In this document: piece after piece, positions 1-64,000 of the stretch
How positions within the stretch are numbered: the stretch's first letter is position 1
Layout of the letters: the number at the start of each line of letters is the position of its first letter
Origin: Periweissella cryptocerci
Lineage (GTDB): Bacteria; Bacillota; Bacilli; Lactobacillales; Lactobacillaceae
Assembly: GCF_004358325.1 (NCBI RefSeq)
Contig: NZ_CP037940.1
Location: 124,001-188,000 of the forward strand
Direction: 5' to 3'
DNA length: 64,000 nucleotides
The notes under the pieces: generated by a model
Told to the model about the DNA's origin: nothing
Seen by the model: the letters and a program-made list of their open reading frames with translations, nothing else
Databases searched by the model: none
Program-made: the position numbers and the translations under genes

Positions 1-465
1 CATAACAGTGCAGTCATAATTATATCAGTGAAAGATGAAAATTGTAGAAAAATAACGAAAAAAATAATTCGCAGAAAATTAATTTATCTTAACTTAATTT
101 AATAATTATGCAGTTGCATACAAAGCGAAAATGCTTAATATATCATTTATTAATAATTCGATTATGCTTATAAAACATGTATAGTTACTCAGTGAAAAAC
201 AATAATTTTGGCAAATTCATTCAACTTACTATTTATCACGGGAATTTCACGTTTTTTAGACCTTGGTAAAAAATATCGATTGTGTGAAAAAAAGTTAAAA
301 AAATTTTTATGATTTTGTGCCCTTTTTTAGAATTCCGCTGCTTTAAACAACAAAAATGGCATTATTGTCAATAACGTATACTAAAATTTGGAAACCCACC
401 AATATATGTGGTAAGCTGTGTTTTATTCATTATTATTTATCAATTTTTATGAGGTGCGTTAAATT
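1..465. other. AT-rich non-coding stretch
   Basis: This stretch is visibly richer in A+T than the rest of the window and holds no convincing gene; short open frames lack ribosome sites. It ends with a good Shine-Dalgarno sequence (GAGGTG, about 9 bases before the ATG at 466), so its right part must hold the promoter of the first gene. I could not fix a -35/-10 pair with confidence. Confidence 0.5.
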
Positions 466-1212
466 ATGCAATTTTTTGGTCAACTCGAATCGTACCCACT
501 TCCTGGCTATCACCATCTATTTGATCTTGGCGATTTAATTTGGCTGCTAGTTATCTTTGTTGGTATTATTAGTTTAGTTAAGCTTTATATGCAGCAACAG
601 CATTCCGGTCGCCGCAAAATGCTGTTGTGGTTAACCGGTGGGCTGATGGCTTATCGAGTAGTGGTTTTGATTTCATCAATCTTGCTACACGGTTTCTGGG
701 TACAATGGATTCCCTTGCAAATCTGTCCATTAATGATGATTGTGGCATTCGCCTATGCTTTGAAGCCTAATCGCTTTGCCGGGGCCGTTTTATTCACAAT
801 GGGCGTAACATCACCTGCCCTTGCCATTCTTTTTCCAGATTGGCTCATGGCACCATATTTTAACTTCTATAGTATTGGAAGTTACATTTCGCATGGTATT
901 TTAATCGCCGTGGTAATGATGTTACTGCGTTCAGGCGAGATTCATCCGAAAATCCAAGAAATTTGGATGCCAATGTTGTTTGTTTTCGTTGGCCTACCAA
1001 TTGTTACCTTTGCTAATCACCATTTAGCGATGAACTTTTGGATGATTGCCAAACCTTCGATTGGTTCACCCTTAGTCGGAATTTATAATCAAGTCGGTGC
1101 CGAATTTTATGTACCAACGCTGATGCTGGCCGAAATTATCTTTTGGGTACTGCTGTATACGTTCTACAATACCAATCAGAATAAGATTCAGGTCGCTTCA
1201 CCAACTGAATAA
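466..1212 (+). CDS. YwaF/TIGR02206-type integral membrane protein (copy 1)
   Basis: This 248-residue protein is almost entirely hydrophobic, with about six or seven predicted membrane helices starting near residue 20. It resembles the TIGR02206/YwaF family (related to eukaryotic TMEM164), whose role in bacteria is unknown. Visible conserved motifs are QICPLMM near residue 85, FNFYS near 131 and SPLVGIYNQVGAEFYVP near 203. The start is supported by GAGGTG nine bases upstream. A close paralogue follows at 1421 in the same direction, separated by a dispersed repeat, so this is a tandem duplication. The two copies share most residues but diverge at the C-terminus and in synonymous positions, so the duplication is not recent. 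No function can be assigned from the context. Confidence 0.75.
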   Translation: MQFFGQLESYPLPGYHHLFDLGDLIWLLVIFVGIISLVKLYMQQQHSGRRKMLLWLTGGLMAYRVVVLISSILLHGFWVQWIPLQICPLMMIVAFAYALKPNRFAGAVLFTMGVTSPALAILFPDWLMAPYFNFYSIGSYISHGILIAVVMMLLRSGEIHPKIQEIWMPMLFVFVGLPIVTFANHHLAMNFWMIAKPSIGSPLVGIYNQVGAEFYVPTLMLAEIIFWVLLYTFYNTNQNKIQVASPTE

Positions 1213-1220
1213 CCAAAGGA

Positions 1221-1385
1221 CGTGGGACAAAAGGCGATTTGCAACCTTGTTATAATGAAACTGAATTCGTCAGCGATAGTGGTGATGAATTCAGTGAGTT
1301 ATATCAATAGTTACAGCTTTTTTCGCACGTTAATAAGCCGGATTTCTACCTTACTACAATAAGGAGAAATCCGGCTTACTTTGGT
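1221..1385 (+). repeat. Dispersed repeat family C, copy 1
   Basis: One of three copies (others at 16221 and 29811). It starts with GTGGGACAAAAGGC, carries a long imperfect inverted repeat (TATAATGAAACT...GTGAGTTATATCA) and ends with a strong hairpin whose arms contain AAGCCGGATTTCT and AGAAATCCGGCTT (1333-1378). It lies between the two ywaF-like genes and its terminal hairpin could act as a terminator for the first. No open frame is conserved between copies, so a REP- or MITE-like role is more likely than coding. Confidence 0.7.
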
Positions 1386-1420
1386 GTTAACAACTCAAAC
1401 AAAGATAGGAGCGTGATATT

Positions 1421-2149
1421 ATGCAATTTTTTAAGCAACTTGAAGCCTACAATAGCCACCCGCTACATCATGCGTTTGAATTAGGCCACTTAATTTGGTT
1501 ATTAATATTATTTCTCGGGATCATTGGCCTCGTTAAACTCTATCTGCAACGCAATCAGACTCAGCGGCATCGAATGCTGTTATGGTTGACGGGTTTCTTG
1601 ATGGTTGATCGAGTAATCGTCTTAGGCTCATCAATTTTGGCGCACGGTTTCTATTATCAGTGGCTACCAATCCAAATCTGTCCACTAATGATGATTTTAG
1701 CTTTTATTTATGTATTAAAACCAAGTCGTTTTGCGGGGGAAGTTTTGTTCACCATCGGGATTTTTTCACCAATGATGGCGCTCATTTTCCCCGACTGGCT
1801 AAAAGCACCCTACTTTAATTTTTATAGCGCCAACAGTTTTATCACGCATGCAATCTTAATCGCAGTCGTGTTGATGCTTGTCAAAGCCGGTGAAATCCAA
1901 CCGAAATTGGGTGAGATTTGGATGCCAATTTTATTTGTATTAATTGGTTTACCAATTGTCACCTTCGCAAATGATCACTTGGGAATGAATTATTGGATGA
2001 TTGCCAAACCATCCGTGGGTTCACCACTTGTTGGCATATACAATCACGTTGGGGCCGAATTTTATGTGCCAACAATTGTCTTAGCCGAAGTCTTAATTTG
2101 GATATTGCTATATACAATCTACGCCACAAATAATAAACCACGTGGCTGA
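1421..2149 (+). CDS. YwaF/TIGR02206-type integral membrane protein (copy 2)
   Basis: Paralogue of the gene at 466, 242 residues, with the same succession of hydrophobic helices and the same motifs (QICPLMM, FNFYS, SPLVGIYNHVGAEFYVP). The start has AGGAGCG eight bases upstream and the N-terminus (MQFFKQLE) aligns with copy 1 (MQFFGQLE), confirming both starts. The family has no established biochemical function. Retention of two diverged copies may mean different specificity or regulation, but that is inference. The gene is followed closely by a large dispersed repeat. Confidence 0.75.
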   Translation: MQFFKQLEAYNSHPLHHAFELGHLIWLLILFLGIIGLVKLYLQRNQTQRHRMLLWLTGFLMVDRVIVLGSSILAHGFYYQWLPIQICPLMMILAFIYVLKPSRFAGEVLFTIGIFSPMMALIFPDWLKAPYFNFYSANSFITHAILIAVVLMLVKAGEIQPKLGEIWMPILFVLIGLPIVTFANDHLGMNYWMIAKPSVGSPLVGIYNHVGAEFYVPTIVLAEVLIWILLYTIYATNNKPRG

Positions 2150-2162
2150 TTAAGTTTTTAAA

Positions 2163-2566
2163 GGTTTTACTTTTTCTAGCGTGAGATTGTCATTTCCGTA
2201 CTTTTCAAGTATCGAATTACTGAAGTTCTATTGGTTCTCAGTTTTCTTTTCATGCTACTACGGCCAATGGTTGATAACTGTTTTTCGCTACTATCTTGAG
2301 CAATATTCCTAACTAACGGAGTGCCAGAAAATTGCTTGGCGGGCGCAGCCTTTACACCGCGACTGGGGGAATATGTGTGTAGCACATATTTCCGCTGAGG
2401 ATAAGATGAGGACTCTAGGGAATTTATTCCCGTAGAGTCCCAGCTTGTCCGAACCTACCAAGAACGCACTTTGGCTTGGGAGGTTGCTTCCAGCGTGGTG
2501 CGCCAAGTAATTTACTGGCACGCAGTGGCCACTTTTACTCAATACCACGTCAGCCGAAAACACAAA
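2163..2566 (+). repeat. Structured dispersed repeat family A (MITE-like), copy 1
   Basis: Near-full-length copy of the main repeat. The left end has GGTTTTACTTTTTCTAGCGTG; the right end has CCACGTCAGCCGAAAA. Inside are a hairpin around the palindrome AATATGTGTGTAGCACATATT (given as two arms, AATATGTG and CACATATT), a second hairpin with arms GACTCTAGGGAA and TTCCCGTAGAGTC, and a third whose loop contains CGCACTTTGGC. The outer right end runs into the terminator of the following minus-strand gene. No clear target duplication remains, so this is an old copy. Confidence 0.85.
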
Positions 2567-2598
2567 AAAGAGGATTCCCGCAGGAGTCCTCTTTTTGT
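2567..2598 (-). terminator. Intrinsic terminator of the ribU-yczE operon
   Basis: On the minus strand the arms GAGGACTCC and GGAATCCTC enclose a short loop and are followed by TTTTTT. It sits directly after the stop of the YczE-like gene and directly beside the outer end of repeat A copy 1. Confidence 0.85.
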
Positions 2599-2599
2599 G

Positions 2600-3289
2600 T
2601 TATTTTTGTTTAATGGTGCCTAAGCGGTGCGTTAAGTGAGAAAATACGTGCTTGTCGCCCCAACCAATAATGGCGCCTTGGAATAAGAATGCGAATAAAG
2701 TCCCGATGTTAAACGCAACTACTTGCCCGCGGACTGCCCACAAAATCAGAATAACAACTAGCGGAATCGCAAAATTAGCAAGCTGCGCCTTAATTGCACT
2801 ACCACCCAAATACTTGAAACGTAAGATATTGGTCATATCATCATTCGGGTGCAAAATGATATTAACCCGTTGATAGATTGAAACAGCCACAGCAACTAGA
2901 ACTAAGCCGGCAATGTCAATTACTAAGCGCCAACCAAATGGTAAAGCGGTCACGCCAAAGTGACGGAAAAAATCAGCCCAGAGGCCAACGAAGTAGCCAA
3001 ATGGCACGATGAACACTAAATTACCAATAATGCGCGGCCATTCAATATGTCCAAGTAGTACGGTGTTCAAAATGACGACGGCCAATCCGTAGACAATTAG
3101 AATCACGCTGATACTCCAACCCGAGGCTGCTGCGATATTGGCAGCTGAGGCAGTCCACATAGCACTACCCGCGTTGCAAGCAACGGTTAACCCATTACCA
3201 AAAGTATTCACCGCCAGTGAAATGATTAGGTAAAACGCCATTTCACGTACCGAGAGTTTCCGTTCTGTTCCATTGCTTGTTTCATACAT
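2600..3289 (-). CDS. YczE/YyaS-family membrane protein
   Basis: This 229-residue protein has a short polar N-terminus and then about five to six membrane helices. The pattern NTFGNGLTVACNAGSAMW near residues 28-45 and the overall length fit the YczE/YyaS/YitT-like group. No transport or enzymatic activity is established for the group. The start is an ATG with AGGAAGAAGG upstream. It follows ribU after only 33 bases with no terminator between, so the two are almost certainly one transcript under the FMN riboswitch. That suggests, but does not show, a link to flavin uptake or use. Confidence 0.75.
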   Translation of the reverse strand: MYETSNGTERKLSVREMAFYLIISLAVNTFGNGLTVACNAGSAMWTASAANIAAASGWSISVILIVYGLAVVILNTVLLGHIEWPRIIGNLVFIVPFGYFVGLWADFFRHFGVTALPFGWRLVIDIAGLVLVAVAVSIYQRVNIILHPNDDMTNILRFKYLGGSAIKAQLANFAIPLVVILILWAVRGQVVAFNIGTLFAFLFQGAIIGWGDKHVFSHLTHRLGTIKQK

Positions 3290-3322
3290 TAGTTTGATGC
3301 GCCTTCTTCCTGTGGAGCGAGA

Positions 3323-3901
3323 TTAAAACTGTTGCTTTTGTCGTTTGATGTAGCCGAGCATTGGGAATAAAACAAGTCCAGATACTAATGACAAAGCAAC
3401 ACCTTGTATTAAGTTAAATGGTAATACAATTCCGACCAAATATTTTGAAAAAGGTCCAACACTGAAGTGCGCGAAGATTTCGTACAAAGGAATTGCATAC
3501 ACCCAGTTCAAGAATGCCATCACAACGGTTAATACTAACGTGCCGACAATTGAACCCAAAATGTATTGTGAAACCTTGATATCTTCACTCTTGCGAATGA
3601 ACAACCAAATTCCAGTAATGAAAAGTCCCATCGCAACGATGTTCATGGGCATACCAATCCAATCATTTACCCCGCTGTTATTAATCAGCATCTTAAGGAT
3701 TGAGCGGATAACTAAGATTGTTAACGCGCTTGGTAAACCTAACATTGCCATCCCGATGATAACAACGACGACCGAAAAATCAAGGCTCATGAAACCGAAC
3801 ATTGGAATTTTCGGAAAAATCATCAGAACTGCGGATAAAGCGGATAAAAGTGCAATCACAACTAAACGACGAGTACTTGAAACGCTGGAAACTTTTTGCA
3901 T
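3323..3901 (-). CDS. ribU: Riboflavin ECF transporter substrate-binding component RibU
   Basis: This 192-residue membrane protein is the riboflavin-specific S component of an energy-coupling factor transporter; it binds riboflavin and works with the shared EcfA/EcfA'/EcfT module, which is not in this window. It has about six helices. The segment FPKIPMFGFMSLDFSVV near residues 29-45 is characteristic of RibU. I chose the ATG at 3901 because it has the Shine-Dalgarno AAAGGATGG upstream and gives the family's usual N-terminus; a longer reading frame extends 20 codons upstream without support. An FMN riboswitch lies about 210 bases upstream, so FMN should repress it. It is co-transcribed with the YczE-like gene. 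Confidence 0.92.
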   Translation of the reverse strand: MQKVSSVSSTRRLVVIALLSALSAVLMIFPKIPMFGFMSLDFSVVVVIIGMAMLGLPSALTILVIRSILKMLINNSGVNDWIGMPMNIVAMGLFITGIWLFIRKSEDIKVSQYILGSIVGTLVLTVVMAFLNWVYAIPLYEIFAHFSVGPFSKYLVGIVLPFNLIQGVALSLVSGLVLFPMLGYIKRQKQQF

Positions 3902-4012
3902 GATAAAACCATCCTTTGTGGCATCATCTTCTGGTCTGGTGTTTTTGTAATAACACGACAAACTATCTTATTGCAATCTTTAAACGGGTTGCAAAAATGC
4001 GTCCCGATTGTA

Positions 4013-4068
4013 ATAAAAAAATCCCCTTTTGCTTAAGCTACCACCTAATTTTACTTAGGCATAACTTT
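4013..4068 (-). terminator. Expression platform of the FMN riboswitch
   Basis: Downstream of the aptamer on the minus strand, GCCTAAG can pair with CTTAAGC (one mismatch) and a run of seven U follows at 4015-4021 after an AAAAGGGGA segment. This is where a regulated terminator is expected. The pairing is not ideal, so its exact boundaries are uncertain. Confidence 0.5.
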
Positions 4069-4113
4069 TTCAGCACAAAAAGAGATTGTCATTTGTCTAT
4101 TACAAATAAACCA

Positions 4114-4231
4114 ATCTTCTATATACCTGACTTTAACAGTCGGTTCTGGAATTACACCAGATCAGCTCGAAACGAATTTCGAGGTCGCGGACTTTAACCA
4201 CCGGTCGGGATTTACACCCTGCCCTGAAGAT
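4114..4231 (-). promoter_or_regulatory. FMN riboswitch (RFN element)
   Basis: Read on the minus strand, the aptamer opens with ATCTTCAGGGCAGGGTG, continues with AAATCCCGACCGGTGGT and AAAGTCCGCGA, and closes with GAAGAT, which pairs with the opening ATCTTC to form P1. These are the hallmark RFN conserved blocks. The variable arm AATTCGTTTCGAG lies where it is expected. It precedes ribU and should shut down ribU-yczE when FMN is abundant. Confidence 0.95.
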
Positions 4232-4349
4232 TACTGCATATTTAATTCTTACTTATTGTAAATGATACTTATGAGTTATGTCAACACTTTCGTGAAAATG
4301 CCGACGTAACCTGGCTAGTTTTAGCTGTTACAGTTACCTTACGACCTGA

Positions 4350-5180
4350 TTACTTGGTCAAAACAGCAATCAACGTCGTCGCAAACTCAATTGGCTTTTG
4401 CGCATATCCAAGGTGCGCGCCAGGTATTGCTTGAACTGGTACACCAATCGTTTCGCCAATTGCGTGGGTAATGGCTTGCGGCAAGAAACCAATCGAGTCG
4501 GTTCCGTTCAACAAGACCACTTTTTCACGGTTGTCAGCGAAAATTTGCCAGTCAATTGTTTGACCCGTGTATTGCAAAACTTCGTACTTCAACCAGTACA
4601 ACATTGGTTGCAACTTAGCTGGGTCTGGTGCGACATTAGGATCCATCCCCATCATTTGAGCGTCCAAAGGTGCTACGTGCATATCAGCGAAGAGACTTTG
4701 AATTAAGCCAAAGTTTCCCTTCAACGCTTTATCAACTAATGCTACTTGGTTGGCAAAATCAGCTCGGTTTTCAGCAGTCACGGTCATGATTGGTGATTCA
4801 TGAATGGCAATCCTAGCAAATTGATCAGGTGCCAAAGTAAATGCTTGTTCCGCGACAATTGAACCTGAACTCGTCCCAAATAAATAACTAGGTGCATCTG
4901 GGCTAAATTCCTTGGCCAATTCAAGCACGTCATTGGCATCAGTTAGTAAACGATAACGATTATCGTAATCTGCCGCTTCAGCTGGCAATGGATTAGTCAA
5001 GACGCTAGCGCCATAACCACGCCGGTCATAAGTAATCACGGTAAATTTAGCTGCTAAGATAGCAACGACACCTCGGAAAATATCACCAGTACCGTTCGCA
5101 CCCGGAACTAAAATTAAGACTGGCCCTTGACCATTCTTTTCAACGTTTAAAATTGTATTATCCGCGGTTTTAAATTGCAT
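4350..5180 (-). CDS. Alpha/beta hydrolase
   Basis: This 276-residue protein has an alpha/beta-hydrolase fold: an early PGANGTGD oxyanion-type loop (residues about 24-31), YDRRGYGAS near 50, and the nucleophile elbow GTSSGS near 118-123. A late histidine (GAHLGYA) completes the likely Ser-Asp-His triad. The chosen ATG at 5180 has AAGGAAG upstream and gives a family-like N-terminus. It lies downstream of a TetR regulator in the same direction, separated by that gene's terminator, so the regulator probably controls this gene. The substrate is not evident; esterase or haloperoxidase-like activity are both possible. Confidence 0.8.
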   Translation of the reverse strand: MQFKTADNTILNVEKNGQGPVLILVPGANGTGDIFRGVVAILAAKFTVITYDRRGYGASVLTNPLPAEAADYDNRYRLLTDANDVLELAKEFSPDAPSYLFGTSSGSIVAEQAFTLAPDQFARIAIHESPIMTVTAENRADFANQVALVDKALKGNFGLIQSLFADMHVAPLDAQMMGMDPNVAPDPAKLQPMLYWLKYEVLQYTGQTIDWQIFADNREKVVLLNGTDSIGFLPQAITHAIGETIGVPVQAIPGAHLGYAQKPIEFATTLIAVLTK

Positions 5181-5269
5181 GTGTTTCACTTCCTTTATTT
5201 GATAAATCCATTGTAATCGGGATTTATCTTCCAAGGAAGTACAACAAACGCCAAAAGTGTCCCACTTCA

Positions 5270-5308
5270 AAAGACCCCATCGCCAAATTCTAGGCGGTGA
5301 ACGGGGCC
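5270..5308 (-). terminator. Terminator after the TetR gene
   Basis: On the minus strand GGCCCCGTTCACCGCC pairs imperfectly with GGCGATGGGGTC and is followed by TTTT. It separates the regulator gene from the hydrolase gene. Confidence 0.75.
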
Positions 5309-5313
5309 ATGAT

Positions 5314-5826
5314 TTATAAGCTGGTTAATTCATTGTGATATTTCGCCATTTGTTGTGGTGTGGGCGGATTCGTTTCACCAAGCCACCATTGGACAAGGCT
5401 AATTTGACCACCGATTAAGAATTCAGCGCGAATCCGTGCTGGAATCGAATTGGGCCTCGTTGCCAGTAGCTGCATATAGTTATTAAGCACCACTGTATAT
5501 AGACGTGTACTAAATTCCGGCCAAGGCCGATTCTTAAGAAATGACTGTAACAAGATGCGATTTTCGGTGGCATATTCATAAAATTTCAGAAAATCAGTAT
5601 TATCGGTTTCGCCCATCGCAAATTGCCCGAGAATATCGTCCAACATGGTAGCTTGCAGCCAATCGTAAAAATCATCCAAATTCAGAAAATGCCGATAAAA
5701 GGTAGAACGCCCCACTTCGGCCTGCCGCACAATATCTTGCACTGTAACGTTGTTGAGTTCTTTACGCACCAAAACTTCAGCTAATGCCTGTTTCAAGTAC
5801 TTTAAACTTACTGCAGATTGTGGCAT
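5314..5826 (-). CDS. TetR/AcrR-family transcriptional regulator
   Basis: This 170-residue protein has an N-terminal TetR helix-turn-helix: LAEVLVRKELNNVTVQDI followed by EVGRSTFYRHF near residues 36-46, the recognition-helix signature. The C-terminal two thirds form a ligand-binding region of the TetR_C_8/DhaS-like kind. It most likely represses the downstream hydrolase gene (same strand, 133 bases away) and itself; no operator palindrome was clear. The ligand is unknown. The gene's upstream side is occupied by a repeat A copy about 28 bases from the start codon, which may carry or disturb its promoter. Confidence 0.85.
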   Translation of the reverse strand: MPQSAVSLKYLKQALAEVLVRKELNNVTVQDIVRQAEVGRSTFYRHFLNLDDFYDWLQATMLDDILGQFAMGETDNTDFLKFYEYATENRILLQSFLKNRPWPEFSTRLYTVVLNNYMQLLATRPNSIPARIRAEFLIGGQISLVQWWLGETNPPTPQQMAKYHNELTSL

Positions 5827-5854
5827 GACGCCCTCCTTTCATAATAACAAAAAC

Positions 5855-6247
5855 GGTTCGATTTATTCGCGTGGCCTTGTCGTTTCCGTACTTTTCAATC
5901 ATCGAATTACTAAGGTTCTATTTTCAGTGTTTGTTCCATGCTACTGCGACCCATAGTTGGTACCTGTTTTTCGCTAGTTTGAGCATTATATCTAACTAAC
6001 GAAGTGGCGGTAAATTACTTGGTGGGCGTAGCCTTTACACCACGACTGGGGTGATATGTGTGAAACACATGTCGCCGCTGAGGGTAAGCTGAGGAGTCTT
6101 AGGAATTTATTCCTTAGAGTCCCAGCTTATCCGAGTTGTTCAAGACCGCACTTTGGCTTGAACATGTGCTTCCAGCGTGGTGCACCAAGTAATTTACTGA
6201 CACGTAGTGACCAATATTATTCAATCCCATATCAGACGAAGTAGAGC
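5855..6247 (+). repeat. Structured dispersed repeat family A, copy 2
   Basis: Full-length copy. The left end is GGTTCGATTTATTCGCGTGG and the right end ATCAGACGAAGTAGAGC. Its third hairpin has arms TTGTTCAAG and CTTGAACATG around the constant loop ACCGCACTTTGG, unlike copies with arms CCTCCCAAG and CTTGGGAGG. The second hairpin has arms GTCTTAGGAA and TTCCTTAGAG(T). A-rich flanks on both sides (ACAAAAAC left, AAAAAAGT right) may be a worn target duplication. Confidence 0.85.
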
Positions 6248-6300
6248 AAAAAAGTGCTAACAGACTCACATCTACTAACACCTAATCTATATGCACTTTA
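6248..6300 (-). terminator. Possible terminator of the scp-rluB operon
   Basis: On the minus strand AAAGTGC and GCACTTT can pair around a long loop that has weak internal pairing, followed by a T-run. It is positioned right after rluB and abuts the outer end of repeat A copy 2. The long loop makes it a weak call. Confidence 0.45.
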
Positions 6301-6303
6301 GTA

Positions 6304-7062
6304 TTACAAACGTCCTTGACGCTTCACGTTAGCTTTACCAGCTAGGAAAGCATCGACTTCTTCGCGACGCAATTTGCGGGCTTCACCGACTGATAAACCA
6401 TCTAATGTTAAGAAACCATAACTCTCACGACGCAAGCCAACAACTTCGTGACCAATTGCCTTGAACATGTTCTTAACTTGGTGGTTACGGCCTTCGTGAA
6501 TCGTGATTTCAACCAAAGTTGTGGTCTTGTCTTTGTCAGCACCTTTTTTAGTGTTCAAAATTTTTGTGCGTGCTGACTTGGTTTTCTTGCCGTCAAGCAT
6601 AATCCCGTGACGTAATGATTCGAGCTCATCGTTGGTTGGGATACCCTTAACCTTAGCAGTATAAGTCTTTTCAACTTCATACTTAGGGTGAGTCATGAAG
6701 TTCATGAAGTCCCCGTCGTTTGTCAAAATAATCGCACCAGTTGTATCGTAGTCTAACCGACCAACTGGGTAAATGCGTTCATCGACGTCTTGGAGTAAGT
6801 CGACAACGGTTTTCCGACCCTTTTCGTCCTTGGCGGTTGAGACAACCCCACGTGGTTTGTAGAGCAAATAGTAAACTTTCTTTTCTGAGTGTTCAATTGG
6901 TTGTCCATCGACTTCGATTTTGTCGTTTGGTTCAACCTTGTAGCCGAGTTCTTTCATGACTTGGCCGTTAACTTTCACACGGCCAGCGGTAATAATTTCT
7001 TCAGATGCTCGACGTGATGCAATCCCAGCTTGGGCCATCACTTTTTGTAGACGATCTGCCAT
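6304..7062 (-). CDS. rluB: 23S rRNA pseudouridine synthase (RluB family)
   Basis: This 252-residue enzyme belongs to the RsuA/RluB/E/F family, which isomerises a specific uridine in 23S rRNA helix 89 (position 2605 in E. coli numbering). An N-terminal S4 RNA-binding domain (RLQKVMAQAGIASRRASEE, with GRVKVNG) is followed by the catalytic domain with GRLDYDTTGAIILTNDG near residues 100-116; the Asp in RLDYDT is the catalytic residue. Its start overlaps the scpB stop, so the two are translationally coupled. The scpA-scpB-rluB order is widespread in Firmicutes. Confidence 0.93.
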   Translation of the reverse strand: MADRLQKVMAQAGIASRRASEEIITAGRVKVNGQVMKELGYKVEPNDKIEVDGQPIEHSEKKVYYLLYKPRGVVSTAKDEKGRKTVVDLLQDVDERIYPVGRLDYDTTGAIILTNDGDFMNFMTHPKYEVEKTYTAKVKGIPTNDELESLRHGIMLDGKKTKSARTKILNTKKGADKDKTTTLVEITIHEGRNHQVKNMFKAIGHEVVGLRRESYGFLTLDGLSVGEARKLRREEVDAFLAGKANVKRQGRL

Positions 7063-7760
7063 TAATTTAATTCCTCATTATTTTCATTATCTGTGTATTC
7101 GGTTGTGGCTTCTAACGTGGCATCGCCATCCATCAATGGATTTTCGGCGGTCGTTTCTAAGCCCGCATTACTCAACCGATTGTTAAATGCGGCCAAGAAT
7201 AAGTCACCCGTCATCTGCTCGTTATCCAACAAATCACCCATTTCCGTCAATTGTGGTAATTCATCAATACTGGTTAAACCAAAGTAGTTTAAGAAGTAGT
7301 TTGATGTGCCATACATGATTGGGCGCCCCGGTTCATTTTTACGACCGATGTCGGTAATCAAATTGCGTAATTGCAATTTTTGAATCATTGAACCGGATTG
7401 GACACCGCGGATTTCGTCAATTTCAACCCGGGTCACTGGTTGGCGATACGCAATAATTGCGAGGACTTCGAGTGACGCTTGTGAGAGTGACGTTGAGAGT
7501 GGTGTTTCAAAGTAACGCTTAATCAACGCACCGAGGGCTTGTTTGGTCGCGAAACGAAAGATATTGTCGTTTGTGAGTAACTCAAAACTGCAGTCGGCAT
7601 CTTCGTTGTATTTAGTAGTCAAAGTTTCAATCATGGCTTGAATTGCAGGTCGGGCGAAACCAGTTAGCGTGGCTAAATTGCCCAAGCTAATCCCTTCATC
7701 CCCCGCTACAAATATCAAACCCTCAATTTGTGCTAAGTTCGTCAAAATTTCATTCCTCAT
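7062..7760 (-). CDS. scpB: Segregation and condensation protein B
   Basis: ScpB is the winged-helix partner of ScpA in the SMC condensin complex that compacts and segregates the chromosome. The 232-residue product has the family's core, including FVAGDEGIS near 19, [27 protein letters not shown] near 110 (described by its ends QASLEVLAI and EIDEIRGV) and [17 protein letters not shown] near 155. I chose the ATG at 7760; an in-frame TTG two codons upstream is possible, and neither has a strong ribosome site, which suggests coupling to scpA 12 bases upstream. The C-terminal 40 residues are acidic and probably unstructured. Confidence 0.92.
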
Positions 7761-7772
7761 GTTCAAGGTAAG

Positions 7773-8549
7773 TTAGTTGTTTTCAGCTTCGTCGTCATCC
7801 ATGTCAAAATCTTCGTGATCACCTTCAAAAATGGTAATTTCACCACCATCCGTTGTTTGTTGCAACTGGAGTTTGTGGTGTTTGGTCATTTCGAGGATGG
7901 CCAAAAATGTGGTGACCATTTCATCAGCAGTCCGATCATTGGCAAAGAGACTTGTGAAGGTAAAGCCATCGGGATTTGCTTGTAAGTGATGCAAAATCAA
8001 CGCTGTCTTTTCCGCAATCGTGAAGTTTTCGGCTTGGACAGTCGTCGCAATTGGCCGATTATCGTGATTACGTTGCAGCATTGCCATAAAGGCGTGGTGT
8101 AAATCATCGAGTTGGACACCTGGGGCAACGATTTCTAAATCCAAATCAGCGGGCACACTCATTGGTGCGCGTGAAAATTGCTGTTGCCGCGCGGCTTCAC
8201 GTTCATGCAGTTTTGACGCAGCATCTTGGTACTGGCGGTATTCTAACAATTGGTCAACCAGTTGTTGCCGGGGATCTTCATAAACTTCATCCCCCGTTGT
8301 TTCATCAAATGTTGGCTGTTGTGGTAACAAGTAACGGGATTTGATTTGCATTAGACTAGCTGCCATCACTAAGTATTCACCAGCGATGTCGAGTGACAAT
8401 TGTTGTTCGTGCAAGAACGTCATATATTGTTCAGTGATTTCGACGATGGGAATATCATAGATGTCCATCTCGGCCGACTTAATTAGGTGAAGCAACAAAT
8501 CAAGTGGGCCTTCAAAATCAGTTAATTTAATTTGTAATTCATTTGGCAT
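7773..8549 (-). CDS. scpA: Segregation and condensation protein A
   Basis: ScpA is the kleisin that bridges the SMC heads. The 258-residue protein begins with the kleisin signature KLTDFEGPLDLLLHLI near residues 7-22, followed by IYDIPIVEITEQY. The C-terminus is very acidic. I chose the ATG at 8549 because GGAG lies eight bases upstream and the product then begins like other ScpA proteins. It overlaps the end of ribT by 11 bases, so translation is probably coupled. Confidence 0.93.
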   Translation of the reverse strand: MPNELQIKLTDFEGPLDLLLHLIKSAEMDIYDIPIVEITEQYMTFLHEQQLSLDIAGEYLVMAASLMQIKSRYLLPQQPTFDETTGDEVYEDPRQQLVDQLLEYRQYQDAASKLHEREAARQQQFSRAPMSVPADLDLEIVAPGVQLDDLHHAFMAMLQRNHDNRPIATTVQAENFTIAEKTALILHHLQANPDGFTFTSLFANDRTADEMVTTFLAILEMTKHHKLQLQQTTDGGEITIFEGDHEDFDMDDDEAENN

Positions 8550-8898
8550 GTGATTTTCTCCAGGCGTTGACGATGCGTTGACCGGCAATTGTGCCCATCA
8601 ACGTTTCTTCCGGATACATATCAATTAGGGCATCTAAGACTTGGAACATGTATTGCCCATCTCGTAAACTTGGCGTTAATGAGATTTGTCGCAATAGCAT
8701 CACGCCGCGTGTATGTTCAACCCCAACGATTGCTGTAAAGTGCTGATCGGCATCGCGCCATAAGAATAGTTCGCGATTGTCAGAGGCCGCATACCAATCA
8801 AATTCATCTTGCAGGTGATGCATGTCACGTAAGCCAGGTACGAATGATAGTAAGCCCATCGCAACTTTTTTATTATCTTCTCGATATTTTACTAACAT
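8539..8898 (-). CDS. ribT: RibT-like GNAT acetyltransferase
   Basis: This 119-residue protein resembles RibT, a small GCN5-type acetyltransferase encoded in the rib operon of Bacillus and next to scpA in many lactobacilli. Its substrate is not firmly established. The start at 8898 (MLVKYRED) has the ribosome site AAGGGGAG; a longer frame upstream lacks support. The C-terminal segment GTIAGQRIVNAWRK fits the acetyl-CoA-binding part only loosely. The name rests mostly on genomic position and length. Confidence 0.75.
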   Translation of the reverse strand: MLVKYREDNKKVAMGLLSFVPGLRDMHHLQDEFDWYAASDNRELFLWRDADQHFTAIVGVEHTRGVMLLRQISLTPSLRDGQYMFQVLDALIDMYPEETLMGTIAGQRIVNAWRKSHAK

Positions 8899-9011
8899 GA
8901 CTCCCCTTTGAAATATTATTGGTTCGGTTGCTGTATGTGGGCACGGATACGATACTGCGTCTGAAACCACGTACAACTAACCGAGGCAAAATTCAGTATT
9001 TACTACTGGCG

Positions 9012-9905
9012 TTAAGCTCGCGGGTGCGTACGCCGGTAGACCGCGTTGGCACGTTCGTTTGTGATGTGCGTATAGATTTGTGTGGTTGATATATCTGAGT
9101 GCCCTAATAACTCTTGGACAATCCGTAAATCAGCCCCATTTTCCAAAATATGCGTGGCAAATGAGTGACGCAACGTGTGCGGTGACACGTCTTTGGTGAT
9201 TCCTGCCGCTGCGACAATTTGCTTGATAATCTTCCAAATTCCTTGGCGCGTTAACTGGTGGCCGTGGTCATTTAGAAACAAATATGGACTCGTTGTGCCC
9301 TTTAATTGAGTTGGGCGCACGTTGGCGTAATACTTAGCGACCCACTCCATTGCTAAGTCCCCAATTGGTACGATGCGTTCTTTATCACCCTTACCAATGG
9401 TTTGTAGCAAACCAAGTTCAAAGTGTAAATCTGAAATCTTGAGGTTCACAATTTCAGACACCCGCAGCCCAGTCGCATACATCACTTCAAGCATTGCCCG
9501 ATTACGCACACCCAGTGGCGTATCAGTTTTCGGTGTTGCTAAAATCAATTCCACATCGGCGACACTCAACACATCTGGTAAGTGTTGCTTTTTTTTCGGC
9601 ATGCTCACCTTTTGCATCGGATTAGTCGTGATGTAATTCATTTTCATTAAATATTGAAAGAACTTGCGTAACGATGTAACCATGTGAATCCGGGTATTTT
9701 CAGAGTTACCGTGTTCTTCGAGATATTGCAGCAAATTAACAATCATAAAATTATCAACTTGGGTTAAGTCAGTGCGTTTAATACTAACTAAGTAGTCGTT
9801 AAACTTCATGAGGTCTTGCTGGTAACTTTTAATTGAATTAGCGGCGAGGCCCCGTTCGACTTTGACATATTGCAAATACTCGGCAATTAACTCGGTCGTC
9901 TTCAT
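9012..9905 (-). CDS. xerD: Site-specific tyrosine recombinase XerD
   Basis: XerD works with XerC at dif to resolve chromosome dimers. The 297-residue protein has the SAM-like core-binding domain (residues 1-85) and the catalytic domain with the Arg in ATGLRVSEI, the H-x-x-R motif in SPHTLRHSFATHILE, the second His/Trp-position in LLGHSDISTTQIYTH, and the nucleophile Tyr in that last motif. The length is typical. The gene follows cvfB after two bases, so they form one operon. No dif-like site was recognised nearby. Confidence 0.93.
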   Translation of the reverse strand: MKTTELIAEYLQYVKVERGLAANSIKSYQQDLMKFNDYLVSIKRTDLTQVDNFMIVNLLQYLEEHGNSENTRIHMVTSLRKFFQYLMKMNYITTNPMQKVSMPKKKQHLPDVLSVADVELILATPKTDTPLGVRNRAMLEVMYATGLRVSEIVNLKISDLHFELGLLQTIGKGDKERIVPIGDLAMEWVAKYYANVRPTQLKGTTSPYLFLNDHGHQLTRQGIWKIIKQIVAAAGITKDVSPHTLRHSFATHILENGADLRIVQELLGHSDISTTQIYTHITNERANAVYRRTHPRA

Positions 9906-9907
9906 GA

Positions 9908-10831
9908 TTAATCCTGGGCTGGTGTTTCAGTTGGTTCAGCTGATGCGGTTGCACTAGCAGGTTCACCGACTAATTTTAAAACGCCGTCTTCTTCAATTGC
10001 TTTGCGTTGCTTCATCAAGTTACCCACGGCACGCTTGAATTGGCCTTTTGAGATACCGAAGTAGTCTTTAATTGCTTTTGGATCACTCTTATCGGTAAAT
10101 GGTAACGTGTGCGTTTGGCTGTGTTCGAGTAATGACAACAACATTTGTGCATCTTCACTAATCGCTTCAAATGCGCGGGGCTTTAAACTTAAGTTCAACA
10201 AGCCATCAGGACGCACACCGATAACGCGCGCGTCGACCACTTGACCTAAACGTGGTTCAACGACCCGTTCGTCAGGGTGTACAAATCCCATGTAGTAATC
10301 TTCAGTTAATACAAAAGTCCCAACCATCTTCAACCGGAAAACAGTTGCTTTGATGTTTTGGTTCTTCAAGTCTGGTGAGGCTTTCAAAGTAACGGCCCGA
10401 AAAATTGATTCATCCGCTAACTTAGCCCACAAACGGCCTTTGTTATCGACTTCCAAACTAACCATCAACTTGTCACCCTTTTGAGGCCACAATGAAGGAA
10501 TCGTTGGCAAACTATCAATTGAGACGACAATGTCTTTGTTAGGTAAGCCAATATCAACGAAGACGCCTAAATCTCGCCGTTGGGCCACAACTTCACCCCA
10601 CGCATAGTGCGCAATTTGAACTTTAGGGACGTTACGCGTGATTTGCATATCGTGGTTATTAGTTTCATAAGCAAAACCAGTAATTAAACCACCGATGTGG
10701 AGTTCCTTACCTTCTGCTTCCATTTCACTCTTCAACAATTGAAAAGTGGTTCCTTTGGTTTGTACAAAGTAGTATTTGTCATTAGAATCAATGACCTTGG
10801 CTTGAATAACACGTCCAAGAAGTTCGTTCAT
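9908..10831 (-). CDS. cvfB: S1-domain RNA-binding regulator CvfB
   Basis: CvfB (YitL family) binds RNA through S1 domains and affects virulence and stress genes in staphylococci. The 307-residue product has several S1-like segments, including WGEVVAQRRDLGVFVDIGL near 73 and GQVVDARVIGVRPDGLLNLSLK near 206 (given here by its ends GQVVDARVIG and LLNLSLK), and the winged-helix-like C-terminus KDYFGISKGQFKRAVGNL. The start at 10831 has GAGGAAAT upstream; a longer frame to 10894 is not supported. The tail is low-complexity, rich in Ala, Pro, Glu and Thr. The position before xerD is typical for lactobacilli. Confidence 0.9.
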   Translation of the reverse strand: MNELLGRVIQAKVIDSNDKYYFVQTKGTTFQLLKSEMEAEGKELHIGGLITGFAYETNNHDMQITRNVPKVQIAHYAWGEVVAQRRDLGVFVDIGLPNKDIVVSIDSLPTIPSLWPQKGDKLMVSLEVDNKGRLWAKLADESIFRAVTLKASPDLKNQNIKATVFRLKMVGTFVLTEDYYMGFVHPDERVVEPRLGQVVDARVIGVRPDGLLNLSLKPRAFEAISEDAQMLLSLLEHSQTHTLPFTDKSDPKAIKDYFGISKGQFKRAVGNLMKQRKAIEEDGVLKLVGEPASATASAEPTETPAQD

Positions 10832-11001
10832 ATTAATTTCCTCTTCTATCCGCTGACTAAACCGTGATTGGTCCTCGAGGTCAGCATAATCCATTCAGTA
10901 TTATAGCATGGATAGTTTACATAACCCAATATTTTTTATCAGCAAAATGCCTATTTAACGCCGATTTCAGCATTTAACACCCCTTTCATGAGATTAACTA
11001 G

Positions 11002-11031
11002 TTTACAAGACTAGATGAACTAGGTTATACT
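11002..11031 (+). promoter_or_regulatory. Probable promoter of the hemolysin III gene
   Basis: TTTACA (-35) and TATACT (-10) are separated by 18 bases. The -35 lies within the palindrome CTAGTttacaagACTAG, which could serve a regulator. The start codon follows 36 bases after the -10. Confidence 0.6.
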
Positions 11032-11066
11032 AACTTCAACAATACAAAGAAAACGGGGAAAAAGTT

Positions 11067-11711
11067 ATGGATATGCGGGAAAGTAAACACTATCAAATCG
11101 TTTACGAAGTTTGGAATGCGATTACACACGGGGTTGGATTTATTGCGGCGGTCGCAGGATTTGTCATCCTACTAGTCCACGAATCTGGCTTGGGACGGAG
11201 TTCATTTGCAATGACGGCCTTTGCAATTTACGGGGCGACCGTTTGTTTCTTCTTGTTGATGTCAACGTTGTTTCACTCACTAGTCTTCACCAAAGCCAGT
11301 CACGTCTTCCAAATTTTTGATCATGCCGGCATTTTCTTGGTTATCTTTGGCTCATACACGCCCTATTGTTGGTTAGCAATGGGTGGCACGCAAGGTTGGG
11401 TAATTTGGTCCGTGATTTTAGGCATGACGGTTGCCGGTATCTTATATGAAATTTTCTTTGTCGGTCGTTGGCTGTGGTTGTCAGTGATTATCTACATTGT
11501 CATGGGTTGGATGATTGTCATGGCGATGCCCACTTTATGGCATTCAATTAGCCACACTAGCTTCTGGCTCCTGTTAGCCGGCGGAATTACGTACACGGTT
11601 GGAGCGGGAATTTATTCAATCAAACGCATTCCCTTTGGGCACGTGTGGTGGCACTTGTTTGTGCTTGGTGGCGCGGCATTAATGTACCTCTCGATTTACT
11701 TAAGCGTTTAA
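11067..11711 (+). CDS. Hemolysin III / PAQR-family membrane protein
   Basis: This 214-residue protein has seven membrane helices and the PAQR/YqfA/HlyIII motifs: a first His in ITHGVGF (about residue 21), STLFHS near 78, DHAGIFLVIFGSYTP near 92 and the C-terminal HVWWHLFVLGG with two His near 191-195. The conserved His/Ser/Asp residues form a predicted metal site, hinting at hydrolase activity such as ceramidase-like; family members were first noted as haemolysins, but physiological roles in bacteria are unclear. The start has GGGGAA upstream. A terminator follows directly. Confidence 0.88.
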   Translation: MDMRESKHYQIVYEVWNAITHGVGFIAAVAGFVILLVHESGLGRSSFAMTAFAIYGATVCFFLLMSTLFHSLVFTKASHVFQIFDHAGIFLVIFGSYTPYCWLAMGGTQGWVIWSVILGMTVAGILYEIFFVGRWLWLSVIIYIVMGWMIVMAMPTLWHSISHTSFWLLLAGGITYTVGAGIYSIKRIPFGHVWWHLFVLGGAALMYLSIYLSV

Positions 11712-11719
11712 ACATATTG

Positions 11720-11757
11720 CTGGGGATGAGACAAATTATGTCTTGTCCTCTTTTTTT
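11720..11757 (+). terminator. Terminator of the hemolysin III gene
   Basis: GGGGATGAGACA and TGTCTTGTCCTC pair around AAATTA and are followed by TTTTTTT. A truncated repeat A end begins immediately after the T-run. Confidence 0.85.
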
Positions 11758-11822
11758 GCTGTGTTTCGTCTGACGTGGGATTGAATAAACTTGGCCACTG
11801 CGTGCCTGGGTAGAATGAACAA
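11757..11822 (-). repeat. Truncated repeat family A end
   Basis: GCTGTGTTTCGTCTGACGTGG followed by the next A-type bases (GGATTGAATAAACTTGGCC) matches one end of family A in inverted orientation; the match stops near 11822. It directly abuts the T-run of the preceding terminator. Confidence 0.7.
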
Positions 11823-11972
11823 TACTTCGCAAAAAAAGCCCAAAATATTTGAAGTCACCCGTGGCTTTTCAAATTCATTAGACTCACATAGCGCGGCTTT
11901 TCAAATATTAAGTGACCAGTACCAATAATATCTTAACAAACAATAAGCACACATGCCCCAATGTTGCGATAC

Positions 11973-12000
11973 TTGTGCCTAAAGACGGGAGTGATATAAT
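11973..12000 (+). promoter_or_regulatory. Promoter of vanZ-like gene; leaderless start likely
   Basis: TTGTGC and TATAAT are 16 bases apart, and TGA precedes the -10 to give an extended -10 (TGaTATAAT). The ATG lies only six bases after the -10, so the transcript should start at or next to the ATG. No Shine-Dalgarno sequence is present. Confidence 0.7.
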
Positions 12001-12006
12001 AGAACA

Positions 12007-12639
12007 ATGCTAATTAATAATACATATATAAATCCGCGTGCATTGACTGCCACCTGGCCCTTTGTGGTCTTATGGTTATTATTTGTTGTGGTGTATAAGT
12101 GGCGAACGGGCAAACACTGGTCGGATCTTTCTTTGATTGCGATGATCATTTTCAGCTTTTATATTACCAAAGTTATGAGTATGACGATGCTACCAATCTT
12201 CATTTATCATTTCTGGTATGTTGGGGACATGTTTGGCTTTGGGCAACAGGTTGATTTTGTGCACTTGAATCCGGTGCGGGCATTTGATTATTTTCCGAGT
12301 TGGTTCTGGTTTGAGCAATTCTTCGGTAACTTTATCATGCTAACCCCATTTGGAATCATGGCGCCGTATGTCTTTCCCCGTCTGCGCAAATTATGGCAAG
12401 TTGGGTTGCTGGCGTTTGGTGTTTCGTTAAGTATTGAAACCTATCAATTTGTCTTCAGTTACTTCTATATCACAGCGCGGTATTTTGAAACGAGTGACTT
12501 AATCTTAAATACGACTGGTGCCCTGATTGGTTTTGGCATCTGGCGGTTAGTGATGCGTCATAGTCAGCATGTCCATCACTTGTATGAACACCGCTTGGCA
12601 AATGAACCACAGTATTTACGGGATTTGTTCAACAAATAA
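12007..12639 (+). CDS. VanZ-family membrane protein
   Basis: This 210-residue protein has about five helices and VanZ-like motifs: FGNFIMLTPFGIMAPYVFP near 117 and SIETYQFVFSYFYITARYFETSDLILNTTGALIG near 141-174 (cited by its ends SIETYQFVF and DLILNTTGALIG). VanZ gives low-level teicoplanin resistance in enterococci; most family members have no known role. The upstream sequence lacks a ribosome site and the -10 is only six bases from the ATG, so the mRNA is probably leaderless. A bidirectional terminator follows. Confidence 0.85.
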   Translation: MLINNTYINPRALTATWPFVVLWLLFVVVYKWRTGKHWSDLSLIAMIIFSFYITKVMSMTMLPIFIYHFWYVGDMFGFGQQVDFVHLNPVRAFDYFPSWFWFEQFFGNFIMLTPFGIMAPYVFPRLRKLWQVGLLAFGVSLSIETYQFVFSYFYITARYFETSDLILNTTGALIGFGIWRLVMRHSQHVHHLYEHRLANEPQYLRDLFNK

Positions 12640-12664
12640 TTATTTCTATCATAAACACAAATAA

Positions 12665-12703
12665 AATAACCGCCCATCGAAATTAATCGGTAGGCGGTTA
12701 TTT
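12665..12703. terminator. Bidirectional terminator
   Basis: AAATAACCGCC and GGCGGTTATTT pair around a short loop between the convergent vanZ-like and tautomerase genes, with A and T runs on either side. Confidence 0.85.
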
Positions 12704-12715
12704 AGTTATGCTATT

Positions 12716-13105
12716 TTAGAGGCGCCCGGTTAAAAATTGGGCTTCCCCATCGCCAAAGCTCCAGTCTTCATCACTATTAGTGACTAAGTTAATCATGATA
12801 TCGTTTCCAGCAATCCCGAGATCTGCTTGATATCGACGCGCCAATTCACGGTAGAACGTTGTCTTTTGTTCGGTAGTCCGGGGACGTGTGCGGATTGATA
12901 ACAAGACAAATTTGGCAGAACGTTCGTAACCCAACCCAGTGTCTTCCATGATGAATTCTTCCGGTTCATGCTGCGTAACAATCTGATAGCGATCGCCCAA
13001 CGGAGCCCCGAAGGCTTCCAGCATTACTTCATACGTGACATCAAGTAATTGCTTAATTTCAGGCTTATCCCATCCTTTATATAAATCAAAACGTAGTAAT
13101 GGCAT
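12716..13105 (-). CDS. Tautomerase-superfamily protein
   Basis: This 129-residue protein begins Met-Pro-Leu, giving the N-terminal proline that acts as catalytic base in 4-oxalocrotonate tautomerase relatives after removal of Met. The repeat-like beta-alpha-beta halves (LRFDLYKGW...; LLSIRTRPRTTEQK) and the length fit the Tautomerase_2/MIF-like subfamily (PF14552-type). The physiological substrate is unknown. It is a single-gene unit convergent with the vanZ-like gene. Confidence 0.75.
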   Translation of the reverse strand: MPLLRFDLYKGWDKPEIKQLLDVTYEVMLEAFGAPLGDRYQIVTQHEPEEFIMEDTGLGYERSAKFVLLSIRTRPRTTEQKTTFYRELARRYQADLGIAGNDIMINLVTNSDEDWSFGDGEAQFLTGRL

Positions 13106-13232
13106 TAGTTGTCCCTCGATTTCATATATTTTCTAATTGATTAAATTGTAACACACATCAACCTGCACTTTAAAATGCGCTACACCGCACCGTTTACTAA
13201 CATTTCGCCTTAGTTGCTACTCGCCATCAATC

Positions 13233-13602
13233 GGCTAGATTTTTTCTAGCGTGAAATTGTCGTCCTTTTTAATCATCGAATTACTGAGCTTCTATTGTCA
13301 GTGTTGTTTTCCATGCTACTACGGCCGGTGTTTGGAAGATGAGGAGTCTTAGGAATTTATTCCTTAGACTCCCAGCTTGTCCGAGTTGTTCAAGACAGAC
13401 ATCCAGCCTGCAAGGCTAATCTAATCGCGTTAGGATTAGATTCAGTATTTTGTGCGACAAAATGCTGGGATATTTTGCGTTGCCGGTTCGCAGGCATAAG
13501 CACAGACTGGCTTGAACATGTGCTTCCAGCGTGGTGCGCCAAGTAATTTACTGGCACGCAGTGGCCAATTCTATGCAATCCCACGTCAGACGGAATCGAA
13601 AC
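13233..13602 (+). repeat. Structured repeat family A, copy 3 (rearranged loop)
   Basis: Left end GGCTAGATTTTTTCTAGCG, right end CCACGTCAGACGGAATC. The central part from the first hairpin is deleted, and the constant loop of the third hairpin (between TTGTTCAAGA and GGCTTGAACATG) is replaced by about 110 bases. The new loop carries its own hairpins: TAATCTAATC with GATTAGATT, and ATTTTGTGCGACAAAAT. Insertion in the loop keeps the stem intact. Confidence 0.8.
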
Positions 13603-13629
13603 AAAAAAGCCACCTTTTTATCGGTAGCT
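13603..13629 (-). terminator. Terminator of the DUF2187-like gene
   Basis: On the minus strand AGCTACC pairs with GGTGGCT around GATAAAAA and TTTTTT follows. It abuts the right end of repeat A copy 3. Confidence 0.65.
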
Positions 13630-13674
13630 AAGTGGGAATCAAAAATTTAAATAAGTGATTCACGCGCACGCGCA

Positions 13675-13899
13675 TTAGGCGATTTCAGCTTGTTCTTGGT
13701 TACCGACAGCTTCCATCTTCGCAAATGAAATGATGGCACGGCCAGCTAAATCGATAGCGTTCCAGTGATCTTCGTCATGGCGTTCCATGATAGTTACCAT
13801 TGCTGAGTTTTCGTATTTCTTTTCGATACGACCGATGAAGTCATGCTCCATGTTTCCGTTTGCGGCACAAAGTACCAAATCATTAAGTTCAAAATCCAT
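13675..13899 (-). CDS. DUF2187-like small protein
   Basis: This 74-residue acidic protein has a KOW/SH3-like pattern: it starts MDFELNDLVLCAANGN and continues HDFIGRIEKKYENSAMVTI, similar in layout to YkvS/DUF2187 proteins of Bacillales and lactobacilli. Its function is unknown. The ATG at 13899 is preceded by AAGAGGATATAT. A catabolite-repression-like site lies about 100 bases upstream. Confidence 0.65.
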   Translation of the reverse strand: MDFELNDLVLCAANGNMEHDFIGRIEKKYENSAMVTIMERHDEDHWNAIDLAGRAIISFAKMEAVGNQEQAEIA

Positions 13900-13999
13900 T
13901 ATATATATCCTCTTTCGTCTTTGTTTTATTTTGTCCGATACGCAAATTCAGCTTTCAACGAATTGAAATGATTTGCTCGATGGGATAAGAATAACAAGA

Positions 14000-14013
14000 C
14001 GAAAGCGTTTTCA
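14000..14013. promoter_or_regulatory. Candidate cre (CcpA) site
   Basis: CGAAAGCGTTTTCA differs from the cre consensus TGWAANCGNTNWCA only at the first position. It is 100 bases upstream of the DUF2187-like gene, in a 250-base gap that otherwise shows nothing clear. Confidence 0.5.
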
Positions 14014-14145
14014 CAAGCGTATTCATTGACTTTTCAAACAGTTCACGAAATAGTCACAATTGCCTTTAACTTCCATTTTCAAGGCATATTTTCTTCACTA
14101 TTAATTAACTGTCCGGTCGGATTATGCTATCAATTGGTTCATATT

Positions 14146-14544
14146 TTAATTTTGGGCACCGGTATTATATTTGGTCTCACTTACAGCTTTGGTCAGTTGT
14201 TCATCAAGTAATTGGGTATGGCGGTCAATTTTATATAGTAGAAACTCATGGGTTTGTTGCAAATCAGCTAATTGCTGTTCAATTTTTGCGAGTTGTTTGG
14301 TCAATAAATCGATATGGAACTGCTGGTCATCGGGCGTAGTGAAAATTTGTTTGATCTCCGCAAGTGATAACCCCGTCCGACGATAGTGGGCAATCGCATT
14401 AATCCGCCGAATAGCTTGCTCATCGTATTCACGAATTCCTTTTGAGTTCCGGGGCACAGACACTAAACCTTCTTTTTCGTAGAATCGCAATGTATATGCA
14501 CTAATGCCAAATTCAGCGCTGATACTTGATATTGATTTTGTCAT
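14146..14544 (-). CDS. MerR-family transcriptional regulator
   Basis: This 132-residue protein has the MerR N-terminal winged helix (ISSISAEFGISAYTLRFYEKEGLV, cited by its parts ISAEFGISAYTLRFYEKEG; and RRINAIAHYRRTGLSLAEIK) and a coiled-coil dimerisation helix. The short C-terminus has no cysteine cluster, so it is probably not a metal sensor. It is divergent from an MFS exporter gene whose promoter has the long spacer and dyad typical of MerR activation. I chose the ATG at 14544; a GTG six codons upstream is less likely. The inducer is probably a compound exported by the neighbour. Confidence 0.88.
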   Translation of the reverse strand: MTKSISSISAEFGISAYTLRFYEKEGLVSVPRNSKGIREYDEQAIRRINAIAHYRRTGLSLAEIKQIFTTPDDQQFHIDLLTKQLAKIEQQLADLQQTHEFLLYKIDRHTQLLDEQLTKAVSETKYNTGAQN

Positions 14545-14602
14545 TTTTTTACCCACTTTCACCCCGCTAAACAGGATTTTGCAATTAATTTAAAATTGTT
14601 GG

Positions 14603-14633
14603 TTGACTTAGAGTCACTCTAACAAAGTATTAT
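14603..14633 (+). promoter_or_regulatory. MerR-type promoter/operator of the MFS gene
   Basis: TTGACT and TATTAT are separated by 19 bases, the long spacing that MerR proteins correct by untwisting DNA. Centred in the spacer is a perfect dyad, TTAGAGT-C-ACTCTAA (14608-14622). It precedes the MFS gene and is divergent from merR. Confidence 0.88.
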
Positions 14634-14672
14634 AAATCCTGCACAGCAAATATGAAAGCAGGAAATAAGCAA

Positions 14673-16136
14673 ATGAATTCAAGACAAATGAAAATGGCGG
14701 GCTTTGCGTTCTTATTAAGTAACGTATTAGCCGGTTTGGATGGCACGATTGTGGCGACCGCCTTACCCGCGATTGTTTCAGATTTACATGGGATTGCGCT
14801 GATGAGTTGGATTATTACCGCCTACATGCTCTTTATGGCAGTCAGTGCCCCTATTTGGACTAAGCTCTCAGAACGTTTTGGTCAAAAAACAATTATGCAA
14901 GTTGGGACAACTCTCTTCATTCTCGGCTCAGTCATTGGTGGTTTTGCCGGTAATATCATTACATTAATAATTGCACGGGCGATTATTGGAATCGGGGCGG
15001 GTGCAATGTTGCAGTTACCGTTTGTCATTTATGGCTCGATGTACGCACCAGCTGAGCGACGCCTAGTTATCGGGCGGGTATTAGCAGCATACTCAATGGC
15101 ATCAATTGTCGGTCCGTTGTTAGGTGGTTGGTTCGTGGATATTGCTAGTTGGCGTGCAACTTTCTTTATCAGTTTGCCAATTGGGATATTGATGATGGTT
15201 CTAGTCGGAATTTACTTCAAGCAAGTTGATTTCAAACCAAATCTGCATAGAATTGACGTTCCGGGTGCCTTAACGCTAGCGTTGATGGTCATTAGTCTCA
15301 TGATGGCGATGCAGTCATTAAGTCAAACTGTTATCGCTTGGCACATACTAGTTATCTGGTTTGTTTTAGCATTAATTAGTGGGATTGCGTGGTGGCAGAT
15401 TGAATTGCACGCCGGTAATCCAATTGTGCCCTTGCACCTCTTTAAAAATCGGTCATTTATAAGTAAAGTTTTTGTTTCATTTTTCCAATATGGCTTTTTT
15501 GGTTTTTATACGAACTATCTGCCAACTTGGTCACAAGGTGTCCTTGGTACAACCGCAACGGTCGCTGGATTCGTGTTAATCCCATCATCCATCGCAATGA
15601 TTCTATATGGCCGGATGCAAAGTCGCTTAGAAGCGCGCTTTAGTGAGCAACAAATGATTCGTAATGGCTTATTGCTAATGATTTTTGGTGGGCTTGTGCT
15701 AGTCTTGACCCCTCATTCGACGTTAATCCTGTTGCTTGTCTTAGCGGGAATATTTGGTTTAGGGACGGCCATGGTGAATAATACCATTCAAGTTGCCACC
15801 CAAGAAGCCGTCGCACCAACTGAAATTGGGGCCGCAACTGCCTTGAATTCTTTAATTCGCACCCTTGGGACAACGATGTTGGTCTCGACATTTGCTTTAG
15901 CGATGAACCGGGTTAACGCGCATGGAATCCAACATACTAAAGGTGTAACAACTAATCTTATGAATAAAATCACTGATGCAACCGCCGCCCGCCAATTGTC
16001 TCCCGACATTGTACCGGTTTTGCGTAACTTGCTACACAGTGGTTTGACGATGATTGCACTACTCGCCACCATTGCAGTGATTATTTCGTTGGTGATTAAT
16101 TGGAAAGATCCGTGGCAGAAACCGGGACAAAATTAA
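14673..16136 (+). CDS. MFS drug exporter (DHA2, EmrB/QacA type)
   Basis: This 487-residue protein has about 14 membrane helices, matching the drug:H+ antiporter-2 family. Motif D1-like LDGTIVATALPAIVSDL lies in the first helix, motif A-like KLSERFGQKTIM near 60, and motif C-like SIVGPLLGGWFVD near 145. The ATG at 14673 has AGGAAA upstream; another ATG seven codons earlier lacks it. Expression should respond to the adjacent MerR regulator. It probably exports a toxic hydrophobic or cationic compound; the substrate cannot be read from the sequence. Confidence 0.88.
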   Translation: MNSRQMKMAGFAFLLSNVLAGLDGTIVATALPAIVSDLHGIALMSWIITAYMLFMAVSAPIWTKLSERFGQKTIMQVGTTLFILGSVIGGFAGNIITLIIARAIIGIGAGAMLQLPFVIYGSMYAPAERRLVIGRVLAAYSMASIVGPLLGGWFVDIASWRATFFISLPIGILMMVLVGIYFKQVDFKPNLHRIDVPGALTLALMVISLMMAMQSLSQTVIAWHILVIWFVLALISGIAWWQIELHAGNPIVPLHLFKNRSFISKVFVSFFQYGFFGFYTNYLPTWSQGVLGTTATVAGFVLIPSSIAMILYGRMQSRLEARFSEQQMIRNGLLLMIFGGLVLVLTPHSTLILLLVLAGIFGLGTAMVNNTIQVATQEAVAPTEIGAATALNSLIRTLGTTMLVSTFALAMNRVNAHGIQHTKGVTTNLMNKITDATAARQLSPDIVPVLRNLLHSGLTMIALLATIAVIISLVINWKDPWQKPGQN

Positions 16137-16220
16137 AATTGTTAGGTTAGATGATTTGAGACCAGCGCGACAAATTTCTTTCACACGATATAAATTTCAT
16201 CTTGATGCCCAATAAAAGAA

Positions 16221-16430
16221 CGGGGCTGGGACATAACTTGTCCAGCCAGCAAAATAAGCCGGATTTCTCCTTATTGTGTAAGGTAGAAATCCGGCTTATT
16301 AACGTGGAACAAAAGGCTGCAACCATTGATATAACTCACTTAATTCATCACCACGTTCGCTTTGCTCACTATCGCTGACGAATTAAGTTTCATTATATCA
16401 AGGTTGCAAAACACCTTTTGTCCCACTTCC
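16221..16430 (-). repeat. Dispersed repeat family C, copy 2
   Basis: Inverted copy of the family also found at 1221 and 29811. It runs from GGGGCTGGGACATAACTTG through the AAGCCGGATTTCT/AGAAATCCGGCTT hairpin to AAAACACCTTTTGTCCCAC. The long inverted repeat (TTGATATAACTCACTTAATTC with GAATTAAGTTTCATTATAT) is clearer here than in copy 1. Confidence 0.7.
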
Positions 16431-16489
16431 GTTAAATCCAGTCAGCTACTCCTGATTAAAGTTAACCTTTTTGTGGTATTTTCCACACT

Positions 16490-16526
16490 AAAAAAGCCAC
16501 AAAACCAAACTGCATTTTGTAGCTTT
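16490..16526 (-). terminator. Terminator of the ABC exporter operon
   Basis: On the minus strand AGCTACAAAA and TTTTGTGGCT pair and are followed by TTTTTT. A truncated repeat A end sits between the permease stop codon and this hairpin. Confidence 0.75.
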
Positions 16527-16535
16527 CTAAAAATT

Positions 16536-16611
16536 GACTCTATTACATCTGACGTGGGATTCTCATTGCTGTACTTTTGTTTAAGCGTACTCATATATCA
16601 TAGAATATACT
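16536..16611 (-). repeat. Truncated repeat family A, variant end
   Basis: GACTCTATTACATCTGACGTGG matches the GGCTCTATTTCGTCTGACGTGG end. It continues into the variant left-arm sequence GTACTTTTGTTTAAG and AGAATATACTTTA, also seen at 30060, 35530, 52080 and 63835. It ends at the stop codon of the ABC permease. Confidence 0.6.
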
Positions 16612-18192
16612 TTAATCAACAAACTGTTGCCAAAAATGTTTTTGGTAGTGGCGATAAACGATAAACGCGCCAACTAGGATTGCTGCAAATATTGCCACAT
16701 TAATGGGTAAATTAATCACCTTGAGCGCGACAGGAATTGCATATAGTGTAATTAATATCCCGCCCCCGAAGACTTCAGCCATGAGTATGAGCATGGTTTT
16801 AGTTGAACCGCCGCGTGAAAATAGTTGGGAAACGTTAGTCCAAGTCAAATTGCGCAGCCGGTAATCACGGGCAAAGTAATACGAACTACCAAGCAACGCC
16901 CCAACAATTGCGCCAACGATGAGCATCCCAATTAAGAAGATTGGTAGCTTTAAAAAGATGGCGGTCGCTGTTAACACAATGGCAGTGACCACTATTTGGA
17001 TTGCAAAACTAAAATTGAATTTCAGTTTTAAATACTTGGATTGGCTAATCGGCAATGCCAAGAAATACGCGTAATTATCCCGGTCGAGCGAAATAATATT
17101 AGCTGCCAGACTCCCCTGGTTAGCGGACATTAGACTAAACACAATCCCAACCACGAAACAGACTCCAAAGTATGTGTAACTTAGCTGATGAAAGTTTAAC
17201 GCCGAAGTTGTCGTTATGCTGATTACCATAATCATTGGTAGCAAAATGGTCTGCGAAATAACTTGCATGAGTAACGACGGGTTCTTGATGAGGCTGAAAT
17301 TATAGCGCACCAATTGCTTGGTCAAACTATCACCTTGGTGGCCCGCACGTGGTAACTTAGTTTTAGCGCTTGTCATGGGTTTAGTTTCAGTGTCATAAAG
17401 CTTGGGGATAATTGATTTAATTATTATCCAACCCGCACCCCCAAGAAAAACAAGCATGACCAGTAGTGTCAACAAACTCTTAAGCATTAATGGATGCACT
17501 AAGACCCATTGTAACGGAATAAAAGGACCAATGACGGCCGGATCATCACCTTCACCGCTCGTTGTGCGATTTATCAGGACAATTCCACCAACCACTAAAA
17601 TCATTGGTGCGGCTAATAAAATGGTTGTTAAGCTTTTTTTGAAGCGTTGGAACACCTTTGTTTGAGTCAAACCAAAAACTAAAAGCGTACTGAATACGAG
17701 TAAATCAGCCATAAATAGCATAAAAATCACTAGCGCCAGTGGTATACCGAGTATCACGGTATAATTAGCCCGCATGGCTGTCAGGATAAATAAGGGCAGC
17801 GATGGTAGTAAATACGCCATCATGGCACTAACCACCACGGCTAATTTGGCCGTAAAAATCGTCCTTTGTGATATTGGTAGTGGTAGATACGCTTCCAAAT
17901 CGTGCGCTTCGAAAAAAACATTTTGCACCGCCGAAATACTCTGTGAGAATCCTAGTAAGGTATACAACGCTAAGTAAAACGTAAACAAGCCCGGATGTTG
18001 GCTGAAATTAATCGGTAGCATCATGAAAACGTATGCTATCAATAATGCTACACTGGTGAACATCATTTGGCTTAGTAAGTATTTTATTAGCTTACGCCCG
18101 TATTTGCCTTTTTCACGGGCCTTTGTGGTGAGTTGTGGATTTGCGTATATCAAATTAATTTTGAATAAATTACTGAACTGCCTTCTATTCAT
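16612..18192 (-). CDS. ABC-2 type exporter permease
   Basis: This 526-residue membrane protein has about 12 helices in two halves. Each half carries the similar motif LPLPISQRTIFTAKL (residues about 105) and ALPISQSKYLKLKF (about 400), as in large bacterial ABC-2 permeases of the EcsB/YthQ kind. The ATG at 18192 overlaps the end of the ATPase gene by eight bases, so translation is coupled. With the adjacent ATPase it forms an exporter of unknown substrate. The stop codon sits at the boundary of a repeat fragment. Confidence 0.8.
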   Translation of the reverse strand: MNRRQFSNLFKINLIYANPQLTTKAREKGKYGRKLIKYLLSQMMFTSVALLIAYVFMMLPINFSQHPGLFTFYLALYTLLGFSQSISAVQNVFFEAHDLEAYLPLPISQRTIFTAKLAVVVSAMMAYLLPSLPLFILTAMRANYTVILGIPLALVIFMLFMADLLVFSTLLVFGLTQTKVFQRFKKSLTTILLAAPMILVVGGIVLINRTTSGEGDDPAVIGPFIPLQWVLVHPLMLKSLLTLLVMLVFLGGAGWIIIKSIIPKLYDTETKPMTSAKTKLPRAGHQGDSLTKQLVRYNFSLIKNPSLLMQVISQTILLPMIMVISITTTSALNFHQLSYTYFGVCFVVGIVFSLMSANQGSLAANIISLDRDNYAYFLALPISQSKYLKLKFNFSFAIQIVVTAIVLTATAIFLKLPIFLIGMLIVGAIVGALLGSSYYFARDYRLRNLTWTNVSQLFSRGGSTKTMLILMAEVFGGGILITLYAIPVALKVINLPINVAIFAAILVGAFIVYRHYQKHFWQQFVD

Positions 18193-18949
18193 GCGTAAGC
18201 GCCTCGCTCGCCATCGTCGCCGCATCATTGCCATGACGCCCCGCCATTTGGAGGTAGATGGTTTCAAGTGATTCCGTCGGTTGTGTGGCCAATAAGTCAG
18301 TCATCGTACCGTTGTAGATTAACTCGCCCTTTTTCAAAATTGCAATTTCATCACAGATTTCTTGGGCCGTATCTAAAACGTGGGTTGAAAAAATGACTGT
18401 CTTGCCCTTGGCCGCATGTGCTTTCATCAACGCCTTCAAATCAAAGGCGGCTTGGGGATCCAATCCCTGAATTGGTTCATCTAAAATCCAAATATCAGGG
18501 TCAGAAAGCAGTGCCCCAATAATCATCGTTTTTTCGCGCATCCCGTGGGAAAATTCCGCAATCGTTTCATTTTCTTTGCCGTTTAAATCAAATAAGGTCA
18601 CCAATTCATCCAGTCGTTTAGCTTGATAATCAGGTGCTAGTTCATAAGCAGCGCCAATTAATTGCCAGTATTCGTTAGGCGTCAATTGGAGAAATATGTC
18701 TGGTGAGTCTGCCACGTAGCCAATGCGCCGTTTAATCGCTAACCGTTCAGTTGCTAAATCAACGCCGTCAAACTCGATTGAGCCGTGAGTTGGTTGGATA
18801 ATGCTAACTAAGCTTTTAATCACTGTCGATTTACCAGCACCATTGTGTCCCAGCAGGCCAAAAATTTGACCACTCTTTATTGATAAATTTAAATCTTTGA
18901 GCGCGGCTTGTTGTCCATACATTTTATTGACATGCTTTAATTCAATCAT
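18185..18949 (-). CDS. ABC transporter ATP-binding protein
   Basis: This 254-residue nucleotide-binding domain has Walker A GHNGAGKST (residues about 35), a Q-loop region, signature EFSHGMREK (a degenerate LSGGQ, as in EcsA-like proteins), Walker B IWILDEPIQGLDP and the switch His in STHVLD. It drives the permease encoded next. The substrate is unknown. A 49-base gap separates it from an upstream small membrane-protein gene. Confidence 0.88.
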   Translation of the reverse strand: MIELKHVNKMYGQQAALKDLNLSIKSGQIFGLLGHNGAGKSTVIKSLVSIIQPTHGSIEFDGVDLATERLAIKRRIGYVADSPDIFLQLTPNEYWQLIGAAYELAPDYQAKRLDELVTLFDLNGKENETIAEFSHGMREKTMIIGALLSDPDIWILDEPIQGLDPQAAFDLKALMKAHAAKGKTVIFSTHVLDTAQEICDEIAILKKGELIYNGTMTDLLATQPTESLETIYLQMAGRHGNDAATMASEALTHE

Positions 18950-18998
18950 TGCTCACTTCACTTTCTGTGCTGCAAAATATTCGCTGAATTCATTTTAA

Positions 18999-19421
18999 CT
19001 AATCAAAAGATCCCAGTAAGCCAAGAACCAAGCCAATGATAAGGACTACAGCGTATAGGCCAAAAACACCCAGTGCGATGAAAAATTGCACCTTACCGGC
19101 CGTGTCCCATGAGCGTTGGGCACGCAGATATTCGTCAACTGACCGCCAGTCACCGTTCTGATATGCCCACCGATTACCGTTGATACCACCGACAATCGCC
19201 ATCACCAAGTTAACAACCGGAATGAGCCCGAGCAGCATGATATAGGCGTTGTTGCCGACACCCCAAATCCAACCGAAACTAAAAGCGCCCCAATTCCATT
19301 TGTGCAAACGGCTGATATCGTCGGCAAAATCAGTTTTCTGCTCCCGATATTGTTTTAGTTTTTCAAACGAATCTGGTTCTGGTGCATTATTAAATTCTGG
19401 TGGCGTCATTTGATTTTCCAT
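18999..19421 (-). CDS. DUF2628-like small membrane protein
   Basis: This 140-residue protein has a charged N-terminal half and two to three helices. The segment KWNWGAFSFGWIWGVGNNAY near residue 42 resembles the aromatic entry of DUF2628-type proteins, and NGNRWAYQNGDWRS near 80 recurs in lactobacillar relatives. No function is known. A smaller protein with the same flavour is encoded at 43082. It may be transcribed with the ABC exporter downstream (49 bases). Confidence 0.6.
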   Translation of the reverse strand: MENQMTPPEFNNAPEPDSFEKLKQYREQKTDFADDISRLHKWNWGAFSFGWIWGVGNNAYIMLLGLIPVVNLVMAIVGGINGNRWAYQNGDWRSVDEYLRAQRSWDTAGKVQFFIALGVFGLYAVVLIIGLVLGLLGSFD

Positions 19422-19554
19422 CTGTAAAAAGCTCCTATCATGTTGTAAATTCCATTAATGTCTATTTATTTCCATATACTATGCTAGTATGTCCAATTCA
19501 GCAAGGTATTCCCACCGATTGTTTATAAAAGTATAAACGCCACGATTTCATCTT

Positions 19555-19829
19555 GACTAAAATTTTTTTAGCGTGGAATTTGGATATGTGTCTCAGGTTG
19601 ATTCCCACTACGAGGCTGGAACCAGTCTGGACACCGTGATGGAAGACAAGCATTTGAAGCCACAGTGCGGTCTTCAAATGTTTGCGAAGCTTGGTTCGCT
19701 AACGCGGTAACCATCTTCACAAATCCATAATCCTTGTCACTACAAGTTTAGCGGTAATCAATAATTCCACGCAGTGGCATCATACATCTCATCACATTTT
19801 ATAAATTCCACGTCAGACGAAATAGAGCC
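19555..19829 (+). repeat. Structured repeat family B (MITE-like), copy 1
   Basis: It begins GACTAAAATTTTTTTAGCGTGG and ends CCACGTCAGACGAAATAGAGCC, so the ends belong to the family A type. It is flanked by TTCATCTT (19547-19554) and TTCATGTT (19830-19837), an 8-bp target duplication with one change. The interior of about 130 bases is virtually identical to the copy at 60959. One hairpin, arms CATTTGAAG and CTTCAAATG, encloses CCACAGTGCGG, the reverse complement of the family A constant loop. Confidence 0.85.
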
Positions 19830-19956
19830 TTCATGTTTTGCTGATTAAAAAAAGGCAAAGGACAATATGTCCCAAGCCCCATCCTTTTGAGTTATCAACT
19901 ATACCAATATGTGTGGTAACAAATTCTTTACAGGCACACAGTCTGTAAATCAGCAG

Positions 19957-20241
19957 TCAATGAATAATTGTTGCGCTAATTACCATTAACAGCGTCAATA
20001 ACCACATATGTGTTAAACCAGTCAGCCATTGCTTGTCATCACCGCCGAATTTACTAATCCCCCGGGTTTGATTAATAATGAAGCCCATAATTAGTAAAAG
20101 CGCAATGTAAACAAATTGACCAAAACCTAGATAAAACAGCAACTTAATCGCGTGAACCCCAATGATCGTTGCTATAAATGAACTAATAATTCCAAACTCT
20201 AATAAAATTGGCATGATTGAAAGCCCAATTTTAAACCGCAT
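19957..20241 (-). CDS. Small membrane protein, unknown
   Basis: This 94-residue protein has three hydrophobic helices separated by the polar loop NQTRGISKFGGDDKQWLTG. I do not recognise a family. It is the last of three short membrane-protein genes that are packed one to 15 bases apart, which supports all three as real genes. The ATG has GGGATGG about eight bases upstream. Confidence 0.5.
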   Translation of the reverse strand: MRFKIGLSIMPILLEFGIISSFIATIIGVHAIKLLFYLGFGQFVYIALLLIMGFIINQTRGISKFGGDDKQWLTGLTHMWLLTLLMVISATIIH

Positions 20242-20256
20242 TTACTCACACCATCC

Positions 20257-20352
20257 CTAACAACGCACCTTAATTGCGGCGCGAATTGCTGCAGCAACTA
20301 AAATAGAAAAGACGCCCAAAATCCCCAAAATAACAATAATAATTGCCTTCAT
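20257..20352 (-). CDS. 31-residue single-helix membrane peptide
   Basis: Too short for most gene finders. The ATG at 20352 lies one base after the stop of the preceding gene (TAATATG), so it is likely translated by coupling. The product begins MKAIIIVILGILGVFSILVA and ends with a basic AAIRAAIKVRC. It looks like a single membrane helix with a positive tail. The next gene follows after 15 bases. Its role is unknown. Confidence 0.45.
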   Translation of the reverse strand: MKAIIIVILGILGVFSILVAAAIRAAIKVRC

Positions 20353-20353
20353 A

Positions 20354-20650
20354 TTAATAGCCACGCTTTGTTGTCAGTTGTTGCACTCTTTTTTGCAAGA
20401 TAACCTTTACTAGTCGGATAACGTGAACTAATGTGTAAAAGGCAATCAACCCACTAAAGAACATGAGCAACCAATGATCAGTTTGCGCAAACAACACAAA
20501 CATTGTCGTAAATGTTAAGCTAATTAGCGCTAAAGGCGTTAGCAACAGTAATCGGATTAATTTTGATTTCTTCTCATTTTTGACATACCCCAGTACGTCG
20601 TCGAAAAGAAAATCAGATGCTATTTCAAATAAATCATAAACATCAAGCAT
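20354..20650 (-). CDS. Small membrane protein, unknown
   Basis: This 98-residue protein has an amphipathic N-terminus (MLDVYDLFEIASDFLFDD), a lysine-rich turn and two hydrophobic helices, ending in KRVQQLTTKRGY. I chose the ATG at 20650, preceded by GAGGCG; another ATG five codons upstream is less well supported. It is the first gene of a three-gene set of small membrane proteins. I recognise no family. Confidence 0.5.
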   Translation of the reverse strand: MLDVYDLFEIASDFLFDDVLGYVKNEKKSKLIRLLLLTPLALISLTFTTMFVLFAQTDHWLLMFFSGLIAFYTLVHVIRLVKVILQKRVQQLTTKRGY

Positions 20651-20665
20651 AGTTACGCCTCGCAT

Positions 20666-21043
20666 TGTTAAATTTATTAATTTAGCGGTTGCAGTAATGT
20701 ACTGTTACTGCAACAAAAGCCATTCGTCGCTCCCCCGCTAGAATATAGTTAATCATAAACTGATTTTGCACTAGTGGCACAAATTTTCTTAAGAGGCCAT
20801 TTTGGGGTCCTAAAGCGATATTTTGACTCCCCTGAAGCACCCATAATTCATCTTAAGAACGATTTACTATGCTTTAAGAAAAAGCCAACTATTTTGTTAG
20901 CCAATGTTGTATCCTATATATGGTTGGAAAGATATCCTAAAACAAAATACCCGCGCGCAGATATACGGATATTTTGGGATTTATGAAAATATGCGGGTCT
21001 GGGCACCCGATTTTGAAAAAATGAAATACGAGGAAACAAATTT
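20666..21043. other. Intergenic region before the two-component system
   Basis: This 378-base gap between divergent genes should hold promoters for both. It has an imperfect hairpin (GGGGTC...GACTCCCC, about 20805-20835) and recurring GATAT(T/C)-type motifs that could be LytTR sites. No convincing signal-peptide gene was found. Confidence 0.4.
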
Positions 21044-22357
21044 ATGGCAACTACCACTTCCTTACAATCATTAGTTGAAGAAATAATTAGTGTTTGGAGT
21101 TTTATTATTCTTACATACTGGTTTTTACCAGAGCTAACCAAAATTAAAACGTTGACGAAATTCAATATTGCGATGGCCATTTTCCTGCCCTTGGCGGAAG
21201 GAAACTACTTGTGGGCGGATTTATTTTACGTTAGTGTCGTTGCATTAATTATTTGGCGGCGGTCTGCTAGTTATCAAAAATTAATCATTAATTTTAGTAT
21301 CATTTGGATGATTTGGGAATTGACCCCGATTTATGGGGATTGGCTAACAGCACACGTGTTCTTTCCCGCGCAAGCTAAGCAACAATATCTAAGCTGGCTG
21401 GCATTATTGACGGATGATTTATTGACGCTCATGTTCTTTGTCGTTGCTGCCGTCCTAATCCGGAAAGTTTTGTCGAAGCCACTTAACAGTTTTGATAATT
21501 TCTCAGATAAATATAAAGCGTCGATGCTCAAACTTTTTGCTTTCATGTCGGTGGTCTTCTTTTTAATTGCTAATATCTACCTGAAAATCACAAGCGATCA
21601 GTATACCAATATCGTGATGTTGGCGTTGACGGCCTTTACGGTAATTAGTATCTGGATGTATCATTTTTTCTTCCGCGCGTATGAAGATTCCTTACAGCAG
21701 CAAATTGAAAAATCAAATTATCAATTTTTACAAGAATATAATCAGCTACTTGTAGAAGCGAACAATCACGCCCGGGCGTTTAAACACGATACTAATAATT
21801 TGTTATCGGGCATCGAAGCGTACATTGATGAGAATGATATGGACGGATTACGGGTTTATATTAACCAAATCCTCAAATTAAACAATCAGCGCCTAGAACC
21901 CGACCACGTTGCCACGATGCTCAAAAACATTCAAAGTCTGGCTTTACGGCACACGTTAATCACGAAGTTACGCAAAGCACAGGATTTAGGTACCCAAATA
22001 CACTTAGTTGCTGATCCAGACTTTATTTTAACGTTAACCGATGTTGATATGGTGCGTGTTGTTAGCATTTTGTTGGATAATGCGATTGAGGCCGTCGCTG
22101 ACCATCCGGAAGAAAGCCACATTAATATTACCCTAACCTCTAATGAACATGAAAACCAATTGGTAATCAAGAATTCAATTTTTGAACACGTTGACATTGA
22201 ACATGTTTACGAATCTGGTCATACAACGAAGGAAAACCATACGGGACTCGGTCTCCATACGGTACAGGCCATTGTCCACAAGCACCCCAACGTATTCTTT
22301 GGTGTTGAAGCAACTGATTCTTATTTTCAAGTTACCCTTACCAGTCGAAAGGATTAA
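21044..22357 (+). CDS. AgrC/HPK10-type sensor histidine kinase
   Basis: This 437-residue protein has about six N-terminal membrane helices (residues 10-215), the usual sensor of peptide pheromones in this family. A cytoplasmic GHKL kinase follows. The phosphoacceptor is the His in FKHDTNNLLSGIEAYID near 248; the N box is LLDNAIEAV near 346 and the G box NHTGLGLHTVQAI near 403. The ATG has GAGGAAAC upstream. It forms an operon with the LytTR regulator three bases downstream. In Lactobacillaceae such pairs control bacteriocins, adhesion or biofilm genes. No agrB/agrD or pheromone precursor is visible, so the signal is unknown. Confidence 0.9.
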   Translation: MATTTSLQSLVEEIISVWSFIILTYWFLPELTKIKTLTKFNIAMAIFLPLAEGNYLWADLFYVSVVALIIWRRSASYQKLIINFSIIWMIWELTPIYGDWLTAHVFFPAQAKQQYLSWLALLTDDLLTLMFFVVAAVLIRKVLSKPLNSFDNFSDKYKASMLKLFAFMSVVFFLIANIYLKITSDQYTNIVMLALTAFTVISIWMYHFFFRAYEDSLQQQIEKSNYQFLQEYNQLLVEANNHARAFKHDTNNLLSGIEAYIDENDMDGLRVYINQILKLNNQRLEPDHVATMLKNIQSLALRHTLITKLRKAQDLGTQIHLVADPDFILTLTDVDMVRVVSILLDNAIEAVADHPEESHINITLTSNEHENQLVIKNSIFEHVDIEHVYESGHTTKENHTGLGLHTVQAIVHKHPNVFFGVEATDSYFQVTLTSRKD

Positions 22358-22360
22358 GCG

Positions 22361-23107
22361 ATGTTAAAAATATTTCTTGCTGAAGACACGCCAGAGTTGG
22401 CCCGCGTATACGCAAAACATATCCAAAACCAAATTTTTATCAACGATTACCAAGCAGAATTGGTCATGAGTACACCAGCCTCACAGCCAGTTATTGATTA
22501 CTTGCACATGACTAAAGTTACCGGTGGGTTGTATTTTCTTGATATTGAGTTGGCGGATCCATTGATGAACGGTATCGACTTAGCCATTAAAATTCGCGAA
22601 ATTGATTTAGATGCGGATATTATTTTTATCACGTCACATGATGAACTAGCGATGACGGCCATCAACGCCAAAATTGCAATGTTAGATTACATTATCAAAA
22701 CGGGCGGTCTCGAAGTTACGAAACAACGCATTTCTGAAGATATTGAGCTCGCAATAAAGCACCAAGTGATGCGCAAGCAAATATCCGGCACTAGTTTTGT
22801 TTATACGATTGGCAGTAAGCAATTTAGTACCCAACAATCAGATGTATACTACCTTGAATCAGCCCCAGGCGACCACAAATTAGTGCTGCACCGCACCAAT
22901 AAAGTTACCGAATTAAATGGTAACTTAAAAGAGTTTGAGCTCGAATATCCATTCATGATTCGCATTTTCCGTAGCATCCTAATTAATCGCAATAATATTG
23001 ATTTTTTCGATGCTAAACAGCGAACAATCACGATGAAAAACGGCGCCGAGCTTCCAGTTTCGCTGCACTATGTTAAAGCGATTAAGAAAGTCATGGACGA
23101 AAAATAA
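22361..23107 (+). CDS. AgrA/PlnC-type LytTR response regulator
   Basis: This 248-residue protein has a receiver domain (acidic pocket EDT near residues 8-10, phospho-Asp in YFLDIEL near 61, conserved Thr/Ser in FITSHDE and Lys near 103) and a C-terminal LytTR DNA-binding domain (IGSKQFSTQQSDVYYLES... and FMIRIFRSILINRNNI). It is translated from an ATG just after the kinase stop. Its operon terminator has been split by an ISL3-type insertion. The icaADBC-like operon 2 kb away is a conceivable target, but no LytTR repeats were confirmed there. Confidence 0.9.
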   Translation: MLKIFLAEDTPELARVYAKHIQNQIFINDYQAELVMSTPASQPVIDYLHMTKVTGGLYFLDIELADPLMNGIDLAIKIREIDLDADIIFITSHDELAMTAINAKIAMLDYIIKTGGLEVTKQRISEDIELAIKHQVMRKQISGTSFVYTIGSKQFSTQQSDVYYLESAPGDHKLVLHRTNKVTELNGNLKEFELEYPFMIRIFRSILINRNNIDFFDAKQRTITMKNGAELPVSLHYVKAIKKVMDEK

Positions 23108-23134
23108 ATCCACGTCAAAAACACCAAATTTTTC

Positions 23135-24737
23135 GGCTCTATACTTTTTACTGTTGGTGGAGAAATCCGTCAGCAGTTTTTTATGTTCTTCGCGAGGGTG
23201 GAGCAAAGCGACAGATGAGCCTAGAATAGATAATTATGTACAAAACAAAAAGGACATATTAAATGTCCATCACCACGTTCCAACCGACAAAAATCAAAAA
23301 GTATGCGAGGTTATTTATTATGTCCCAAGACAATTGTATCTACGTGAGTTAAATTTTAATAAAAACATCCATTTACCGACAATGAAGCAGGAGAATGGAA
23401 CTATTTTGATTATCGTGGTCGCGGAGACAAGCGACATAAATGCTTAATTTATACCGCTAATTTAACCTATTCCGTTAGCCGATGCAGTGACTGTGGTTTT
23501 CGTGATTGCGTCGAGCACTGGGGGTGGACTTCAACCGAGATGCGACTCACTGGCACGAGCTTGTGGGATGTGCGCTTAGCGCTGCGTAAACAACGTTTTT
23601 CACTGTAAGAATTGTGGTAATAACATTACAGCAGCGTCATCCGACTTCGAAAAGAACTGCCAAATTTCACGAAACACGAAAGTAATCGTAAAACAGAATC
23701 TAAACGAAGATATGATGACAGAAAAAACTGTAGCTAAGCACCTTCATATCTCACCTAATTCTGTACAACGAATCGAATATGACGCAATATACGAAGGCGG
23801 ACAATACAAGTATCAATACAATTTTAAACAACAATTACCCGAAGCTATTTCCATGGATGAGTTCCGCTCAGCCAATGATCAGTTTAGCTTTATTTGGTGT
23901 GATGCCACTTCAATCAAGCAATTTGAAGTACTGCCCAATCGACTAACCAAAACAATCAAACAATATTTTCTTGGATTTCACTAGCTAATCGGAGCGTGTT
24001 AAGCACGTTGTCATGGATATGAAACGCTCAATACGCCAGTTTCATTAAGTTCTTATTCCGAACGCAAGAATCATTATCGACGGCTTCCATATCGCTCAGC
24101 GTATCGGGTAACGCCTTTGGATAGTGTTCGTAAGAACATTCAAAACGCATTGATGATAAACAAATAATCGAGCCCTATAAAATCATGAAGAGTCAATGGA
24201 AAAATCTTCACATGATGTATGAGGATCTCGAAAAAACGAAACCTTATTACATGCGTGGAATTAATGAATATCTAACACAAGAACAAGCGATTGGCATCGT
24301 CTTCGACGAATATCCTGAATTTGGTCAGGTTTGGACTGCATATCAGGAAATTATGAAAGCAATGCATAACAAAGATTTATCAGGTTTCGAAGACATCATC
24401 ACTCATTACACGATTATGGGAAACGATATGGACAGCGCAATTTCGACTTTCGCCAAAGATATAAGGAATTCAAACAGCATCACCTCGAACTATTCAAATG
24501 GACGCGTTGAAGGTATGAACCACAAAATCAAACAGCTTAAACGTAACTCGTGTGGTTACAAAAATATGGCTCACTTACTCTGGCGAATCCGTCAGATTTT
24601 TTAAGATGTCCCAATCTCCATTTATTTGGCTCATATGTCACTCCGTTCCATCCTCGCAAAATAAACAAAAAAGGAACCAGAATCCATTAAGATTCTAGTT
24701 CCAAAATAGTCCTACCAACAGAATTTGACACAGAGCC
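23135..24737 (+). mobile_element. ISL3-family insertion sequence, decayed
   Basis: The element starts GGCTCTATACTTTTTACTG and ends with its imperfect inverse (read inward GGCTCTGTGTCAAATTCTG, then TTGGT). It is flanked by an exact 8-bp target duplication AATTTTTC (23127-23134 and 24738-24745), the size typical of ISL3. The transposase is broken by frameshifts. The target lies in the loop of the two-component operon's terminator. Confidence 0.92.
23402..24604 (+). pseudogene. Broken ISL3-family transposase
   Basis: Three pieces in different frames align with an ISL3 transposase. Piece one (from about 23402 to a stop at 23606) contains YFDYRGRGDKRHKC and the first zinc pair SRCSDCG; a frame change then restores the second pair CKNCG. 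Piece two (23712-23984) carries EKTVAKHLHISPNSVQRI and a DDE-type FIWCDATSIKQF with the expected Asp. Piece three (24185-24604) contains the C-terminal SNGRVEGMNHKIKQLKRN with the conserved Glu. Frameshifts and stops make the element non-autonomous. Confidence 0.85.
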
Positions 24738-24778
24738 AATTTTTCCTGCTTAAGCCGGGAGAAATTTGGTGTTTTTTT

Positions 24779-24992
24779 GCCCTATTTTGGATGACGTGGG
24801 ATTGCGTAAAATTGACCACTGCGTGACGGTAAATTACTGCCACTCCGTTATTCGGAATAATGCTCAAGATAGCTAAAAACAGTTACTAACCATAGATCGC
24901 AATAGCATGAAAACTGAGAACCAATAGAACCGTAGTAATTCAATATTTGCAAAGTACAGAAACGACAATCCCACGCTAGAATAACTAGAACC
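24779..24992 (-). repeat. Repeat family A, internally deleted copy
   Basis: An inverted copy of about 214 bases with both ends (CCCTATTTTGGATGACGTGG and CCACGCTAGAATAACTAG) but without the hairpin core. The join lies between the AGTAAATTACT-like and GCCACTCCGTTA segments. It begins directly after the T-run of the two-component operon terminator. Confidence 0.75.
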
Positions 24993-25057
24993 GGAATTTT
25001 TAACCCCATTTCCATATGATACTGGTCAACATTGTATTCTGTACACGCCGCCCTACA

Positions 25058-26098
25058 TCACAAAACTTGGTACTTTTGCCAGAACTTGTCCAAACAAACC
25101 CGCAACAGCTGCCAAAATAATTTCTGCGCAATCGCTAATAATAGTGATCCAATGAAAATTAGTAAAATTGGCACTGCCATCCATGCGAGCATGGCGCTTT
25201 CCGTTTTGAACCAGTTCATGAAGATCGGATAAATTAATTGATCACCAATATACGAAACCAGATACATTGCAAACGTGTATGGCGCAATATATTTGGCGAT
25301 ATCGCCGATTGTCTTTGGAAGCCGAGCTTTTAAAATCCCCACAAATATCACAATAGTTAGGGCGTAAATTTCTGAACTACCAAAGTCGTTCATTGGGAGC
25401 CATTGAAAAATACGACCAGCACTAGCATTCAGATTGTGCATCACGCTCAGTAACACAATCATTAATGTCACCAATCGAAGCGGGATTTGCGTTACTTCGG
25501 TCTCATACGTGTGAATGTACGCCCCCGAAAAGTAATATGCCAATGGATACAGCGTTACCCAATAATCGGGAATCATTTTACCGAAAATATTCAAGAACGT
25601 TGGCAGAATACATAATATGACAAAAGTCGCGACTAACAACTGATGTTGGCCACGCGTCTGACAGCCCTGCCAAATCATATTCAAAAATGGAATTAATAAA
25701 TATAACCCGATGTACATTTCCACGTACCATGCATACGGTGCCGTCGAGTAGCTAAAGATTCCGAGAACGCCATCAGCCAAAGATAGGCGCTCACGAAATA
25801 TCCCAATCCGCGCTAAGTATATCAACGCTGAGGATTGTAAATATACACTAAGGGTCGGCCACAATTTGTGATAGAATTCCCAGGATAATTCTTTTTCGTG
25901 CATGAGATATCCCGTTAAACACATAAACAATGGCACACAAATCATGCAAATTGTCCGCATACCAACCATGATTTCCAGTTGCCAAGAATTGATGGTGACA
26001 TCATAGAACTTGGTGTTCAAGAAAAAGTGAATTACGATTACTAGGAGCACGGCTAAACACCGAATAACATCTAAATTAGGATTTCTAGTTTTGCTCAT
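25058..26098 (-). CDS. IcaC-like membrane acyltransferase
   Basis: This 346-residue protein has about ten helices and the Acyltransferase_3 pattern: NLDVIRCLAVLLVIVIHFF at residues 8-26, with the conserved Arg and His, and MCLTGYLM near 59. IcaC of staphylococci, about 355 residues, is thought to succinylate or export poly-N-acetylglucosamine. The start has AGGGGGC upstream and overlaps the deacetylase gene by 14 bases. Position as fourth gene after glycosyltransferase, small subunit and deacetylase supports the assignment over a generic acyltransferase. Confidence 0.82.
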   Translation of the reverse strand: MSKTRNPNLDVIRCLAVLLVIVIHFFLNTKFYDVTINSWQLEIMVGMRTICMICVPLFMCLTGYLMHEKELSWEFYHKLWPTLSVYLQSSALIYLARIGIFRERLSLADGVLGIFSYSTAPYAWYVEMYIGLYLLIPFLNMIWQGCQTRGQHQLLVATFVILCILPTFLNIFGKMIPDYWVTLYPLAYYFSGAYIHTYETEVTQIPLRLVTLMIVLLSVMHNLNASAGRIFQWLPMNDFGSSEIYALTIVIFVGILKARLPKTIGDIAKYIAPYTFAMYLVSYIGDQLIYPIFMNWFKTESAMLAWMAVPILLIFIGSLLLAIAQKLFWQLLRVCLDKFWQKYQVL

Positions 26099-26981
26099 GC
26101 TGCCCCCTTGCTAGCCAGCCGTGAATGCTTGCCCAATTGTCTTTGGTAACGACTGTCCGTGGGATTTTGGCAGGATTGGTTTTGGCAGTGACGATACCAC
26201 TGTTCAACATAAAAATCCCCCGAATCCCATGGTGCAGCAAGTAATTAGACATCCGCTGGTCCCCATAACCATATGGATAGGCAAAAAAATGCGCCGGTTC
26301 GCCGGTCAACATTTTAGCGAGCGTTTTTTGACTTTGCCGGTAATCTTGTGTGAACGTTGAGAATTGTGTTTTGTCGGCCAAAATTGGTTTGTTATGGCGC
26401 AGATAGTGCAAGTCGTTAGTGTGTAACCCTGCTGTGACATAACTTGGATTATAATTTGCCTGCAATTCACTCCACGGCGTCATTTCCGAGCCGTTCAAAT
26501 ATTGGCGCGTTTGGCCGGTAATAATAAATGTCGTATACGGAAATTGATACCGTTTCAAGATTGGCACAGCATTTTCAATTACTGTCCGATCAATGTCGTC
26601 AAAGGTAATAACCACATATTTCCGGTTAATCTTACCCCCATGCACTAGTTTGAGCATTTCCGACGGTGAAATCACTGGAATATGCTGACTTTTTAAATAA
26701 CGCATTTCGTGAGCAAATTCATTTACGGGGACATTGAATGTTTGCAGTTGCGCGTCTTGGCTAATTTGTTCGGCCATTTTGACGGTGTCAGTTTGTTTGA
26801 GAATCCGGTGATAACATAGTACTACAATGCCGTTTTCGCTGCTCCTAAACGCCTTCGTGTTGCTATAGTTTGGCTGGGTTTTAGCTGCCTGTTGAATTTG
26901 TTGCGCGGCACTTACTAATTCAATGACTAACACCCCGACTAGAAACAACACAAGGCCAATAATTATCATGAATTTTTTCAA
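26085..26981 (-). CDS. IcaB-like polysaccharide deacetylase
   Basis: This protein of 298 residues has an N-terminal signal or anchor (KKFMIIIGLVLFLVGVLVI) and a polysaccharide-deacetylase (CE4) domain. Visible motifs are VLCYHRI near 56, the metal-site VITFDDIDRTV near 128, the H-T-N-D-L-H metal ligands near 186-191 and FFAYPYGYGD near 228. IcaB removes acetyl groups from some GlcNAc residues of the biofilm polymer outside the cell. I chose a TTG start at 26981 because GGGGAG lies seven bases upstream; an ATG at 27020 has no ribosome site. Confidence 0.82.
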   Translation of the reverse strand: MKKFMIIIGLVLFLVGVLVIELVSAAQQIQQAAKTQPNYSNTKAFRSSENGIVVLCYHRILKQTDTVKMAEQISQDAQLQTFNVPVNEFAHEMRYLKSQHIPVISPSEMLKLVHGGKINRKYVVITFDDIDRTVIENAVPILKRYQFPYTTFIITGQTRQYLNGSEMTPWSELQANYNPSYVTAGLHTNDLHYLRHNKPILADKTQFSTFTQDYRQSQKTLAKMLTGEPAHFFAYPYGYGDQRMSNYLLHHGIRGIFMLNSGIVTAKTNPAKIPRTVVTKDNWASIHGWLARGQHEQN

Positions 26982-27033
26982 AATCTGTCTCCCCAATATC
27001 TGATAACTTGCCTGATACATATTACAAAATTAA

Positions 27034-27309
27034 TTAAACTCCCCCAGATTGTCGCCCGATGCTAATAAATGCAAAGACCGTTAATGCGCTTAGTAACCAG
27101 AAAATAGCTTGTGTTAATTGGACTAAGGCATAGGTATCAACATTTATTAGCAAGCATACGGTGACTAAGCTGTCACTGTATACCCCACTCACAAATAGCA
27201 CCACGGTACCAAGGCATAGGCTGACTATCAGCCACATTACCCCAATGATTGTATTTTCAAGCAAATAACGTCCCCAATTACGTTTTTTGCGAATAATGAT
27301 ATTTTTCAT
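27034..27309 (-). CDS. IcaD-like small membrane subunit
   Basis: This 91-residue protein has two hydrophobic helices (about residues 18-45 and 60-85) after a basic N-terminus (MKNIIIRKKRNWGRY). Size, topology and position right after the glycosyltransferase (start two bases after its stop, with CGAGGAT ribosome site) match IcaD, which is required for full activity of IcaA. Sequence similarity alone is weak in this family, so the call rests on context. Confidence 0.72.
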   Translation of the reverse strand: MKNIIIRKKRNWGRYLLENTIIGVMWLIVSLCLGTVVLFVSGVYSDSLVTVCLLINVDTYALVQLTQAIFWLLSALTVFAFISIGRQSGGV

Positions 27310-27311
27310 AA

Positions 27312-28526
27312 CTATAATCCTCGATCTGGGCTTGCCCATTTGCCGTTCCCACTTTTGTGAAACAAGAGCGTAAACTCAGCTGCCAATGCCGCCATTGCGT
27401 TCAAGAGCCAGTAATAAAACATATACACCGGTATCACACTTAAATCCGCTAACGTAATTTGCACGGAGGACCGAAACTGTAACATGCCCACGTAGAATTG
27501 CAACAAGCCACACACCATATAGATGCTCACGACAATCCCATCCAAATGCAATTGTTGCGTTAATACACACGTTTCGACGTACTGTACAATCGAAATTACA
27601 AATAACCACATCCAAAGGTGCCCCGCCAGCATGTCTAATAACATCGCTTTACCTTGCCACCGTTGCCGCGTAAAAGTCCGCAATTGCTTAAGCAACACTT
27701 CTAATCCCCCAACTGCCCACCGTGAACGTTGCCGAAACAGCCCCCGCATAGTTTCGGGACCCAAGATGTACGTATACGCGCGTGGTTCATAACCAACTAA
27801 CCAGCCAGCAGCATATAGGCGCCAAGTCGCATCGATGTCTTCGGTCATTGCCTGAACATCAAAGCCGCCAATTGCTTGCAATGCCTGTGTCCGATACAGC
27901 GCCGATACCCCTGAGATTGACATAATTTGTTGAAAATAAAACGACTGCGCTTCCTTGATATTACCGATAATCCCCAGATACTCGAGCGTCTGCACCCGCC
28001 CCAAGATTGATGTCCGATTACGAATGATTGGCCGCCCAGTCGCTGCCCCTAGCGCTGGTGTCGTTTCCATCCGCTGAACTAGCCACATTAAGGCATCCGG
28101 ATGAGTACTAGCATCTGCATCAACAACATACACATAGTCAGTGGTAATCATAGATAGTGCGGCATTTAATGCACGTGCTTTACCCCCATTTTGCGGTAAG
28201 TCAATGATTTGAATCCGGTTTTCCCCGTGTAAAAGCTGTAATTGCTGCATTTTGGCAAGCGTATCGTCGGTACTTTGGTCATTAACTAAAATTAATTGAT
28301 AATTGGCATAGTTTAGTTTCAATAGTGCCGTGACAACTTCGATAATTGTCGCGGACTCATTATAAGCAGGCACAATTACGGCAACACTTGGTGGCTTAAC
28401 TAACACAAGTTTCGCGGGAGCATGCGTTAATTTAAAAAACAACGCCCCCACGAGCCAGATAAATGACATCACAATTGGATAATAGATGAAAAATAAATTC
28501 AAACCGTTGGCAAGATGAATGATCAT
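27312..28526 (-). CDS. IcaA-like poly-N-acetylglucosamine synthase
   Basis: This 404-residue processive family-2 glycosyltransferase has an N-terminal helix pair, then the catalytic domain with VAVIVPAYNES near 48, LVNDQSTDD near 80, DADAS (DxD) near 135, MTEDIDATW near 232 and RQRSRW (QxxRW) near 269, and C-terminal membrane helices. IcaA (about 412 residues) polymerises UDP-GlcNAc into beta-1,6-GlcNAc, the intercellular adhesin of biofilms. The ATG has AAAGGAGG upstream. It heads a four-gene operon in icaADBC order and is divergent from an Rgg-type regulator. Confidence 0.88.
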   Translation of the reverse strand: MIIHLANGLNLFFIYYPIVMSFIWLVGALFFKLTHAPAKLVLVKPPSVAVIVPAYNESATIIEVVTALLKLNYANYQLILVNDQSTDDTLAKMQQLQLLHGENRIQIIDLPQNGGKARALNAALSMITTDYVYVVDADASTHPDALMWLVQRMETTPALGAATGRPIIRNRTSILGRVQTLEYLGIIGNIKEAQSFYFQQIMSISGVSALYRTQALQAIGGFDVQAMTEDIDATWRLYAAGWLVGYEPRAYTYILGPETMRGLFRQRSRWAVGGLEVLLKQLRTFTRQRWQGKAMLLDMLAGHLWMWLFVISIVQYVETCVLTQQLHLDGIVVSIYMVCGLLQFYVGMLQFRSSVQITLADLSVIPVYMFYYWLLNAMAALAAEFTLLFHKSGNGKWASPDRGL

Positions 28527-28545
28527 AATGTCACAAGCCTCCTTT

Positions 28546-28575
28546 CTAAAACTCTAAAATCAATAAATACCACAC
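28546..28575 (-). CDS. Nine-codon hydrophobic leader peptide (candidate)
   Basis: Between the promoter and icaA, the minus strand has AAAGGAGG, seven bases, then GTG and a nine-codon frame reading MWYLLILEF before TAG. The TAG overlaps the start of the next AAAGGAGG, which serves icaA. The perfect ribosome site makes translation plausible. It could be a short hydrophobic signal peptide for the adjacent Rgg protein or a translational leader for icaA. The frame is open a further 15 codons upstream to an ATG without a ribosome site. Confidence 0.45.
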   Translation of the reverse strand: MWYLLILEF

Positions 28576-28609
28576 GGCAACTCCTCCTTTCCCGTTAAAA
28601 TATAATTTG

Positions 28610-28640
28610 ATAATAGGCATAAACCGTGTTATCGTTTCAA
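28610..28640 (-). promoter_or_regulatory. Probable icaA promoter
   Basis: On the minus strand TTGAAA (28635-28640) and TATTAT (28610-28615) are 19 bases apart. The spacing is long, which suits a promoter that needs an activator. The palindrome at 28641 lies directly upstream of the -35, the usual place for an activator. Confidence 0.5.
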
Positions 28641-28662
28641 AAACGTGCACATTTGCACGTTT
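28641..28662. promoter_or_regulatory. Palindromic operator, likely for the Rgg-type regulator
   Basis: A perfect 9-bp inverted repeat, AAACGTGCA and TGCACGTTT, separated by four bases, lies between the divergent rgg-like and icaA genes. No other copy was noticed in the window. Confidence 0.6.
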
Positions 28663-28744
28663 CAGCCCACAAATATATTTATTCACAAAATCCCGTAATG
28701 TAGCACTAAGTCATTCCACATTTGTCAATCATGAGGAGAAGCTT

Positions 28745-29593
28745 ATGAACAATGGAGAAACGATCAACCAAATTCGCAAGATGAAAGGTTTGACGATTGA
28801 AGAAGTCTGCCAAGATGTGCTTTCAAAATCTAATTACAATCGCTTTGTTAACGATAAAATTGATATTTCAGTCACGAAGTTTAATGGCCTTTTGGAAAAT
28901 CTATGTGTAGCTCACGAGGAGTTTTTACGCATTCAAACTAGTTATTCGCATGCTGCCTTTCCCGAAATTATGCATCGCATGAAGCTGCATTTTCAGCAAC
29001 ACAGTATTGATGGCTTGCAAACAGATCTAGCCCTAATCACCCAACAACAGTCCCAAAATGTAAAATTCACGCACTTATTTGCATTATGCAAGATTATGAT
29101 TTCACGCTTGGATAATTCCGACTCACTAGCATCTCAACGGCTTATTAGTACTTATCTAAACCACGTCGAAACGTGGACACACTACGAAATTGTATTATTC
29201 AATAATTGTATTTTCATCTTTGATTTACCGCTGGTATTAACGGTTATCAATCGGCTCGCACACACATTAGAAATGTATTCCTCCATTCAAAACTACGGCA
29301 ACGAAACTTTTCGATTGTACATTAATATCATCACCGTTTTACTACAAAATGAGCAATTTGCTGTGGCACACCAATGTTTGAGTACCCTCCAGCAAATAAA
29401 GTTACGCCAAGAAGATTTACTCGAACGAAATATCCGTTTGTTCTTCGACGGCTTATTTTTGTTAAAAACTGACGAACCCGGCGGACGCAAAAAAATCCAA
29501 TCGGCGTTGAATATCTTTTGCCAATTGGAAGCTAATGATTTAGTGACCATGCATGAAAATATGCTGGAGCAGTTTACAAAAATGTATTTATGA
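28745..29593 (+). CDS. Rgg/GadR/MutR-type transcriptional regulator
   Basis: This 282-residue protein has an N-terminal XRE helix-turn-helix (ETINQIRKMKGLTIEEVC...SKSNYNRFV) and an all-helical C-terminal domain of TPR-like repeats (for example FDLPLVLTVINRLAHTLE and LINIITVLLQNEQFAVAHQ-like segments), as in Rgg and MutR proteins that bind short peptides. The chosen ATG at 28745 has GAGGAGA upstream; an earlier ATG at 28607 would give an unlikely extension. It is divergent from icaA and separated by a palindrome, so it most likely controls the ica-like operon, perhaps in response to a peptide. Confidence 0.8.
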   Translation: MNNGETINQIRKMKGLTIEEVCQDVLSKSNYNRFVNDKIDISVTKFNGLLENLCVAHEEFLRIQTSYSHAAFPEIMHRMKLHFQQHSIDGLQTDLALITQQQSQNVKFTHLFALCKIMISRLDNSDSLASQRLISTYLNHVETWTHYEIVLFNNCIFIFDLPLVLTVINRLAHTLEMYSSIQNYGNETFRLYINIITVLLQNEQFAVAHQCLSTLQQIKLRQEDLLERNIRLFFDGLFLLKTDEPGGRKKIQSALNIFCQLEANDLVTMHENMLEQFTKMYL

Positions 29594-29621
29594 TGCGAGC
29601 GCTAGGATGAGTTACCAGTTT

Positions 29622-29773
29622 GGCCCTATTCCGTCTGACGTTAGATTGAATAAACTTGCCCACTACGTGCCAGTAAATTACTGCCACTCCGTTAGTTAGT
29701 ACTAATTCTCAAACTAGGGAAAAACAATTGCCAACCACAGAAACGACAATCCCACGCTAGGCTAAATATAGCC
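29622..29773 (-). repeat. Repeat family A, short deleted copy
   Basis: Both ends are good: GGCCCTATTCCGTCTGACG at the left and GGCTATATTTAGCCTAGCGTG (read inward on the minus strand) at the right. The hairpin core is missing, leaving 152 bases. No clear target duplication was found. Confidence 0.75.
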
Positions 29774-29810
29774 GGAACAATGCATGTTTGCAAAATAGCG
29801 AAAAAAGGAA

Positions 29811-30003
29811 GTGAGACAAAAAGCGGTTCGCAACCTTGCTATAATGAAACTTAACTTGTCAGCGATAGCGAGCAAAAACGAGTGTAGTGATGAATTAAGT
29901 GAGTTATATCACCGTTTGCAGTCTTTTGCTCGTTAATAAGCTGGATTTCTACCTAAGATAAGGAGAAATCCGGCTTATTTTGCCGGCTGCCTAATTTATG
30001 CCC
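29811..30003 (+). repeat. Dispersed repeat family C, copy 3
   Basis: It begins GTGAGACAAAAAGCGG and continues with CAACCTTGCTATAATGAAAC, the long imperfect inverted repeat and the AAGCTGGATTTCT/AGAAATCCGGCTT hairpin. The tail matches the extra end seen at 16221 in inverted form. It lies between two family A copies. Confidence 0.7.
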
Positions 30004-30049
30004 TAGCCCTTTTTCGTTATGATAAATTACTGTCTATTTATTCTTGCGC

Positions 30050-30600
30050 AGACCCTCATTTCGGTACTTTTGTTTAAGAATACGCACATGCCCCACCAGA
30101 GAATATACTTTAGGCACTAGTTTGAGCACATCACAAAATCAAGTGATAGCCGATTTGATTAAATCTGCACCCCACGAATTGTCTGATAGTAATATTTCAA
30201 GCACCAATAATGTGGCGTAGTGAAAACGCAGATACAAAAAAATCGACATGCTATATCAATAGTATATCGATTTCACGAACCAATTTTGATTAGTACTGTT
30301 TTACATATGATAACTCTAAACAACAACTTTTTCGCTAATCTGAGAATTATCACTAACTAACGGAGTACCGGTAAATTGCTTGGCGGGCGCAGCCTTTACA
30401 CCGCGACTGGGGGAATATGTGTGCAGCACATATTTCCGCTGAGGATAAGATGAGGACTCTTAGGAATTTATTCCTTAGAGTCCCAGCTTATCCGAACCTC
30501 CCAAGACCGCACTTTGGCTTGGGAGGTTGCTTCCAGCGTGGTGCGCCAAGTAATTTGCCGGCACGTAGTGGCCAATTATATTCAATCCCACATCAGAACG
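30050..30600 (+). repeat. Structured repeat family A, enlarged copy
   Basis: The left part carries the variant arm (GTACTTTTGTTTAAGAATAC, AGAATATACTTTAGGCAC) shared with 52080 and 63835. The right part from about 30360 is the standard core with hairpin arms CCTCCCAAG/CTTGGGAGG around ACCGCACTTTGG. About 100 bases with a separate hairpin (ATCGACATGCTATATC... TATATCGAT) separate the two parts. The right end abuts the terminator of the cysteine desulfurase gene. Confidence 0.7.
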
Positions 30601-30637
30601 AAAAAAGGCTATGACTGAAAAATCAGTCATAGCCTTT
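30601..30637 (-). terminator. Terminator of the cysteine desulfurase gene
   Basis: On the minus strand AAGGCTATGACTGA and TCAGTCATAGCCTT form a perfect stem followed by TTTT. It abuts the right end of a repeat A copy. Confidence 0.9.
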
Positions 30638-30650
30638 TCATTATATTGGA

Positions 30651-31820
30651 TTACTTCTTCAACCGCTTAACAGTCTTCGTAACATTGGCAATAAACTTGT
30701 CGATGTCCTCATTTGTTGTGTAACGGCCAAAGCTTAAGCGAATTGATTCGCTGATGCGTGGTGAGTCTTCACCGTACATTGCGGTCAGAACGTGAGATGG
30801 ATCGAGGGAGCCGGCAGTACAGGCTGAACCCCCAGAGATGGCAATACCACCCAAGTCCAAATTAGTTTGCATGATGTACGTTGACACACCCTTAATCCAG
30901 ATGTTCAAGACGTGCTGCAAGTTATCGGCGGTTAATGAGCCGTTCACTGCCACATCAACACCATTTTCAGCTAAACCATTCAAAACCCGTTGCTTAAACG
31001 CTGCGTATTTTTCTTGGCGGTGCTTCTTTTCCATTGGTGTAATGATTGATACAGCCTTAGCGAAACCAGCAATTGCGGGGATGTTTTCTGTCCCAGCACG
31101 GCGCTTTTCTTCTTGATCACCACCCTTTAAGAATGATGGGAAGATTAAACCATCGCGACGGAAGAGAAAGCCTAATTGCTTAGGACCATTAATCTTGTGG
31201 GCTGACGTTGACATCATGTCAATGTGGTCGCGTTTTACATCAATGTCCAACAAACCATAAGCTTGTACGGCATCGGTATGGAACCATGCTTGGTGGTCGG
31301 CCAAAATTTCACCGATTTCCCGAATTGGCATGTGTGAACCGACTTCGTTGTTACCAGTCATAATTGAAACCAAGATGGTATCGTCACGTAAAGCCGCCTT
31401 GAAGTCAGCGAGGCTAATTACACCGTTTTCGTCAACGGGTAAATAAGTTACTTCATAGCCCTTAGTTTCCAACCATTCAAGCGGTTGGATTACGGCCTTG
31501 TGTTCGATAGCCGTGGTGATAATGTGCATGCCTAAGTCTTTACGGGCTTCGGCAGTTTCCAAAATCGCCGTGTTATCTGATTCAGTACCCCCAGAAGTGA
31601 AGACGATTTCGTCGTCACGGGCGTTGATTGACCGGGCAATAGTGTGGCGGGCGTTTTCCAAAATGGTATGCGCTTCACGACCAAAAGTGTGCGTTGAAGA
31701 CGCATTCCCGAACGTATTTTGCATTTTGTCCATCATTTCGGTAATGACTTCCTCGGCCATTGGCGTTGTTGCGGCATTATCAAGATAGACTAAGTTGTTC
31801 CCTAATGATACTTCTTTCAT
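30651..31820 (-). CDS. Cysteine desulfurase (NifS/IscS family)
   Basis: This 389-residue PLP enzyme converts cysteine to alanine and delivers sulfur. It starts with VYLDNAATTPMAEEV, has GGTESDNTA near 72, the PLP-Asp/Gln region HTDAVQAYG near 195, the PLP lysine in STSAHKINGPKQLG near 222 and the active-site cysteine loop SGGSACTAGS near 345. I chose the ATG at 31820 because the product then begins like other family members. Its place near mnmA, as in many Firmicutes, suggests it supplies sulfur for tRNA 2-thiouridine. Confidence 0.9.
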   Translation of the reverse strand: MKEVSLGNNLVYLDNAATTPMAEEVITEMMDKMQNTFGNASSTHTFGREAHTILENARHTIARSINARDDEIVFTSGGTESDNTAILETAEARKDLGMHIITTAIEHKAVIQPLEWLETKGYEVTYLPVDENGVISLADFKAALRDDTILVSIMTGNNEVGSHMPIREIGEILADHQAWFHTDAVQAYGLLDIDVKRDHIDMMSTSAHKINGPKQLGFLFRRDGLIFPSFLKGGDQEEKRRAGTENIPAIAGFAKAVSIITPMEKKHRQEKYAAFKQRVLNGLAENGVDVAVNGSLTADNLQHVLNIWIKGVSTYIMQTNLDLGGIAISGGSACTAGSLDPSHVLTAMYGEDSPRISESIRLSFGRYTTNEDIDKFIANVTKTVKRLKK

Positions 31821-32023
31821 TTTTTTAGCGTTCCCTTCATGAATTTCTAGGTCCCTATTAAACCCATTACAAATGCAAAACACTTGCGCTACGTTTTTCC
31901 TAGAAATTGTATGGTTGAGTCTTATGTGTGGCTATTTGGCGCCCACCTCATTTGCAAGCGTGCTTAAGATACCTACAAACTAACGGAGTGTCAGTTGCCA
32001 TACATTAACAGAACCACTTTTGC

Positions 32024-32728
32024 TTACTTGTTTGCGGCTTGTTCAGCTTTGAAGAGTGCAAGCAACATGTTAGCGGAACGTTTACCAGCATCAACGATAA
32101 ACTCGTCAAAAGTTACCCCAGCATCGGAATCTGCATTGTCAGACATTGCGCGTACAACGACGTATGGTACGCCAAATTGAGTAGCAACTTGTCCAACTGA
32201 GGCACCTTCCATTTCAGCGGAAAGAGCGTCGGGGAAAAATTCCTTGATGTGGTTAACTTGTTCAGCACTAGCGATGAATGAGTCAGACGTGACAATTAAG
32301 CCCTTAACAGCATTCAAACCAGCCGTTGAAGCGGCGGCCATGATTTTACGGATTAAGTCACTATCGGCTACAAAACGAGCTGGTTGTTGTGGAACTTGCC
32401 CATAAACATAACCAAAGACGGTAGCGTCGACATCGTGATAGGCCGTTTCCGTTGAAACAACTACATCCCCGATTTGTAAGCGACCACCAATGGCACCAGC
32501 TGAACCTGAGTTGATAATTACATCGACGTCAAAGTTGGTAATCAATAAAGCGGTGGTTAAACCAGCTTGGACTTTGCCAATTCCAGATTCAACGACGACC
32601 ACTGCTTGATCAGCAATCGTGCCTTCGTGAAATTTGATGCCATGGATATCCGTGACAACTTCATTTTGCATGGCGGCTTCAAGCACGACCATTTCTTCTG
32701 GCATAGCGTTAATAATTCCGTATTTCAT
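32024..32728 (-). CDS. mtnN: 5'-methylthioadenosine/S-adenosylhomocysteine nucleosidase
   Basis: This 234-residue enzyme cleaves MTA and SAH to adenine and the thio-sugar, in the methionine salvage and activated-methyl cycles and in autoinducer-2 precursor formation. The N-terminus MKYGIINAMPEEM, the GSAGAIGGRLQIGDVVVS block near 77, and AEMEGASVGQVA near 173 (catalytic Glu) are diagnostic. The start has GGGGAAC upstream. It sits between a small membrane-anchored protein gene and the cysteine desulfurase gene. Confidence 0.94.
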   Translation of the reverse strand: MKYGIINAMPEEMVVLEAAMQNEVVTDIHGIKFHEGTIADQAVVVVESGIGKVQAGLTTALLITNFDVDVIINSGSAGAIGGRLQIGDVVVSTETAYHDVDATVFGYVYGQVPQQPARFVADSDLIRKIMAAASTAGLNAVKGLIVTSDSFIASAEQVNHIKEFFPDALSAEMEGASVGQVATQFGVPYVVVRAMSDNADSDAGVTFDEFIVDAGKRSANMLLALFKAEQAANK

Positions 32729-32775
32729 GTTTGCGTTCCCCTTTTTCTGTTGCTGCGTCTCCAGTGACTCACAGC

Positions 32776-33090
32776 CTATCCAACAAAACGTAAGATTAAG
32801 TAAGTGGCAATAATTAAAAGTGATAAGACGATGATGGCAATGTTTAACCGACGTTTTAAGCGTTGTTCTTTACCTTTAACAGTTAAGTCGCCAAAAGCAT
32901 CGGTTTCAAGTTTGCGATTTTTGCGCAGTTTAGTTTTAACGTCTTGTGATTCGCCCGGGTGGATTTCACCATTTTCATCAACGAAACGGCCATCGTTCAT
33001 CGTATGGACTGGTTCTGTGGGTTGGTTGTCCCAAGTCCCTTCCTTGCGACGACGATATTCTTCACGACTCATTGTTGGCTTCTTATCCAT
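32776..33090 (-). CDS. Small C-tail-anchored protein, conserved in lactobacilli
   Basis: This 104-residue protein is highly charged for 80 residues (EEYRRRKEGTWDN, DGRFVDENGEIHPGE) and ends in one membrane helix (NIAIIVLSLLIIATYLIL). The layout is that of a membrane-anchored cytoplasmic protein. Its start overlaps the end of the NUDIX gene by eight bases, and it has AAAGGAATG upstream. The same arrangement between nudix and mtnN genes is common in lactobacilli, but no function is known. Confidence 0.65.
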   Translation of the reverse strand: MDKKPTMSREEYRRRKEGTWDNQPTEPVHTMNDGRFVDENGEIHPGESQDVKTKLRKNRKLETDAFGDLTVKGKEQRLKRRLNIAIIVLSLLIIATYLILRFVG

Positions 33091-33649
33091 GGAGCATTCC
33101 TTTCACACGGGCAGCATTGGCTTGCCAATACCAATAAGCAATTTGGGTTTTAGAATCATCTAATTTCCCCGCTTCATTGAGCTTGGCTAACTCATCGAGT
33201 GAGTATGCTTGCACGTTCAACGTTTCATCAAAATCTTGTGGTAATTCATCAGCAACCGGTGTTAAGTCAGTTGCCAAATACAGATGCATTAATTCGTCTG
33301 AGTAACCTGATGCCAAATAGAATGAACTAATTTCTTCGATGTGGCCAGCTTGCATCCGTGTTTCTTCGTTTAACTCACGTACGACTGCATGCAACGGATT
33401 CGTATCGCGCGCATCTAATTTACCCGCGGGTACTTCGTAGGTCACCTTTTGTAAGGCTGTCCGCCATTGTTGCATAATTAGCGCCTTGTTATCAGGCGTA
33501 ATCGCTAACACTGCTACTGCAGGTACGTGGTGGACAATATCGCGAACCGCCGTCTGTCCGTTCGGTAATTCCACCGTTTGGACTTCGACATCGATAATAT
33601 GCCCGTTAAACTTGGGCTCATGCTTAATGACTTTCTCCTCGAAATTCAT
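33083..33649 (-). CDS. nudF: NUDIX hydrolase, probable ADP-ribose pyrophosphatase
   Basis: This 188-residue protein has the ADP-ribose pyrophosphatase architecture. The NUDIX box is recognisable but relaxed: GKLDARD, then LHAVVRELNEETRMQAG, with Asp replacing the usual Glu and one extra residue before REL. The catalytic RELNEE core is intact. The neighbourhood also fits NudF. It would hydrolyse ADP-ribose to AMP and ribose-5-phosphate. The ATG has GGAGGTC upstream. Confidence 0.82.
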   Translation of the reverse strand: MNFEEKVIKHEPKFNGHIIDVEVQTVELPNGQTAVRDIVHHVPAVAVLAITPDNKALIMQQWRTALQKVTYEVPAGKLDARDTNPLHAVVRELNEETRMQAGHIEEISSFYLASGYSDELMHLYLATDLTPVADELPQDFDETLNVQAYSLDELAKLNEAGKLDDSKTQIAYWYWQANAARVKGMLHG

Positions 33650-33670
33650 GCCAGACCTCCGAATTAGTAA

Positions 33671-33901
33671 TTATTCTGCTTCAGTTTCAACAGGTGCATC
33701 AATCACGTGCACTTGCGCTGCTTGTGGACCGCGAATTCCTTCAACCACCACAAACTCCACGTAATCGCCAACGGCTAACTTCTTAAAACCACCGTCATTG
33801 ATAATCCCAGAGAAGTGCACGAACACGTCATCTTGACCAGTAATTTCAATGTAACCAAAACCTTTTAATTCATCCCAAATTTTAACAAATCCATGTTCCA
33901 T
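33671..33901 (-). CDS. Cold-shock (Csp) family RNA-binding protein
   Basis: This 76-residue protein has the cold-shock domain motifs: RNP1-like KGFGYIEI near 13-20 and RNP2-like VFVHF near 26-30. It lacks the common MxxGTVKWF start (here [11 protein letters not shown]), and carries a short acidic tail. Csp proteins bind single-stranded RNA and assist translation. It lies 21 bases before the NUDIX gene and is probably co-transcribed. Confidence 0.85.
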
Positions 33902-34049
33902 CTTTAATATCCAACTTTCTCTTTACGTACGCGTATTTAAGTTCAACCCGCCGTATTTTTATTGTCTAATCTTACCACAAACGCGTGTCAGCATTCGCAA
34001 AAATGCTTGATATTGTTGGATTTATTTGGAAAATTTAGCTAGTGTTTCT

Positions 34050-34084
34050 AAAAAAGGAGCTGAGCCATCTATGCTCAGCCCCTA
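34050..34084 (-). terminator. Terminator of mnmA
   Basis: On the minus strand GGGGCTGAGC and GCTCAGCTCC pair around ATAGATG and are followed by TTTTTT. Confidence 0.88.
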
Positions 34085-34108
34085 ATTAATTGTTGTGTTT
34101 ATTAATGC

Positions 34109-35269
<1,161 letters not shown>

Positions 35270-35520
35270 TCATTACGATTTGAAGGTCGTAAAATTTCAG
35301 TTCTTCTATTATACAATACGACGCTTACATTTAACAAGTGAAATTGTCTGATTAGTTAATTTTGTCTATTTACTGCTAAAAATGTGTGAACCAATAGCTT
35401 CGTGTTAGCTAGCTTTATTCCTGCTTAGTTAGCTAGTCAACCAGTCAAAATTGACGACACATCTTACAATTTAACGAGCACAAAAAGACCCCACAACACC
35501 ATTGCCAGACTCCTATTTAT

Positions 35521-35583
35521 GCTAGCATAGTATTCGCATTTCTGTAGTTTTGTTTAAGACTACTCACGTACCACAGAATGTAC
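35521..35583 (+). repeat. Truncated repeat family A variant arm
   Basis: The segment CATTTCTGTAGTTTTGTTTAAG, shortened here to its core GTTTTGTTTAAGACTAC, with CACGTACCACAGAATGTACTT matches the variant left arm of copies at 30060 and 63835. It ends at the stop codon of the DedA-like gene, as the fragment at 16536 ends at the stop of an ABC permease. Confidence 0.5.
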
Positions 35584-36237
35584 TTATTTTGTTTGCTCGG
35601 TATCTTTTCGCAAAACCCTGAAGATTTCTTTTAAGAATTGCCATAACATTGTTACGATAAAAGGCAGAATTGCTAATAGCGCCACGATTATCGCATAGTG
35701 TTTGGTTACCAATTGCAAATGACCTGAGAAGAAACCTAGGGCAGTAATGATTGCGGCCCAAAGGACTTCACCTAACAGCGAAAGATAAGCAAAGCGCTTA
35801 AATGATAATTTTTCACGTCCCGCCACAATTGGTACTAACAAACCAATCACGGGAATAAAATTACTAAGGGTCAGCGCCACAATTTCGTGCTCCATCACCA
35901 GGTCTGTCGAATCCGCAATCCGTTGACTTTTAATCGGTCCCATTCGCCGACCAGAGTAGTATTTAATGATATTACCCAACTGGGCCGAAATTATGAAGCC
36001 AATTAACAAAATAATGGGATTAAGATTATTATTCATTTGTGCGCTCAAGGTTCCCATAATAAATACGAGTGATTGCGCCGGAATCCAACCAAAAAACACA
36101 AAACTATTATCCAAAAATACTAAGACAAAGACAATCAAATACGCATATTGTGAATAATTATTGGTAATGTTTGTCATCAAATCAATGGGATTCATGACGA
36201 ACTGAATTAGTGCTTGGATTATTTGTGTAATATCCAC
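35584..36237 (-). CDS. DedA/SNARE-associated family membrane protein
   Basis: This 217-residue protein has about five helices and the DedA pattern: FVFFGWIPAQSLVFIMG near 47, GRRMGPIK near 96, and the Arg-containing SNFIPVIGLLVPIVAGREKLSFKRFAYLSLLGEVLWA region near 121-158 (cited by its parts IPVIGLLVPIVAGRE and FAYLSLLGEVLWA). DedA proteins are thought to be proton-coupled lipid (undecaprenyl phosphate or phospholipid) transporters. The start is a GTG with GGAGAGGGGG upstream. A strong hairpin lies just before that ribosome site. Confidence 0.85.
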   Translation of the reverse strand: MDITQIIQALIQFVMNPIDLMTNITNNYSQYAYLIVFVLVFLDNSFVFFGWIPAQSLVFIMGTLSAQMNNNLNPIILLIGFIISAQLGNIIKYYSGRRMGPIKSQRIADSTDLVMEHEIVALTLSNFIPVIGLLVPIVAGREKLSFKRFAYLSLLGEVLWAAIITALGFFSGHLQLVTKHYAIIVALLAILPFIVTMLWQFLKEIFRVLRKDTEQTK

Positions 36238-36253
36238 TTTTCCCCCTCTCCAA

Positions 36254-36282
36254 GATTAGCCAAAGGACGCCTTTAGCTAACC
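36254..36282 (-). promoter_or_regulatory. Hairpin in the 5' leader of the DedA-like gene
   Basis: On the minus strand GGTTAGCTAAAGG and CCTTTGGCTAATC pair around CGT. The ribosome site GGAGAGGGGG follows about six bases later. No U-run follows on this strand, so it is not a normal terminator for the gene itself. Confidence 0.5.
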
Positions 36283-36406
36283 AATATTGCTTTTTTAAAT
36301 ACGCTAATATATTCACTTTAATAATATCATATTTTGCGCGTGCCATTGTGGTTCTCGCACAGAATCCTACTCGCGGACACCTGAAATCACGACACCATTA
36401 AACGCA

Positions 36407-36467
36407 AACAAGCCGATAGCGAGGCCACTTTCACCACATGGTTAATTGTCCTCACTATCAGCTTGTT
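36407..36467 (-). terminator. Terminator after the MetQ-like gene
   Basis: On the minus strand AACAAGCTGATAGTGAGG pairs with CCTCGCTATCGGCTTGTT around a loop of about 27 bases; T-rich sequence follows (the arm itself ends GTTTG). Confidence 0.75.
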
Positions 36468-36483
36468 GTAATCGTAAATCCGC

Positions 36484-37356
36484 TTATTTTTGCGTATCGA
36501 AGTAGCTAACTGGTTTTTGCACTTCGGTTTTCGTGCCTTTGTATTCCTTAGTAACATACGCTTGGATCGTTTTGTCGTGGTATAACTTAACTAATTTCTT
36601 GTAGCTTTCATTATCACCATTCTTCTTGGCCGTTGCTAAAATATTGATGTTAGCCGTTGTGTGGCTATCAACATGCTCATAGAAAATTGAGTCATTTAAC
36701 ACGTTCAACCCCGCTGCTTGTGATACTGAATTAGAAATCAGTACCGCCCCAATACTGTCGTCGTGCAATAATCGTGGACCAGTTGTGTCATCAATTTCGA
36801 GGAATTTAAAGTGATGGGGATTGCTAGTAATTGCTTCTAAACCAGATAATGCCGTGAATTTCGGTGACAACGTAATTAGCTTAGCCGCTGCTAACAAGCG
36901 TAGTCCCCGCGCTTCATCAGCTTGGTCTTTTGCCACCGCAATTTTCGCACCATTTGGTATGTCGGTAACCGCCTTGTACTTACTTGAGTAGATTCCCAAT
37001 GGTTCGAGGTATGTCGTACCTAAGTTAACTAGGGGCGTGTTGGGATGGGTTTTGTTAAAGGCATCAAGGTAACCATATGATTGGAAGGCATTGACGTCGA
37101 TTTCGCCATTCGCCGTCGCGGTATTTAACGTTGCGCCATCCGTGAATTCTTTAACACTAATTTTTAAATCTAACTTCTTAGCTTGGGGTGTTTGGGCAAT
37201 GTGGCGCCAAATATCGGCATCACTCGTTACTGAGCCAATGGTAATCGCGGATGATGATTTTCCATCATGAGCTTTAACATACGTTACTCCGCCGGCAATA
37301 ATTGCCACAGCGGCCACAACGCCAACAATAATTTTTCGTACTTTTACTTGTGTCAT
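36484..37356 (-). CDS. MetQ/NlpA-family substrate-binding protein
   Basis: This 290-residue protein resembles the binding protein of methionine ABC importers: ITIGSVTSDADIWRHI near 38, VNAFQSYGYLDAFNK near 85 and AKIAVAKDQADEARGLRLL near 130. It has an N-terminal hydrophobic segment (KIIVGVVAAVAIIAGGV) but no lipobox cysteine, so it may be anchored by its signal or released. No MetN/MetP genes lie beside it. It follows metC on the same strand, and both were probably under the upstream T-box. Start chosen at the ATG with AAGGTGA upstream; in-frame ATGs further upstream lie in a tandem repeat. Confidence 0.82.
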   Translation of the reverse strand: MTQVKVRKIIVGVVAAVAIIAGGVTYVKAHDGKSSSAITIGSVTSDADIWRHIAQTPQAKKLDLKISVKEFTDGATLNTATANGEIDVNAFQSYGYLDAFNKTHPNTPLVNLGTTYLEPLGIYSSKYKAVTDIPNGAKIAVAKDQADEARGLRLLAAAKLITLSPKFTALSGLEAITSNPHHFKFLEIDDTTGPRLLHDDSIGAVLISNSVSQAAGLNVLNDSIFYEHVDSHTTANINILATAKKNGDNESYKKLVKLYHDKTIQAYVTKEYKGTKTEVQKPVSYFDTQK

Positions 37357-37368
37357 AAGTGAATTCAC

Positions 37369-37520
37369 CTTCATAATTTCATTGCATTCAGGTAGCCCGA
37401 CCGGCACCTTCATAATTTCATTAGATTCAGGCAGCCCAATCGGCACCCTTCATAATTTCATTAGATTCAGGCAGCCCGACCGGTACCTGCGTAATTTCGT
37501 TGTGTTCAGATTCCCGAATA
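37369..37520. repeat. Tandem repeat of 39-40 bp upstream of the MetQ-like gene
   Basis: Four units recur at 37372, 37411, 37451 and, decayed, 37490. The core on the plus strand is CATAATTTCATTAGATTCAG followed by GCAGCCCGACCGGCA. On the minus strand each unit contains ATTATGAAGG, so the leader of the gene offers repeated ATG and Shine-Dalgarno-like sequences. The repeats fill most of the gap to metC. Confidence 0.85.
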
Positions 37521-37540
37521 TTTTCTTTTAACTATTCGTT

Positions 37541-38695
37541 TTAAATTAATGCCAGTGCTTGGTCTAAATCGGCAATTAAATCGGCGACATCTTCTAACCC
37601 AACTGAAAAGCGTAATAATCCAGGAGTTATTCCATTTTCAAGCAACTCTGCTGCATCTAGCTCAGCGTGGCTCATCTTGGGTGGGTAACTCAAAATCGTT
37701 TCGACTGCCCCTAAACTAACGGAGAATACGGGAAGTTGCAACGCCTCCACCACGGTGCGGGCGTTCGCTTCACTACCAACGTCAAAACTTAAAACTGCAC
37801 CGCCACTTTTAGCCTGGCTAAGCTGAATTGCATAACCGGGGTGGCTTGGTAACCCTGGATACAAGACCCGCGTAACCTTTTTATTAGCCGATAAGTACTC
37901 CGCAATTTTCTGAGCGCTATTACTTGATTGCTGCATCCGCACACCCAGTGTTTTGATACCACGTAGTAGTAACCATGTATCGGTCACGCCAAGCGTTGCC
38001 CCAACCGCATTTTGCATAAAATAAATCTGGTCGGCTAATCCTTGGTCATTTGTCACAACCGCCCCAGCTAAAATATCGGAGTGTCCGGCTAAGAATTTCG
38101 TGGCGGAATGAACCACAATATCAACGCCCAAATCAAGCGGTTTTTGCAAAAATGGTGACATGAACGTGTTATCAGCAATCGTGACTAAATGATGTTTCTG
38201 CGCAATTGCGACGACCCCCAAAATATCCGTAATGTGCAACACCGGGTTTGATGGTGTTTCAATATACAGGTACTTGGTATTCGGCTTGATTGCCGCTTCA
38301 ATTGCGGCTAAGTCAGCAAAATCGACTAAATCGTGTTCGATGCCAAAGCGTGGTAAAACGTCCGTTAGAACCCGGAACGTACCCCCGTAGACATGTTTAC
38401 TAGCAATTACGTGGTCGCCCTTAGACAGCGTTAGCAGGACGCTACTAATCGCAGCCATCCCGGTGCTGAATAAATAACCATATTTGGCATGTTCCAAGGT
38501 CGCAATCGCATTTTCCCCTGCTTGCCTAGTCGGATTACCTGAGCGTGCATAATCATACTCACCAAAGACATCAAATGATTTTTGATCAAATGTTGATGAT
38601 AATTGGATGGGCGTGTTGATTGCCCCACTAATTGGATCATGTTGCGTGCTGGCTTGAATAATTTGCGTCCAGTCACTGATTTCTAAATTACTCAT
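37541..38695 (-). CDS. metC: Cystathionine beta/gamma-lyase family PLP enzyme
   Basis: This 384-residue transsulfuration enzyme has the substrate/PLP motifs YDYARSGNPTR near 48, FSTGMAAISS near 76, ETPSNPVLHI near 146, ADNTFMSP near 176 and the PLP lysine in VVHSATKFLAGHSD near 200. It acts in cysteine/methionine interconversion. The symbol metC is a reasonable guess; cystathionine gamma-lyase or synthase cannot be excluded by eye. The ATG has AGGAGTAG upstream. A T-box leader lies upstream but is now separated from the gene by a MITE of 395 bases. Confidence 0.85.
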   Translation of the reverse strand: MSNLEISDWTQIIQASTQHDPISGAINTPIQLSSTFDQKSFDVFGEYDYARSGNPTRQAGENAIATLEHAKYGYLFSTGMAAISSVLLTLSKGDHVIASKHVYGGTFRVLTDVLPRFGIEHDLVDFADLAAIEAAIKPNTKYLYIETPSNPVLHITDILGVVAIAQKHHLVTIADNTFMSPFLQKPLDLGVDIVVHSATKFLAGHSDILAGAVVTNDQGLADQIYFMQNAVGATLGVTDTWLLLRGIKTLGVRMQQSSNSAQKIAEYLSANKKVTRVLYPGLPSHPGYAIQLSQAKSGGAVLSFDVGSEANARTVVEALQLPVFSVSLGAVETILSYPPKMSHAELDAAELLENGITPGLLRFSVGLEDVADLIADLDQALALI

Positions 38696-38747
38696 TTGCT
38701 ACTCCTTCAGTGTGTGTCTATTAGTTGTGCGCTTACGACAAAAAAGT

Positions 38748-39142
38748 GGCTATATTTTTTCTATCATGGGGGTTGTCGTTTCTGTACTTTTTAATCATCG
38801 AATTACTGAGATTCTGTTGTCGGTGTATTTCCCATGCTACTGCGGCCTATGGTTGGTAACTGTTTTCGCTAGTTTGATCATTGTTCCTAACTAACGGAGT
38901 GTCAGTAAAGTGCTTGGCGGGCGCAGCCTTTACACCGCGACTGGGGGAATATGTGTGTAGCACATATTTCCGCTGAGGATGAGATGAGGAGTTTTGGGGA
39001 TTTATCCCCTAGAGTCCCAGCTTATCCGAACCTCCAAAGACCGCACTTTGGCTTGGGAGGTTGCTTCCAGCGTGGTGCGCCAAGTAATTTACTGGCACGT
39101 AGTGGCCAAATTTATTCAATCCCCGTCAGACGAAATAGAGCA
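38748..39142 (+). repeat. Structured repeat family A, copy 7, with target duplication
   Basis: The element starts GGCTATATTTTTTCTATC and ends GTCAGACGAAATAGAGCA. An exact 8-bp duplication AAAAAAGT flanks it (38740-38747 and 39143-39150). The second hairpin has arms GTTTTGGGGAT and ATCCCCTAGAGT, a paired change relative to other copies (AGGAAT/ATTCCT). The target is the U-tract of the T-box terminator of metC. Confidence 0.9.
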
Positions 39143-39178
39143 AAAAAAGTCCCGCAGTCTAATTAAAGACTGCGGGAC
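39143..39178 (-). terminator. T-box-controlled terminator
   Basis: On the minus strand GTCCCGCAGTCT and AGACTGCGGGAC form a perfect 12-bp stem followed by TTTTTTT. Downstream the family A element begins within the former U-tract. Confidence 0.92.
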
Positions 39179-39420
39179 GAAATTTTCGCGTTACCACCCG
39201 AGTTCGATGCACATTACTGTAACATCCTCAATAAGTACGAGCATACCAATATGCCGATACCCTTGCGCTTTAACGGGCGCACCCGGACACGGTTTACAGT
39301 AAAACTGCTCACGATGACAGTAACTCCAAGACCATTTTCCAAAACACTGGGTCACTAACTTTCACCACCACGTTAGCTCTCTATTCAGACCCGCTTGCAT
39401 TTGTACTTATCTCTTCAACG
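39179..39420 (-). promoter_or_regulatory. T-box leader, probably methionine-specific
   Basis: The minus strand holds a T-box riboswitch: the T-box sequence CGGGTGGTAACGCG lies just before the terminator, stem I begins with GAGATAAGTAC, and the apical part includes GAGAGC and GGTGGTG. An ATG at 39333-39335 lies at the position expected for the specifier (GGAAAATGGTC), consistent with tRNA-Met, though I cannot draw the specifier loop with certainty. Binding of uncharged tRNA would favour read-through into metC and the metQ-like gene. Confidence 0.85.
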
Positions 39421-39474
39421 TTATTCGATAAGTATTAATATAGCACTTTAAAATGAGAAATCAATAACAAATCC

Positions 39475-40113
39475 TCATTTTGTTTTAATTATATATTTTC
39501 GAGCTTTTTTAATAGACGTGAGCATTAATACCGCGCCGACTAATTCAAGCGGTCCGGCTGCACACAATACTGCTGCAACACCTAAAACCCCGTGAATCAA
39601 GACGATTAAACCATAATCAATTAACAAAAATACACCAATTAGCATTAAAAATTTAAATTCAACCCATAAAACTCTGACCTTAGTTGAGACTTGTCGGTAA
39701 CGAATCGTAACCGAATGATCCGGGGACTTATATATGCTCCCTTCATTGTTAGAATCATATTCAATCGTTGCATCGCTCTGACCAAATGTTAAATTGGCTT
39801 CATCAATGAACGTCCTTGATGCACCCCTAATCCTTAAGCCACTACCAGAACCTTCACCACGCGTAAGCAGTGCCAAGCCGAATGCAACTATACAGTAGAA
39901 TGCCACAATGCCAATATAGCGCAACAGTTCAGACCATTTGGTGAAGCCTTCACCAATTCGTACGGTGACATCATCAGCTTCTATCGTGAAAGTTTCGGTC
40001 TGTTTCAATAATTTATTAACGACAATTTGGTCATCAACCAATATGGTAATTACTTTTTGTAATTCATTATGCCCAACATTTGTTACTGTGAGTTTCACGT
40101 CAACGTGCCCCAT
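39475..40113 (-). CDS. Uncharacterised membrane protein
   Basis: This 212-residue protein has an N-terminal beta-rich part (residues 1-50), one helix near 66-85, a Gly/Ser-rich linker (GEGSGSGLRIRG), a second soluble part and two C-terminal helices. I recognise no family. The ATG at 40113 has only a weak ribosome site. The T-box leader lies directly downstream on the same strand but is a separate unit. Confidence 0.5.
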   Translation of the reverse strand: MGHVDVKLTVTNVGHNELQKVITILVDDQIVVNKLLKQTETFTIEADDVTVRIGEGFTKWSELLRYIGIVAFYCIVAFGLALLTRGEGSGSGLRIRGASRTFIDEANLTFGQSDATIEYDSNNEGSIYKSPDHSVTIRYRQVSTKVRVLWVEFKFLMLIGVFLLIDYGLIVLIHGVLGVAAVLCAAGPLELVGAVLMLTSIKKARKYIIKTK

Positions 40114-40331
40114 TTCAAAATTCTAAATTCCCAGTCGTTACTATACATGCACATTTGTGACGTAGCAATGCTTAAAACCGGGTTCAAAATGGGAGCTAAT
40201 GCGTATCATCAGCATTAGCTAACTCGATTAGAAATAGCCCTCGTCATCAATAGACGAAAGCAGTGGGAAGTTGAGTTTTATTAAAAATACTAGTAAATTA
40301 TGAACTTGCATTATCAACAAAATAGATTACG

Positions 40332-40901
40332 TTAATTTAATATATCAGCGCCTACATAGAAAATAATTGGTACCTGCCGTTTGAATCGCTTGCCCTTTGA
40401 GTGAAAATCTGCCCAACCAAATGCGTAATTTAAATGATTGTCATGCGATGTGAACTTCAAGCTAGATGCTTTTTCAATGCGCACCATGCGGACTTTTTTT
40501 GATCGATTAAGATTCCGGTAAAAATAGTTAGCATCTTCAAAATTCGTTGGCTGTGGTGTATCTAAATTTTTCGCGATAGCCGCCCACATCTGAGCCACCC
40601 AATCACTAAAATGATACCGATATTTGCGCATCGAGTACTGCGCACTAATTTCGAGAAACAAGCTAATTATTAGTATAAATACAGCATACGCTACCGAGGC
40701 AAATCGCAGCCATGTGTCATCAATTACGAGTACCGCAAAAAATAACACCACCACTCCTAATATCGCATATAAAACACTATTTCGTGTTTGGCGGCGAGTA
40801 AATGTGGCTAGCTGTGCTTCAACCTCAGCACGGTAATGCTCCGCATCTGCTTGGAAAATAGCTTTGAATTCAGATTTTGATAAGCTTTCTAAATAATCCA
40901 A
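40332..40901 (-). CDS. Uncharacterised membrane protein
   Basis: This 189-residue protein has a helical, charged N-terminus (about 45 residues), two membrane helices (SVLYAILGVVVLFFAVLVI; VAYAVFILIISLFLEIS) and a soluble C-terminal domain. It appears to start at a TTG codon with AAGGAAAAT upstream. I recognise no family. It follows the zinc-motif gene at 40946 after about 45 bases. Confidence 0.5.
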   Translation of the reverse strand: MDYLESLSKSEFKAIFQADAEHYRAEVEAQLATFTRRQTRNSVLYAILGVVVLFFAVLVIDDTWLRFASVAYAVFILIISLFLEISAQYSMRKYRYHFSDWVAQMWAAIAKNLDTPQPTNFEDANYFYRNLNRSKKVRMVRIEKASSLKFTSHDNHLNYAFGWADFHSKGKRFKRQVPIIFYVGADILN

Positions 40902-40945
40902 TTGTTATTTTCCTTTCTTCCACAAACGGCACGAGTGCTAATTAA

Positions 40946-41623
40946 CTACCAGTCAAAGGCCTTTAAATACATGTCGACCTTGGCTTTATTTTCCGCTTTT
41001 TTGACTTTTTTTGTGCGCCGCGTCCGTGGTTTTGCTGGTTCACTGGCCTTTTGAATACGGCGTTCATACTTGGCAAATTCATTGCGAACTAACTGTGTAT
41101 CTTCAACGGTTAAAGGCAATCCCGCTTGGGCATATTCATAAGTGTATTGGCCAAACTGTTCGGGTTTTTCTTTGAGGAACCACGCTTGCATTTCTGGATT
41201 AAGTTTAACGCCACGGCGAAAACGGCGGAGAGTTTCATCCAAACCAAAGTCTAAGTGGTGGATTTCGGTTTGGAGCTGTTTCATAACCTTTTCTGGAATA
41301 TCTGTGTGATCGGCAAAATGACTTATACCGAGTTTCAATGTTTTACCACTGTTTAAATTACGTAAAATATATTGGTGTTTCAAGCGCCGACCGCAATCAC
41401 AGAACAATTGTGGCCCCCGATTATCGTCATAGTTATCGTTAAAGTGATACGCCATAAATTCCCAGTTGGTCGATTCACCAAGGAGATTTTGGTTCGCAAA
41501 CAATGACGTCCGTTGAAAGCGCACGTGTTCTTGGATAACACCCCGTTGCTCAGGCGTCAATAAGCCGAGTAATCGTTGTCGTTCATCCTTGGTTAATGTA
41601 GTTTTTGAGCTTCGTGTTTTCAT
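40946..41623 (-). CDS. Uncharacterised protein with a CxC zinc-like motif
   Basis: This 225-residue basic protein has a central block LFCDCGRRLKHQYI followed by LKLGISHFADHT, which could bind a metal through two Cys and two His. The C-terminus is a Lys/Arg-rich tail (KPRTRRTKKVKKAENK) typical of nucleic-acid binding. I do not recognise the family. The mRNA is probably leaderless: an extended -10 lies six bases before the ATG and there is no ribosome site. Confidence 0.55.
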   Translation of the reverse strand: MKTRSSKTTLTKDERQRLLGLLTPEQRGVIQEHVRFQRTSLFANQNLLGESTNWEFMAYHFNDNYDDNRGPQLFCDCGRRLKHQYILRNLNSGKTLKLGISHFADHTDIPEKVMKQLQTEIHHLDFGLDETLRRFRRGVKLNPEMQAWFLKEKPEQFGQYTYEYAQAGLPLTVEDTQLVRNEFAKYERRIQKASEPAKPRTRRTKKVKKAENKAKVDMYLKAFDW

Positions 41624-41629
41624 GTTATT

Positions 41630-41659
41630 AGTATATCAAATGAGAATGAACGTTCGCAA
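41630..41659 (-). promoter_or_regulatory. Promoter of the CxC-motif gene; leaderless start likely
   Basis: On the minus strand TTGCGA and TATACT are 18 bases apart, with TGA before the -10 (TGaTATACT). The ATG follows six bases after the -10. This is the same arrangement as at the vanZ-like gene. Confidence 0.6.
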
Positions 41660-41759
41660 GCACCAAAACAAAATTACGCCAAAATTCTTGACTAGCACAA
41701 AAATACTCGGTAATCTTATGTAAGTGATAAGTTTAATTTTTCGCGAGTATCCAAGCCTT

Positions 41760-42060
41760 GTCGCTTTTTCATTTGCAACAAAGCAAGTGTAACTGTGACA
41801 CCGCGTGACACCCAAAAAATCTAGTACACGTCATAGCTTCAAACGCCGTCATATCAGGACTTTTAGCAACATATGACACGTATGCGCTAAATTCGCTTAG
41901 AAACTTTCTCCTATACATATATATACGTTTAGTTCACCATTAATATTAATTACCTGTCACTGAATTTTGCTAATCACTCAGCATCACTGACTTCATGGCA
42001 GTGTCACGTAGGCTAAAAAACCGGTCATTTTCCCGTCATCAACCTGTCAGACCTGTCACT
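41760..42060. other. Gene-free region with repeated TGTCAC/GTGACA motifs
   Basis: Within 300 bases there are at least five TGTCAC or GTGACA hexamers (for example CTGTGACACCGCGTGACAC near 41793, CCTGTCACTG near 41954, AGTGTCACG near 42001, CCTGTCAGACCTGTCACT near 42043). The rest is AT-rich. The density suggests iteron-like binding sites, possibly left by a mobile element. Confidence 0.4.
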
Positions 42061-42109
42061 GGTTGTACTACTTAATTTTGAAATGCTTTGAAAATTTAGA
42101 CATAACGAA

Positions 42110-42147
42110 AACCCCCAGTATTGGATTTTGGTCCAATACCGGGGGTT
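42110..42147. terminator. Strong hairpin, possibly a bidirectional terminator
   Basis: AACCCCCAGTATTGGA and TCCAATACCGGGGGTT pair with one mismatch around TTTTGG. There is a short T-run on the minus-strand side. It lies downstream of the gene ending at 42299, 150 bases away. Confidence 0.6.
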
Positions 42148-42298
42148 CACTTCAATGCTACGAAAAACTAGCCTGCATCTTTGTTTTTTAATTTTCACGG
42201 AACAAATGCGCCGCCGACTCACTTACATAGTTAGGCACCAAAAAATCCAGTGAAAACCACACGGATTGCACTCCCGCGTGGTGCTAGCTGCCTACGTA

Positions 42299-42991
42299 CT
42301 AGTGATAAAAAAGTGCTATTTGGTTGATAAAATCACTCGTTGTTTTCAATTCATGGGTTCTAACTGTTCCAAAGAGGTGTTGCTTAGCCTTTTTATTGAC
42401 CACCATGACCGATGCCTGGCCAACGACAATTAGCATTGGCTTATCAGCAAATATCGGTGTACTTGTGGGTCGCGGTTGGTGAGCTGTCGCTGCTAACAAG
42501 TTCAAATTAGTATTAATTTGGATCCGTAATGTTCGTAAGATGATACCATGTGCTTTAATGTATTGTTGCAATTCCCGCGTTTGCTTACCCTTTGCTGGAT
42601 TAACGTATATCAGATATTGTCCCGTATCACGCGTTAATTGCCGAGCGTCATTATATGCTAATTTTTTATAGCGACCACCACCGGCTGCCACTTTGAAGTA
42701 CCGCACATCTTGTTGATTAACCGCATTGGCTTGCCCGATGACTGCGTAATAAAGAATTCCAATCTGCAAAACAATGCCCACTGCTAATAACTTTGGTTTC
42801 CGTAATATCAGTAGCAACACTATCAGAATAATTGCAGAAATCACCACATAAAAATACACATGTAACCAGTTGTTGATGACCATAACATTTGGAATTTGAT
42901 GCTGCATCGCACCTAGCCGAGTTGTAAAAGTATGCCAAACCCACATTAGCACGCCACTTAAAACTACACTAATTAACGCTAAAAACTTCAT
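42299..42991 (-). CDS. Membrane protein with a possible thioredoxin-like domain
   Basis: This 230-residue protein has three N-terminal helices (residues 1-100) and a soluble domain containing QYLIYVNPAKGKQTRELQQYI and PIFADKPMLIVVGQ, an arrangement loosely like thioredoxin-fold proteins without the CxxC (as in PedC/BrcD-type bacteriocin helpers). That comparison is weak. The ATG at 42991 is preceded by GGAGTAGGGG. Its function is unknown. Confidence 0.5.
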   Translation of the reverse strand: MKFLALISVVLSGVLMWVWHTFTTRLGAMQHQIPNVMVINNWLHVYFYVVISAIILIVLLLILRKPKLLAVGIVLQIGILYYAVIGQANAVNQQDVRYFKVAAGGGRYKKLAYNDARQLTRDTGQYLIYVNPAKGKQTRELQQYIKAHGIILRTLRIQINTNLNLLAATAHQPRPTSTPIFADKPMLIVVGQASVMVVNKKAKQHLFGTVRTHELKTTSDFINQIALFYH

Positions 42992-43081
42992 TCCCCTAAC
43001 CCCTACTCCCAACTAAGAACAATCATTCCCCAAGATGTTCTCCCACTATTATTCCTAACCAAGTAATGCTACTACCTTATG

Positions 43082-43336
43082 TTAAAAACGCCAACCATGC
43101 CGGATAAGCTTGTTGATGTACATCTTATTATAGAAAAATGAAAAAATTAGACCGACAATTGAAAAGCCAAACCCAAATGTATTCAACGAAAAAATAACCT
43201 CAAGAATAAAAATTAATAACGCCCCGGTGAAATCACCACGGAACAGCGCTGGGAAAAAGCCAAAAAATAAAGTCGTCCAAGAAAAGCCACTTTTGACCGT
43301 TTTGGTTTCATAACCCCGTGTTAAAGTTACATACAT
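43082..43336 (-). CDS. DUF2628-like small membrane protein
   Basis: This 84-residue protein has the pattern SWTTLFFGFFPALFRGDFTGALL near 19-41, two helices and a basic C-terminus (NKLIRHGWRF). It resembles DUF2628/HrgC-type small membrane proteins and, more loosely, the gene at 18999. The ATG has AAGGAG upstream. Its function is unknown. Confidence 0.65.
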   Translation of the reverse strand: MYVTLTRGYETKTVKSGFSWTTLFFGFFPALFRGDFTGALLIFILEVIFSLNTFGFGFSIVGLIFSFFYNKMYINKLIRHGWRF

Positions 43337-43513
43337 AATCTAACTCCTTTAATTCATGTGCAACTTCGACTTGCTCCGTCAAAGTTGCATCTCATGTTTT
43401 GTATTCGCGCAAATTTGTGCAAAGTCGGTAACTAGAACCCTACTCTAAGCAAAATTACGCATGATTTGTTATCATTTTAACATAGAAAGTTAGTATTAAC
43501 TTTGGGTAATCAA

Positions 43514-43528
43514 CTTATTAATAATAAG
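43514..43528. promoter_or_regulatory. Palindrome upstream of the lactate oxidase gene
   Basis: CTTATTA-A-TAATAAG is a perfect dyad, 116 bases before the lactate oxidase ATG. Because it is AT-only apart from the ends it could be chance. The cognate regulator is unknown. Confidence 0.35.
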
Positions 43529-43643
43529 TGTTTATCTTTTAGTTAATAAGGACTATCATAAGCAACGGGGAAACGGAATTGGTGATGCACGCATTGCATC
43601 CAACCAAAAAGTAAAAAATTTTAATTAAGAGGTAAGTAATCAT

Positions 43644-44753
43644 ATGGCATATCACACAAGTACTGAAGAACGTCCAATTGATATCGTAAACATTCCTGCG
43701 CTCGAACCAATTGTTAAAGCTAAAATGAACAAAGGTGCATTCGGTTATTTAGCCGGTGGTGCAGAAAGTGAAATTACCCTCCGCGAAAACGTAACTAGCT
43801 TTGAACATAAGAAAATATTGCCCCGGGTATTACGCAATGTTGAAAAACCTGATATGAGTACCGAACTGTTCGGCATTCATATTGATGCCCCAATCATTGC
43901 TGCTCCGATTGCCGCACACGGCTTAGTGCATGAACAAGCGGAAAAAGATACCGTCCAAGGCGTCGGTGCCGCTGGCTCAATTTTTAGCCTCTCAACGTAT
44001 GGTAATGCCACCGTTGATGAAGTGGCCCAAGCAAGTCCTGACACCGCCAAGTTCTTCCAACTCTACATGAGTAAAGATGATGATTTTAATCACTGGATTC
44101 TCGATATGGCAGTTAATGATGGCTACAAGGCCATTATTTTGACGGCTGATTCAACTTTGGGTGGCTATCGTGAAAGTGATATTATGAACAATTTTGCCTT
44201 CCCACTACCAATGAAGAATCTTGCCGCCTGGGCCGCTAAGACTGCGGGACCAGATTCCGGCGAAGGTGAAGGAATTGCCGCCATTTATGCCAAAGCCAAG
44301 CAAAAGCTTTCACTTGCTGATATTAAAGCCATCAAGGATTACACGCATTTGCCAGTCATTGTTAAAGGTGTGCAATCACCACTTGATATTGAAGACTTGC
44401 TGAATGCGGGTGCCGATGGTATCTGGGTAAGTAACCACGGTGGTCGCCAAATCGACGGTGCCCCTGGTTCATTTGACACCCTTGCTGAGATTGCCGCAGT
44501 AGTTGCTAAGCGTGTGCCAGTTATCTTCGATTCTGGTGTGCGCCGCGGTCAACACATCTTCAAAGCACTCGCAAGTGGCGCAGATATCGTCGCAATTGGT
44601 CGCCCAATGCTCTGGGGCTTGAGCCTCGGTGGTGTCCAAGGTGTGACCGATGTATACAATCACTTCAAGAAAGAATTAACAATTGACATGCAACTAGCAG
44701 GTACGCAAACTATCGCTGATGTTAAAAATACCGTCCTAGCAGACGCCAAATAA
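43644..44753 (+). CDS. lox: L-lactate oxidase (FMN-dependent)
   Basis: This 369-residue flavoenzyme oxidises L-lactate to pyruvate with O2 and makes H2O2. The FMN alpha-hydroxyacid oxidase motifs are clear: GAFGYLAGGAESEITLREN near 32, APIAAHGLVH near 88, VKGVQSPLDI near 236 and the active-site SNHGGRQIDGAPGSFD with the catalytic His and Arg near 260, then DSGVRRGQHIFKALASGAD near 291. The ATG has AAGAGGTAAG upstream. Being a single gene with its own terminator, it probably responds to oxygen or lactate. A related 2-hydroxyacid oxidase specificity cannot be excluded. Confidence 0.92.
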   Translation: MAYHTSTEERPIDIVNIPALEPIVKAKMNKGAFGYLAGGAESEITLRENVTSFEHKKILPRVLRNVEKPDMSTELFGIHIDAPIIAAPIAAHGLVHEQAEKDTVQGVGAAGSIFSLSTYGNATVDEVAQASPDTAKFFQLYMSKDDDFNHWILDMAVNDGYKAIILTADSTLGGYRESDIMNNFAFPLPMKNLAAWAAKTAGPDSGEGEGIAAIYAKAKQKLSLADIKAIKDYTHLPVIVKGVQSPLDIEDLLNAGADGIWVSNHGGRQIDGAPGSFDTLAEIAAVVAKRVPVIFDSGVRRGQHIFKALASGADIVAIGRPMLWGLSLGGVQGVTDVYNHFKKELTIDMQLAGTQTIADVKNTVLADAK

Positions 44754-44800
44754 TACTAGCGCCAGCCCGTTAATTTATCACAAATACGGCTAACTACGCC

Positions 44801-44853
44801 AAAATAAAAAGGATGTTCACTCAATTTACTTGAGCGGACATCCTTTTTATTTT
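44801..44853. terminator. Terminator of the lactate oxidase gene
   Basis: AAAAAGGATGTTCACTCAA and TTGAGCGGACATCCTTTTT form a long stem with T- and A-runs on both sides, so it may work in both directions. The end of an inverted repeat A copy merges with its T-run. Confidence 0.9.
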
Positions 44854-45235
44854 GGCTGACGTGGAATTGAATATAATTGACCACTACGTGCCAGTAAATT
44901 ACTTGGCGCACCACGCTGGAAGCACATGTTCAAGCCAAAGTGCGGTCTTGAACAACTCGGATAAGCTGGGACTCTAAGGAATAAATTCCTAAGACTCCTC
45001 ATCTTATCCTCAGCGGCGACATGTGTTTCACACATATCACCCCAGTCGTGGTGTAAAGTCTGCGACCGCCAAGCAATTTACCGGCACTTCGTTAGTTAGG
45101 CGTAATGCTCAAACTAGCGAAAAATAATTACCAATCACAGGCAGCAGCATGAAAAACCGCTGACAATAGAACCTCAGTAATTCGATGATTAAAACGTACC
45201 GAAACGACAATCCCACGTTAGAAAAAATATAGTCC
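44854..45235 (-). repeat. Structured repeat family A, copy 8 (inverted)
   Basis: Read on the minus strand it runs from GGACTATATTTTTTCTAACG to CCACGTCAGCC. Its third hairpin is of the GTTGTTCAAG/CTTGAACATG type around the constant loop, as in copy 2. It fills the gap between the convergent lactate oxidase and glycerophosphodiesterase genes and abuts the terminator of the first. Confidence 0.85.
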
Positions 45236-45256
45236 ATTTTGCTTATCAGTGATTAT

Positions 45257-46003
45257 CTAGATAAATGCGGGTTGAAATGTTAATTCATGGGCAAAATCAG
45301 TAAAGACTCCATGAACACCCCAACTAAACAATTCGCTTGCCTTGTCTTGGGTGTTGACTGTCCACACATTAGTGCGAAAGCCCTGTTCCGTAAACTCTGC
45401 AACTTGGGCCGCCGTCAAAAATGCTGCGTCGGGGTGAATATATTCTGCCTGGACTGCTTGGGCGACTTCGAGCCAATTTGTTGGGATCGCATCTTCAAAC
45501 AAGATGGCCGTCGCCGTTGCTGGATTCAGTGCCTTGAACTGTGCCAGTAGCTTCGGATTAAAACTCGACACAATGATTTCGCTAGCGGGGTCAATTAATT
45601 TTAATGCTTCGGTGAATTTTTGTAATAAGACACCTGCTAGGTTTTGATCATCGGAATTAAAAACCGCCTTCAATTCAAAGTTCACGTGTAAATGGTCTTG
45701 GTTGATTAATTGGATTAAATCAGTTAACGGCATAATTGTTGTCCCAGCAAAAGTCGGATTAAACCATTTACCGGCGTCTAATTGTTGAACATCGTGATAA
45801 CTTAATTCATGCAAATTCCCGCGACCGTTTGTTGTCCGGTTAACACTATTGTCGTGCAATAAGACCAACTCACCATCCTTAGTAATATCAATATCGGTTT
45901 CCAACCATTGGACATCTTTTTCAGCCATCGCTGTAAATGCCGGTGCTGTATTTTCCGGTGCAATTCCAGACAAACCACGGTGTGCAATCACAATATGTTC
46001 CAT
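45257..46003 (-). CDS. glpQ: Glycerophosphodiester phosphodiesterase
   Basis: This 248-residue enzyme hydrolyses glycerophosphodiesters to sn-glycerol-3-phosphate and an alcohol. The catalytic block IAHRGLSGIAPENTAPAF (His-Arg, Glu) is at residues 6-23, WLETDIDITKDGELVLLHDNSVNRTTNG (metal Glu/Asp and second catalytic His) at 33-60 is cited by its ends WLETDID and LLHDNSVNRTT. There is no signal peptide, so it is cytoplasmic (UgpQ-like). It is divergent from a ugp-type transporter, whose product is glycerol-3-phosphate or its diesters. Confidence 0.92.
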   Translation of the reverse strand: MEHIVIAHRGLSGIAPENTAPAFTAMAEKDVQWLETDIDITKDGELVLLHDNSVNRTTNGRGNLHELSYHDVQQLDAGKWFNPTFAGTTIMPLTDLIQLINQDHLHVNFELKAVFNSDDQNLAGVLLQKFTEALKLIDPASEIIVSSFNPKLLAQFKALNPATATAILFEDAIPTNWLEVAQAVQAEYIHPDAAFLTAAQVAEFTEQGFRTNVWTVNTQDKASELFSWGVHGVFTDFAHELTFQPAFI

Positions 46004-46302
46004 AAATATTAATCCCCATTCCCATTAATTGATTAATTTGCCAAGGACGAGCATGCCCCAGACAAGCCAACATTGTTAGAATAGCGCGCTAAAATTGCGA
46101 TTGCGTAAAGGTTAGTTATTAACTATGTAAATATACGTAATTGATACAGAATCACGACCAATTATTAATAATTTTCCCGTAGAGTGATGGTATTCAACCT
46201 TAAGGGGTTCGAGCATTTTTCACCGAAAATCAAAGGAACTGTCTGGGCCTTTTAAACGAAGTAATTTATGCAGCCGTTAACGCAATCAAAGGAGAAACAC
46301 AC

Positions 46303-47346
46303 ATGACCATTGAATTAAAAAACATCGCGAAAGATTTTGCGACAACCAATATCCTCCATGATATTAATTTCACGATTCAGGATGGTGAATTTTTCGTGAT
46401 GGTTGGACCTTCTGGTAGTGGTAAATCAACCATTTTACGGATGATTGCTGGCTTAACCGAAATTTCACAGGGCGAACTATTGATTGATGATGTCGTCGCA
46501 AATGATTTCTCACCAAAAGATCGTAATCTTTCCATGGTCTTTCAAAACTATGCGCTCTATCCCAATATGAATGTCGCCGATAATATCTTGTTTGGTTTAC
46601 GGGCGCGTAAGGTCAATGCCGCCACGCAACAGTCACGCTTAACCGATGCCTTGGCCATGGTGGGTTTAACGGAATTTGCGGCGCGCTTCCCCCGCGAACT
46701 ATCCGGTGGGCAACGCCAACGAGTGGCGTTAGCACGGACGATTGTTTCCAACGCTAAAATTACACTGATGGATGAACCACTATCCAATCTTGATGCCCAA
46801 CTTCGTGAAAAGATGCGGACTGAGATTAAAGACTTACAACAACGTCTCGGTTTAACTGTCATTTATGTCACTCACGATCAAACCGAAGCAATGACCATGG
46901 GCGATCGCGTGATGGTCATTAATGATGGCCAAGTCCAACAAATCGGCACTCCACTAGATTTATATAACACCCCTGCCAATGAGTTTGTCGCCAAATTCTT
47001 TGGCACCCCCCAAATGAACGTCTTACGCGGTTATATGAACCCGCAACACAAATTAGAATTATCGCCTGATGGAGCCTTTCTCTTTGGCATTCGGCCCGAT
47101 AGCGTGTATTTGACAGCACGCCAAACCAATGATTTAGCACTAGCTGGTCAAGTTTCGAGTTACGCCAGCCTTGGTAATGCAACATTGGTCAACGTGCAAA
47201 TGGCCGACCAAGCGGTCCAATTTAAATTACAAGGGCAACACACCTTCAATCATAACCAATCACTAGTCGTCCATGTTCCGCAACATGCCGTGCATTATTT
47301 TGATGCCGCGACCGGTAGTGTCCTAACTGCAACGAAAGTAGGTTAA
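46303..47346 (+). CDS. ugpC: ABC importer ATPase, UgpC/MsmK type
   Basis: This 347-residue ATPase has Walker A GPSGSGKST near 36, signature LSGGQRQR near 131, Walker B ITLMDEPLSNLD near 151 and the switch His in VTHDQTEAMTMGDRV; a C-terminal TOBE-like regulatory domain follows (FGIRPDSVYLT). It powers the sugar/glycerol-phosphate importer encoded downstream. The ATG has AAAGGAGAAA upstream. Being first in an operon with a dedicated binding protein, it probably serves that system. Confidence 0.9.
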   Translation: MTIELKNIAKDFATTNILHDINFTIQDGEFFVMVGPSGSGKSTILRMIAGLTEISQGELLIDDVVANDFSPKDRNLSMVFQNYALYPNMNVADNILFGLRARKVNAATQQSRLTDALAMVGLTEFAARFPRELSGGQRQRVALARTIVSNAKITLMDEPLSNLDAQLREKMRTEIKDLQQRLGLTVIYVTHDQTEAMTMGDRVMVINDGQVQQIGTPLDLYNTPANEFVAKFFGTPQMNVLRGYMNPQHKLELSPDGAFLFGIRPDSVYLTARQTNDLALAGQVSSYASLGNATLVNVQMADQAVQFKLQGQHTFNHNQSLVVHVPQHAVHYFDAATGSVLTATKVG

Positions 47347-47351
47347 TACAA

Positions 47352-48293
47352 ATGGGAAATCCTGAAGCTACGCACGTACTCGAAGCACCACAAGCACAGC
47401 GCGTGATTTCAAAAAAGCAACGCCGGCTTCGTGAACATGCCCAAGCAAGTTTGTTTCTGGCACCTTCAGTAATTTTATTACTTGTGTTTGTTTTTTATCC
47501 AATTTTCAAAACGCTCTATTATAGTTTTACCACCACCAACGCTACTGGGTTACCGGTTAAATTTGTAGGGTTACAAAACTATCTGCATCTATTAAGCAAT
47601 CCGTTGTTTCTTTCGAGCATTGGTACAACATTAATCTTTGTCTTGGCAACAACCGTTTTGACCATTAGCATTTCACTACTGATGGCTAATGTAGCTTTTC
47701 AAAAATTGCGCGGTTTGGGTATTTTTCGGACATTTTTTGCTTCAACCATGGGCGTTTCCGTGTCGGTTGCTTCGGTAATGTGGTTGTTTATCTTTCAACC
47801 AGCAACTGGTTTATCTGATCAAGTCCTCACCGCTTTGCACCAAACACCAATTGCGTGGCTCACCTCACCAACCTGGGCTTTAATTGCCATCATTATTTCA
47901 AGCGTGTGGCTCAACCTTGGTTTTAGCTTTTTAGTGTTATCCGGTGCGCTCCAAGGGGTTCCAACCCACTTATATGAATCAGCTGAAATTGACGGCGCAA
48001 CGCCTTGGTTTAAATTTTGGCATATTACGTTACCCCTCATTTCACCCACCGTCTTCTTCGTTGCTACAGTGACGTTGATTAATGCCTTTCAAACCTTTGG
48101 GCAAGTCGATATTTTAACTAAAGGTGGCCCGAACAACGCCACAGATTTGCTCGTCTACCAAATTTATCAAGATGCATTCGTAAACTTGAATGTTGGCCAG
48201 GCCAGCACTGAATCAATCATTTTGGGTGGCATTATTGCGTTAGTAACGTTCTTGCAATTCAAATTCACAGAAAAGAAGGTCACATACCAATGA
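47352..48293 (+). CDS. ugpA: ABC importer permease, UgpA type
   Basis: This 313-residue permease has six helices and the EAA motif YESAEIDGATPWFKFWHITLPLI, cited here by its core AEIDGATPWFKFWHITLP, near residue 215, which docks on UgpC. It has a basic N-terminal extension (SKKQRRLREHAQA) as usual for MalF/UgpA-type proteins. It starts five bases after ugpC and overlaps ugpE by four (ATGA). Confidence 0.9.
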   Translation: MGNPEATHVLEAPQAQRVISKKQRRLREHAQASLFLAPSVILLLVFVFYPIFKTLYYSFTTTNATGLPVKFVGLQNYLHLLSNPLFLSSIGTTLIFVLATTVLTISISLLMANVAFQKLRGLGIFRTFFASTMGVSVSVASVMWLFIFQPATGLSDQVLTALHQTPIAWLTSPTWALIAIIISSVWLNLGFSFLVLSGALQGVPTHLYESAEIDGATPWFKFWHITLPLISPTVFFVATVTLINAFQTFGQVDILTKGGPNNATDLLVYQIYQDAFVNLNVGQASTESIILGGIIALVTFLQFKFTEKKVTYQ

Positions 48294-49108
48294 AAATCAG
48301 CCGCGGAAAACAAATTAGTAGCTACACCGCCCTCATTGTGATTGCGTTTGTTATTTTACTGCCCGTCCTTGTCGGTATTTGGCTAAGTTTCTTACCAAGT
48401 GATGCCATTATGGCTGGTAATTATTTTCACAGCCGGTTAACGCTGGTGAATTACTGGAATGCTTTTACAACCACGCCTATCGTGCATTATTTACTTAACA
48501 GCGTGTGGGTTTCAATGATTGTGATGATTGGCCAAGTGGTACTAGCTGCTCTGGCGGCTTACGCCTTTGTCTTCATCAAATTTCCGGCAAAAAACACGAT
48601 TTTTTATCTCTTCATTGCGACGATGATGTTACCGTTTGAAGCCCAGTTAATTCCAAACTTCCAAACGTTACGGAATTTAGGTTGGTTGAATAACTACACT
48701 GGCTTAACGATTCCATTTCTCGCTTCAGCCTTTGGCACGTTTCTCTTACGGCAAGCTTTCTTGCAAATTCCAGCTGAATTAAAAGACGCCGCTGATTTAG
48801 AAGGCCTTGGCCATTGGCAGTTCTTCACCAAAATCGTGATTCCCTACTCGCGATTAAGTATCAACACATTGGCAGCTTACGCCTTTTTAACCACTTGGAA
48901 TATGTATCTGTGGCCACTAATTACTAGTTTTAACGACAATGTTCGGACGGCCCAAATTGGTCTCAAACAGTTACAATCAATTGATACGGTTAACTCATGG
49001 GGCTTAATCATGGCCAGTGCTGTCATCATTGTCTTACCTAGTCTAATTGTGCTCTTCATCAGTCAAAAAACGTTCAAAACGGGGCTAGTTGACGGAGCCA
49101 TCAAGTAA
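48290..49108 (+). CDS. ugpE: ABC importer permease, UgpE type
   Basis: This 272-residue permease is the partner of UgpA: six helices and the EAA motif AADLEGLGHWQFFTKIVIPYS near 170 (cited by its core ADLEGLGHWQFFTKIVIP). Its ATG overlaps the ugpA stop, so translation is coupled. The binding-protein gene follows after 25 bases. Confidence 0.9.
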   Translation: MKISRGKQISSYTALIVIAFVILLPVLVGIWLSFLPSDAIMAGNYFHSRLTLVNYWNAFTTTPIVHYLLNSVWVSMIVMIGQVVLAALAAYAFVFIKFPAKNTIFYLFIATMMLPFEAQLIPNFQTLRNLGWLNNYTGLTIPFLASAFGTFLLRQAFLQIPAELKDAADLEGLGHWQFFTKIVIPYSRLSINTLAAYAFLTTWNMYLWPLITSFNDNVRTAQIGLKQLQSIDTVNSWGLIMASAVIIVLPSLIVLFISQKTFKTGLVDGAIK

Positions 49109-49133
49109 TTAACTTACGCTAATGGAGGAAACC

Positions 49134-50492
49134 ATGTTACTAAAAAACAAGAAATTCTGGATGGGTTTAGTCGTCGTCATTGGTTTAGTATTTGCCACAT
49201 TAGGGGTTAGCGGTAAATTCACTACCACGAGCGCAGATGATACCCGTATCAAAATCGTCTACTGGCACTCAATGGCTGGTGCGCCACAAATCGCGCTGAA
49301 CAAATTAGTGTCCCAGTACAACGCCTCACAAACTAAATACAAAATTGTTGCCGAATATCAAGGGGCGTACCCAGAATCGCTCCCGAAATATTTGAACGTC
49401 GCTAAGTCAAATGTTGCTCCAACAATTTTCCAAGCCCAAGAAATTGCGACTAGTGCCCTCATCAAAAGTGGTGCAACCGAACCAGTCCAAACTTTCGTTG
49501 ATGCGGACTCAAACTACGACGTGTCCGACCTCGAACCCGGATTGGTTAAGTACTACACCGTGAATAATAAACTCCGCTCAATGCCGTTTAATTCATCGGT
49601 TCCTGTCCTCTACTACAATAAAACTTTGGTGAAAAAGCTCGGGCTCAAAGCGCTACCTGTTGATCCAAGCTATAGTGACATTACTAATTTAGCCAAAGCC
49701 ATCACGCAAAAAACTAACAATAAAACCAAAGGCATGACCCTTGAAGCCTATGGTTGGCTGTTTGAAGAATTAACAGCGAATCAAAACGCCCAACTGGCAA
49801 ACCATCAAAATGGTCGTGAACCAGGAAAACGCGCAACCAAACTAAACATGACGAGCCCCGCTGCGATTAAATTAATGCAATGGGCCAAAGTAAACATTGA
49901 TAACAAATCCTTTGCAAATTACGGCGCCGGTTCGGTTGCTGAAACTAACCAGCTCGCCGGTTTCTTAAGCAATAAAGTTGGTATCTTCATGCAGTCATCC
50001 GCTTCAATCGGTGATATTCAAGCGGGCGCAAAATTCGATGTCGGCGTGACCTACTTGCCACACCCTGATGACACACCACGTAATGGATTACCAATTGGTG
50101 GTGCCTCACTCTGGGTCACCAAGGATAAATCAACTGAACAAAAAAATGGTGCTTGGGATTTCTTGAAATTCCTCGCAAGCCCTAAATCACAAGCGCAATG
50201 GCGCCTCGAAACTGGTTACCTTGCTACTAACAAAAAAGCAAAGGAAGATCCCAAGGTCCTAGCCGCCGTTAAAAAGAATCCCAATCTCGCCGTACCAACG
50301 CAACAACTAGAAACTAGTAAACAAAACGTCGTCACCCAAGGTTTACTCGTGCCAATCTTACCAATTGAACGCGCCAATGTTGAGGCCGCAATGCAAGCCA
50401 TTTATGCTGGTGCCAATATCACAAAGTCATTAAAAGCGGCCGAAAAAGCAACCAACGAATCCTTGGCAGCTTATAATGCAGCGAATCCGTGA
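49134..50492 (+). CDS. ugpB: ABC importer binding protein, UgpB type
   Basis: This 452-residue extracellular binding protein has a hydrophobic N-terminus (KFWMGLVVVIGLVFATLGV) and the UgpB-like IVYWHSMAGAPQIALNKLV near 41, SYGKSYPE-like YQGAYPESLPKYL near 72 and GGASLWVTKDKS near 325. It lacks a lipobox cysteine, so how it is held at the surface is unclear. I chose the ATG at 49134, which has GGAGG upstream; an ATG four codons earlier lies over that site. Together with the divergent glpQ gene the system probably imports sn-glycerol-3-phosphate or glycerophosphodiesters. Confidence 0.87.
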   Translation: MLLKNKKFWMGLVVVIGLVFATLGVSGKFTTTSADDTRIKIVYWHSMAGAPQIALNKLVSQYNASQTKYKIVAEYQGAYPESLPKYLNVAKSNVAPTIFQAQEIATSALIKSGATEPVQTFVDADSNYDVSDLEPGLVKYYTVNNKLRSMPFNSSVPVLYYNKTLVKKLGLKALPVDPSYSDITNLAKAITQKTNNKTKGMTLEAYGWLFEELTANQNAQLANHQNGREPGKRATKLNMTSPAAIKLMQWAKVNIDNKSFANYGAGSVAETNQLAGFLSNKVGIFMQSSASIGDIQAGAKFDVGVTYLPHPDDTPRNGLPIGGASLWVTKDKSTEQKNGAWDFLKFLASPKSQAQWRLETGYLATNKKAKEDPKVLAAVKKNPNLAVPTQQLETSKQNVVTQGLLVPILPIERANVEAAMQAIYAGANITKSLKAAEKATNESLAAYNAANP

Positions 50493-50599
50493 TTAGTGGT
50501 TAGCGTTTAACAACGAATACACGGATCCGTGGTCGCCTAACCACCATTAAACATTTACAAGCAAAATAAAAAAGGATGGCAACTCAAGTTTTTGCACTT

Positions 50600-52027
50600 T
50601 GAAGGGCTCCAAGAAAGTTAGACAAAATCTAACTGACTTGGAGCCCTTTTATTATGGCAAAATATACAATCGAACAAAAAATTGAGATAGTGAAAGAATA
50701 TCGAACTGGAAGTATTAGCCAGCGCGGATTGAGTAAGAAATATAACATTCATGATTCAGTGATAAGGCGTTGGATCAGAAAAGCAGAACTTCATGGTTTT
50801 GATTCATTAAAGCGTAAGCATCAAAGAGATTTTGATGTAATGAAAAGCTATCTATATTAGACTACATGTTAACTAATGGCTTAAGCATTACAGAAACTGC
50901 GATTAAATTCGACATTGAACCGAGTATGGTGATTCACTGGCAAACGCGATTCGATGTAGGCGGAATTGATGCGCTAAAAGCCAAGCGAGGCAGGCCTAAT
51001 AAGCATATGACAAATCCTAAACCACAACCTAAATCTGAAACTGACAAGTTAATTCAAGAAAATCTAGAGTTAAAACAGCGACTTTACGTGCCGAGCCTTG
51101 CGAATGGAAAAGCAACGAATAAAGAACTTACGCAAGTAGTTGAATCGTTAAGGCATCAATTCAAACTGGAAGATTTACTTGAGTTCATAGGTTTAAATCG
51201 CAAGACATTTTACTACAATCGAGCACGTTTGAATTACGACAAATATAGTGAAGTCAAAGATCTTATTAAATGGCTTTACGCTGGTAGTGATGAAACTTAT
51301 GGTTATCGCCGGATCCAAGATGAACTATTCTTATTTGGCTATGTCTCGATGATGAAACTGTCGCCCGTATTATGCGTTCAATCAAGCTAAATGCCAACGT
51401 GTTACTGGACAAAATCTGGCAAAGTTTCATCTACAAAGGAGAGCACGGAAAAGTCGCTGAGAACCTAGTTCGTCGTGACTACGTAGTTACAAGTGGGCGT
51501 AAGAGTAAGTTTGTGGTTACACAGCCGTACACCGTGTTAACCACTGATGTGACTCAAATAAATTTATTAGGTACCAAACTATATTTAGCTGCGATTATCG
51601 ACATGTATAGCAAAGAAATATTGGCATATGATATTCGGACGTCACCAAATATGGCACAAGTAACCGCCTGTGTTGATCAATTACAACAAGTATTACCTGA
51701 TGGCGTCCAACCAATTCTGCATAGCGACCGGGGAACACTACCAAAACCGTCTAGATGAAGTAGGTTTAATTCAAAGTATGTCTCGTAAAGGAAACTGTTT
51801 GGATAATGCGCCAATGGAAAGTTTCTTTAGCTTGGCTAAACGTGAATTCATTTGGCGAAAAGAATTCGTATCAATTGATCAATTCAAAGAAAGCTTTTCG
51901 CGATATGTCTCACAGTTCAACAACGTTCGCATCTCACGAAAAAACAAGGGCTTGACCCCTGTTGAAATTCGGAATCAAGCCCTTGCGGCATAAATATTAA
52001 ATTGTCTAAGTTTTTTGGAGCCCTTCA
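50600..52027 (+). mobile_element. IS3-family (IS150-like) insertion sequence, decayed
   Basis: The inverted ends TGAAGGGCTCCAAGAAAGTT and TGAAGGGCTCCAAAAAACTT (second read inward) bound the element, and CTT occurs on both sides (50597-50599 and 52028-52030), fitting the 3-bp duplication usual in IS3. The two transposase frames are interrupted. The target lies in the loop of the ugp terminator. Confidence 0.9.
50654..51993 (+). pseudogene. Broken IS150-like transposase (orfA and orfB)
   Basis: The orfA part (50654-50860) has the helix-turn-helix SISQRGLSKKYNIHDSVIRRW and then stops. A second helix-turn-helix part follows from 50866 (ETAIKFDIEPSMVIHWQ). The orfB catalytic core is split over two more frames: VLTTDVTQINLLGTKLYLAAI (first Asp), QPILHSDRG (second Asp) ending in a single-base shift, and CLDNAPMESFFSLAKRE (Glu). 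The DDE residues are all present but a functional protein would need at least three corrections. Confidence 0.87.
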
Positions 52028-52048
52028 CTTGGAGTACCATCCTTTTTT

Positions 52049-52461
52049 GATTCTATCGTAAAATTGTCATTTCTGTTCAAGAATACTCATGCGCCACGGA
52101 ATATACCTTAAGCACTAGTTCTGATCACATCACACAATCAACGATACCTGATTTGATTGAATTTACCCACCAACGAATGTTTTTCGCTAGTTTGAGTATT
52201 ACCACTAACTAACGGAGTGCCGGCAAATTACTTGGCGGGCGCAGCCTTTACACCGCGACTGGGGGAATATGCGCGGAGCACATATTTCCGCTGAGGATAA
52301 GATGAGGAGTCTTAGGAATTTATTCCTTAGACTCCCAGCTTGTCCGAACCTCCCAAGACCGCACTTTGGCTTGGGAGGTTGCTTCCATCGTGGTGCGCCA
52401 AGTAATTTGCTGGCACGTAGTGGCACTTTATATTCATTCCCACATCAACCGAAAAAGAGCC
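52049..52461 (+). repeat. Structured repeat family A, copy 9 (variant left arm)
   Basis: The left part starts near ATTCTATCGTAAAATTGTC and has the variant arm (CAAGAATACTCATGCG, GGAATATACCTTAAGCAC). The core from 52190 is standard, with the first hairpin AATATGCG/CACATATT and the third CCTCCCAAG/CTTGGGAGG. It ends CGAAAAAGAGCC. The left end abuts the 3' arm and T-run of the split ugp terminator. Confidence 0.8.
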
Positions 52462-52476
52462 GTCATTACATTTGTA

Positions 52477-54204
52477 CTAAACAATCGCATCCCCAATAGT
52501 TGCTTTTTCATGTAACATCTTCATGATATTTTCATCAATCGTGTCACGCGTCAGCATATTGATAATTGTCACCTGTTCATTTTCCGAACCAATCCGGTGA
52601 ATCCGACCTGTGCGTTGTTGCATAATCGCCGGATTCCATGACAGATCAAAATTAATTAAAACATCGAACTGTTGCGCGTTCAAACCATAGTTCCCAGCAT
52701 CACTCATCAACAATATATCCCGACTATGCGCCGTGGTTTTCGATTCTTCAAGTTGCTTCGTACGATCTTGGGCCGCGACTCGCCCGTCAATCACAAATGG
52801 TTCCTGCTTAAACTCAGTCATGAAACGTTCTTTGAGAATATCAACCATTTGCACGTATTGGGTGAAGACCACGATTCGTGAATCGCTCGCCAAGAAATCA
52901 CGCATTACTTCGATTAATTCTTCGACTTTAGCGGACTTTTTAGCTGCTTCAGCTAGTTTGATATAACGACTTGCCAAGCTACTATCACTATTTAGCAACA
53001 ATTGTGGGTCATCGCTAATCGCTTGTTCAAGATATTGGTAGCCCAGCATAATTGCATCACTTGGGGCGTCCCCTGTTTTTTGCCGGTTATACGTTTCCAT
53101 GGCCGTTTGAAATTCATCTTGCGCGTACGTGGCGTCTTTGGTGACTTGCTTATACAATGCCGCTTGGTTTTTATCCATTTCCACGTAAATATCTTTATTG
53201 ATGATTTCAGGCAAGTCCTTGGCGACATCTTTTTTCATCCGGCGGAGCATCACGGGAGCTACCTGGTTCCGTAATTCATCAAGATTACGGTAACCTAATG
53301 CTAACTGCCGGCCAAATTTTTCACCGTAGACAATGTATTTTCGCCGAAATTCTTGTAGGGAACCGAGAATTTCAGGATTGATCCATTCCATCAACGCATA
53401 AAGTTCTTCTGGATTGTTTTGCATCGGTGTCCCCGTCGCAGCAAAGCGGTACTCTGAGTTTAACTGCATCATCGCAGCAAATAACTTAGACTCGCGATTT
53501 TTCATCCGGTGCGCTTCATCAGCAATCACAACATCGACAAATTCATCAACCAACGGCGCCACCGTCTCAATGTCAGTCCGGATTGTTTCGTAGTTCGCAA
53601 TCAAAAACGGGGTCGGGTTGGCGGCGTTAAAAAATTCGGTATACACTTTTGCCCGTTTGGCTTTGGTACCATCAACAACGAGACTATCTAATCCGGCAAA
53701 TTTAACGATTTCGCCCTGCCACTGATATTTAACCGCTGACGGCGAAACAATCAAAACTTTTTTGGCGTGACCTTGTTTAATCAGATCCACCGCGGCATAC
53801 ATTGTTTGGAGGGTCTTCCCAAGTCCCATCTCATCCCCAATTATGCCGCGTTTAATCCCAATGAGAAAATTAATCCCATCAACTTGGAACGGATACGGTT
53901 CCACATGGTTTTCCTTAATAAACTGTGCTTGTGGTGTAATCGTCGGGAAAACCCGCGTGTCTGTGCCCCGAATGTAATCAAGCGGTTGCGCATACGTCGT
54001 GATATTATCATATTTTTGATACCATTCTTCAAATAAATCCGCGTCAAGCGTCCACGAGTAGTCGGTTACTTGTTGACCTTTGCGTGCTTGAATTTTGGTA
54101 TCGAGATAGGCTAATACCTCCCGATAGACATTGTTGGGGTTTAATCCGTTAGTTGCGATTTGTAAGTTATTTTGTGCTTTATCTAAAAATAGACTAAATG
54201 CCAT
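52477..54204 (-). CDS. SNF2-family DNA helicase/translocase
   Basis: This 575-residue protein has all SNF2 helicase motifs: GDEMGLGKTLQ (Walker A) near 123, VIADEAHRMKN (DEAH box) near 220, AATGTPMQNN near 245 and the C-terminal QQRTGRIHRIGSENEQ near 535, with VFTQYVQMVDIL near 440. It is an ATP-driven translocase on double-stranded DNA. It stands alone, without a partner such as a methylase or Zorya/DISARM component, so a defence role is not indicated. I chose the ATG at 54204 with GGGGG upstream. Confidence 0.85.
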   Translation of the reverse strand: MAFSLFLDKAQNNLQIATNGLNPNNVYREVLAYLDTKIQARKGQQVTDYSWTLDADLFEEWYQKYDNITTYAQPLDYIRGTDTRVFPTITPQAQFIKENHVEPYPFQVDGINFLIGIKRGIIGDEMGLGKTLQTMYAAVDLIKQGHAKKVLIVSPSAVKYQWQGEIVKFAGLDSLVVDGTKAKRAKVYTEFFNAANPTPFLIANYETIRTDIETVAPLVDEFVDVVIADEAHRMKNRESKLFAAMMQLNSEYRFAATGTPMQNNPEELYALMEWINPEILGSLQEFRRKYIVYGEKFGRQLALGYRNLDELRNQVAPVMLRRMKKDVAKDLPEIINKDIYVEMDKNQAALYKQVTKDATYAQDEFQTAMETYNRQKTGDAPSDAIMLGYQYLEQAISDDPQLLLNSDSSLASRYIKLAEAAKKSAKVEELIEVMRDFLASDSRIVVFTQYVQMVDILKERFMTEFKQEPFVIDGRVAAQDRTKQLEESKTTAHSRDILLMSDAGNYGLNAQQFDVLINFDLSWNPAIMQQRTGRIHRIGSENEQVTIINMLTRDTIDENIMKMLHEKATIGDAIV

Positions 54205-54332
54205 TCTGCTACCCCCATTTTCTATAACAACGTATATTATACCTATTTTCGCATGTTTTCGTCCGCAAAAATAGCCAACATCCCTGTCAGCTACCAATTT
54301 GGTTATATTTCTTTGCCATATCCTGCCGCAAA

Positions 54333-56090
54333 TCACTCAAATTGAGCATCATATAATTGGCGATATTGACCATTTAAGGCGAGTAATTGTTTATGGTTGC
54401 CTTGTTCAACAACATGGCCAGCGTCCATTACAATTATATTATCAGCATTATGCACAGTCGACAAACGGTGCGCAATCACGATTGACGTCCGTTGCTGCAT
54501 CAAGTTATCCAAAGCATGTTGAATTGCTTTTTCGGATTCGTTATCTAATGCCGCTGTTGCTTCATCTAAAATAATGATTGGCGCGTCTTTTAGCAAGGCA
54601 CGCGCGATTGAAATCCGTTGCTTTTGCCCGCCAGATAATTTCACACCGCGCTCACCCACTTGGGTCGTCAGTTCTTGCGGTAAGGTGTGAATGAATTCAG
54701 CAATATCAGCGAGTTGAGCTACTTCCCACACTTCCTCATCGGTTGCGTCTTGGTGGCCGTACGTAATATTATCCCGAATTGTGCCATCAATAATATTAAT
54801 ATCTTGCGAAACAATGGCGATGTTTTGGCGCAAGGATTCCAACTGAATCTGCTGAATTTCTACGCCGTCGTACGCAATTGACCCCCCCGATAAGTCGTAC
54901 AAGCGGTCGAGTAACTTGGTAATCGTGGTTTTACCGGAACCAGAATGACCGACTAGCGCAATCGTCTGCTGAGCTGGCACCTGGAAACTAACGTCCTGGA
55001 TTGCAGCGATGGTATCTTCTTTGCGGTATTCAGTATCATAAGCAAACGACACATTTTGTAACGTAATCCCCGTTTGCAAAGTTGGAAATGGTTGGGCCGT
55101 TGGACTATCAACGATTTCCCGTTTGGCCGCTAAGACCTCCATAATCCGACCGTATGAAACTAGAGCTTGTTGCAGTTGGTTTAATAACCGAGCTGCCTGA
55201 GCAACTGGATTTTGTAACATGACCACATAACTCATGTAAGCGACTAATTGCCCGACTTTCAAGCTACCCTGCATTACAAAGTATGCCCCTAGTAGCAAAA
55301 TTACCGCAGTTCCAAAGTAGTTCACTAAATCAACTAATGGTGAGAAAATCGCTTGATATTTATTCGCCGTAATCGTGTACTTCTTATTCTCGTCAGCATA
55401 CTCATTAAAGCGATTTTCTTCCGCATCTTCACTTGTGTAACTCTTGATTAATTCAATCTCCGTTAACGTGTTTTGCATTTGATTGGACATCTTAGCTTGC
55501 GAAGTTCGGGCTGCTTTAAATGAGTCACGAATGCGCGAACGGAAAAATCTATACAATAGGAAGATTATTGGCAAAGTCACACTCACAGCCAATGCCATTT
55601 GCCAGTTAACAATGAAGATAAAAATTAAGACGCCTACAAATGTTAGTAAATTACCAACCATCGCCAACATACTTGGGGAGATCAAGCTCTGCAAGTTATT
55701 AATATCTTGCGTCAAGCGCACCATCAAGTCCCCAGTTTTACTAGACTCGAAGAAATGTGTGTCCAACCGGATAATGTAAGCATACAAATTTTTGCGGAGG
55801 GTTGTTACTGAGTTTTGACTCAAAACACTCATTAAATAGCCGGAAACAAAATTGAATAAGCCGAGCATAATCACCGTTAATAACATTAAGCCCACCGACA
55901 CAAATAATTGGTTGACGTTGCGATCGGGAATAACGGTATCAATGATATGTTGTGTGAATTGCGGAATAATAAACTGTAAGCCCGTAATTATTAGCAATGC
56001 CACAACGTTAACAACTAATAATCCTTTCCGCTGTAGGACAGTTGCAAAGACATAGCGAAACATATTACCTAGTGTTACTTCTTTTTCCAT
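54333..56090 (-). CDS. ABC multidrug/lipid exporter, full half-transporter
   Basis: This 585-residue protein fuses a six-helix membrane domain (residues 20-310) to an ATPase with Walker A GHSGSGKTT near 371, signature LSGGQKQR near 475, Walker B IIILDEATAALD near 496 and the H-loop IAHRLS. It is of the MsbA/BmrA/LmrA type and would act as a homodimer, or as a heterodimer with the related exporter whose last 20 codons lie at the end of this window. The substrate is unknown. The ATG is preceded by GGGGAC. Confidence 0.88.
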   Translation of the reverse strand: MEKEVTLGNMFRYVFATVLQRKGLLVVNVVALLIITGLQFIIPQFTQHIIDTVIPDRNVNQLFVSVGLMLLTVIMLGLFNFVSGYLMSVLSQNSVTTLRKNLYAYIIRLDTHFFESSKTGDLMVRLTQDINNLQSLISPSMLAMVGNLLTFVGVLIFIFIVNWQMALAVSVTLPIIFLLYRFFRSRIRDSFKAARTSQAKMSNQMQNTLTEIELIKSYTSEDAEENRFNEYADENKKYTITANKYQAIFSPLVDLVNYFGTAVILLLGAYFVMQGSLKVGQLVAYMSYVVMLQNPVAQAARLLNQLQQALVSYGRIMEVLAAKREIVDSPTAQPFPTLQTGITLQNVSFAYDTEYRKEDTIAAIQDVSFQVPAQQTIALVGHSGSGKTTITKLLDRLYDLSGGSIAYDGVEIQQIQLESLRQNIAIVSQDINIIDGTIRDNITYGHQDATDEEVWEVAQLADIAEFIHTLPQELTTQVGERGVKLSGGQKQRISIARALLKDAPIIILDEATAALDNESEKAIQHALDNLMQQRTSIVIAHRLSTVHNADNIIVMDAGHVVEQGNHKQLLALNGQYRQLYDAQFE

Positions 56091-56362
56091 AATAAGTCCC
56101 CCATTTTAAATAAAATGCTTACTTTATGTTAACACTTTTCGCAAAGTAATGTGTGTCATCGCTCGCACTCTGTTTGTCGAGTGTTCGATATTTAATAATA
56201 TATGATGGAATCCCGCGCAGTTAGACAACAAAAACTGCCTAACTTGCAATTTATGCCGAAGTCAGACAGTCTGTGGTAACGCATTATTTTTACTAAGATT
56301 ATTTGCTATAAAACTTACAATTAACGTGATAGTTGAATATCCGGAACACTCAAATAACCAGT

Positions 56363-57010
56363 CTAGTTGTATGACGTGAGGTTGATAATTTCATCAAAGT
56401 AATCATCAAAATTTTTCGAGTGCGTCACCATGATAACCGTCTTCCCCTCCGCTGCAAACTGTCTCAGAAAGCTAAGCATTTGGCGAGCATTCGTGTCATC
56501 GAGTGAGCCAGTAGGTTCGTCAGCTAAAATTATTTTGGTGGGCTTTAACATTAATCGAGCAATTGCGACCCGCTGCTGTTCACCACCACTCAACTCGTAG
56601 GCCTTCATATTAAGATACTCTGCCGATAAGCCAACTTTCGCTAAAGTCAGCAGATAGGCCTGTTTATTTTTGTGGCGTTTATTTTTGGTGAATCGTGTTG
56701 CCAAGCTGAGATTTGTCTGGACGCTTTCGTTCAACATTAACCCATAATCTTGAAAAACGAAACTAAAGGTCGTCCGATATAAATTCCGATGTACCCGAGG
56801 CGTTAATTTTTTTAGTAGTTTGCCATCTAAATAATACTCACCCTCATCGGCCGATTCAAGTAAGCCAAGCATATTTAATAGTGTGGTTTTACCGGTACCG
56901 CTCGCGCCTTTAATAGCCGTAAAGCTACCTGCATTAAATTCATGTGAAAAGCCACTGATAATTTGATGTTTACCAAATGACTTCTCTAAATTGATTACTT
57001 CAATTTTCAT
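56363..57010 (-). CDS. ABC ATPase, lactococcin-972-type exporter group
   Basis: This 215-residue ATPase has Walker A GASGTGKTT near 35, signature LSGGEQQR near 142, Walker B IILADEPTGSLD near 162 and the switch His in VTHSKNF. It belongs to the MacB/LolD-like class. Its coupling to the large DUF1430-like membrane protein (ATG overlapping that gene's stop by four bases) matches the ABC pairs found with lactococcin-972-like bacteriocins. Confidence 0.82.
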   Translation of the reverse strand: MKIEVINLEKSFGKHQIISGFSHEFNAGSFTAIKGASGTGKTTLLNMLGLLESADEGEYYLDGKLLKKLTPRVHRNLYRTTFSFVFQDYGLMLNESVQTNLSLATRFTKNKRHKNKQAYLLTLAKVGLSAEYLNMKAYELSGGEQQRVAIARLMLKPTKIILADEPTGSLDDTNARQMLSFLRQFAAEGKTVIMVTHSKNFDDYFDEIINLTSYN

Positions 57011-59079
57011 CGTAATCCCCTTGTCATTTTTTTAATTGCAATCGAATATACTATGAATGTAATTATGAATTCCAATCCCGCAAACCCCAAATAATAACCA
57101 AACAACCAACTATTGTGGTACCAATTATAGCCAGCAATAATCAATATTACTACAATATTGGGCCAAACATAGTTCAATGCCATTTTTGTTCTATTCCCAC
57201 CAAAAATGATTGCCAATTGTAATGTCCGTCGGCTATATTCTAAGTGACTACGTAAGAATAGTGCACTGAAAAAGTAGTATAAGCTAACCATTATTACTAG
57301 CGCAATACTACACAACCCTACGAATAAAATCTCATCACTATTAACCGAGTTTAGCCGTTCTTCAATTGGCATTGGCCCTTGAAAATACGGTTGTAATCCG
57401 ATTCTTTTCACTAACTTGGTAGCTGAACCATTTTTATTAGTGAACATGTAATTATTTGAATTTCCGGTAACATCGCTGGGATACTCAGAAACGTTTTTCC
57501 GCATGTTACTAGGCGTTAAAACTCGTATTAATGGATGCCGGACAACAGTTTGTGGCAGATACACATATTTAGGATGTGGTGTCTGAATATAAATAAACCG
57601 GATCTTTTGTGCAAAAAAACCGGGTGAGTCACGTAATTCATTATCAGCGTCTGCGTTTTGTCGCATCTGATTATCGTCATCCACAACTTTTTTTAATTGA
57701 TGTATTTCCCGAGTATACGCACTTGGTACCAACTCAATCATATCTTTTTCAGTCGCGCTAATTTTGACGCGGTCACCTTCCAAGTCATAAATTGGCGTCA
57801 TCGTTAAGTAATTTGATGAGACAGTAATTTCATTTTCTAATTCCCTAATAGAAAACTTAGTTGTTTCCGGATGATAATTCATTTGTGCAACCGCATCACT
57901 TGCTTCTAAAATCATTAAATCATTTTCACGGAATAAGTTTTGAAAATAGACATTCATTTGCCTGATATGCTTCAATTTAACTTTGCGGTTTGTTTCATCT
58001 AAAGAATAATCCGTACCTGGGCCTGTATGGCTGGATAATGGTGTTATAAATCTTGCTTGTTTATATTTTATAATTGACTGTTGATATGGCATTGCTTTCA
58101 ACACATCGAGCGTTTCAGCTAAAACATTCTGTGCCAAAATCAATAATATAAACGTCACAACAACTTTTCCAACTAAACTGGCACCATTCAAAATCTGCGC
58201 CTGATCATTCCTTTTTATTTGACTTGGTGAAAATTTTGACATGACCAAAAGGAGACCAAATCCAACTATGCTAATAATTGTTGTTAGAAGGACCAATGCC
58301 ATTGCTGACAGCCACACCCAAAGCAACGGATAAATAATTGAGAATCGAATGACTGAATACGTAACCGTTATGCCGGTGATAATAACTGTGCTAATTACCA
58401 GTGCCTTAATACTTTTCAGAATAGTTTCTTTAAAGATTTGCATTTTACTGAATCCAAAAAGTAATTTTAATGCCTTTTCCCGACTGGTTGCCAAATAGTC
58501 AAACCACATACACATTGTTAAGGTAGCCAGCGCGACGCTTAATAATACCAAAAAAACATTCTCAATCGGTGCCCTTGTTGCAATCAACCTATTCCTGTTG
58601 AGCGCTAAATTCGGTATATTCAAGCCTTGCGACAGTTCATTTTCAATTGCTTCGACATTTTTTTGATTTGAACCAATAATCTGAATCGTATATTGCCCTG
58701 CCACTGATTTTTGTTGTTCTAACGATTCTGTTTTAACTACATTGTGTAATAGCCACTGCTTGCCTTGCCCTTCAATCAGGAACGGTTCATTGTTGGCACG
58801 TGAAACATCATCGTTAAACACGCCAACAAAAATTTTATCACCATTACTAGTCCATTTTTCTTGAAAAACATTAACTTTGTACTTATGCTTTATTTCATTC
58901 AGAATGGCACTAAATTGTTTTTTTGACGTTTCAAAAATCCGTTGGCTCATCATATAACTGTTCTTATTTCTAGCTGCTGAATCAATTTTTATATATTGCC
59001 GTTCCGAAAAAATGGAAAAGCAAATAAAAAAAGAAAGCAACGACACAAATGTAAAGACAATTGGATAAATCTTTTTCAC
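57007..59079 (-). CDS. Bacteriocin-associated membrane protein (DUF1430-like)
   Basis: This 690-residue protein has one N-terminal helix, a large extracellular region (residues 30-165), three to four central helices, a second extracellular region (330-555) and three C-terminal helices, as in MacB/FtsX-like permeases and the lactococcin-972-associated TIGR01654 group. It starts at GTG with AGGAAAG upstream. Motifs are weak, so the family call rests on architecture, length and the adjoining ATPase. No lactococcin-972-like precursor is visible upstream. Confidence 0.7.
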   Translation of the reverse strand: MKKIYPIVFTFVSLLSFFICFSIFSERQYIKIDSAARNKNSYMMSQRIFETSKKQFSAILNEIKHKYKVNVFQEKWTSNGDKIFVGVFNDDVSRANNEPFLIEGQGKQWLLHNVVKTESLEQQKSVAGQYTIQIIGSNQKNVEAIENELSQGLNIPNLALNRNRLIATRAPIENVFLVLLSVALATLTMCMWFDYLATSREKALKLLFGFSKMQIFKETILKSIKALVISTVIITGITVTYSVIRFSIIYPLLWVWLSAMALVLLTTIISIVGFGLLLVMSKFSPSQIKRNDQAQILNGASLVGKVVVTFILLILAQNVLAETLDVLKAMPYQQSIIKYKQARFITPLSSHTGPGTDYSLDETNRKVKLKHIRQMNVYFQNLFRENDLMILEASDAVAQMNYHPETTKFSIRELENEITVSSNYLTMTPIYDLEGDRVKISATEKDMIELVPSAYTREIHQLKKVVDDDNQMRQNADADNELRDSPGFFAQKIRFIYIQTPHPKYVYLPQTVVRHPLIRVLTPSNMRKNVSEYPSDVTGNSNNYMFTNKNGSATKLVKRIGLQPYFQGPMPIEERLNSVNSDEILFVGLCSIALVIMVSLYYFFSALFLRSHLEYSRRTLQLAIIFGGNRTKMALNYVWPNIVVILIIAGYNWYHNSWLFGYYLGFAGLEFIITFIVYSIAIKKMTRGLR

Positions 59080-59241
59080 TAGTCTACGCTTTCCTCATTT
59101 ATTGATAGGCATAACACACTATTGTGTTACAAGAACAGCTTAACAACATCTCAATTTTTGCGTGAACACACAGAGCAACGCTAATGTAGAAAGCTACTAT
59201 AATGTATGAGCTGCTGAAATATATCGGAAAGTTATAAGTGC

Positions 59242-59350
59242 TATAATGTATGAAATTTTTCACTTCAATACGTGAAAAATGTAATGCTGACGGCAAATAA
59301 ATAGCTCGATTCTCCTGTTAAAAGTAGAAATCGAGCTATTTTTTCCTTTT
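59242..59350 (+). ncRNA. Small RNA candidate
   Basis: An extended -10 (TGCTATAAT, -10 at 59242-59247) is followed within 12 bases by the hairpin TTTTTCAC...GTGAAAAA, and then by an intrinsic terminator (arms AATAGCTCGATT and AATCGAGCTATT, then TTTT, 59300-59346). There is no open frame of note between. A similar TATAATGTATGA sequence occurs 44 bases upstream. The terminator could alternatively serve a lost gene or the minus strand. Confidence 0.4.
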
Positions 59351-59359
59351 TTTGATTTT

Positions 59360-59455
59360 GTTATTCCACTAACCTGCGGAATTATCGTCTCCGTATTTTC
59401 CATCATCCAATTTCTGAAGTTCTACTGGTTCTCGATGTTGTTTTTTCATGTAAAT
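59360..59455 (+). repeat. Truncated repeat family A left end within the NUDIX gene
   Basis: CTAACCTGCGGAATTATCGTC, cited by its core GCGGAATTATCGTCTCCGTA, then TCCATCATCCAATTTCTGAAG and TTCTACTGGTTCTCGATG match the left arm of family A. It covers the last codons and stop of the NUDIX gene. Confidence 0.65.
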
Positions 59456-59957
59456 GCGCCAACGCCATATTAACTAACTGGCGGCGACTGTCAATTCGTG
59501 GATCAGATAAGGGCACAAATTCGGCAGCAATAACTTCACTCGCTTGTAGCGTCAAATCTAGTGCTTTTGCGGAGGTCTGGATAGCAAACCAGGACGCAAT
59601 CCGCGCATCAGTAGGTTTACGCTCAGTTAACGTTGTAAACACATTATTCAAATCAACAGTAACAGCTAACCCGATTTCCTCCAACACTTCGCGGTGCATC
59701 GCTTTTAGTAAAGTTTCGCCCGCAAGAACGCTGCCTCCAGTCTCACTAGTCCATTCACCTGGACGCACAAGTTTCTGAAATGAACGTTGTTGCACTAAAA
59801 TATTTTCGTAATCATCAATAATCACAGCTTCAACAATGCGATGAAAATCACCGACGGGTAACAATGTCCCACGCGTACTAGTGCGCCCAGTTGCGTTCCC
59901 CGCGCTATCGAAAATGTCCCACAGTTCGCCAATTTTATCAGCTGGTTCTTCTGGCAT
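59403..59957 (-). CDS. NUDIX hydrolase
   Basis: This 184-residue protein has a NUDIX box GGSVLAGETLLKAMHREVLEEIGL near 75-98 (cited by its parts GGSVLAGET and REVLEEIGL) and the N-terminal WDIFDSAGNATGR resembling isopentenyl-diphosphate-isomerase-like NUDIX proteins. The substrate cannot be told from sequence. The ATG has GAGGAGA upstream. The last 14 or so residues (TTSRTSRTSEIG) are encoded by a fragment of the family A repeat, which also supplies the stop codon. Confidence 0.8.
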   Translation of the reverse strand: MPEEPADKIGELWDIFDSAGNATGRTSTRGTLLPVGDFHRIVEAVIIDDYENILVQQRSFQKLVRPGEWTSETGGSVLAGETLLKAMHREVLEEIGLAVTVDLNNVFTTLTERKPTDARIASWFAIQTSAKALDLTLQASEVIAAEFVPLSDPRIDSRRQLVNMALAHLHEKTTSRTSRTSEIG

Positions 59958-60161
59958 ATGTCACCGTCTCCTCTCATTTGTTCATCAAGAAGACGCATCC
60001 CCTCGTGTACTTATTCCCTAGTCTAGCATGTGAATATGAACTTGCTTAGAATATAGTATGTGTTTTGACTGATGACGTCAGACCGAATGGACCCACTTCA
60101 ACAAAGTGCTAAGTTGCTTAATAATGGCAAAGATACATTGATCAGCTCCAAGATATGGCGC

Positions 60162-60857
60162 TTACCCCCTTAATGTGATGAGGGGTTGATGATCTGCCGG
60201 CCAACTAACTGGCAGTGCGCGGTAGACCCGCAGTGCTTGTGCATTGGCCGTATCAAACTCGCCGCTGATTGCTTGGTACCCAGCGCCCTTAAGCCTGATA
60301 AATAACGTATTAACTAGCTGAGTCAGCATTTTAGGGTTGTCAGCGCAAAGCCATCCAATTTCAACCGCGTGATGTGTTGCATGAAATAGCGTAATGTAAC
60401 CCGCTACTTCTTCAAAATCATCAAAATAAAAAATACTATCATCATGGGCAAAATCATCCGCATTAAATGTCGCATTAGCAACATCTGCCGGTGTCATTTC
60501 GGCTGGATTTTCCAGGTGTACATGTAAATAATCAGTCCGCATCCGCCCAATAACTGCTTTGCGTTGTGCCTCAGTTAATTCATTTGCGGATTTAACCCGC
60601 AAGCGCTGATTGCCATCGAGTATCATTGTTTGGACATTACTAAGCGTTGACATATAAGTTTTGCTGATAATTTTGAACTTTAGTGCGGTCAATTTTTTAA
60701 CCAATTTGGAGTCATACGTCTTGACAAGTAATGGTAACTTAGTCGCCGCTCTAATTTGCTTGAGTTCAGCCTTTAAATCACCACTAAAGTCGCGCGAAAT
60801 ATGCACATTAAGACTATGTGGGTGGATTCGATTTGTTGATGTGCTTAGTGATTTCAT
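60162..60857 (-). CDS. GNAT-type acetyltransferase-like protein
   Basis: This 231-residue protein has a GNAT-like C-terminal half: VKSANELTEAQRKAVIGRM near 88, EVAGYITLFHATHHAVEIGWL near 150-170 (cited by its parts EVAGYITLF and AVEIGWL) and ANAQALRVYRALPVSW near 205, where Asn/Ala-x-x-Ala-x-x-x-Tyr is the acetyl-CoA end. The N-terminal half may be a second, degenerate domain. The start at 60857 has AGAGGG upstream. The substrate is unknown. Confidence 0.65.
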   Translation of the reverse strand: MKSLSTSTNRIHPHSLNVHISRDFSGDLKAELKQIRAATKLPLLVKTYDSKLVKKLTALKFKIISKTYMSTLSNVQTMILDGNQRLRVKSANELTEAQRKAVIGRMRTDYLHVHLENPAEMTPADVANATFNADDFAHDDSIFYFDDFEEVAGYITLFHATHHAVEIGWLCADNPKMLTQLVNTLFIRLKGAGYQAISGEFDTANAQALRVYRALPVSWPADHQPLITLRG

Positions 60858-60958
60858 CGCCGTACCCTCTTTTCTATTACCTTGATTGTACCATTTCTCA
60901 TTATACTTTAATAAACACATTTATTATTCGTTTCTGACTGCCAATTACGCCAAAAAAG

Positions 60959-61206
60959 GGCTAAAATTTTTCTAGCGTAGAATTTGGCTATGTGTCTCAG
61001 CTCCATTCCCACTACGAGGCTGGAACCAGTCTGGACACCGTGATGGAAGACAAGCATTTGAAGCCACAGTGCGGTCTTCAAATGTTTGCGAAGCTTGGTT
61101 CGCTAACGCGGTAACCATCTTCACAAATCCATAATCAGTAACCAAACCCGTTACTGATTATGCCATCACGGTGCGAGCTAAATTCCACGTCAGACGAAAT
61201 AGCGCC
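60959..61206 (+). repeat. Structured repeat family B (MITE-like), copy 2
   Basis: It begins GGCTAAAATTTTTCTAGCG and ends CCACGTCAGACGAAATAGCGCC. AAAAAAG occurs on both sides (60952-60958 and 61207-61213), a 7- to 8-bp duplication. The 130-base core matches the copy at 19555 almost exactly. The target is the T-tract of the terminator of the alcohol dehydrogenase gene. Confidence 0.85.
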
Positions 61207-61246
61207 AAAAAAGGAATCCAACCCAGTTAATGGTCGAATTCCTTTT
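61207..61246 (-). terminator. Terminator of the alcohol dehydrogenase gene
   Basis: On the minus strand GGAATTCGACC and GGTTGGATTCC pair around ATTAACTG and are followed by TTTTTT. The T-run is the target duplicated by the adjoining family B element. Confidence 0.85.
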
Positions 61247-61258
61247 CATGCGTTTATA

Positions 61259-62449
61259 TTAATCTTCAAAACCGTCAGTTGTCATTGATTGTTCAAACAA
61301 CCCACGGACATCAGCTGGTGTCATTGCAACATACGCACCAGTCGCAAGATTGCCGACTTTAACAGCGCTTGCCGCCATCACATCAAAGTGCTTATCATCA
61401 GTAATATCAACGCCAGGTAAAGTTGTTGGTACCTCCAATGACTTCACCCAGTCGTAAGTCTTTTGAATCGCAAGTTCTGCGACAACTTGGTCATTGTCGT
61501 TGTTAATTCCCCAGACATTCCGGCCAAATTCAGCAAACCGTGGCAAAGTTTCGGCACTCAAAACAAATTTCATCCACCGCGGGGTCAAGATACCAAGCCC
61601 AACTCCGTGAGTGATGTCGTAATACGCTGAAAGTTCGTGTTCAATTGGGTGAACTGTCCAACCATTTTCGTTACCAACCCGTACCCAGCCGTTCAAAGCT
61701 TGCGTTGAAGCCCACATTAAGTTAGCCCGCGCATCGTAATTTTCAGGATCTTGCAAGGCAATTGGCGCCCACTTAATTACTGAACGATAGATACCTTCCA
61801 TTTGGCCACGCGTAATATCAATATTTTCAGCCTTATCGAAGTATTGTTCCGTTAAGTGTGAAAAGATATCAATTGAGCCGGCAGCAGTTTGCCACTTGGA
61901 TACTGAGTAAGTCAGTGTGGGATCAAGGAATGAAACGGCTGGCGTATTTGGGCCGAAGCTACCAAGCTTTTGGTTAGTTTCCGGATTAGAAATAACTGAA
62001 CCAGCATTCATTTCCGTCCCAGTTGCTGAAAGTGTCAAAATATCAACAATTGGTAATTGGTTGATGCTGTGTCGCTTGCTTGGATCAAGCACTAAATCCC
62101 ATGGATCAGCGTCGTAAAATTTGGCTGAACCAATAACCTTCGACGCATCAATTACTGACCCACCACCAACCGCTAAAATGACATCAATATCATTTTCCTT
62201 GACGAGCTTTTGACCTGCACGCACAGAATCAATCTTTGGATTAGGTTCAATCCCAGACAATTCAGTAACATTCAAGCCATCAAGTGCCTTCAAGACCCGT
62301 TCGTACAAGCCAGACTTCTTGATTGAACCACCACCATAAGTTAACAAGACGTTGTTCCCAAATTGTGCAATTACTTCGTGTAATTCACTATCAATTCGTC
62401 CTTCACCAAAACGAATATCAGTTGTGTTTTTAAATTTAAAATTAAGCAT
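61259..62449 (-). CDS. Iron-containing alcohol dehydrogenase (YqhD/BdhA type)
   Basis: This 396-residue enzyme belongs to the group III metal-dependent dehydrogenases, mostly NADPH-linked aldehyde or butanol dehydrogenases. The nucleotide site is VLLTYGGGSIKKSG near 34 and AVGGGSVIDASKVIG near 93. Metal ligands are the Asp and His in SIDIFSHLTEQYF near 190 and the His pair in HPIEHELSAYYDITHGVGLGI near 261-281 (cited by HPIEHELSA and DITHGVGLGI). I chose the ATG at 62449 with GGAGG upstream. It probably reduces short aldehydes. Confidence 0.88.
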   Translation of the reverse strand: MLNFKFKNTTDIRFGEGRIDSELHEVIAQFGNNVLLTYGGGSIKKSGLYERVLKALDGLNVTELSGIEPNPKIDSVRAGQKLVKENDIDVILAVGGGSVIDASKVIGSAKFYDADPWDLVLDPSKRHSINQLPIVDILTLSATGTEMNAGSVISNPETNQKLGSFGPNTPAVSFLDPTLTYSVSKWQTAAGSIDIFSHLTEQYFDKAENIDITRGQMEGIYRSVIKWAPIALQDPENYDARANLMWASTQALNGWVRVGNENGWTVHPIEHELSAYYDITHGVGLGILTPRWMKFVLSAETLPRFAEFGRNVWGINNDNDQVVAELAIQKTYDWVKSLEVPTTLPGVDITDDKHFDVMAASAVKVGNLATGAYVAMTPADVRGLFEQSMTTDGFED

Positions 62450-62600
62450 GTTTGCCTCCATCTTTCATTACCGTAGTACTAACACGGATTGTGCTAATGT
62501 AAAACCGAATAGTTCTGATAAGAGTAGCATAATATCTACTTGCAAATTGTACAGCGGATAGCGATTTTATACAACGCATTTATGTAAGCGCTGTACTCAC

Positions 62601-62690
62601 CTATTTCGCATTTTCCATCATCGCAGTCCATTCATCACGCCGAACTTCATAAAATCCCAATACTGGTTTCGCCAGTACCGAACTTGTCGA
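62601..62690 (-). pseudogene. Coding-like remnant downstream of the methyltransferase
   Basis: In the gap after the methyltransferase stop, the minus strand reads about 25-30 codons ending LAKPVLGFYEVRRDEWTAM, three codons and ENAK before TAG. It has no start codon or ribosome site. It contains the perfect hairpin TACTGG-CGAAA-CCAGTA. It could be the 3' remnant of a deleted gene or a former C-terminus. The rest of this 250-base gap shows nothing clear. Confidence 0.3.
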
Positions 62691-62697
62691 ATCCCAA

Positions 62698-63528
62698 TTA
62701 CTTCAGTACCGCCCAATAAGTATTCAATGGCACATTGGCACCATGAATCAACGCAACTTGATCCACGAAAAACTGTGCCAGCACCGGAGTTACACCTCGA
62801 GCCACCAATTTTTCTAGTGTGAAAGCGTATTTAACATACCCAACTTCCCAATCCGCATCTTGCATTGTCGTCGAATCAATTGCGCCATCATTCACGAGTT
62901 GCAACGCTAATTTGTCGGTAATTTGGGCAATGTGGTGTTTTGTCACAAGTGTCCGAATATTAGCCTCATGTTCAGGCATAAACGCACTCAATTGGCCTTG
63001 GACATTAGCAGCGATATAGTGATTTTGTTGCCGCGCATCCGTGATTTCCAAGTCCCATTCTGCATACAAAATGGTATCCGCCAACTCACGAACTACCGCA
63101 AAAGTTGCCGCTAGCTGTGCAATATCATCAAAATACCATGACGAGTGGGCAAATACGACCTTGTCAAAATGCTGAATTGGCAAAAATTCAGTACCTGCCA
63201 AAATATCTCTATTGAAATACGCATCAACACGACTGCATAATTCAGATTGTTTTAAATAATCAATTGCTTGCCCTAATGTAAATGGCGCACCGTAATCTGC
63301 ACCAGCAATATCAACACCAACAACATGCCCAGTTTCACCAACTGCATACGCCAGTGCCGCCAACATATCGCCTTGCCCAGAACCAATTTCTAAAATTTTA
63401 TCGCCTGGCTTAATATCCCACTGTGCAATTAACTCTAAACGGTGGGCCGTTTGTGTATCTTGAATTGTCGTATCATCATCGTGGAGCATATTACTGACGA
63501 TATAATCGACGATTTGTTTATCTGTCAT
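62698..63528 (-). CDS. SAM-dependent methyltransferase (class I)
   Basis: This 276-residue protein has the Rossmann methyltransferase motifs: motif I KILEIGSGQGDMLAALAY near 39-56, the acidic residue in VVGVDIAGADYG near 68 and motif IV-like FDKVVFAHSSWYFDD near 123. The substrate is unknown. The leader of about 170 bases contains a multibranched inverted-repeat structure. The ATG has AAGTGAAG upstream. Confidence 0.82.
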   Translation of the reverse strand: MTDKQIVDYIVSNMLHDDDTTIQDTQTAHRLELIAQWDIKPGDKILEIGSGQGDMLAALAYAVGETGHVVGVDIAGADYGAPFTLGQAIDYLKQSELCSRVDAYFNRDILAGTEFLPIQHFDKVVFAHSSWYFDDIAQLAATFAVVRELADTILYAEWDLEITDARQQNHYIAANVQGQLSAFMPEHEANIRTLVTKHHIAQITDKLALQLVNDGAIDSTTMQDADWEVGYVKYAFTLEKLVARGVTPVLAQFFVDQVALIHGANVPLNTYWAVLK

Positions 63529-63576
63529 TTTTCTTCACTTTCTTGTTTTCACTATAATCACGAGTAATTGTTGTAT

Positions 63577-63703
63577 CCCCCGTTTTGGGGTAAACAGTGT
63601 AAATTCATTCGAAACACCATTTACTAAAACAGTGGCTAACCGTAATTCTCATCACGGTGGTCGTCAAGTACATTTTTTGAACTCCAAGTTCACTGTTTAC
63701 TTT
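63577..63703 (-). promoter_or_regulatory. Structured 5' leader of the methyltransferase gene
   Basis: An outer 10-bp stem GTAAACAGTG (63590-63599) with CACTGTTTAC (63691-63700) encloses three local hairpins: CACCATTT/AAACAGTG, ACCGT/ACGGT and GAACT/AGTTC. A further hairpin CCCC/GGGG lies on the gene side. The set is consistent with a multibranched regulatory RNA. I could not match it to a known riboswitch. Confidence 0.45.
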
Positions 63704-63772
63704 TTCGGATAATCATCCAACCATATTTTAACATTTCATGAGAGTTTTTCACATTCAATTTTAACCAATAGC

Positions 63773-63814
63773 AAAAAACACGCTTCTATCAGTTCGGATA
63801 GAAGCGTGCTTTTT
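63773..63814 (-). terminator. Terminator of the ABC exporter at the window end
   Basis: CACGCTTCTATC and GATAGAAGCGTG form a perfect stem with A- and T-runs on either side. It serves the minus-strand exporter that ends at 63937; a short repeat A copy lies between them. Confidence 0.88.
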
Positions 63815-63920
63815 CGAGCCTGGGATTGTCGTTTCCGTACTTTTGTTTAAGAATACGCACGTACCACGGAATATATCTTAGTCGCTAGTTTATTCAATCC
63901 CTCGTATCATATATAGTGCT
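63815..63920 (+). repeat. Repeat family A, minimal copy
   Basis: GAGCCTGGGATTGTCGTTTCC opens and CAATCCCTCGTATCATATATAG closes the element (each cited only to 20 bases of match), with the variant arm GTACTTTTGTTTAAGAATAC inside. It is only about 105 bases. It directly adjoins the T-run of the preceding terminator. Confidence 0.65.
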
Positions 63921-63936
63921 CAATACAGTGACCCAA

Positions 63937-64000
63937 TTAATCCAAATCAACTGTCCCTTGTAATTCATACATATCGCGGTAACGCCCATTCAACGCCAAC
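63937..64000 (-). CDS. 3' end of an ABC exporter gene (partial)
   Basis: Only the last 20 codons are in the window. They read LALNGRYRDMYELQGTVDLD and stop, closely matching the C-terminal style of MsbA/BmrA-type exporters (the gene at 54333 ends LLALNGQYRQLYDAQFE). The rest lies beyond 64000. Confidence 0.75.
   Translation of the reverse strand, partial: LALNGRYRDMYELQGTVDLD

Follow-up and report, generated by a model that had tools for sequence, protein, structure and literature searches.

A dispersed four-helix module with paired stem changes in MITEs with ISL3-type ends from Periweissella cryptocerci

MITEs are usually viewed as empty shells between two ends, and to our knowledge no ISL3 MITE has been described whose fold is conserved across a family. 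The ends of IS200/IS605 elements and the hairpins of REP sequences are single-stranded DNA hairpins bound by protein. IS200/IS605 elements have neither terminal inverted repeats nor target duplications, and REP/BIME sequences are associated with a RAYT (Y1 HUH) transposase. RUP is mobilised by an IS. In Streptococcus pneumoniae, BOX, RUP and SPRITE are dispersed multi-hairpin repeats that are enriched between convergent genes and drawn as folded transcripts; the available part of the paper describing them uses neither of the words covariation and compensatory (PMC3049150). The available part of a MITE review mentions neither ISL3 nor any name in Lactobacill- (PMC10969869).

The repeats of Periweissella cryptocerci described here share with ISL3-family IS and MITEs inverted ends beginning GGYTCTATTT, 8-bp duplications and a resident transposase matching NF033550. 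As with BOX, RUP and SPRITE, their hairpins are several per copy, and copies are dispersed and enriched between convergent genes. They also resemble REP/BIME sequences with RAYT and IS200/IS605 ends in being intergenic hairpins with a conserved part, in occurring as inverted pairs and in their link to the replication strand. Unlike both, they have terminal inverted repeats, 8-bp duplications and a four-helix module of 130-200 nt. The orientation of their insertion follows the direction of replication, as does that of Tn7 and IS elements oriented at the fork via the beta clamp; the available part of a review attributes fork-oriented insertion to Tn7 and to IS families including IS200/IS605 and does not mention ISL3 (PMC5371812).

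The window, that is the whole stretch of DNA analysed, covers 64 kb of the P. cryptocerci genome (one contig of 3,020,651 bases). The copy in focus, which starts with GG at 5855, has the limits given in the original prediction. It and its relatives are the following.

5855-6248 (end 6247/6248), + strand: copy in focus, whole family A MITE; starts GG, left end GGTTCGATTTATTCGCGTGG, right end ..CAGACGAAGTAGAGC
6003-6203 (approximate limits), + strand: structured module of the copy in focus; covariance model R1 matches 6073-6180 with 34.9 bits
6010-6022 and 6185-6197, + strand: lower P1 arms of the copy in focus, GTAAATTACTTGG and CCAAGTAATTTAC
6136-6165, + strand: P4 of the copy in focus (hairpin 3 of the original prediction), TTGTTCAA, loop GACCGCACTTTGGC, TTGAACAT
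2172-2559, + strand: A copy, module match 2355-2498
13236-13607, + strand: A copy, P4 region interrupted or replaced
30328-30602, + strand: A copy without left part, module match 30399-30541
38758-39147, + strand: A copy, module match 38933-39075
44848-45217, - strand: A copy in opposite orientation, module match 44911-45018
52178-52466, + strand: A copy without left part, module match 52254-52395
19557-19829, + strand by its ends: family B MITE, module on the - strand at 19776-19637
60957-61207, + strand by its ends: family B MITE, module on the - strand at 61173-61036
24773-24993, - strand: shortened derivative with A-type ends, without module core
29619-29768, - strand: shortened derivative with A-type ends, without module core
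11752-11804, - strand: A-type right-end fragment

Counted by eye, there are seven A copies (four near full length, one interrupted, two without left part), two B copies, which are 97% identical across 176 nt, and about seven shortened or end-only relatives. The total of about 16, also a by-eye count, fits the at least 14 full or partial copies noted originally. All three arm types listed for hairpin 3 are found among the eight hairpins of the window: CCTCCCAA/TTGGGAGG at 30505 and 52357 (8/8 pairs), TTGTTCAA/TTGAACAT at 6144 and 44934 (7/8 pairs) and CATTTGAA/TTCAAATG at 19659 and 61063 (8/8 pairs). Two further copies, at 2462 (CCTACCAA) and 39039 (CCTCCAAA), have one unpaired change each. Overall, four of the eight hairpins form 8/8 pairs and four form 7/8. 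The three variants of hairpin 2 are present as well, AGGAAT/ATTCCT in four copies, GGGGAT/ATCCCC at 39039 and GGGAAT/ATTCCC at 2462. The loop of hairpin 3, predicted to be constant, is near-fixed and not strictly so: it reads GACCGCACTTTGGC in 5/8 hairpins, GACCGCACTGTGGC in the two B copies and GAACGC.. at 2462. A further set of repeats resembling the left arm of A (..GTACTTTTGTTTAAG..) lies at 16555, 30048, 35528 and 63821; it may represent a third family of MITEs that shares these ends.

Genome-wide, the P4 loop with at most one mismatch occurs at 194 places, and its reversed control at none; the dispersed copies number about 200. By BLAST, all 40 scored candidates (of 317) match the element, most near full length, and one 59-base fragment was found in addition. 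Covariance model R1 matches 146 of 150 scored candidates (772 candidates in total). The A and B copies are about 250-430 bp long. In four congeneric genomes (1.8-2.0 Mb), element, loop pattern and module model all remained without a match. A blastn search of plasmids with three different elements gave none either, and viral contigs gave two pattern matches.

Relative to the element ends, the hairpin points one way in all 67 clear A cases and the opposite way in all 38 clear B cases. With unclear cases included, 107 of 124 A copies follow the rule, 11 are reversed and 6 are ties; in B, 59 read one way, none the other, and 3 are ties. The original prediction is corrected in this point: between the element ends, the hairpin of family B reads opposite to that of A.

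In an alignment of 30 element copies the inverted ends are imperfect and about 27 bp long. The genome also contains a resident IS of about 1.53 kb, whose transposase matches NF033550 (ISL3) with 249 bits (cut-off 180). Five copies of it that were examined, some of them broken, have ends like those of A and B (left ..TAGCGTGGGATT, right ..GTCTGACGTGGG), again beginning GGYTCTATTT, and reading of the flanks reveals an 8-bp target duplication at 5/5. Of 240 offsets compared for A and B, the predicted boundary is the very one at which the flanks match best. The duplication is a perfect 8/8 in 13/63 A and 20/58 B end pairs, a count with imperfect A/B labels and some mispaired ends; the copy in focus no longer keeps a matching duplication. 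The first end-pair census (157 pairs) included mispaired and nested ends, and for orientation a loop-based assignment was used instead. Because ends and 8-bp target duplications are common to both, A and B are, judged by sequence, most probably non-autonomous MITEs of the resident ISL3-family IS.

The original prediction had suggested that a transposase may recognise the loop. Involvement of a transposase is borne out by the terminal inverted repeats, the 8-bp duplications and the NF033550 match. The P4 loop as a target of the ISL3 transposase was rejected, because it lies one way round in A and the other way round in B, between ends that the two families share. We also rejected an IS200/IS605-type element recognised through its hairpins, as terminal inverted repeats and target duplications are present. 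Transposase copies of 97-100% identity were found in the P. cryptocerci genome only; the four congeners searched have remote matches of 24-58% identity, the higher values being short pieces. These congeners, which lack the elements and close IS, have genomes of 1.8-2.0 Mb, compared with 3.02 Mb in P. cryptocerci. A more distant ISL3 transposase survives at 23598-24595 (+ strand) of the window as a decayed remnant, broken into pieces and interrupted by stops.

GC skew, followed over 632 kb of sequence, changes sign near 1.65 Mb, a position that we read as the putative replication origin. Element orientation flips at this switch. Among 187 of the 194 loop places, A copies number 51 on the + and 16 on the - strand to the left of 1.65 Mb and 10 and 51 to the right; the corresponding numbers for B are 2 and 33, then 24 and 0. 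The favoured orientation with respect to replication is therefore taken by 102/128 A and 57/59 B copies. The loop-assigned census gives 98/124 and 59/62, and 4/5 IS copies agree with this polarity. By their ends, both A and B point against fork movement. Since the modules of A and B face opposite ways, orientation follows the transposon ends and not the hairpin. In comparison, the BOX, RUP and SPRITE repeats mildly follow the coding strand, with 60.8-63.3% on the leading strand in the available part of their description (PMC3049150).

Gene direction alone does not explain the polarity. For the 179 of 186 elements with both neighbours, favoured and unfavoured orientations number 34 vs 9 between convergent genes, 105 vs 12 in co-directional and 7 vs 3 in divergent contexts; the anti-directional set (5 vs 4) is too small to decide. 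The flip at the skew switch suggests that the ISL3 transposase may insert in a fork-oriented manner. A crude regex scan of the transposase found no beta-clamp-like motif. In Levilactobacillus brevis, with the record start taken as origin, no replication flip of the modules was seen (+44/-27 and +41/-38), which argues that polarity is a property of the carrier. The strong polarity of B makes it a natural model for work on fork-coupled transposition in the ISL3 family.

The module between these ends is composed of four helices, P1 closing P2, P3 and P4, the last with a near-invariant loop. Loci of the positive genomes have this architecture in common rather than their sequence: P1 is followed by three hairpins, the last with loop GACCGCnCTTTGGC. 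The paired stem changes that had drawn attention to the element are real and systematic, as judged from shuffled and slid controls in a count of P4 and in the whole fold. The P4 count rests on 168 hairpins with 119 distinct arm pairs, single hits from unrelated MAGs being kept in. Pairs 4-8, left free in the search pattern, are paired in 92% of cases vs 49% after shuffling (maximum 55% in 1000 shuffles), and all four Watson-Crick types occur at each position. Eight pairs extend beyond the loop, and pairing falls to 21% at pair 9.

For the whole fold, a structure of 42 pairs was drawn by hand and compared with an alignment (A1) of 43 sequences, obtained by thinning 56 sequences (of 168) that formed three branches when folded without constraint. 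In this alignment, the members of which were partly chosen for folding so, 91.8% of cells are paired vs 75.1% after shuffling and 33-45% after sliding, with no correction for relatedness. Both sides have changed in 33/42 pairs. The covariation score is 0.435 vs 0.145 for shuffled alignments, and 0/500 shuffles reach it, although these controls ignore relatedness. With the RNAalifold structure alone, 22/30 pairs have changed on both sides.

The motif AGAC/GGCU is common to P3 and P4. P3 shows it as an A.G mismatch in 32/43 sequences. In P4 its A and G are invariant (43/43); the unpaired A was treated as a bulge in the structure counted here, and it could also be drawn as an A.G mismatch like that of P3. 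Other mismatches recur in P2 (U.U, 26/43) and P1 (C.A, 20/43). On the loop strand, G-U exceeds A-C (71 vs 33). P1-P4 also form in the B consensus, where the motif is AGAU/AGCU instead of AGAC/GGCU. In 38 aligned copies of L. brevis, the pairs adjacent to the loop are mostly GAG/CTC and not AAG/CTT, so these pairs also change together. Rfam 15 gave no family at the modules of the window at gathering threshold, where its sole match is an FMN riboswitch elsewhere, and no match overlapping a module at 14 loci with E up to 5. At five L. brevis loci no Rfam family was found; one sX13 match of 20.6 bits (gathering score 50) overlaps one copy (L353).

The module is spread across Lactobacillaceae. Covariance model R1, for which sequences of other genera alone were used, recovers 8/8 modules of the window, those of B on the opposite strand. 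It is positive in 121/395 Lactobacillaceae genomes and 15/40 genera, with at most eight candidates scored per genome and stricter filters. In an order-wide sample 12/295 genomes are positive, and the single one outside the family has one match with E 6e-4. The loop pattern alone was found in 43/397 genomes and 10/40 genera of the family, with one control match. The carriers named among at least 120 such stretches include many Levilactobacillus and several Lactiplantibacillus; Companilactobacillus, Secundilactobacillus and Lacticaseibacillus porcinae are also represented, and single matches in unrelated MAGs are probably due to chance or contamination. L. brevis CD0817 has at least 150 modules, as 150/150 scored candidates (of 1151) reach 88-129 bits. 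Five loci of other genera (L340, L342, L344, L345 and L346) have P1-P3 without P4 and keep a motif like AGAC/GGCU. No description of the element was found in the open-licence literature, where absence is weak evidence.

Some Lactiplantibacillus modules lie, singly or head to head, within a different MITE with ends ACGCTTGGTGCTAGTT. For 12 elements of this kind, the best flank match falls at a single boundary, with 60% vs a mean of 29% over 169 offset pairs. An exact 8-bp duplication is seen in 4/12; two more match at 7 of 8 positions, and another two are exact if shifted by one base. These elements show that two or more MITEs whose ends are unrelated carry the same module. Module strand and gene strand are not linked in the other genera (n = 143): module and genes are ++ in 32 cases and -- in 31, 30 modules lie between convergent and 15 between divergent genes, 23 inside an ORF and 12 at an edge. 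The 216 neighbouring proteins contain no recurring family; at most 6 of them fall into one cluster, and by eye the clusters listed resemble ordinary transporters and enzymes.

These observations fit best with a folded strand that would bind a protein and benefit its carriers, RNA being likelier than DNA, since the loop and mismatches are near-fixed while the stems are free, G-U is in excess, two carriers are used and the gene strand is immaterial. In such a scheme, the ISL3 transposase would act on the ends shared by A and B, make the 8-bp duplications and insert the element so that one of its ends leads with respect to the replication fork. Each MITE contains the four-helix module as nested cargo, separate from the carrier. 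The module would work as a folded single strand, probably RNA, with a putative protein gripping the P4 loop and the AGAC/GGCU motif. Thus gripped, it may help the carrier to persist or spread, and the fold would be selected mainly in element lineages. We lean slightly towards this combined account. Points against it are the lack of coupling to the gene strand, of a recurring neighbour and of a flip in L. brevis, together with the 11/124 reversed A copies and the 9 ties. A cis-regulatory leader or 3' UTR is not favoured, because the module uses both strands equally relative to genes.

That MITEs of different genera, whose ends are unrelated, keep the same fold suggests that the interior serves the element, in other words that the inside of a MITE does something for it. 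L. brevis is routinely grown, and with at least 150 copies it makes expression, binding and mobility directly testable. A bolder proposal, which we make tentatively and regard as somewhat unlikely in its entirety, is that the module represents an undescribed class of structured RNA of Lactobacillaceae. This class, with four helices and up to hundreds of copies per genome, would have a dedicated predicted protein at the P4 loop and AGAC/GGCU motif, and unrelated transposons would have taken it up on more than one occasion as maintenance cargo, polarity arising from a fork-sensing ISL3 transposase.

The conserved fold could instead be that of selfish DNA, the hairpins forming in single-stranded DNA at the fork and being bound there by a protein of replication, repair or transposition. 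The arrangement of copies is in line with this: close pairs are mostly head to head (6/7 L. brevis pairs closer than 700 bp, and 18 such pairs among the loci examined), and copies between convergent genes outnumber those between divergent ones (30 vs 15), both of which resemble REP/BIME arrangements. Orientation following replication in P. cryptocerci, and a module strand not tied to the gene strand, would also be expected. However, the replication bias tracks the ISL3 ends and not the module strand, which is opposite in A and B, it is not seen in L. brevis, and no family recurs among the 216 neighbouring proteins. We consider a DNA fold unlikely, and the folded strand that benefits its carrier, probably as RNA, remains our preferred reading.

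This preferred reading places selection mainly in the element lineage. If instead each copy served the host, as a terminator, mRNA stabiliser or small RNA, selection would hold it in place. Modules of P. cryptocerci do lie closer to the consensus than the arms, in 61/61 B and 100/106 A copies (for B, 2.1% vs 7.2% and 10.5%). Singletons, however, are not clearly rarer in the module. In B they amount to 81/8393 (0.97%) in the module vs 47/4663 (1.01%) and 91/6077 (1.50%) in the arms (Fisher p 0.04, fewer in the module), and in A to 94/20493 (0.46%) vs 37/15278 (0.24%) and 20/4167 (0.48%) (p 0.007, more in the module). As their frequency is about equal in module and arms, strong per-copy purifying selection in P. 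cryptocerci is largely withdrawn. Changes found in at most two copies are rarer in the module, with 125/8393 (1.49%) vs 91/4663 (1.95%) and 185/6077 (3.04%) in B (p 2e-7) and 142/20493 (0.69%) vs 131/15278 (0.86%) and 44/4167 (1.06%) in A (p 0.02). This deficit of doubletons speaks for the host-serving role, and a weak per-copy constraint is possible. Against that role, most changed pairs in B no longer pair (75/112), and both strands are equally used relative to genes. Inserted copies seem to decay, with a constraint that is weak at best, and the fold seems to persist mainly in those lineages of elements that are still spreading.

Orthologous copies in Levilactobacillus bear on the same alternative. 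In the sum of six, 63/1228 sites differ in the element vs 200/1271 in the left and 111/1121 in the right flank, with 0-2 gaps in the element, as selection in place would give. In 2/6 pairs, on the other hand, the element has diverged more than its right flank. An earlier count of zero broken pairs between orthologues was partly circular and has been dropped. In a fairer test, with the structure taken from one sequence, 15 changed pairs are kept (10 G-U and 5 Watson-Crick) vs 10 broken, and with that of the other sequence 13 are kept vs 12 broken, a modest retention. At some sites the copy is absent or cut down in another species, which also counts against a host function. That one intergenic site may hold different subtypes across species would agree with it. 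Altogether, we regard a host-serving role for each copy as improbable.

Highly improbable, finally, is that pairing arises by mutation, template switching at imperfect palindromes copying one arm onto the other: the hairpin 3 arms of family A do differ in blocks of several pairs, as a single switch would give, and the module has singletons about as often as the arms do, but arm copying would tend to erase mismatches that are kept (the unpaired A of P4 in 43/43, A.G of P3 in 32/43, U.U of P2 in 26/43), the loop is near-fixed while stems vary, and pairing stops after eight pairs, with 21% at pair 9.

Some further sites merit separate mention. At L313/L324, L215/L290 and L031/L328, the same intergenic site has different module subtypes in different Levilactobacillus species, which suggests replacement or repeated use of the site. 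At L301, the site of the L261 copy, little is left beyond the 5' P1 arm, as after internal deletion.

Other features of the window include the FMN riboswitch at 4110-4235 (- strand, 103 bits), upstream of a - strand ORF at 3323-3961. Two related neighbouring ORFs, at 466-1212 and 1421-2149 (248 and 242 aa), contain a 71% direct repeat, and related stretches are found at 16212-16433 and 29804-30020. A short tandem repeat with a unit of about 39-40 bp (CCTTCATAATTTCATT..) lies at 37368-37509 and overlaps the start of the - strand ORF at 36484-37446.
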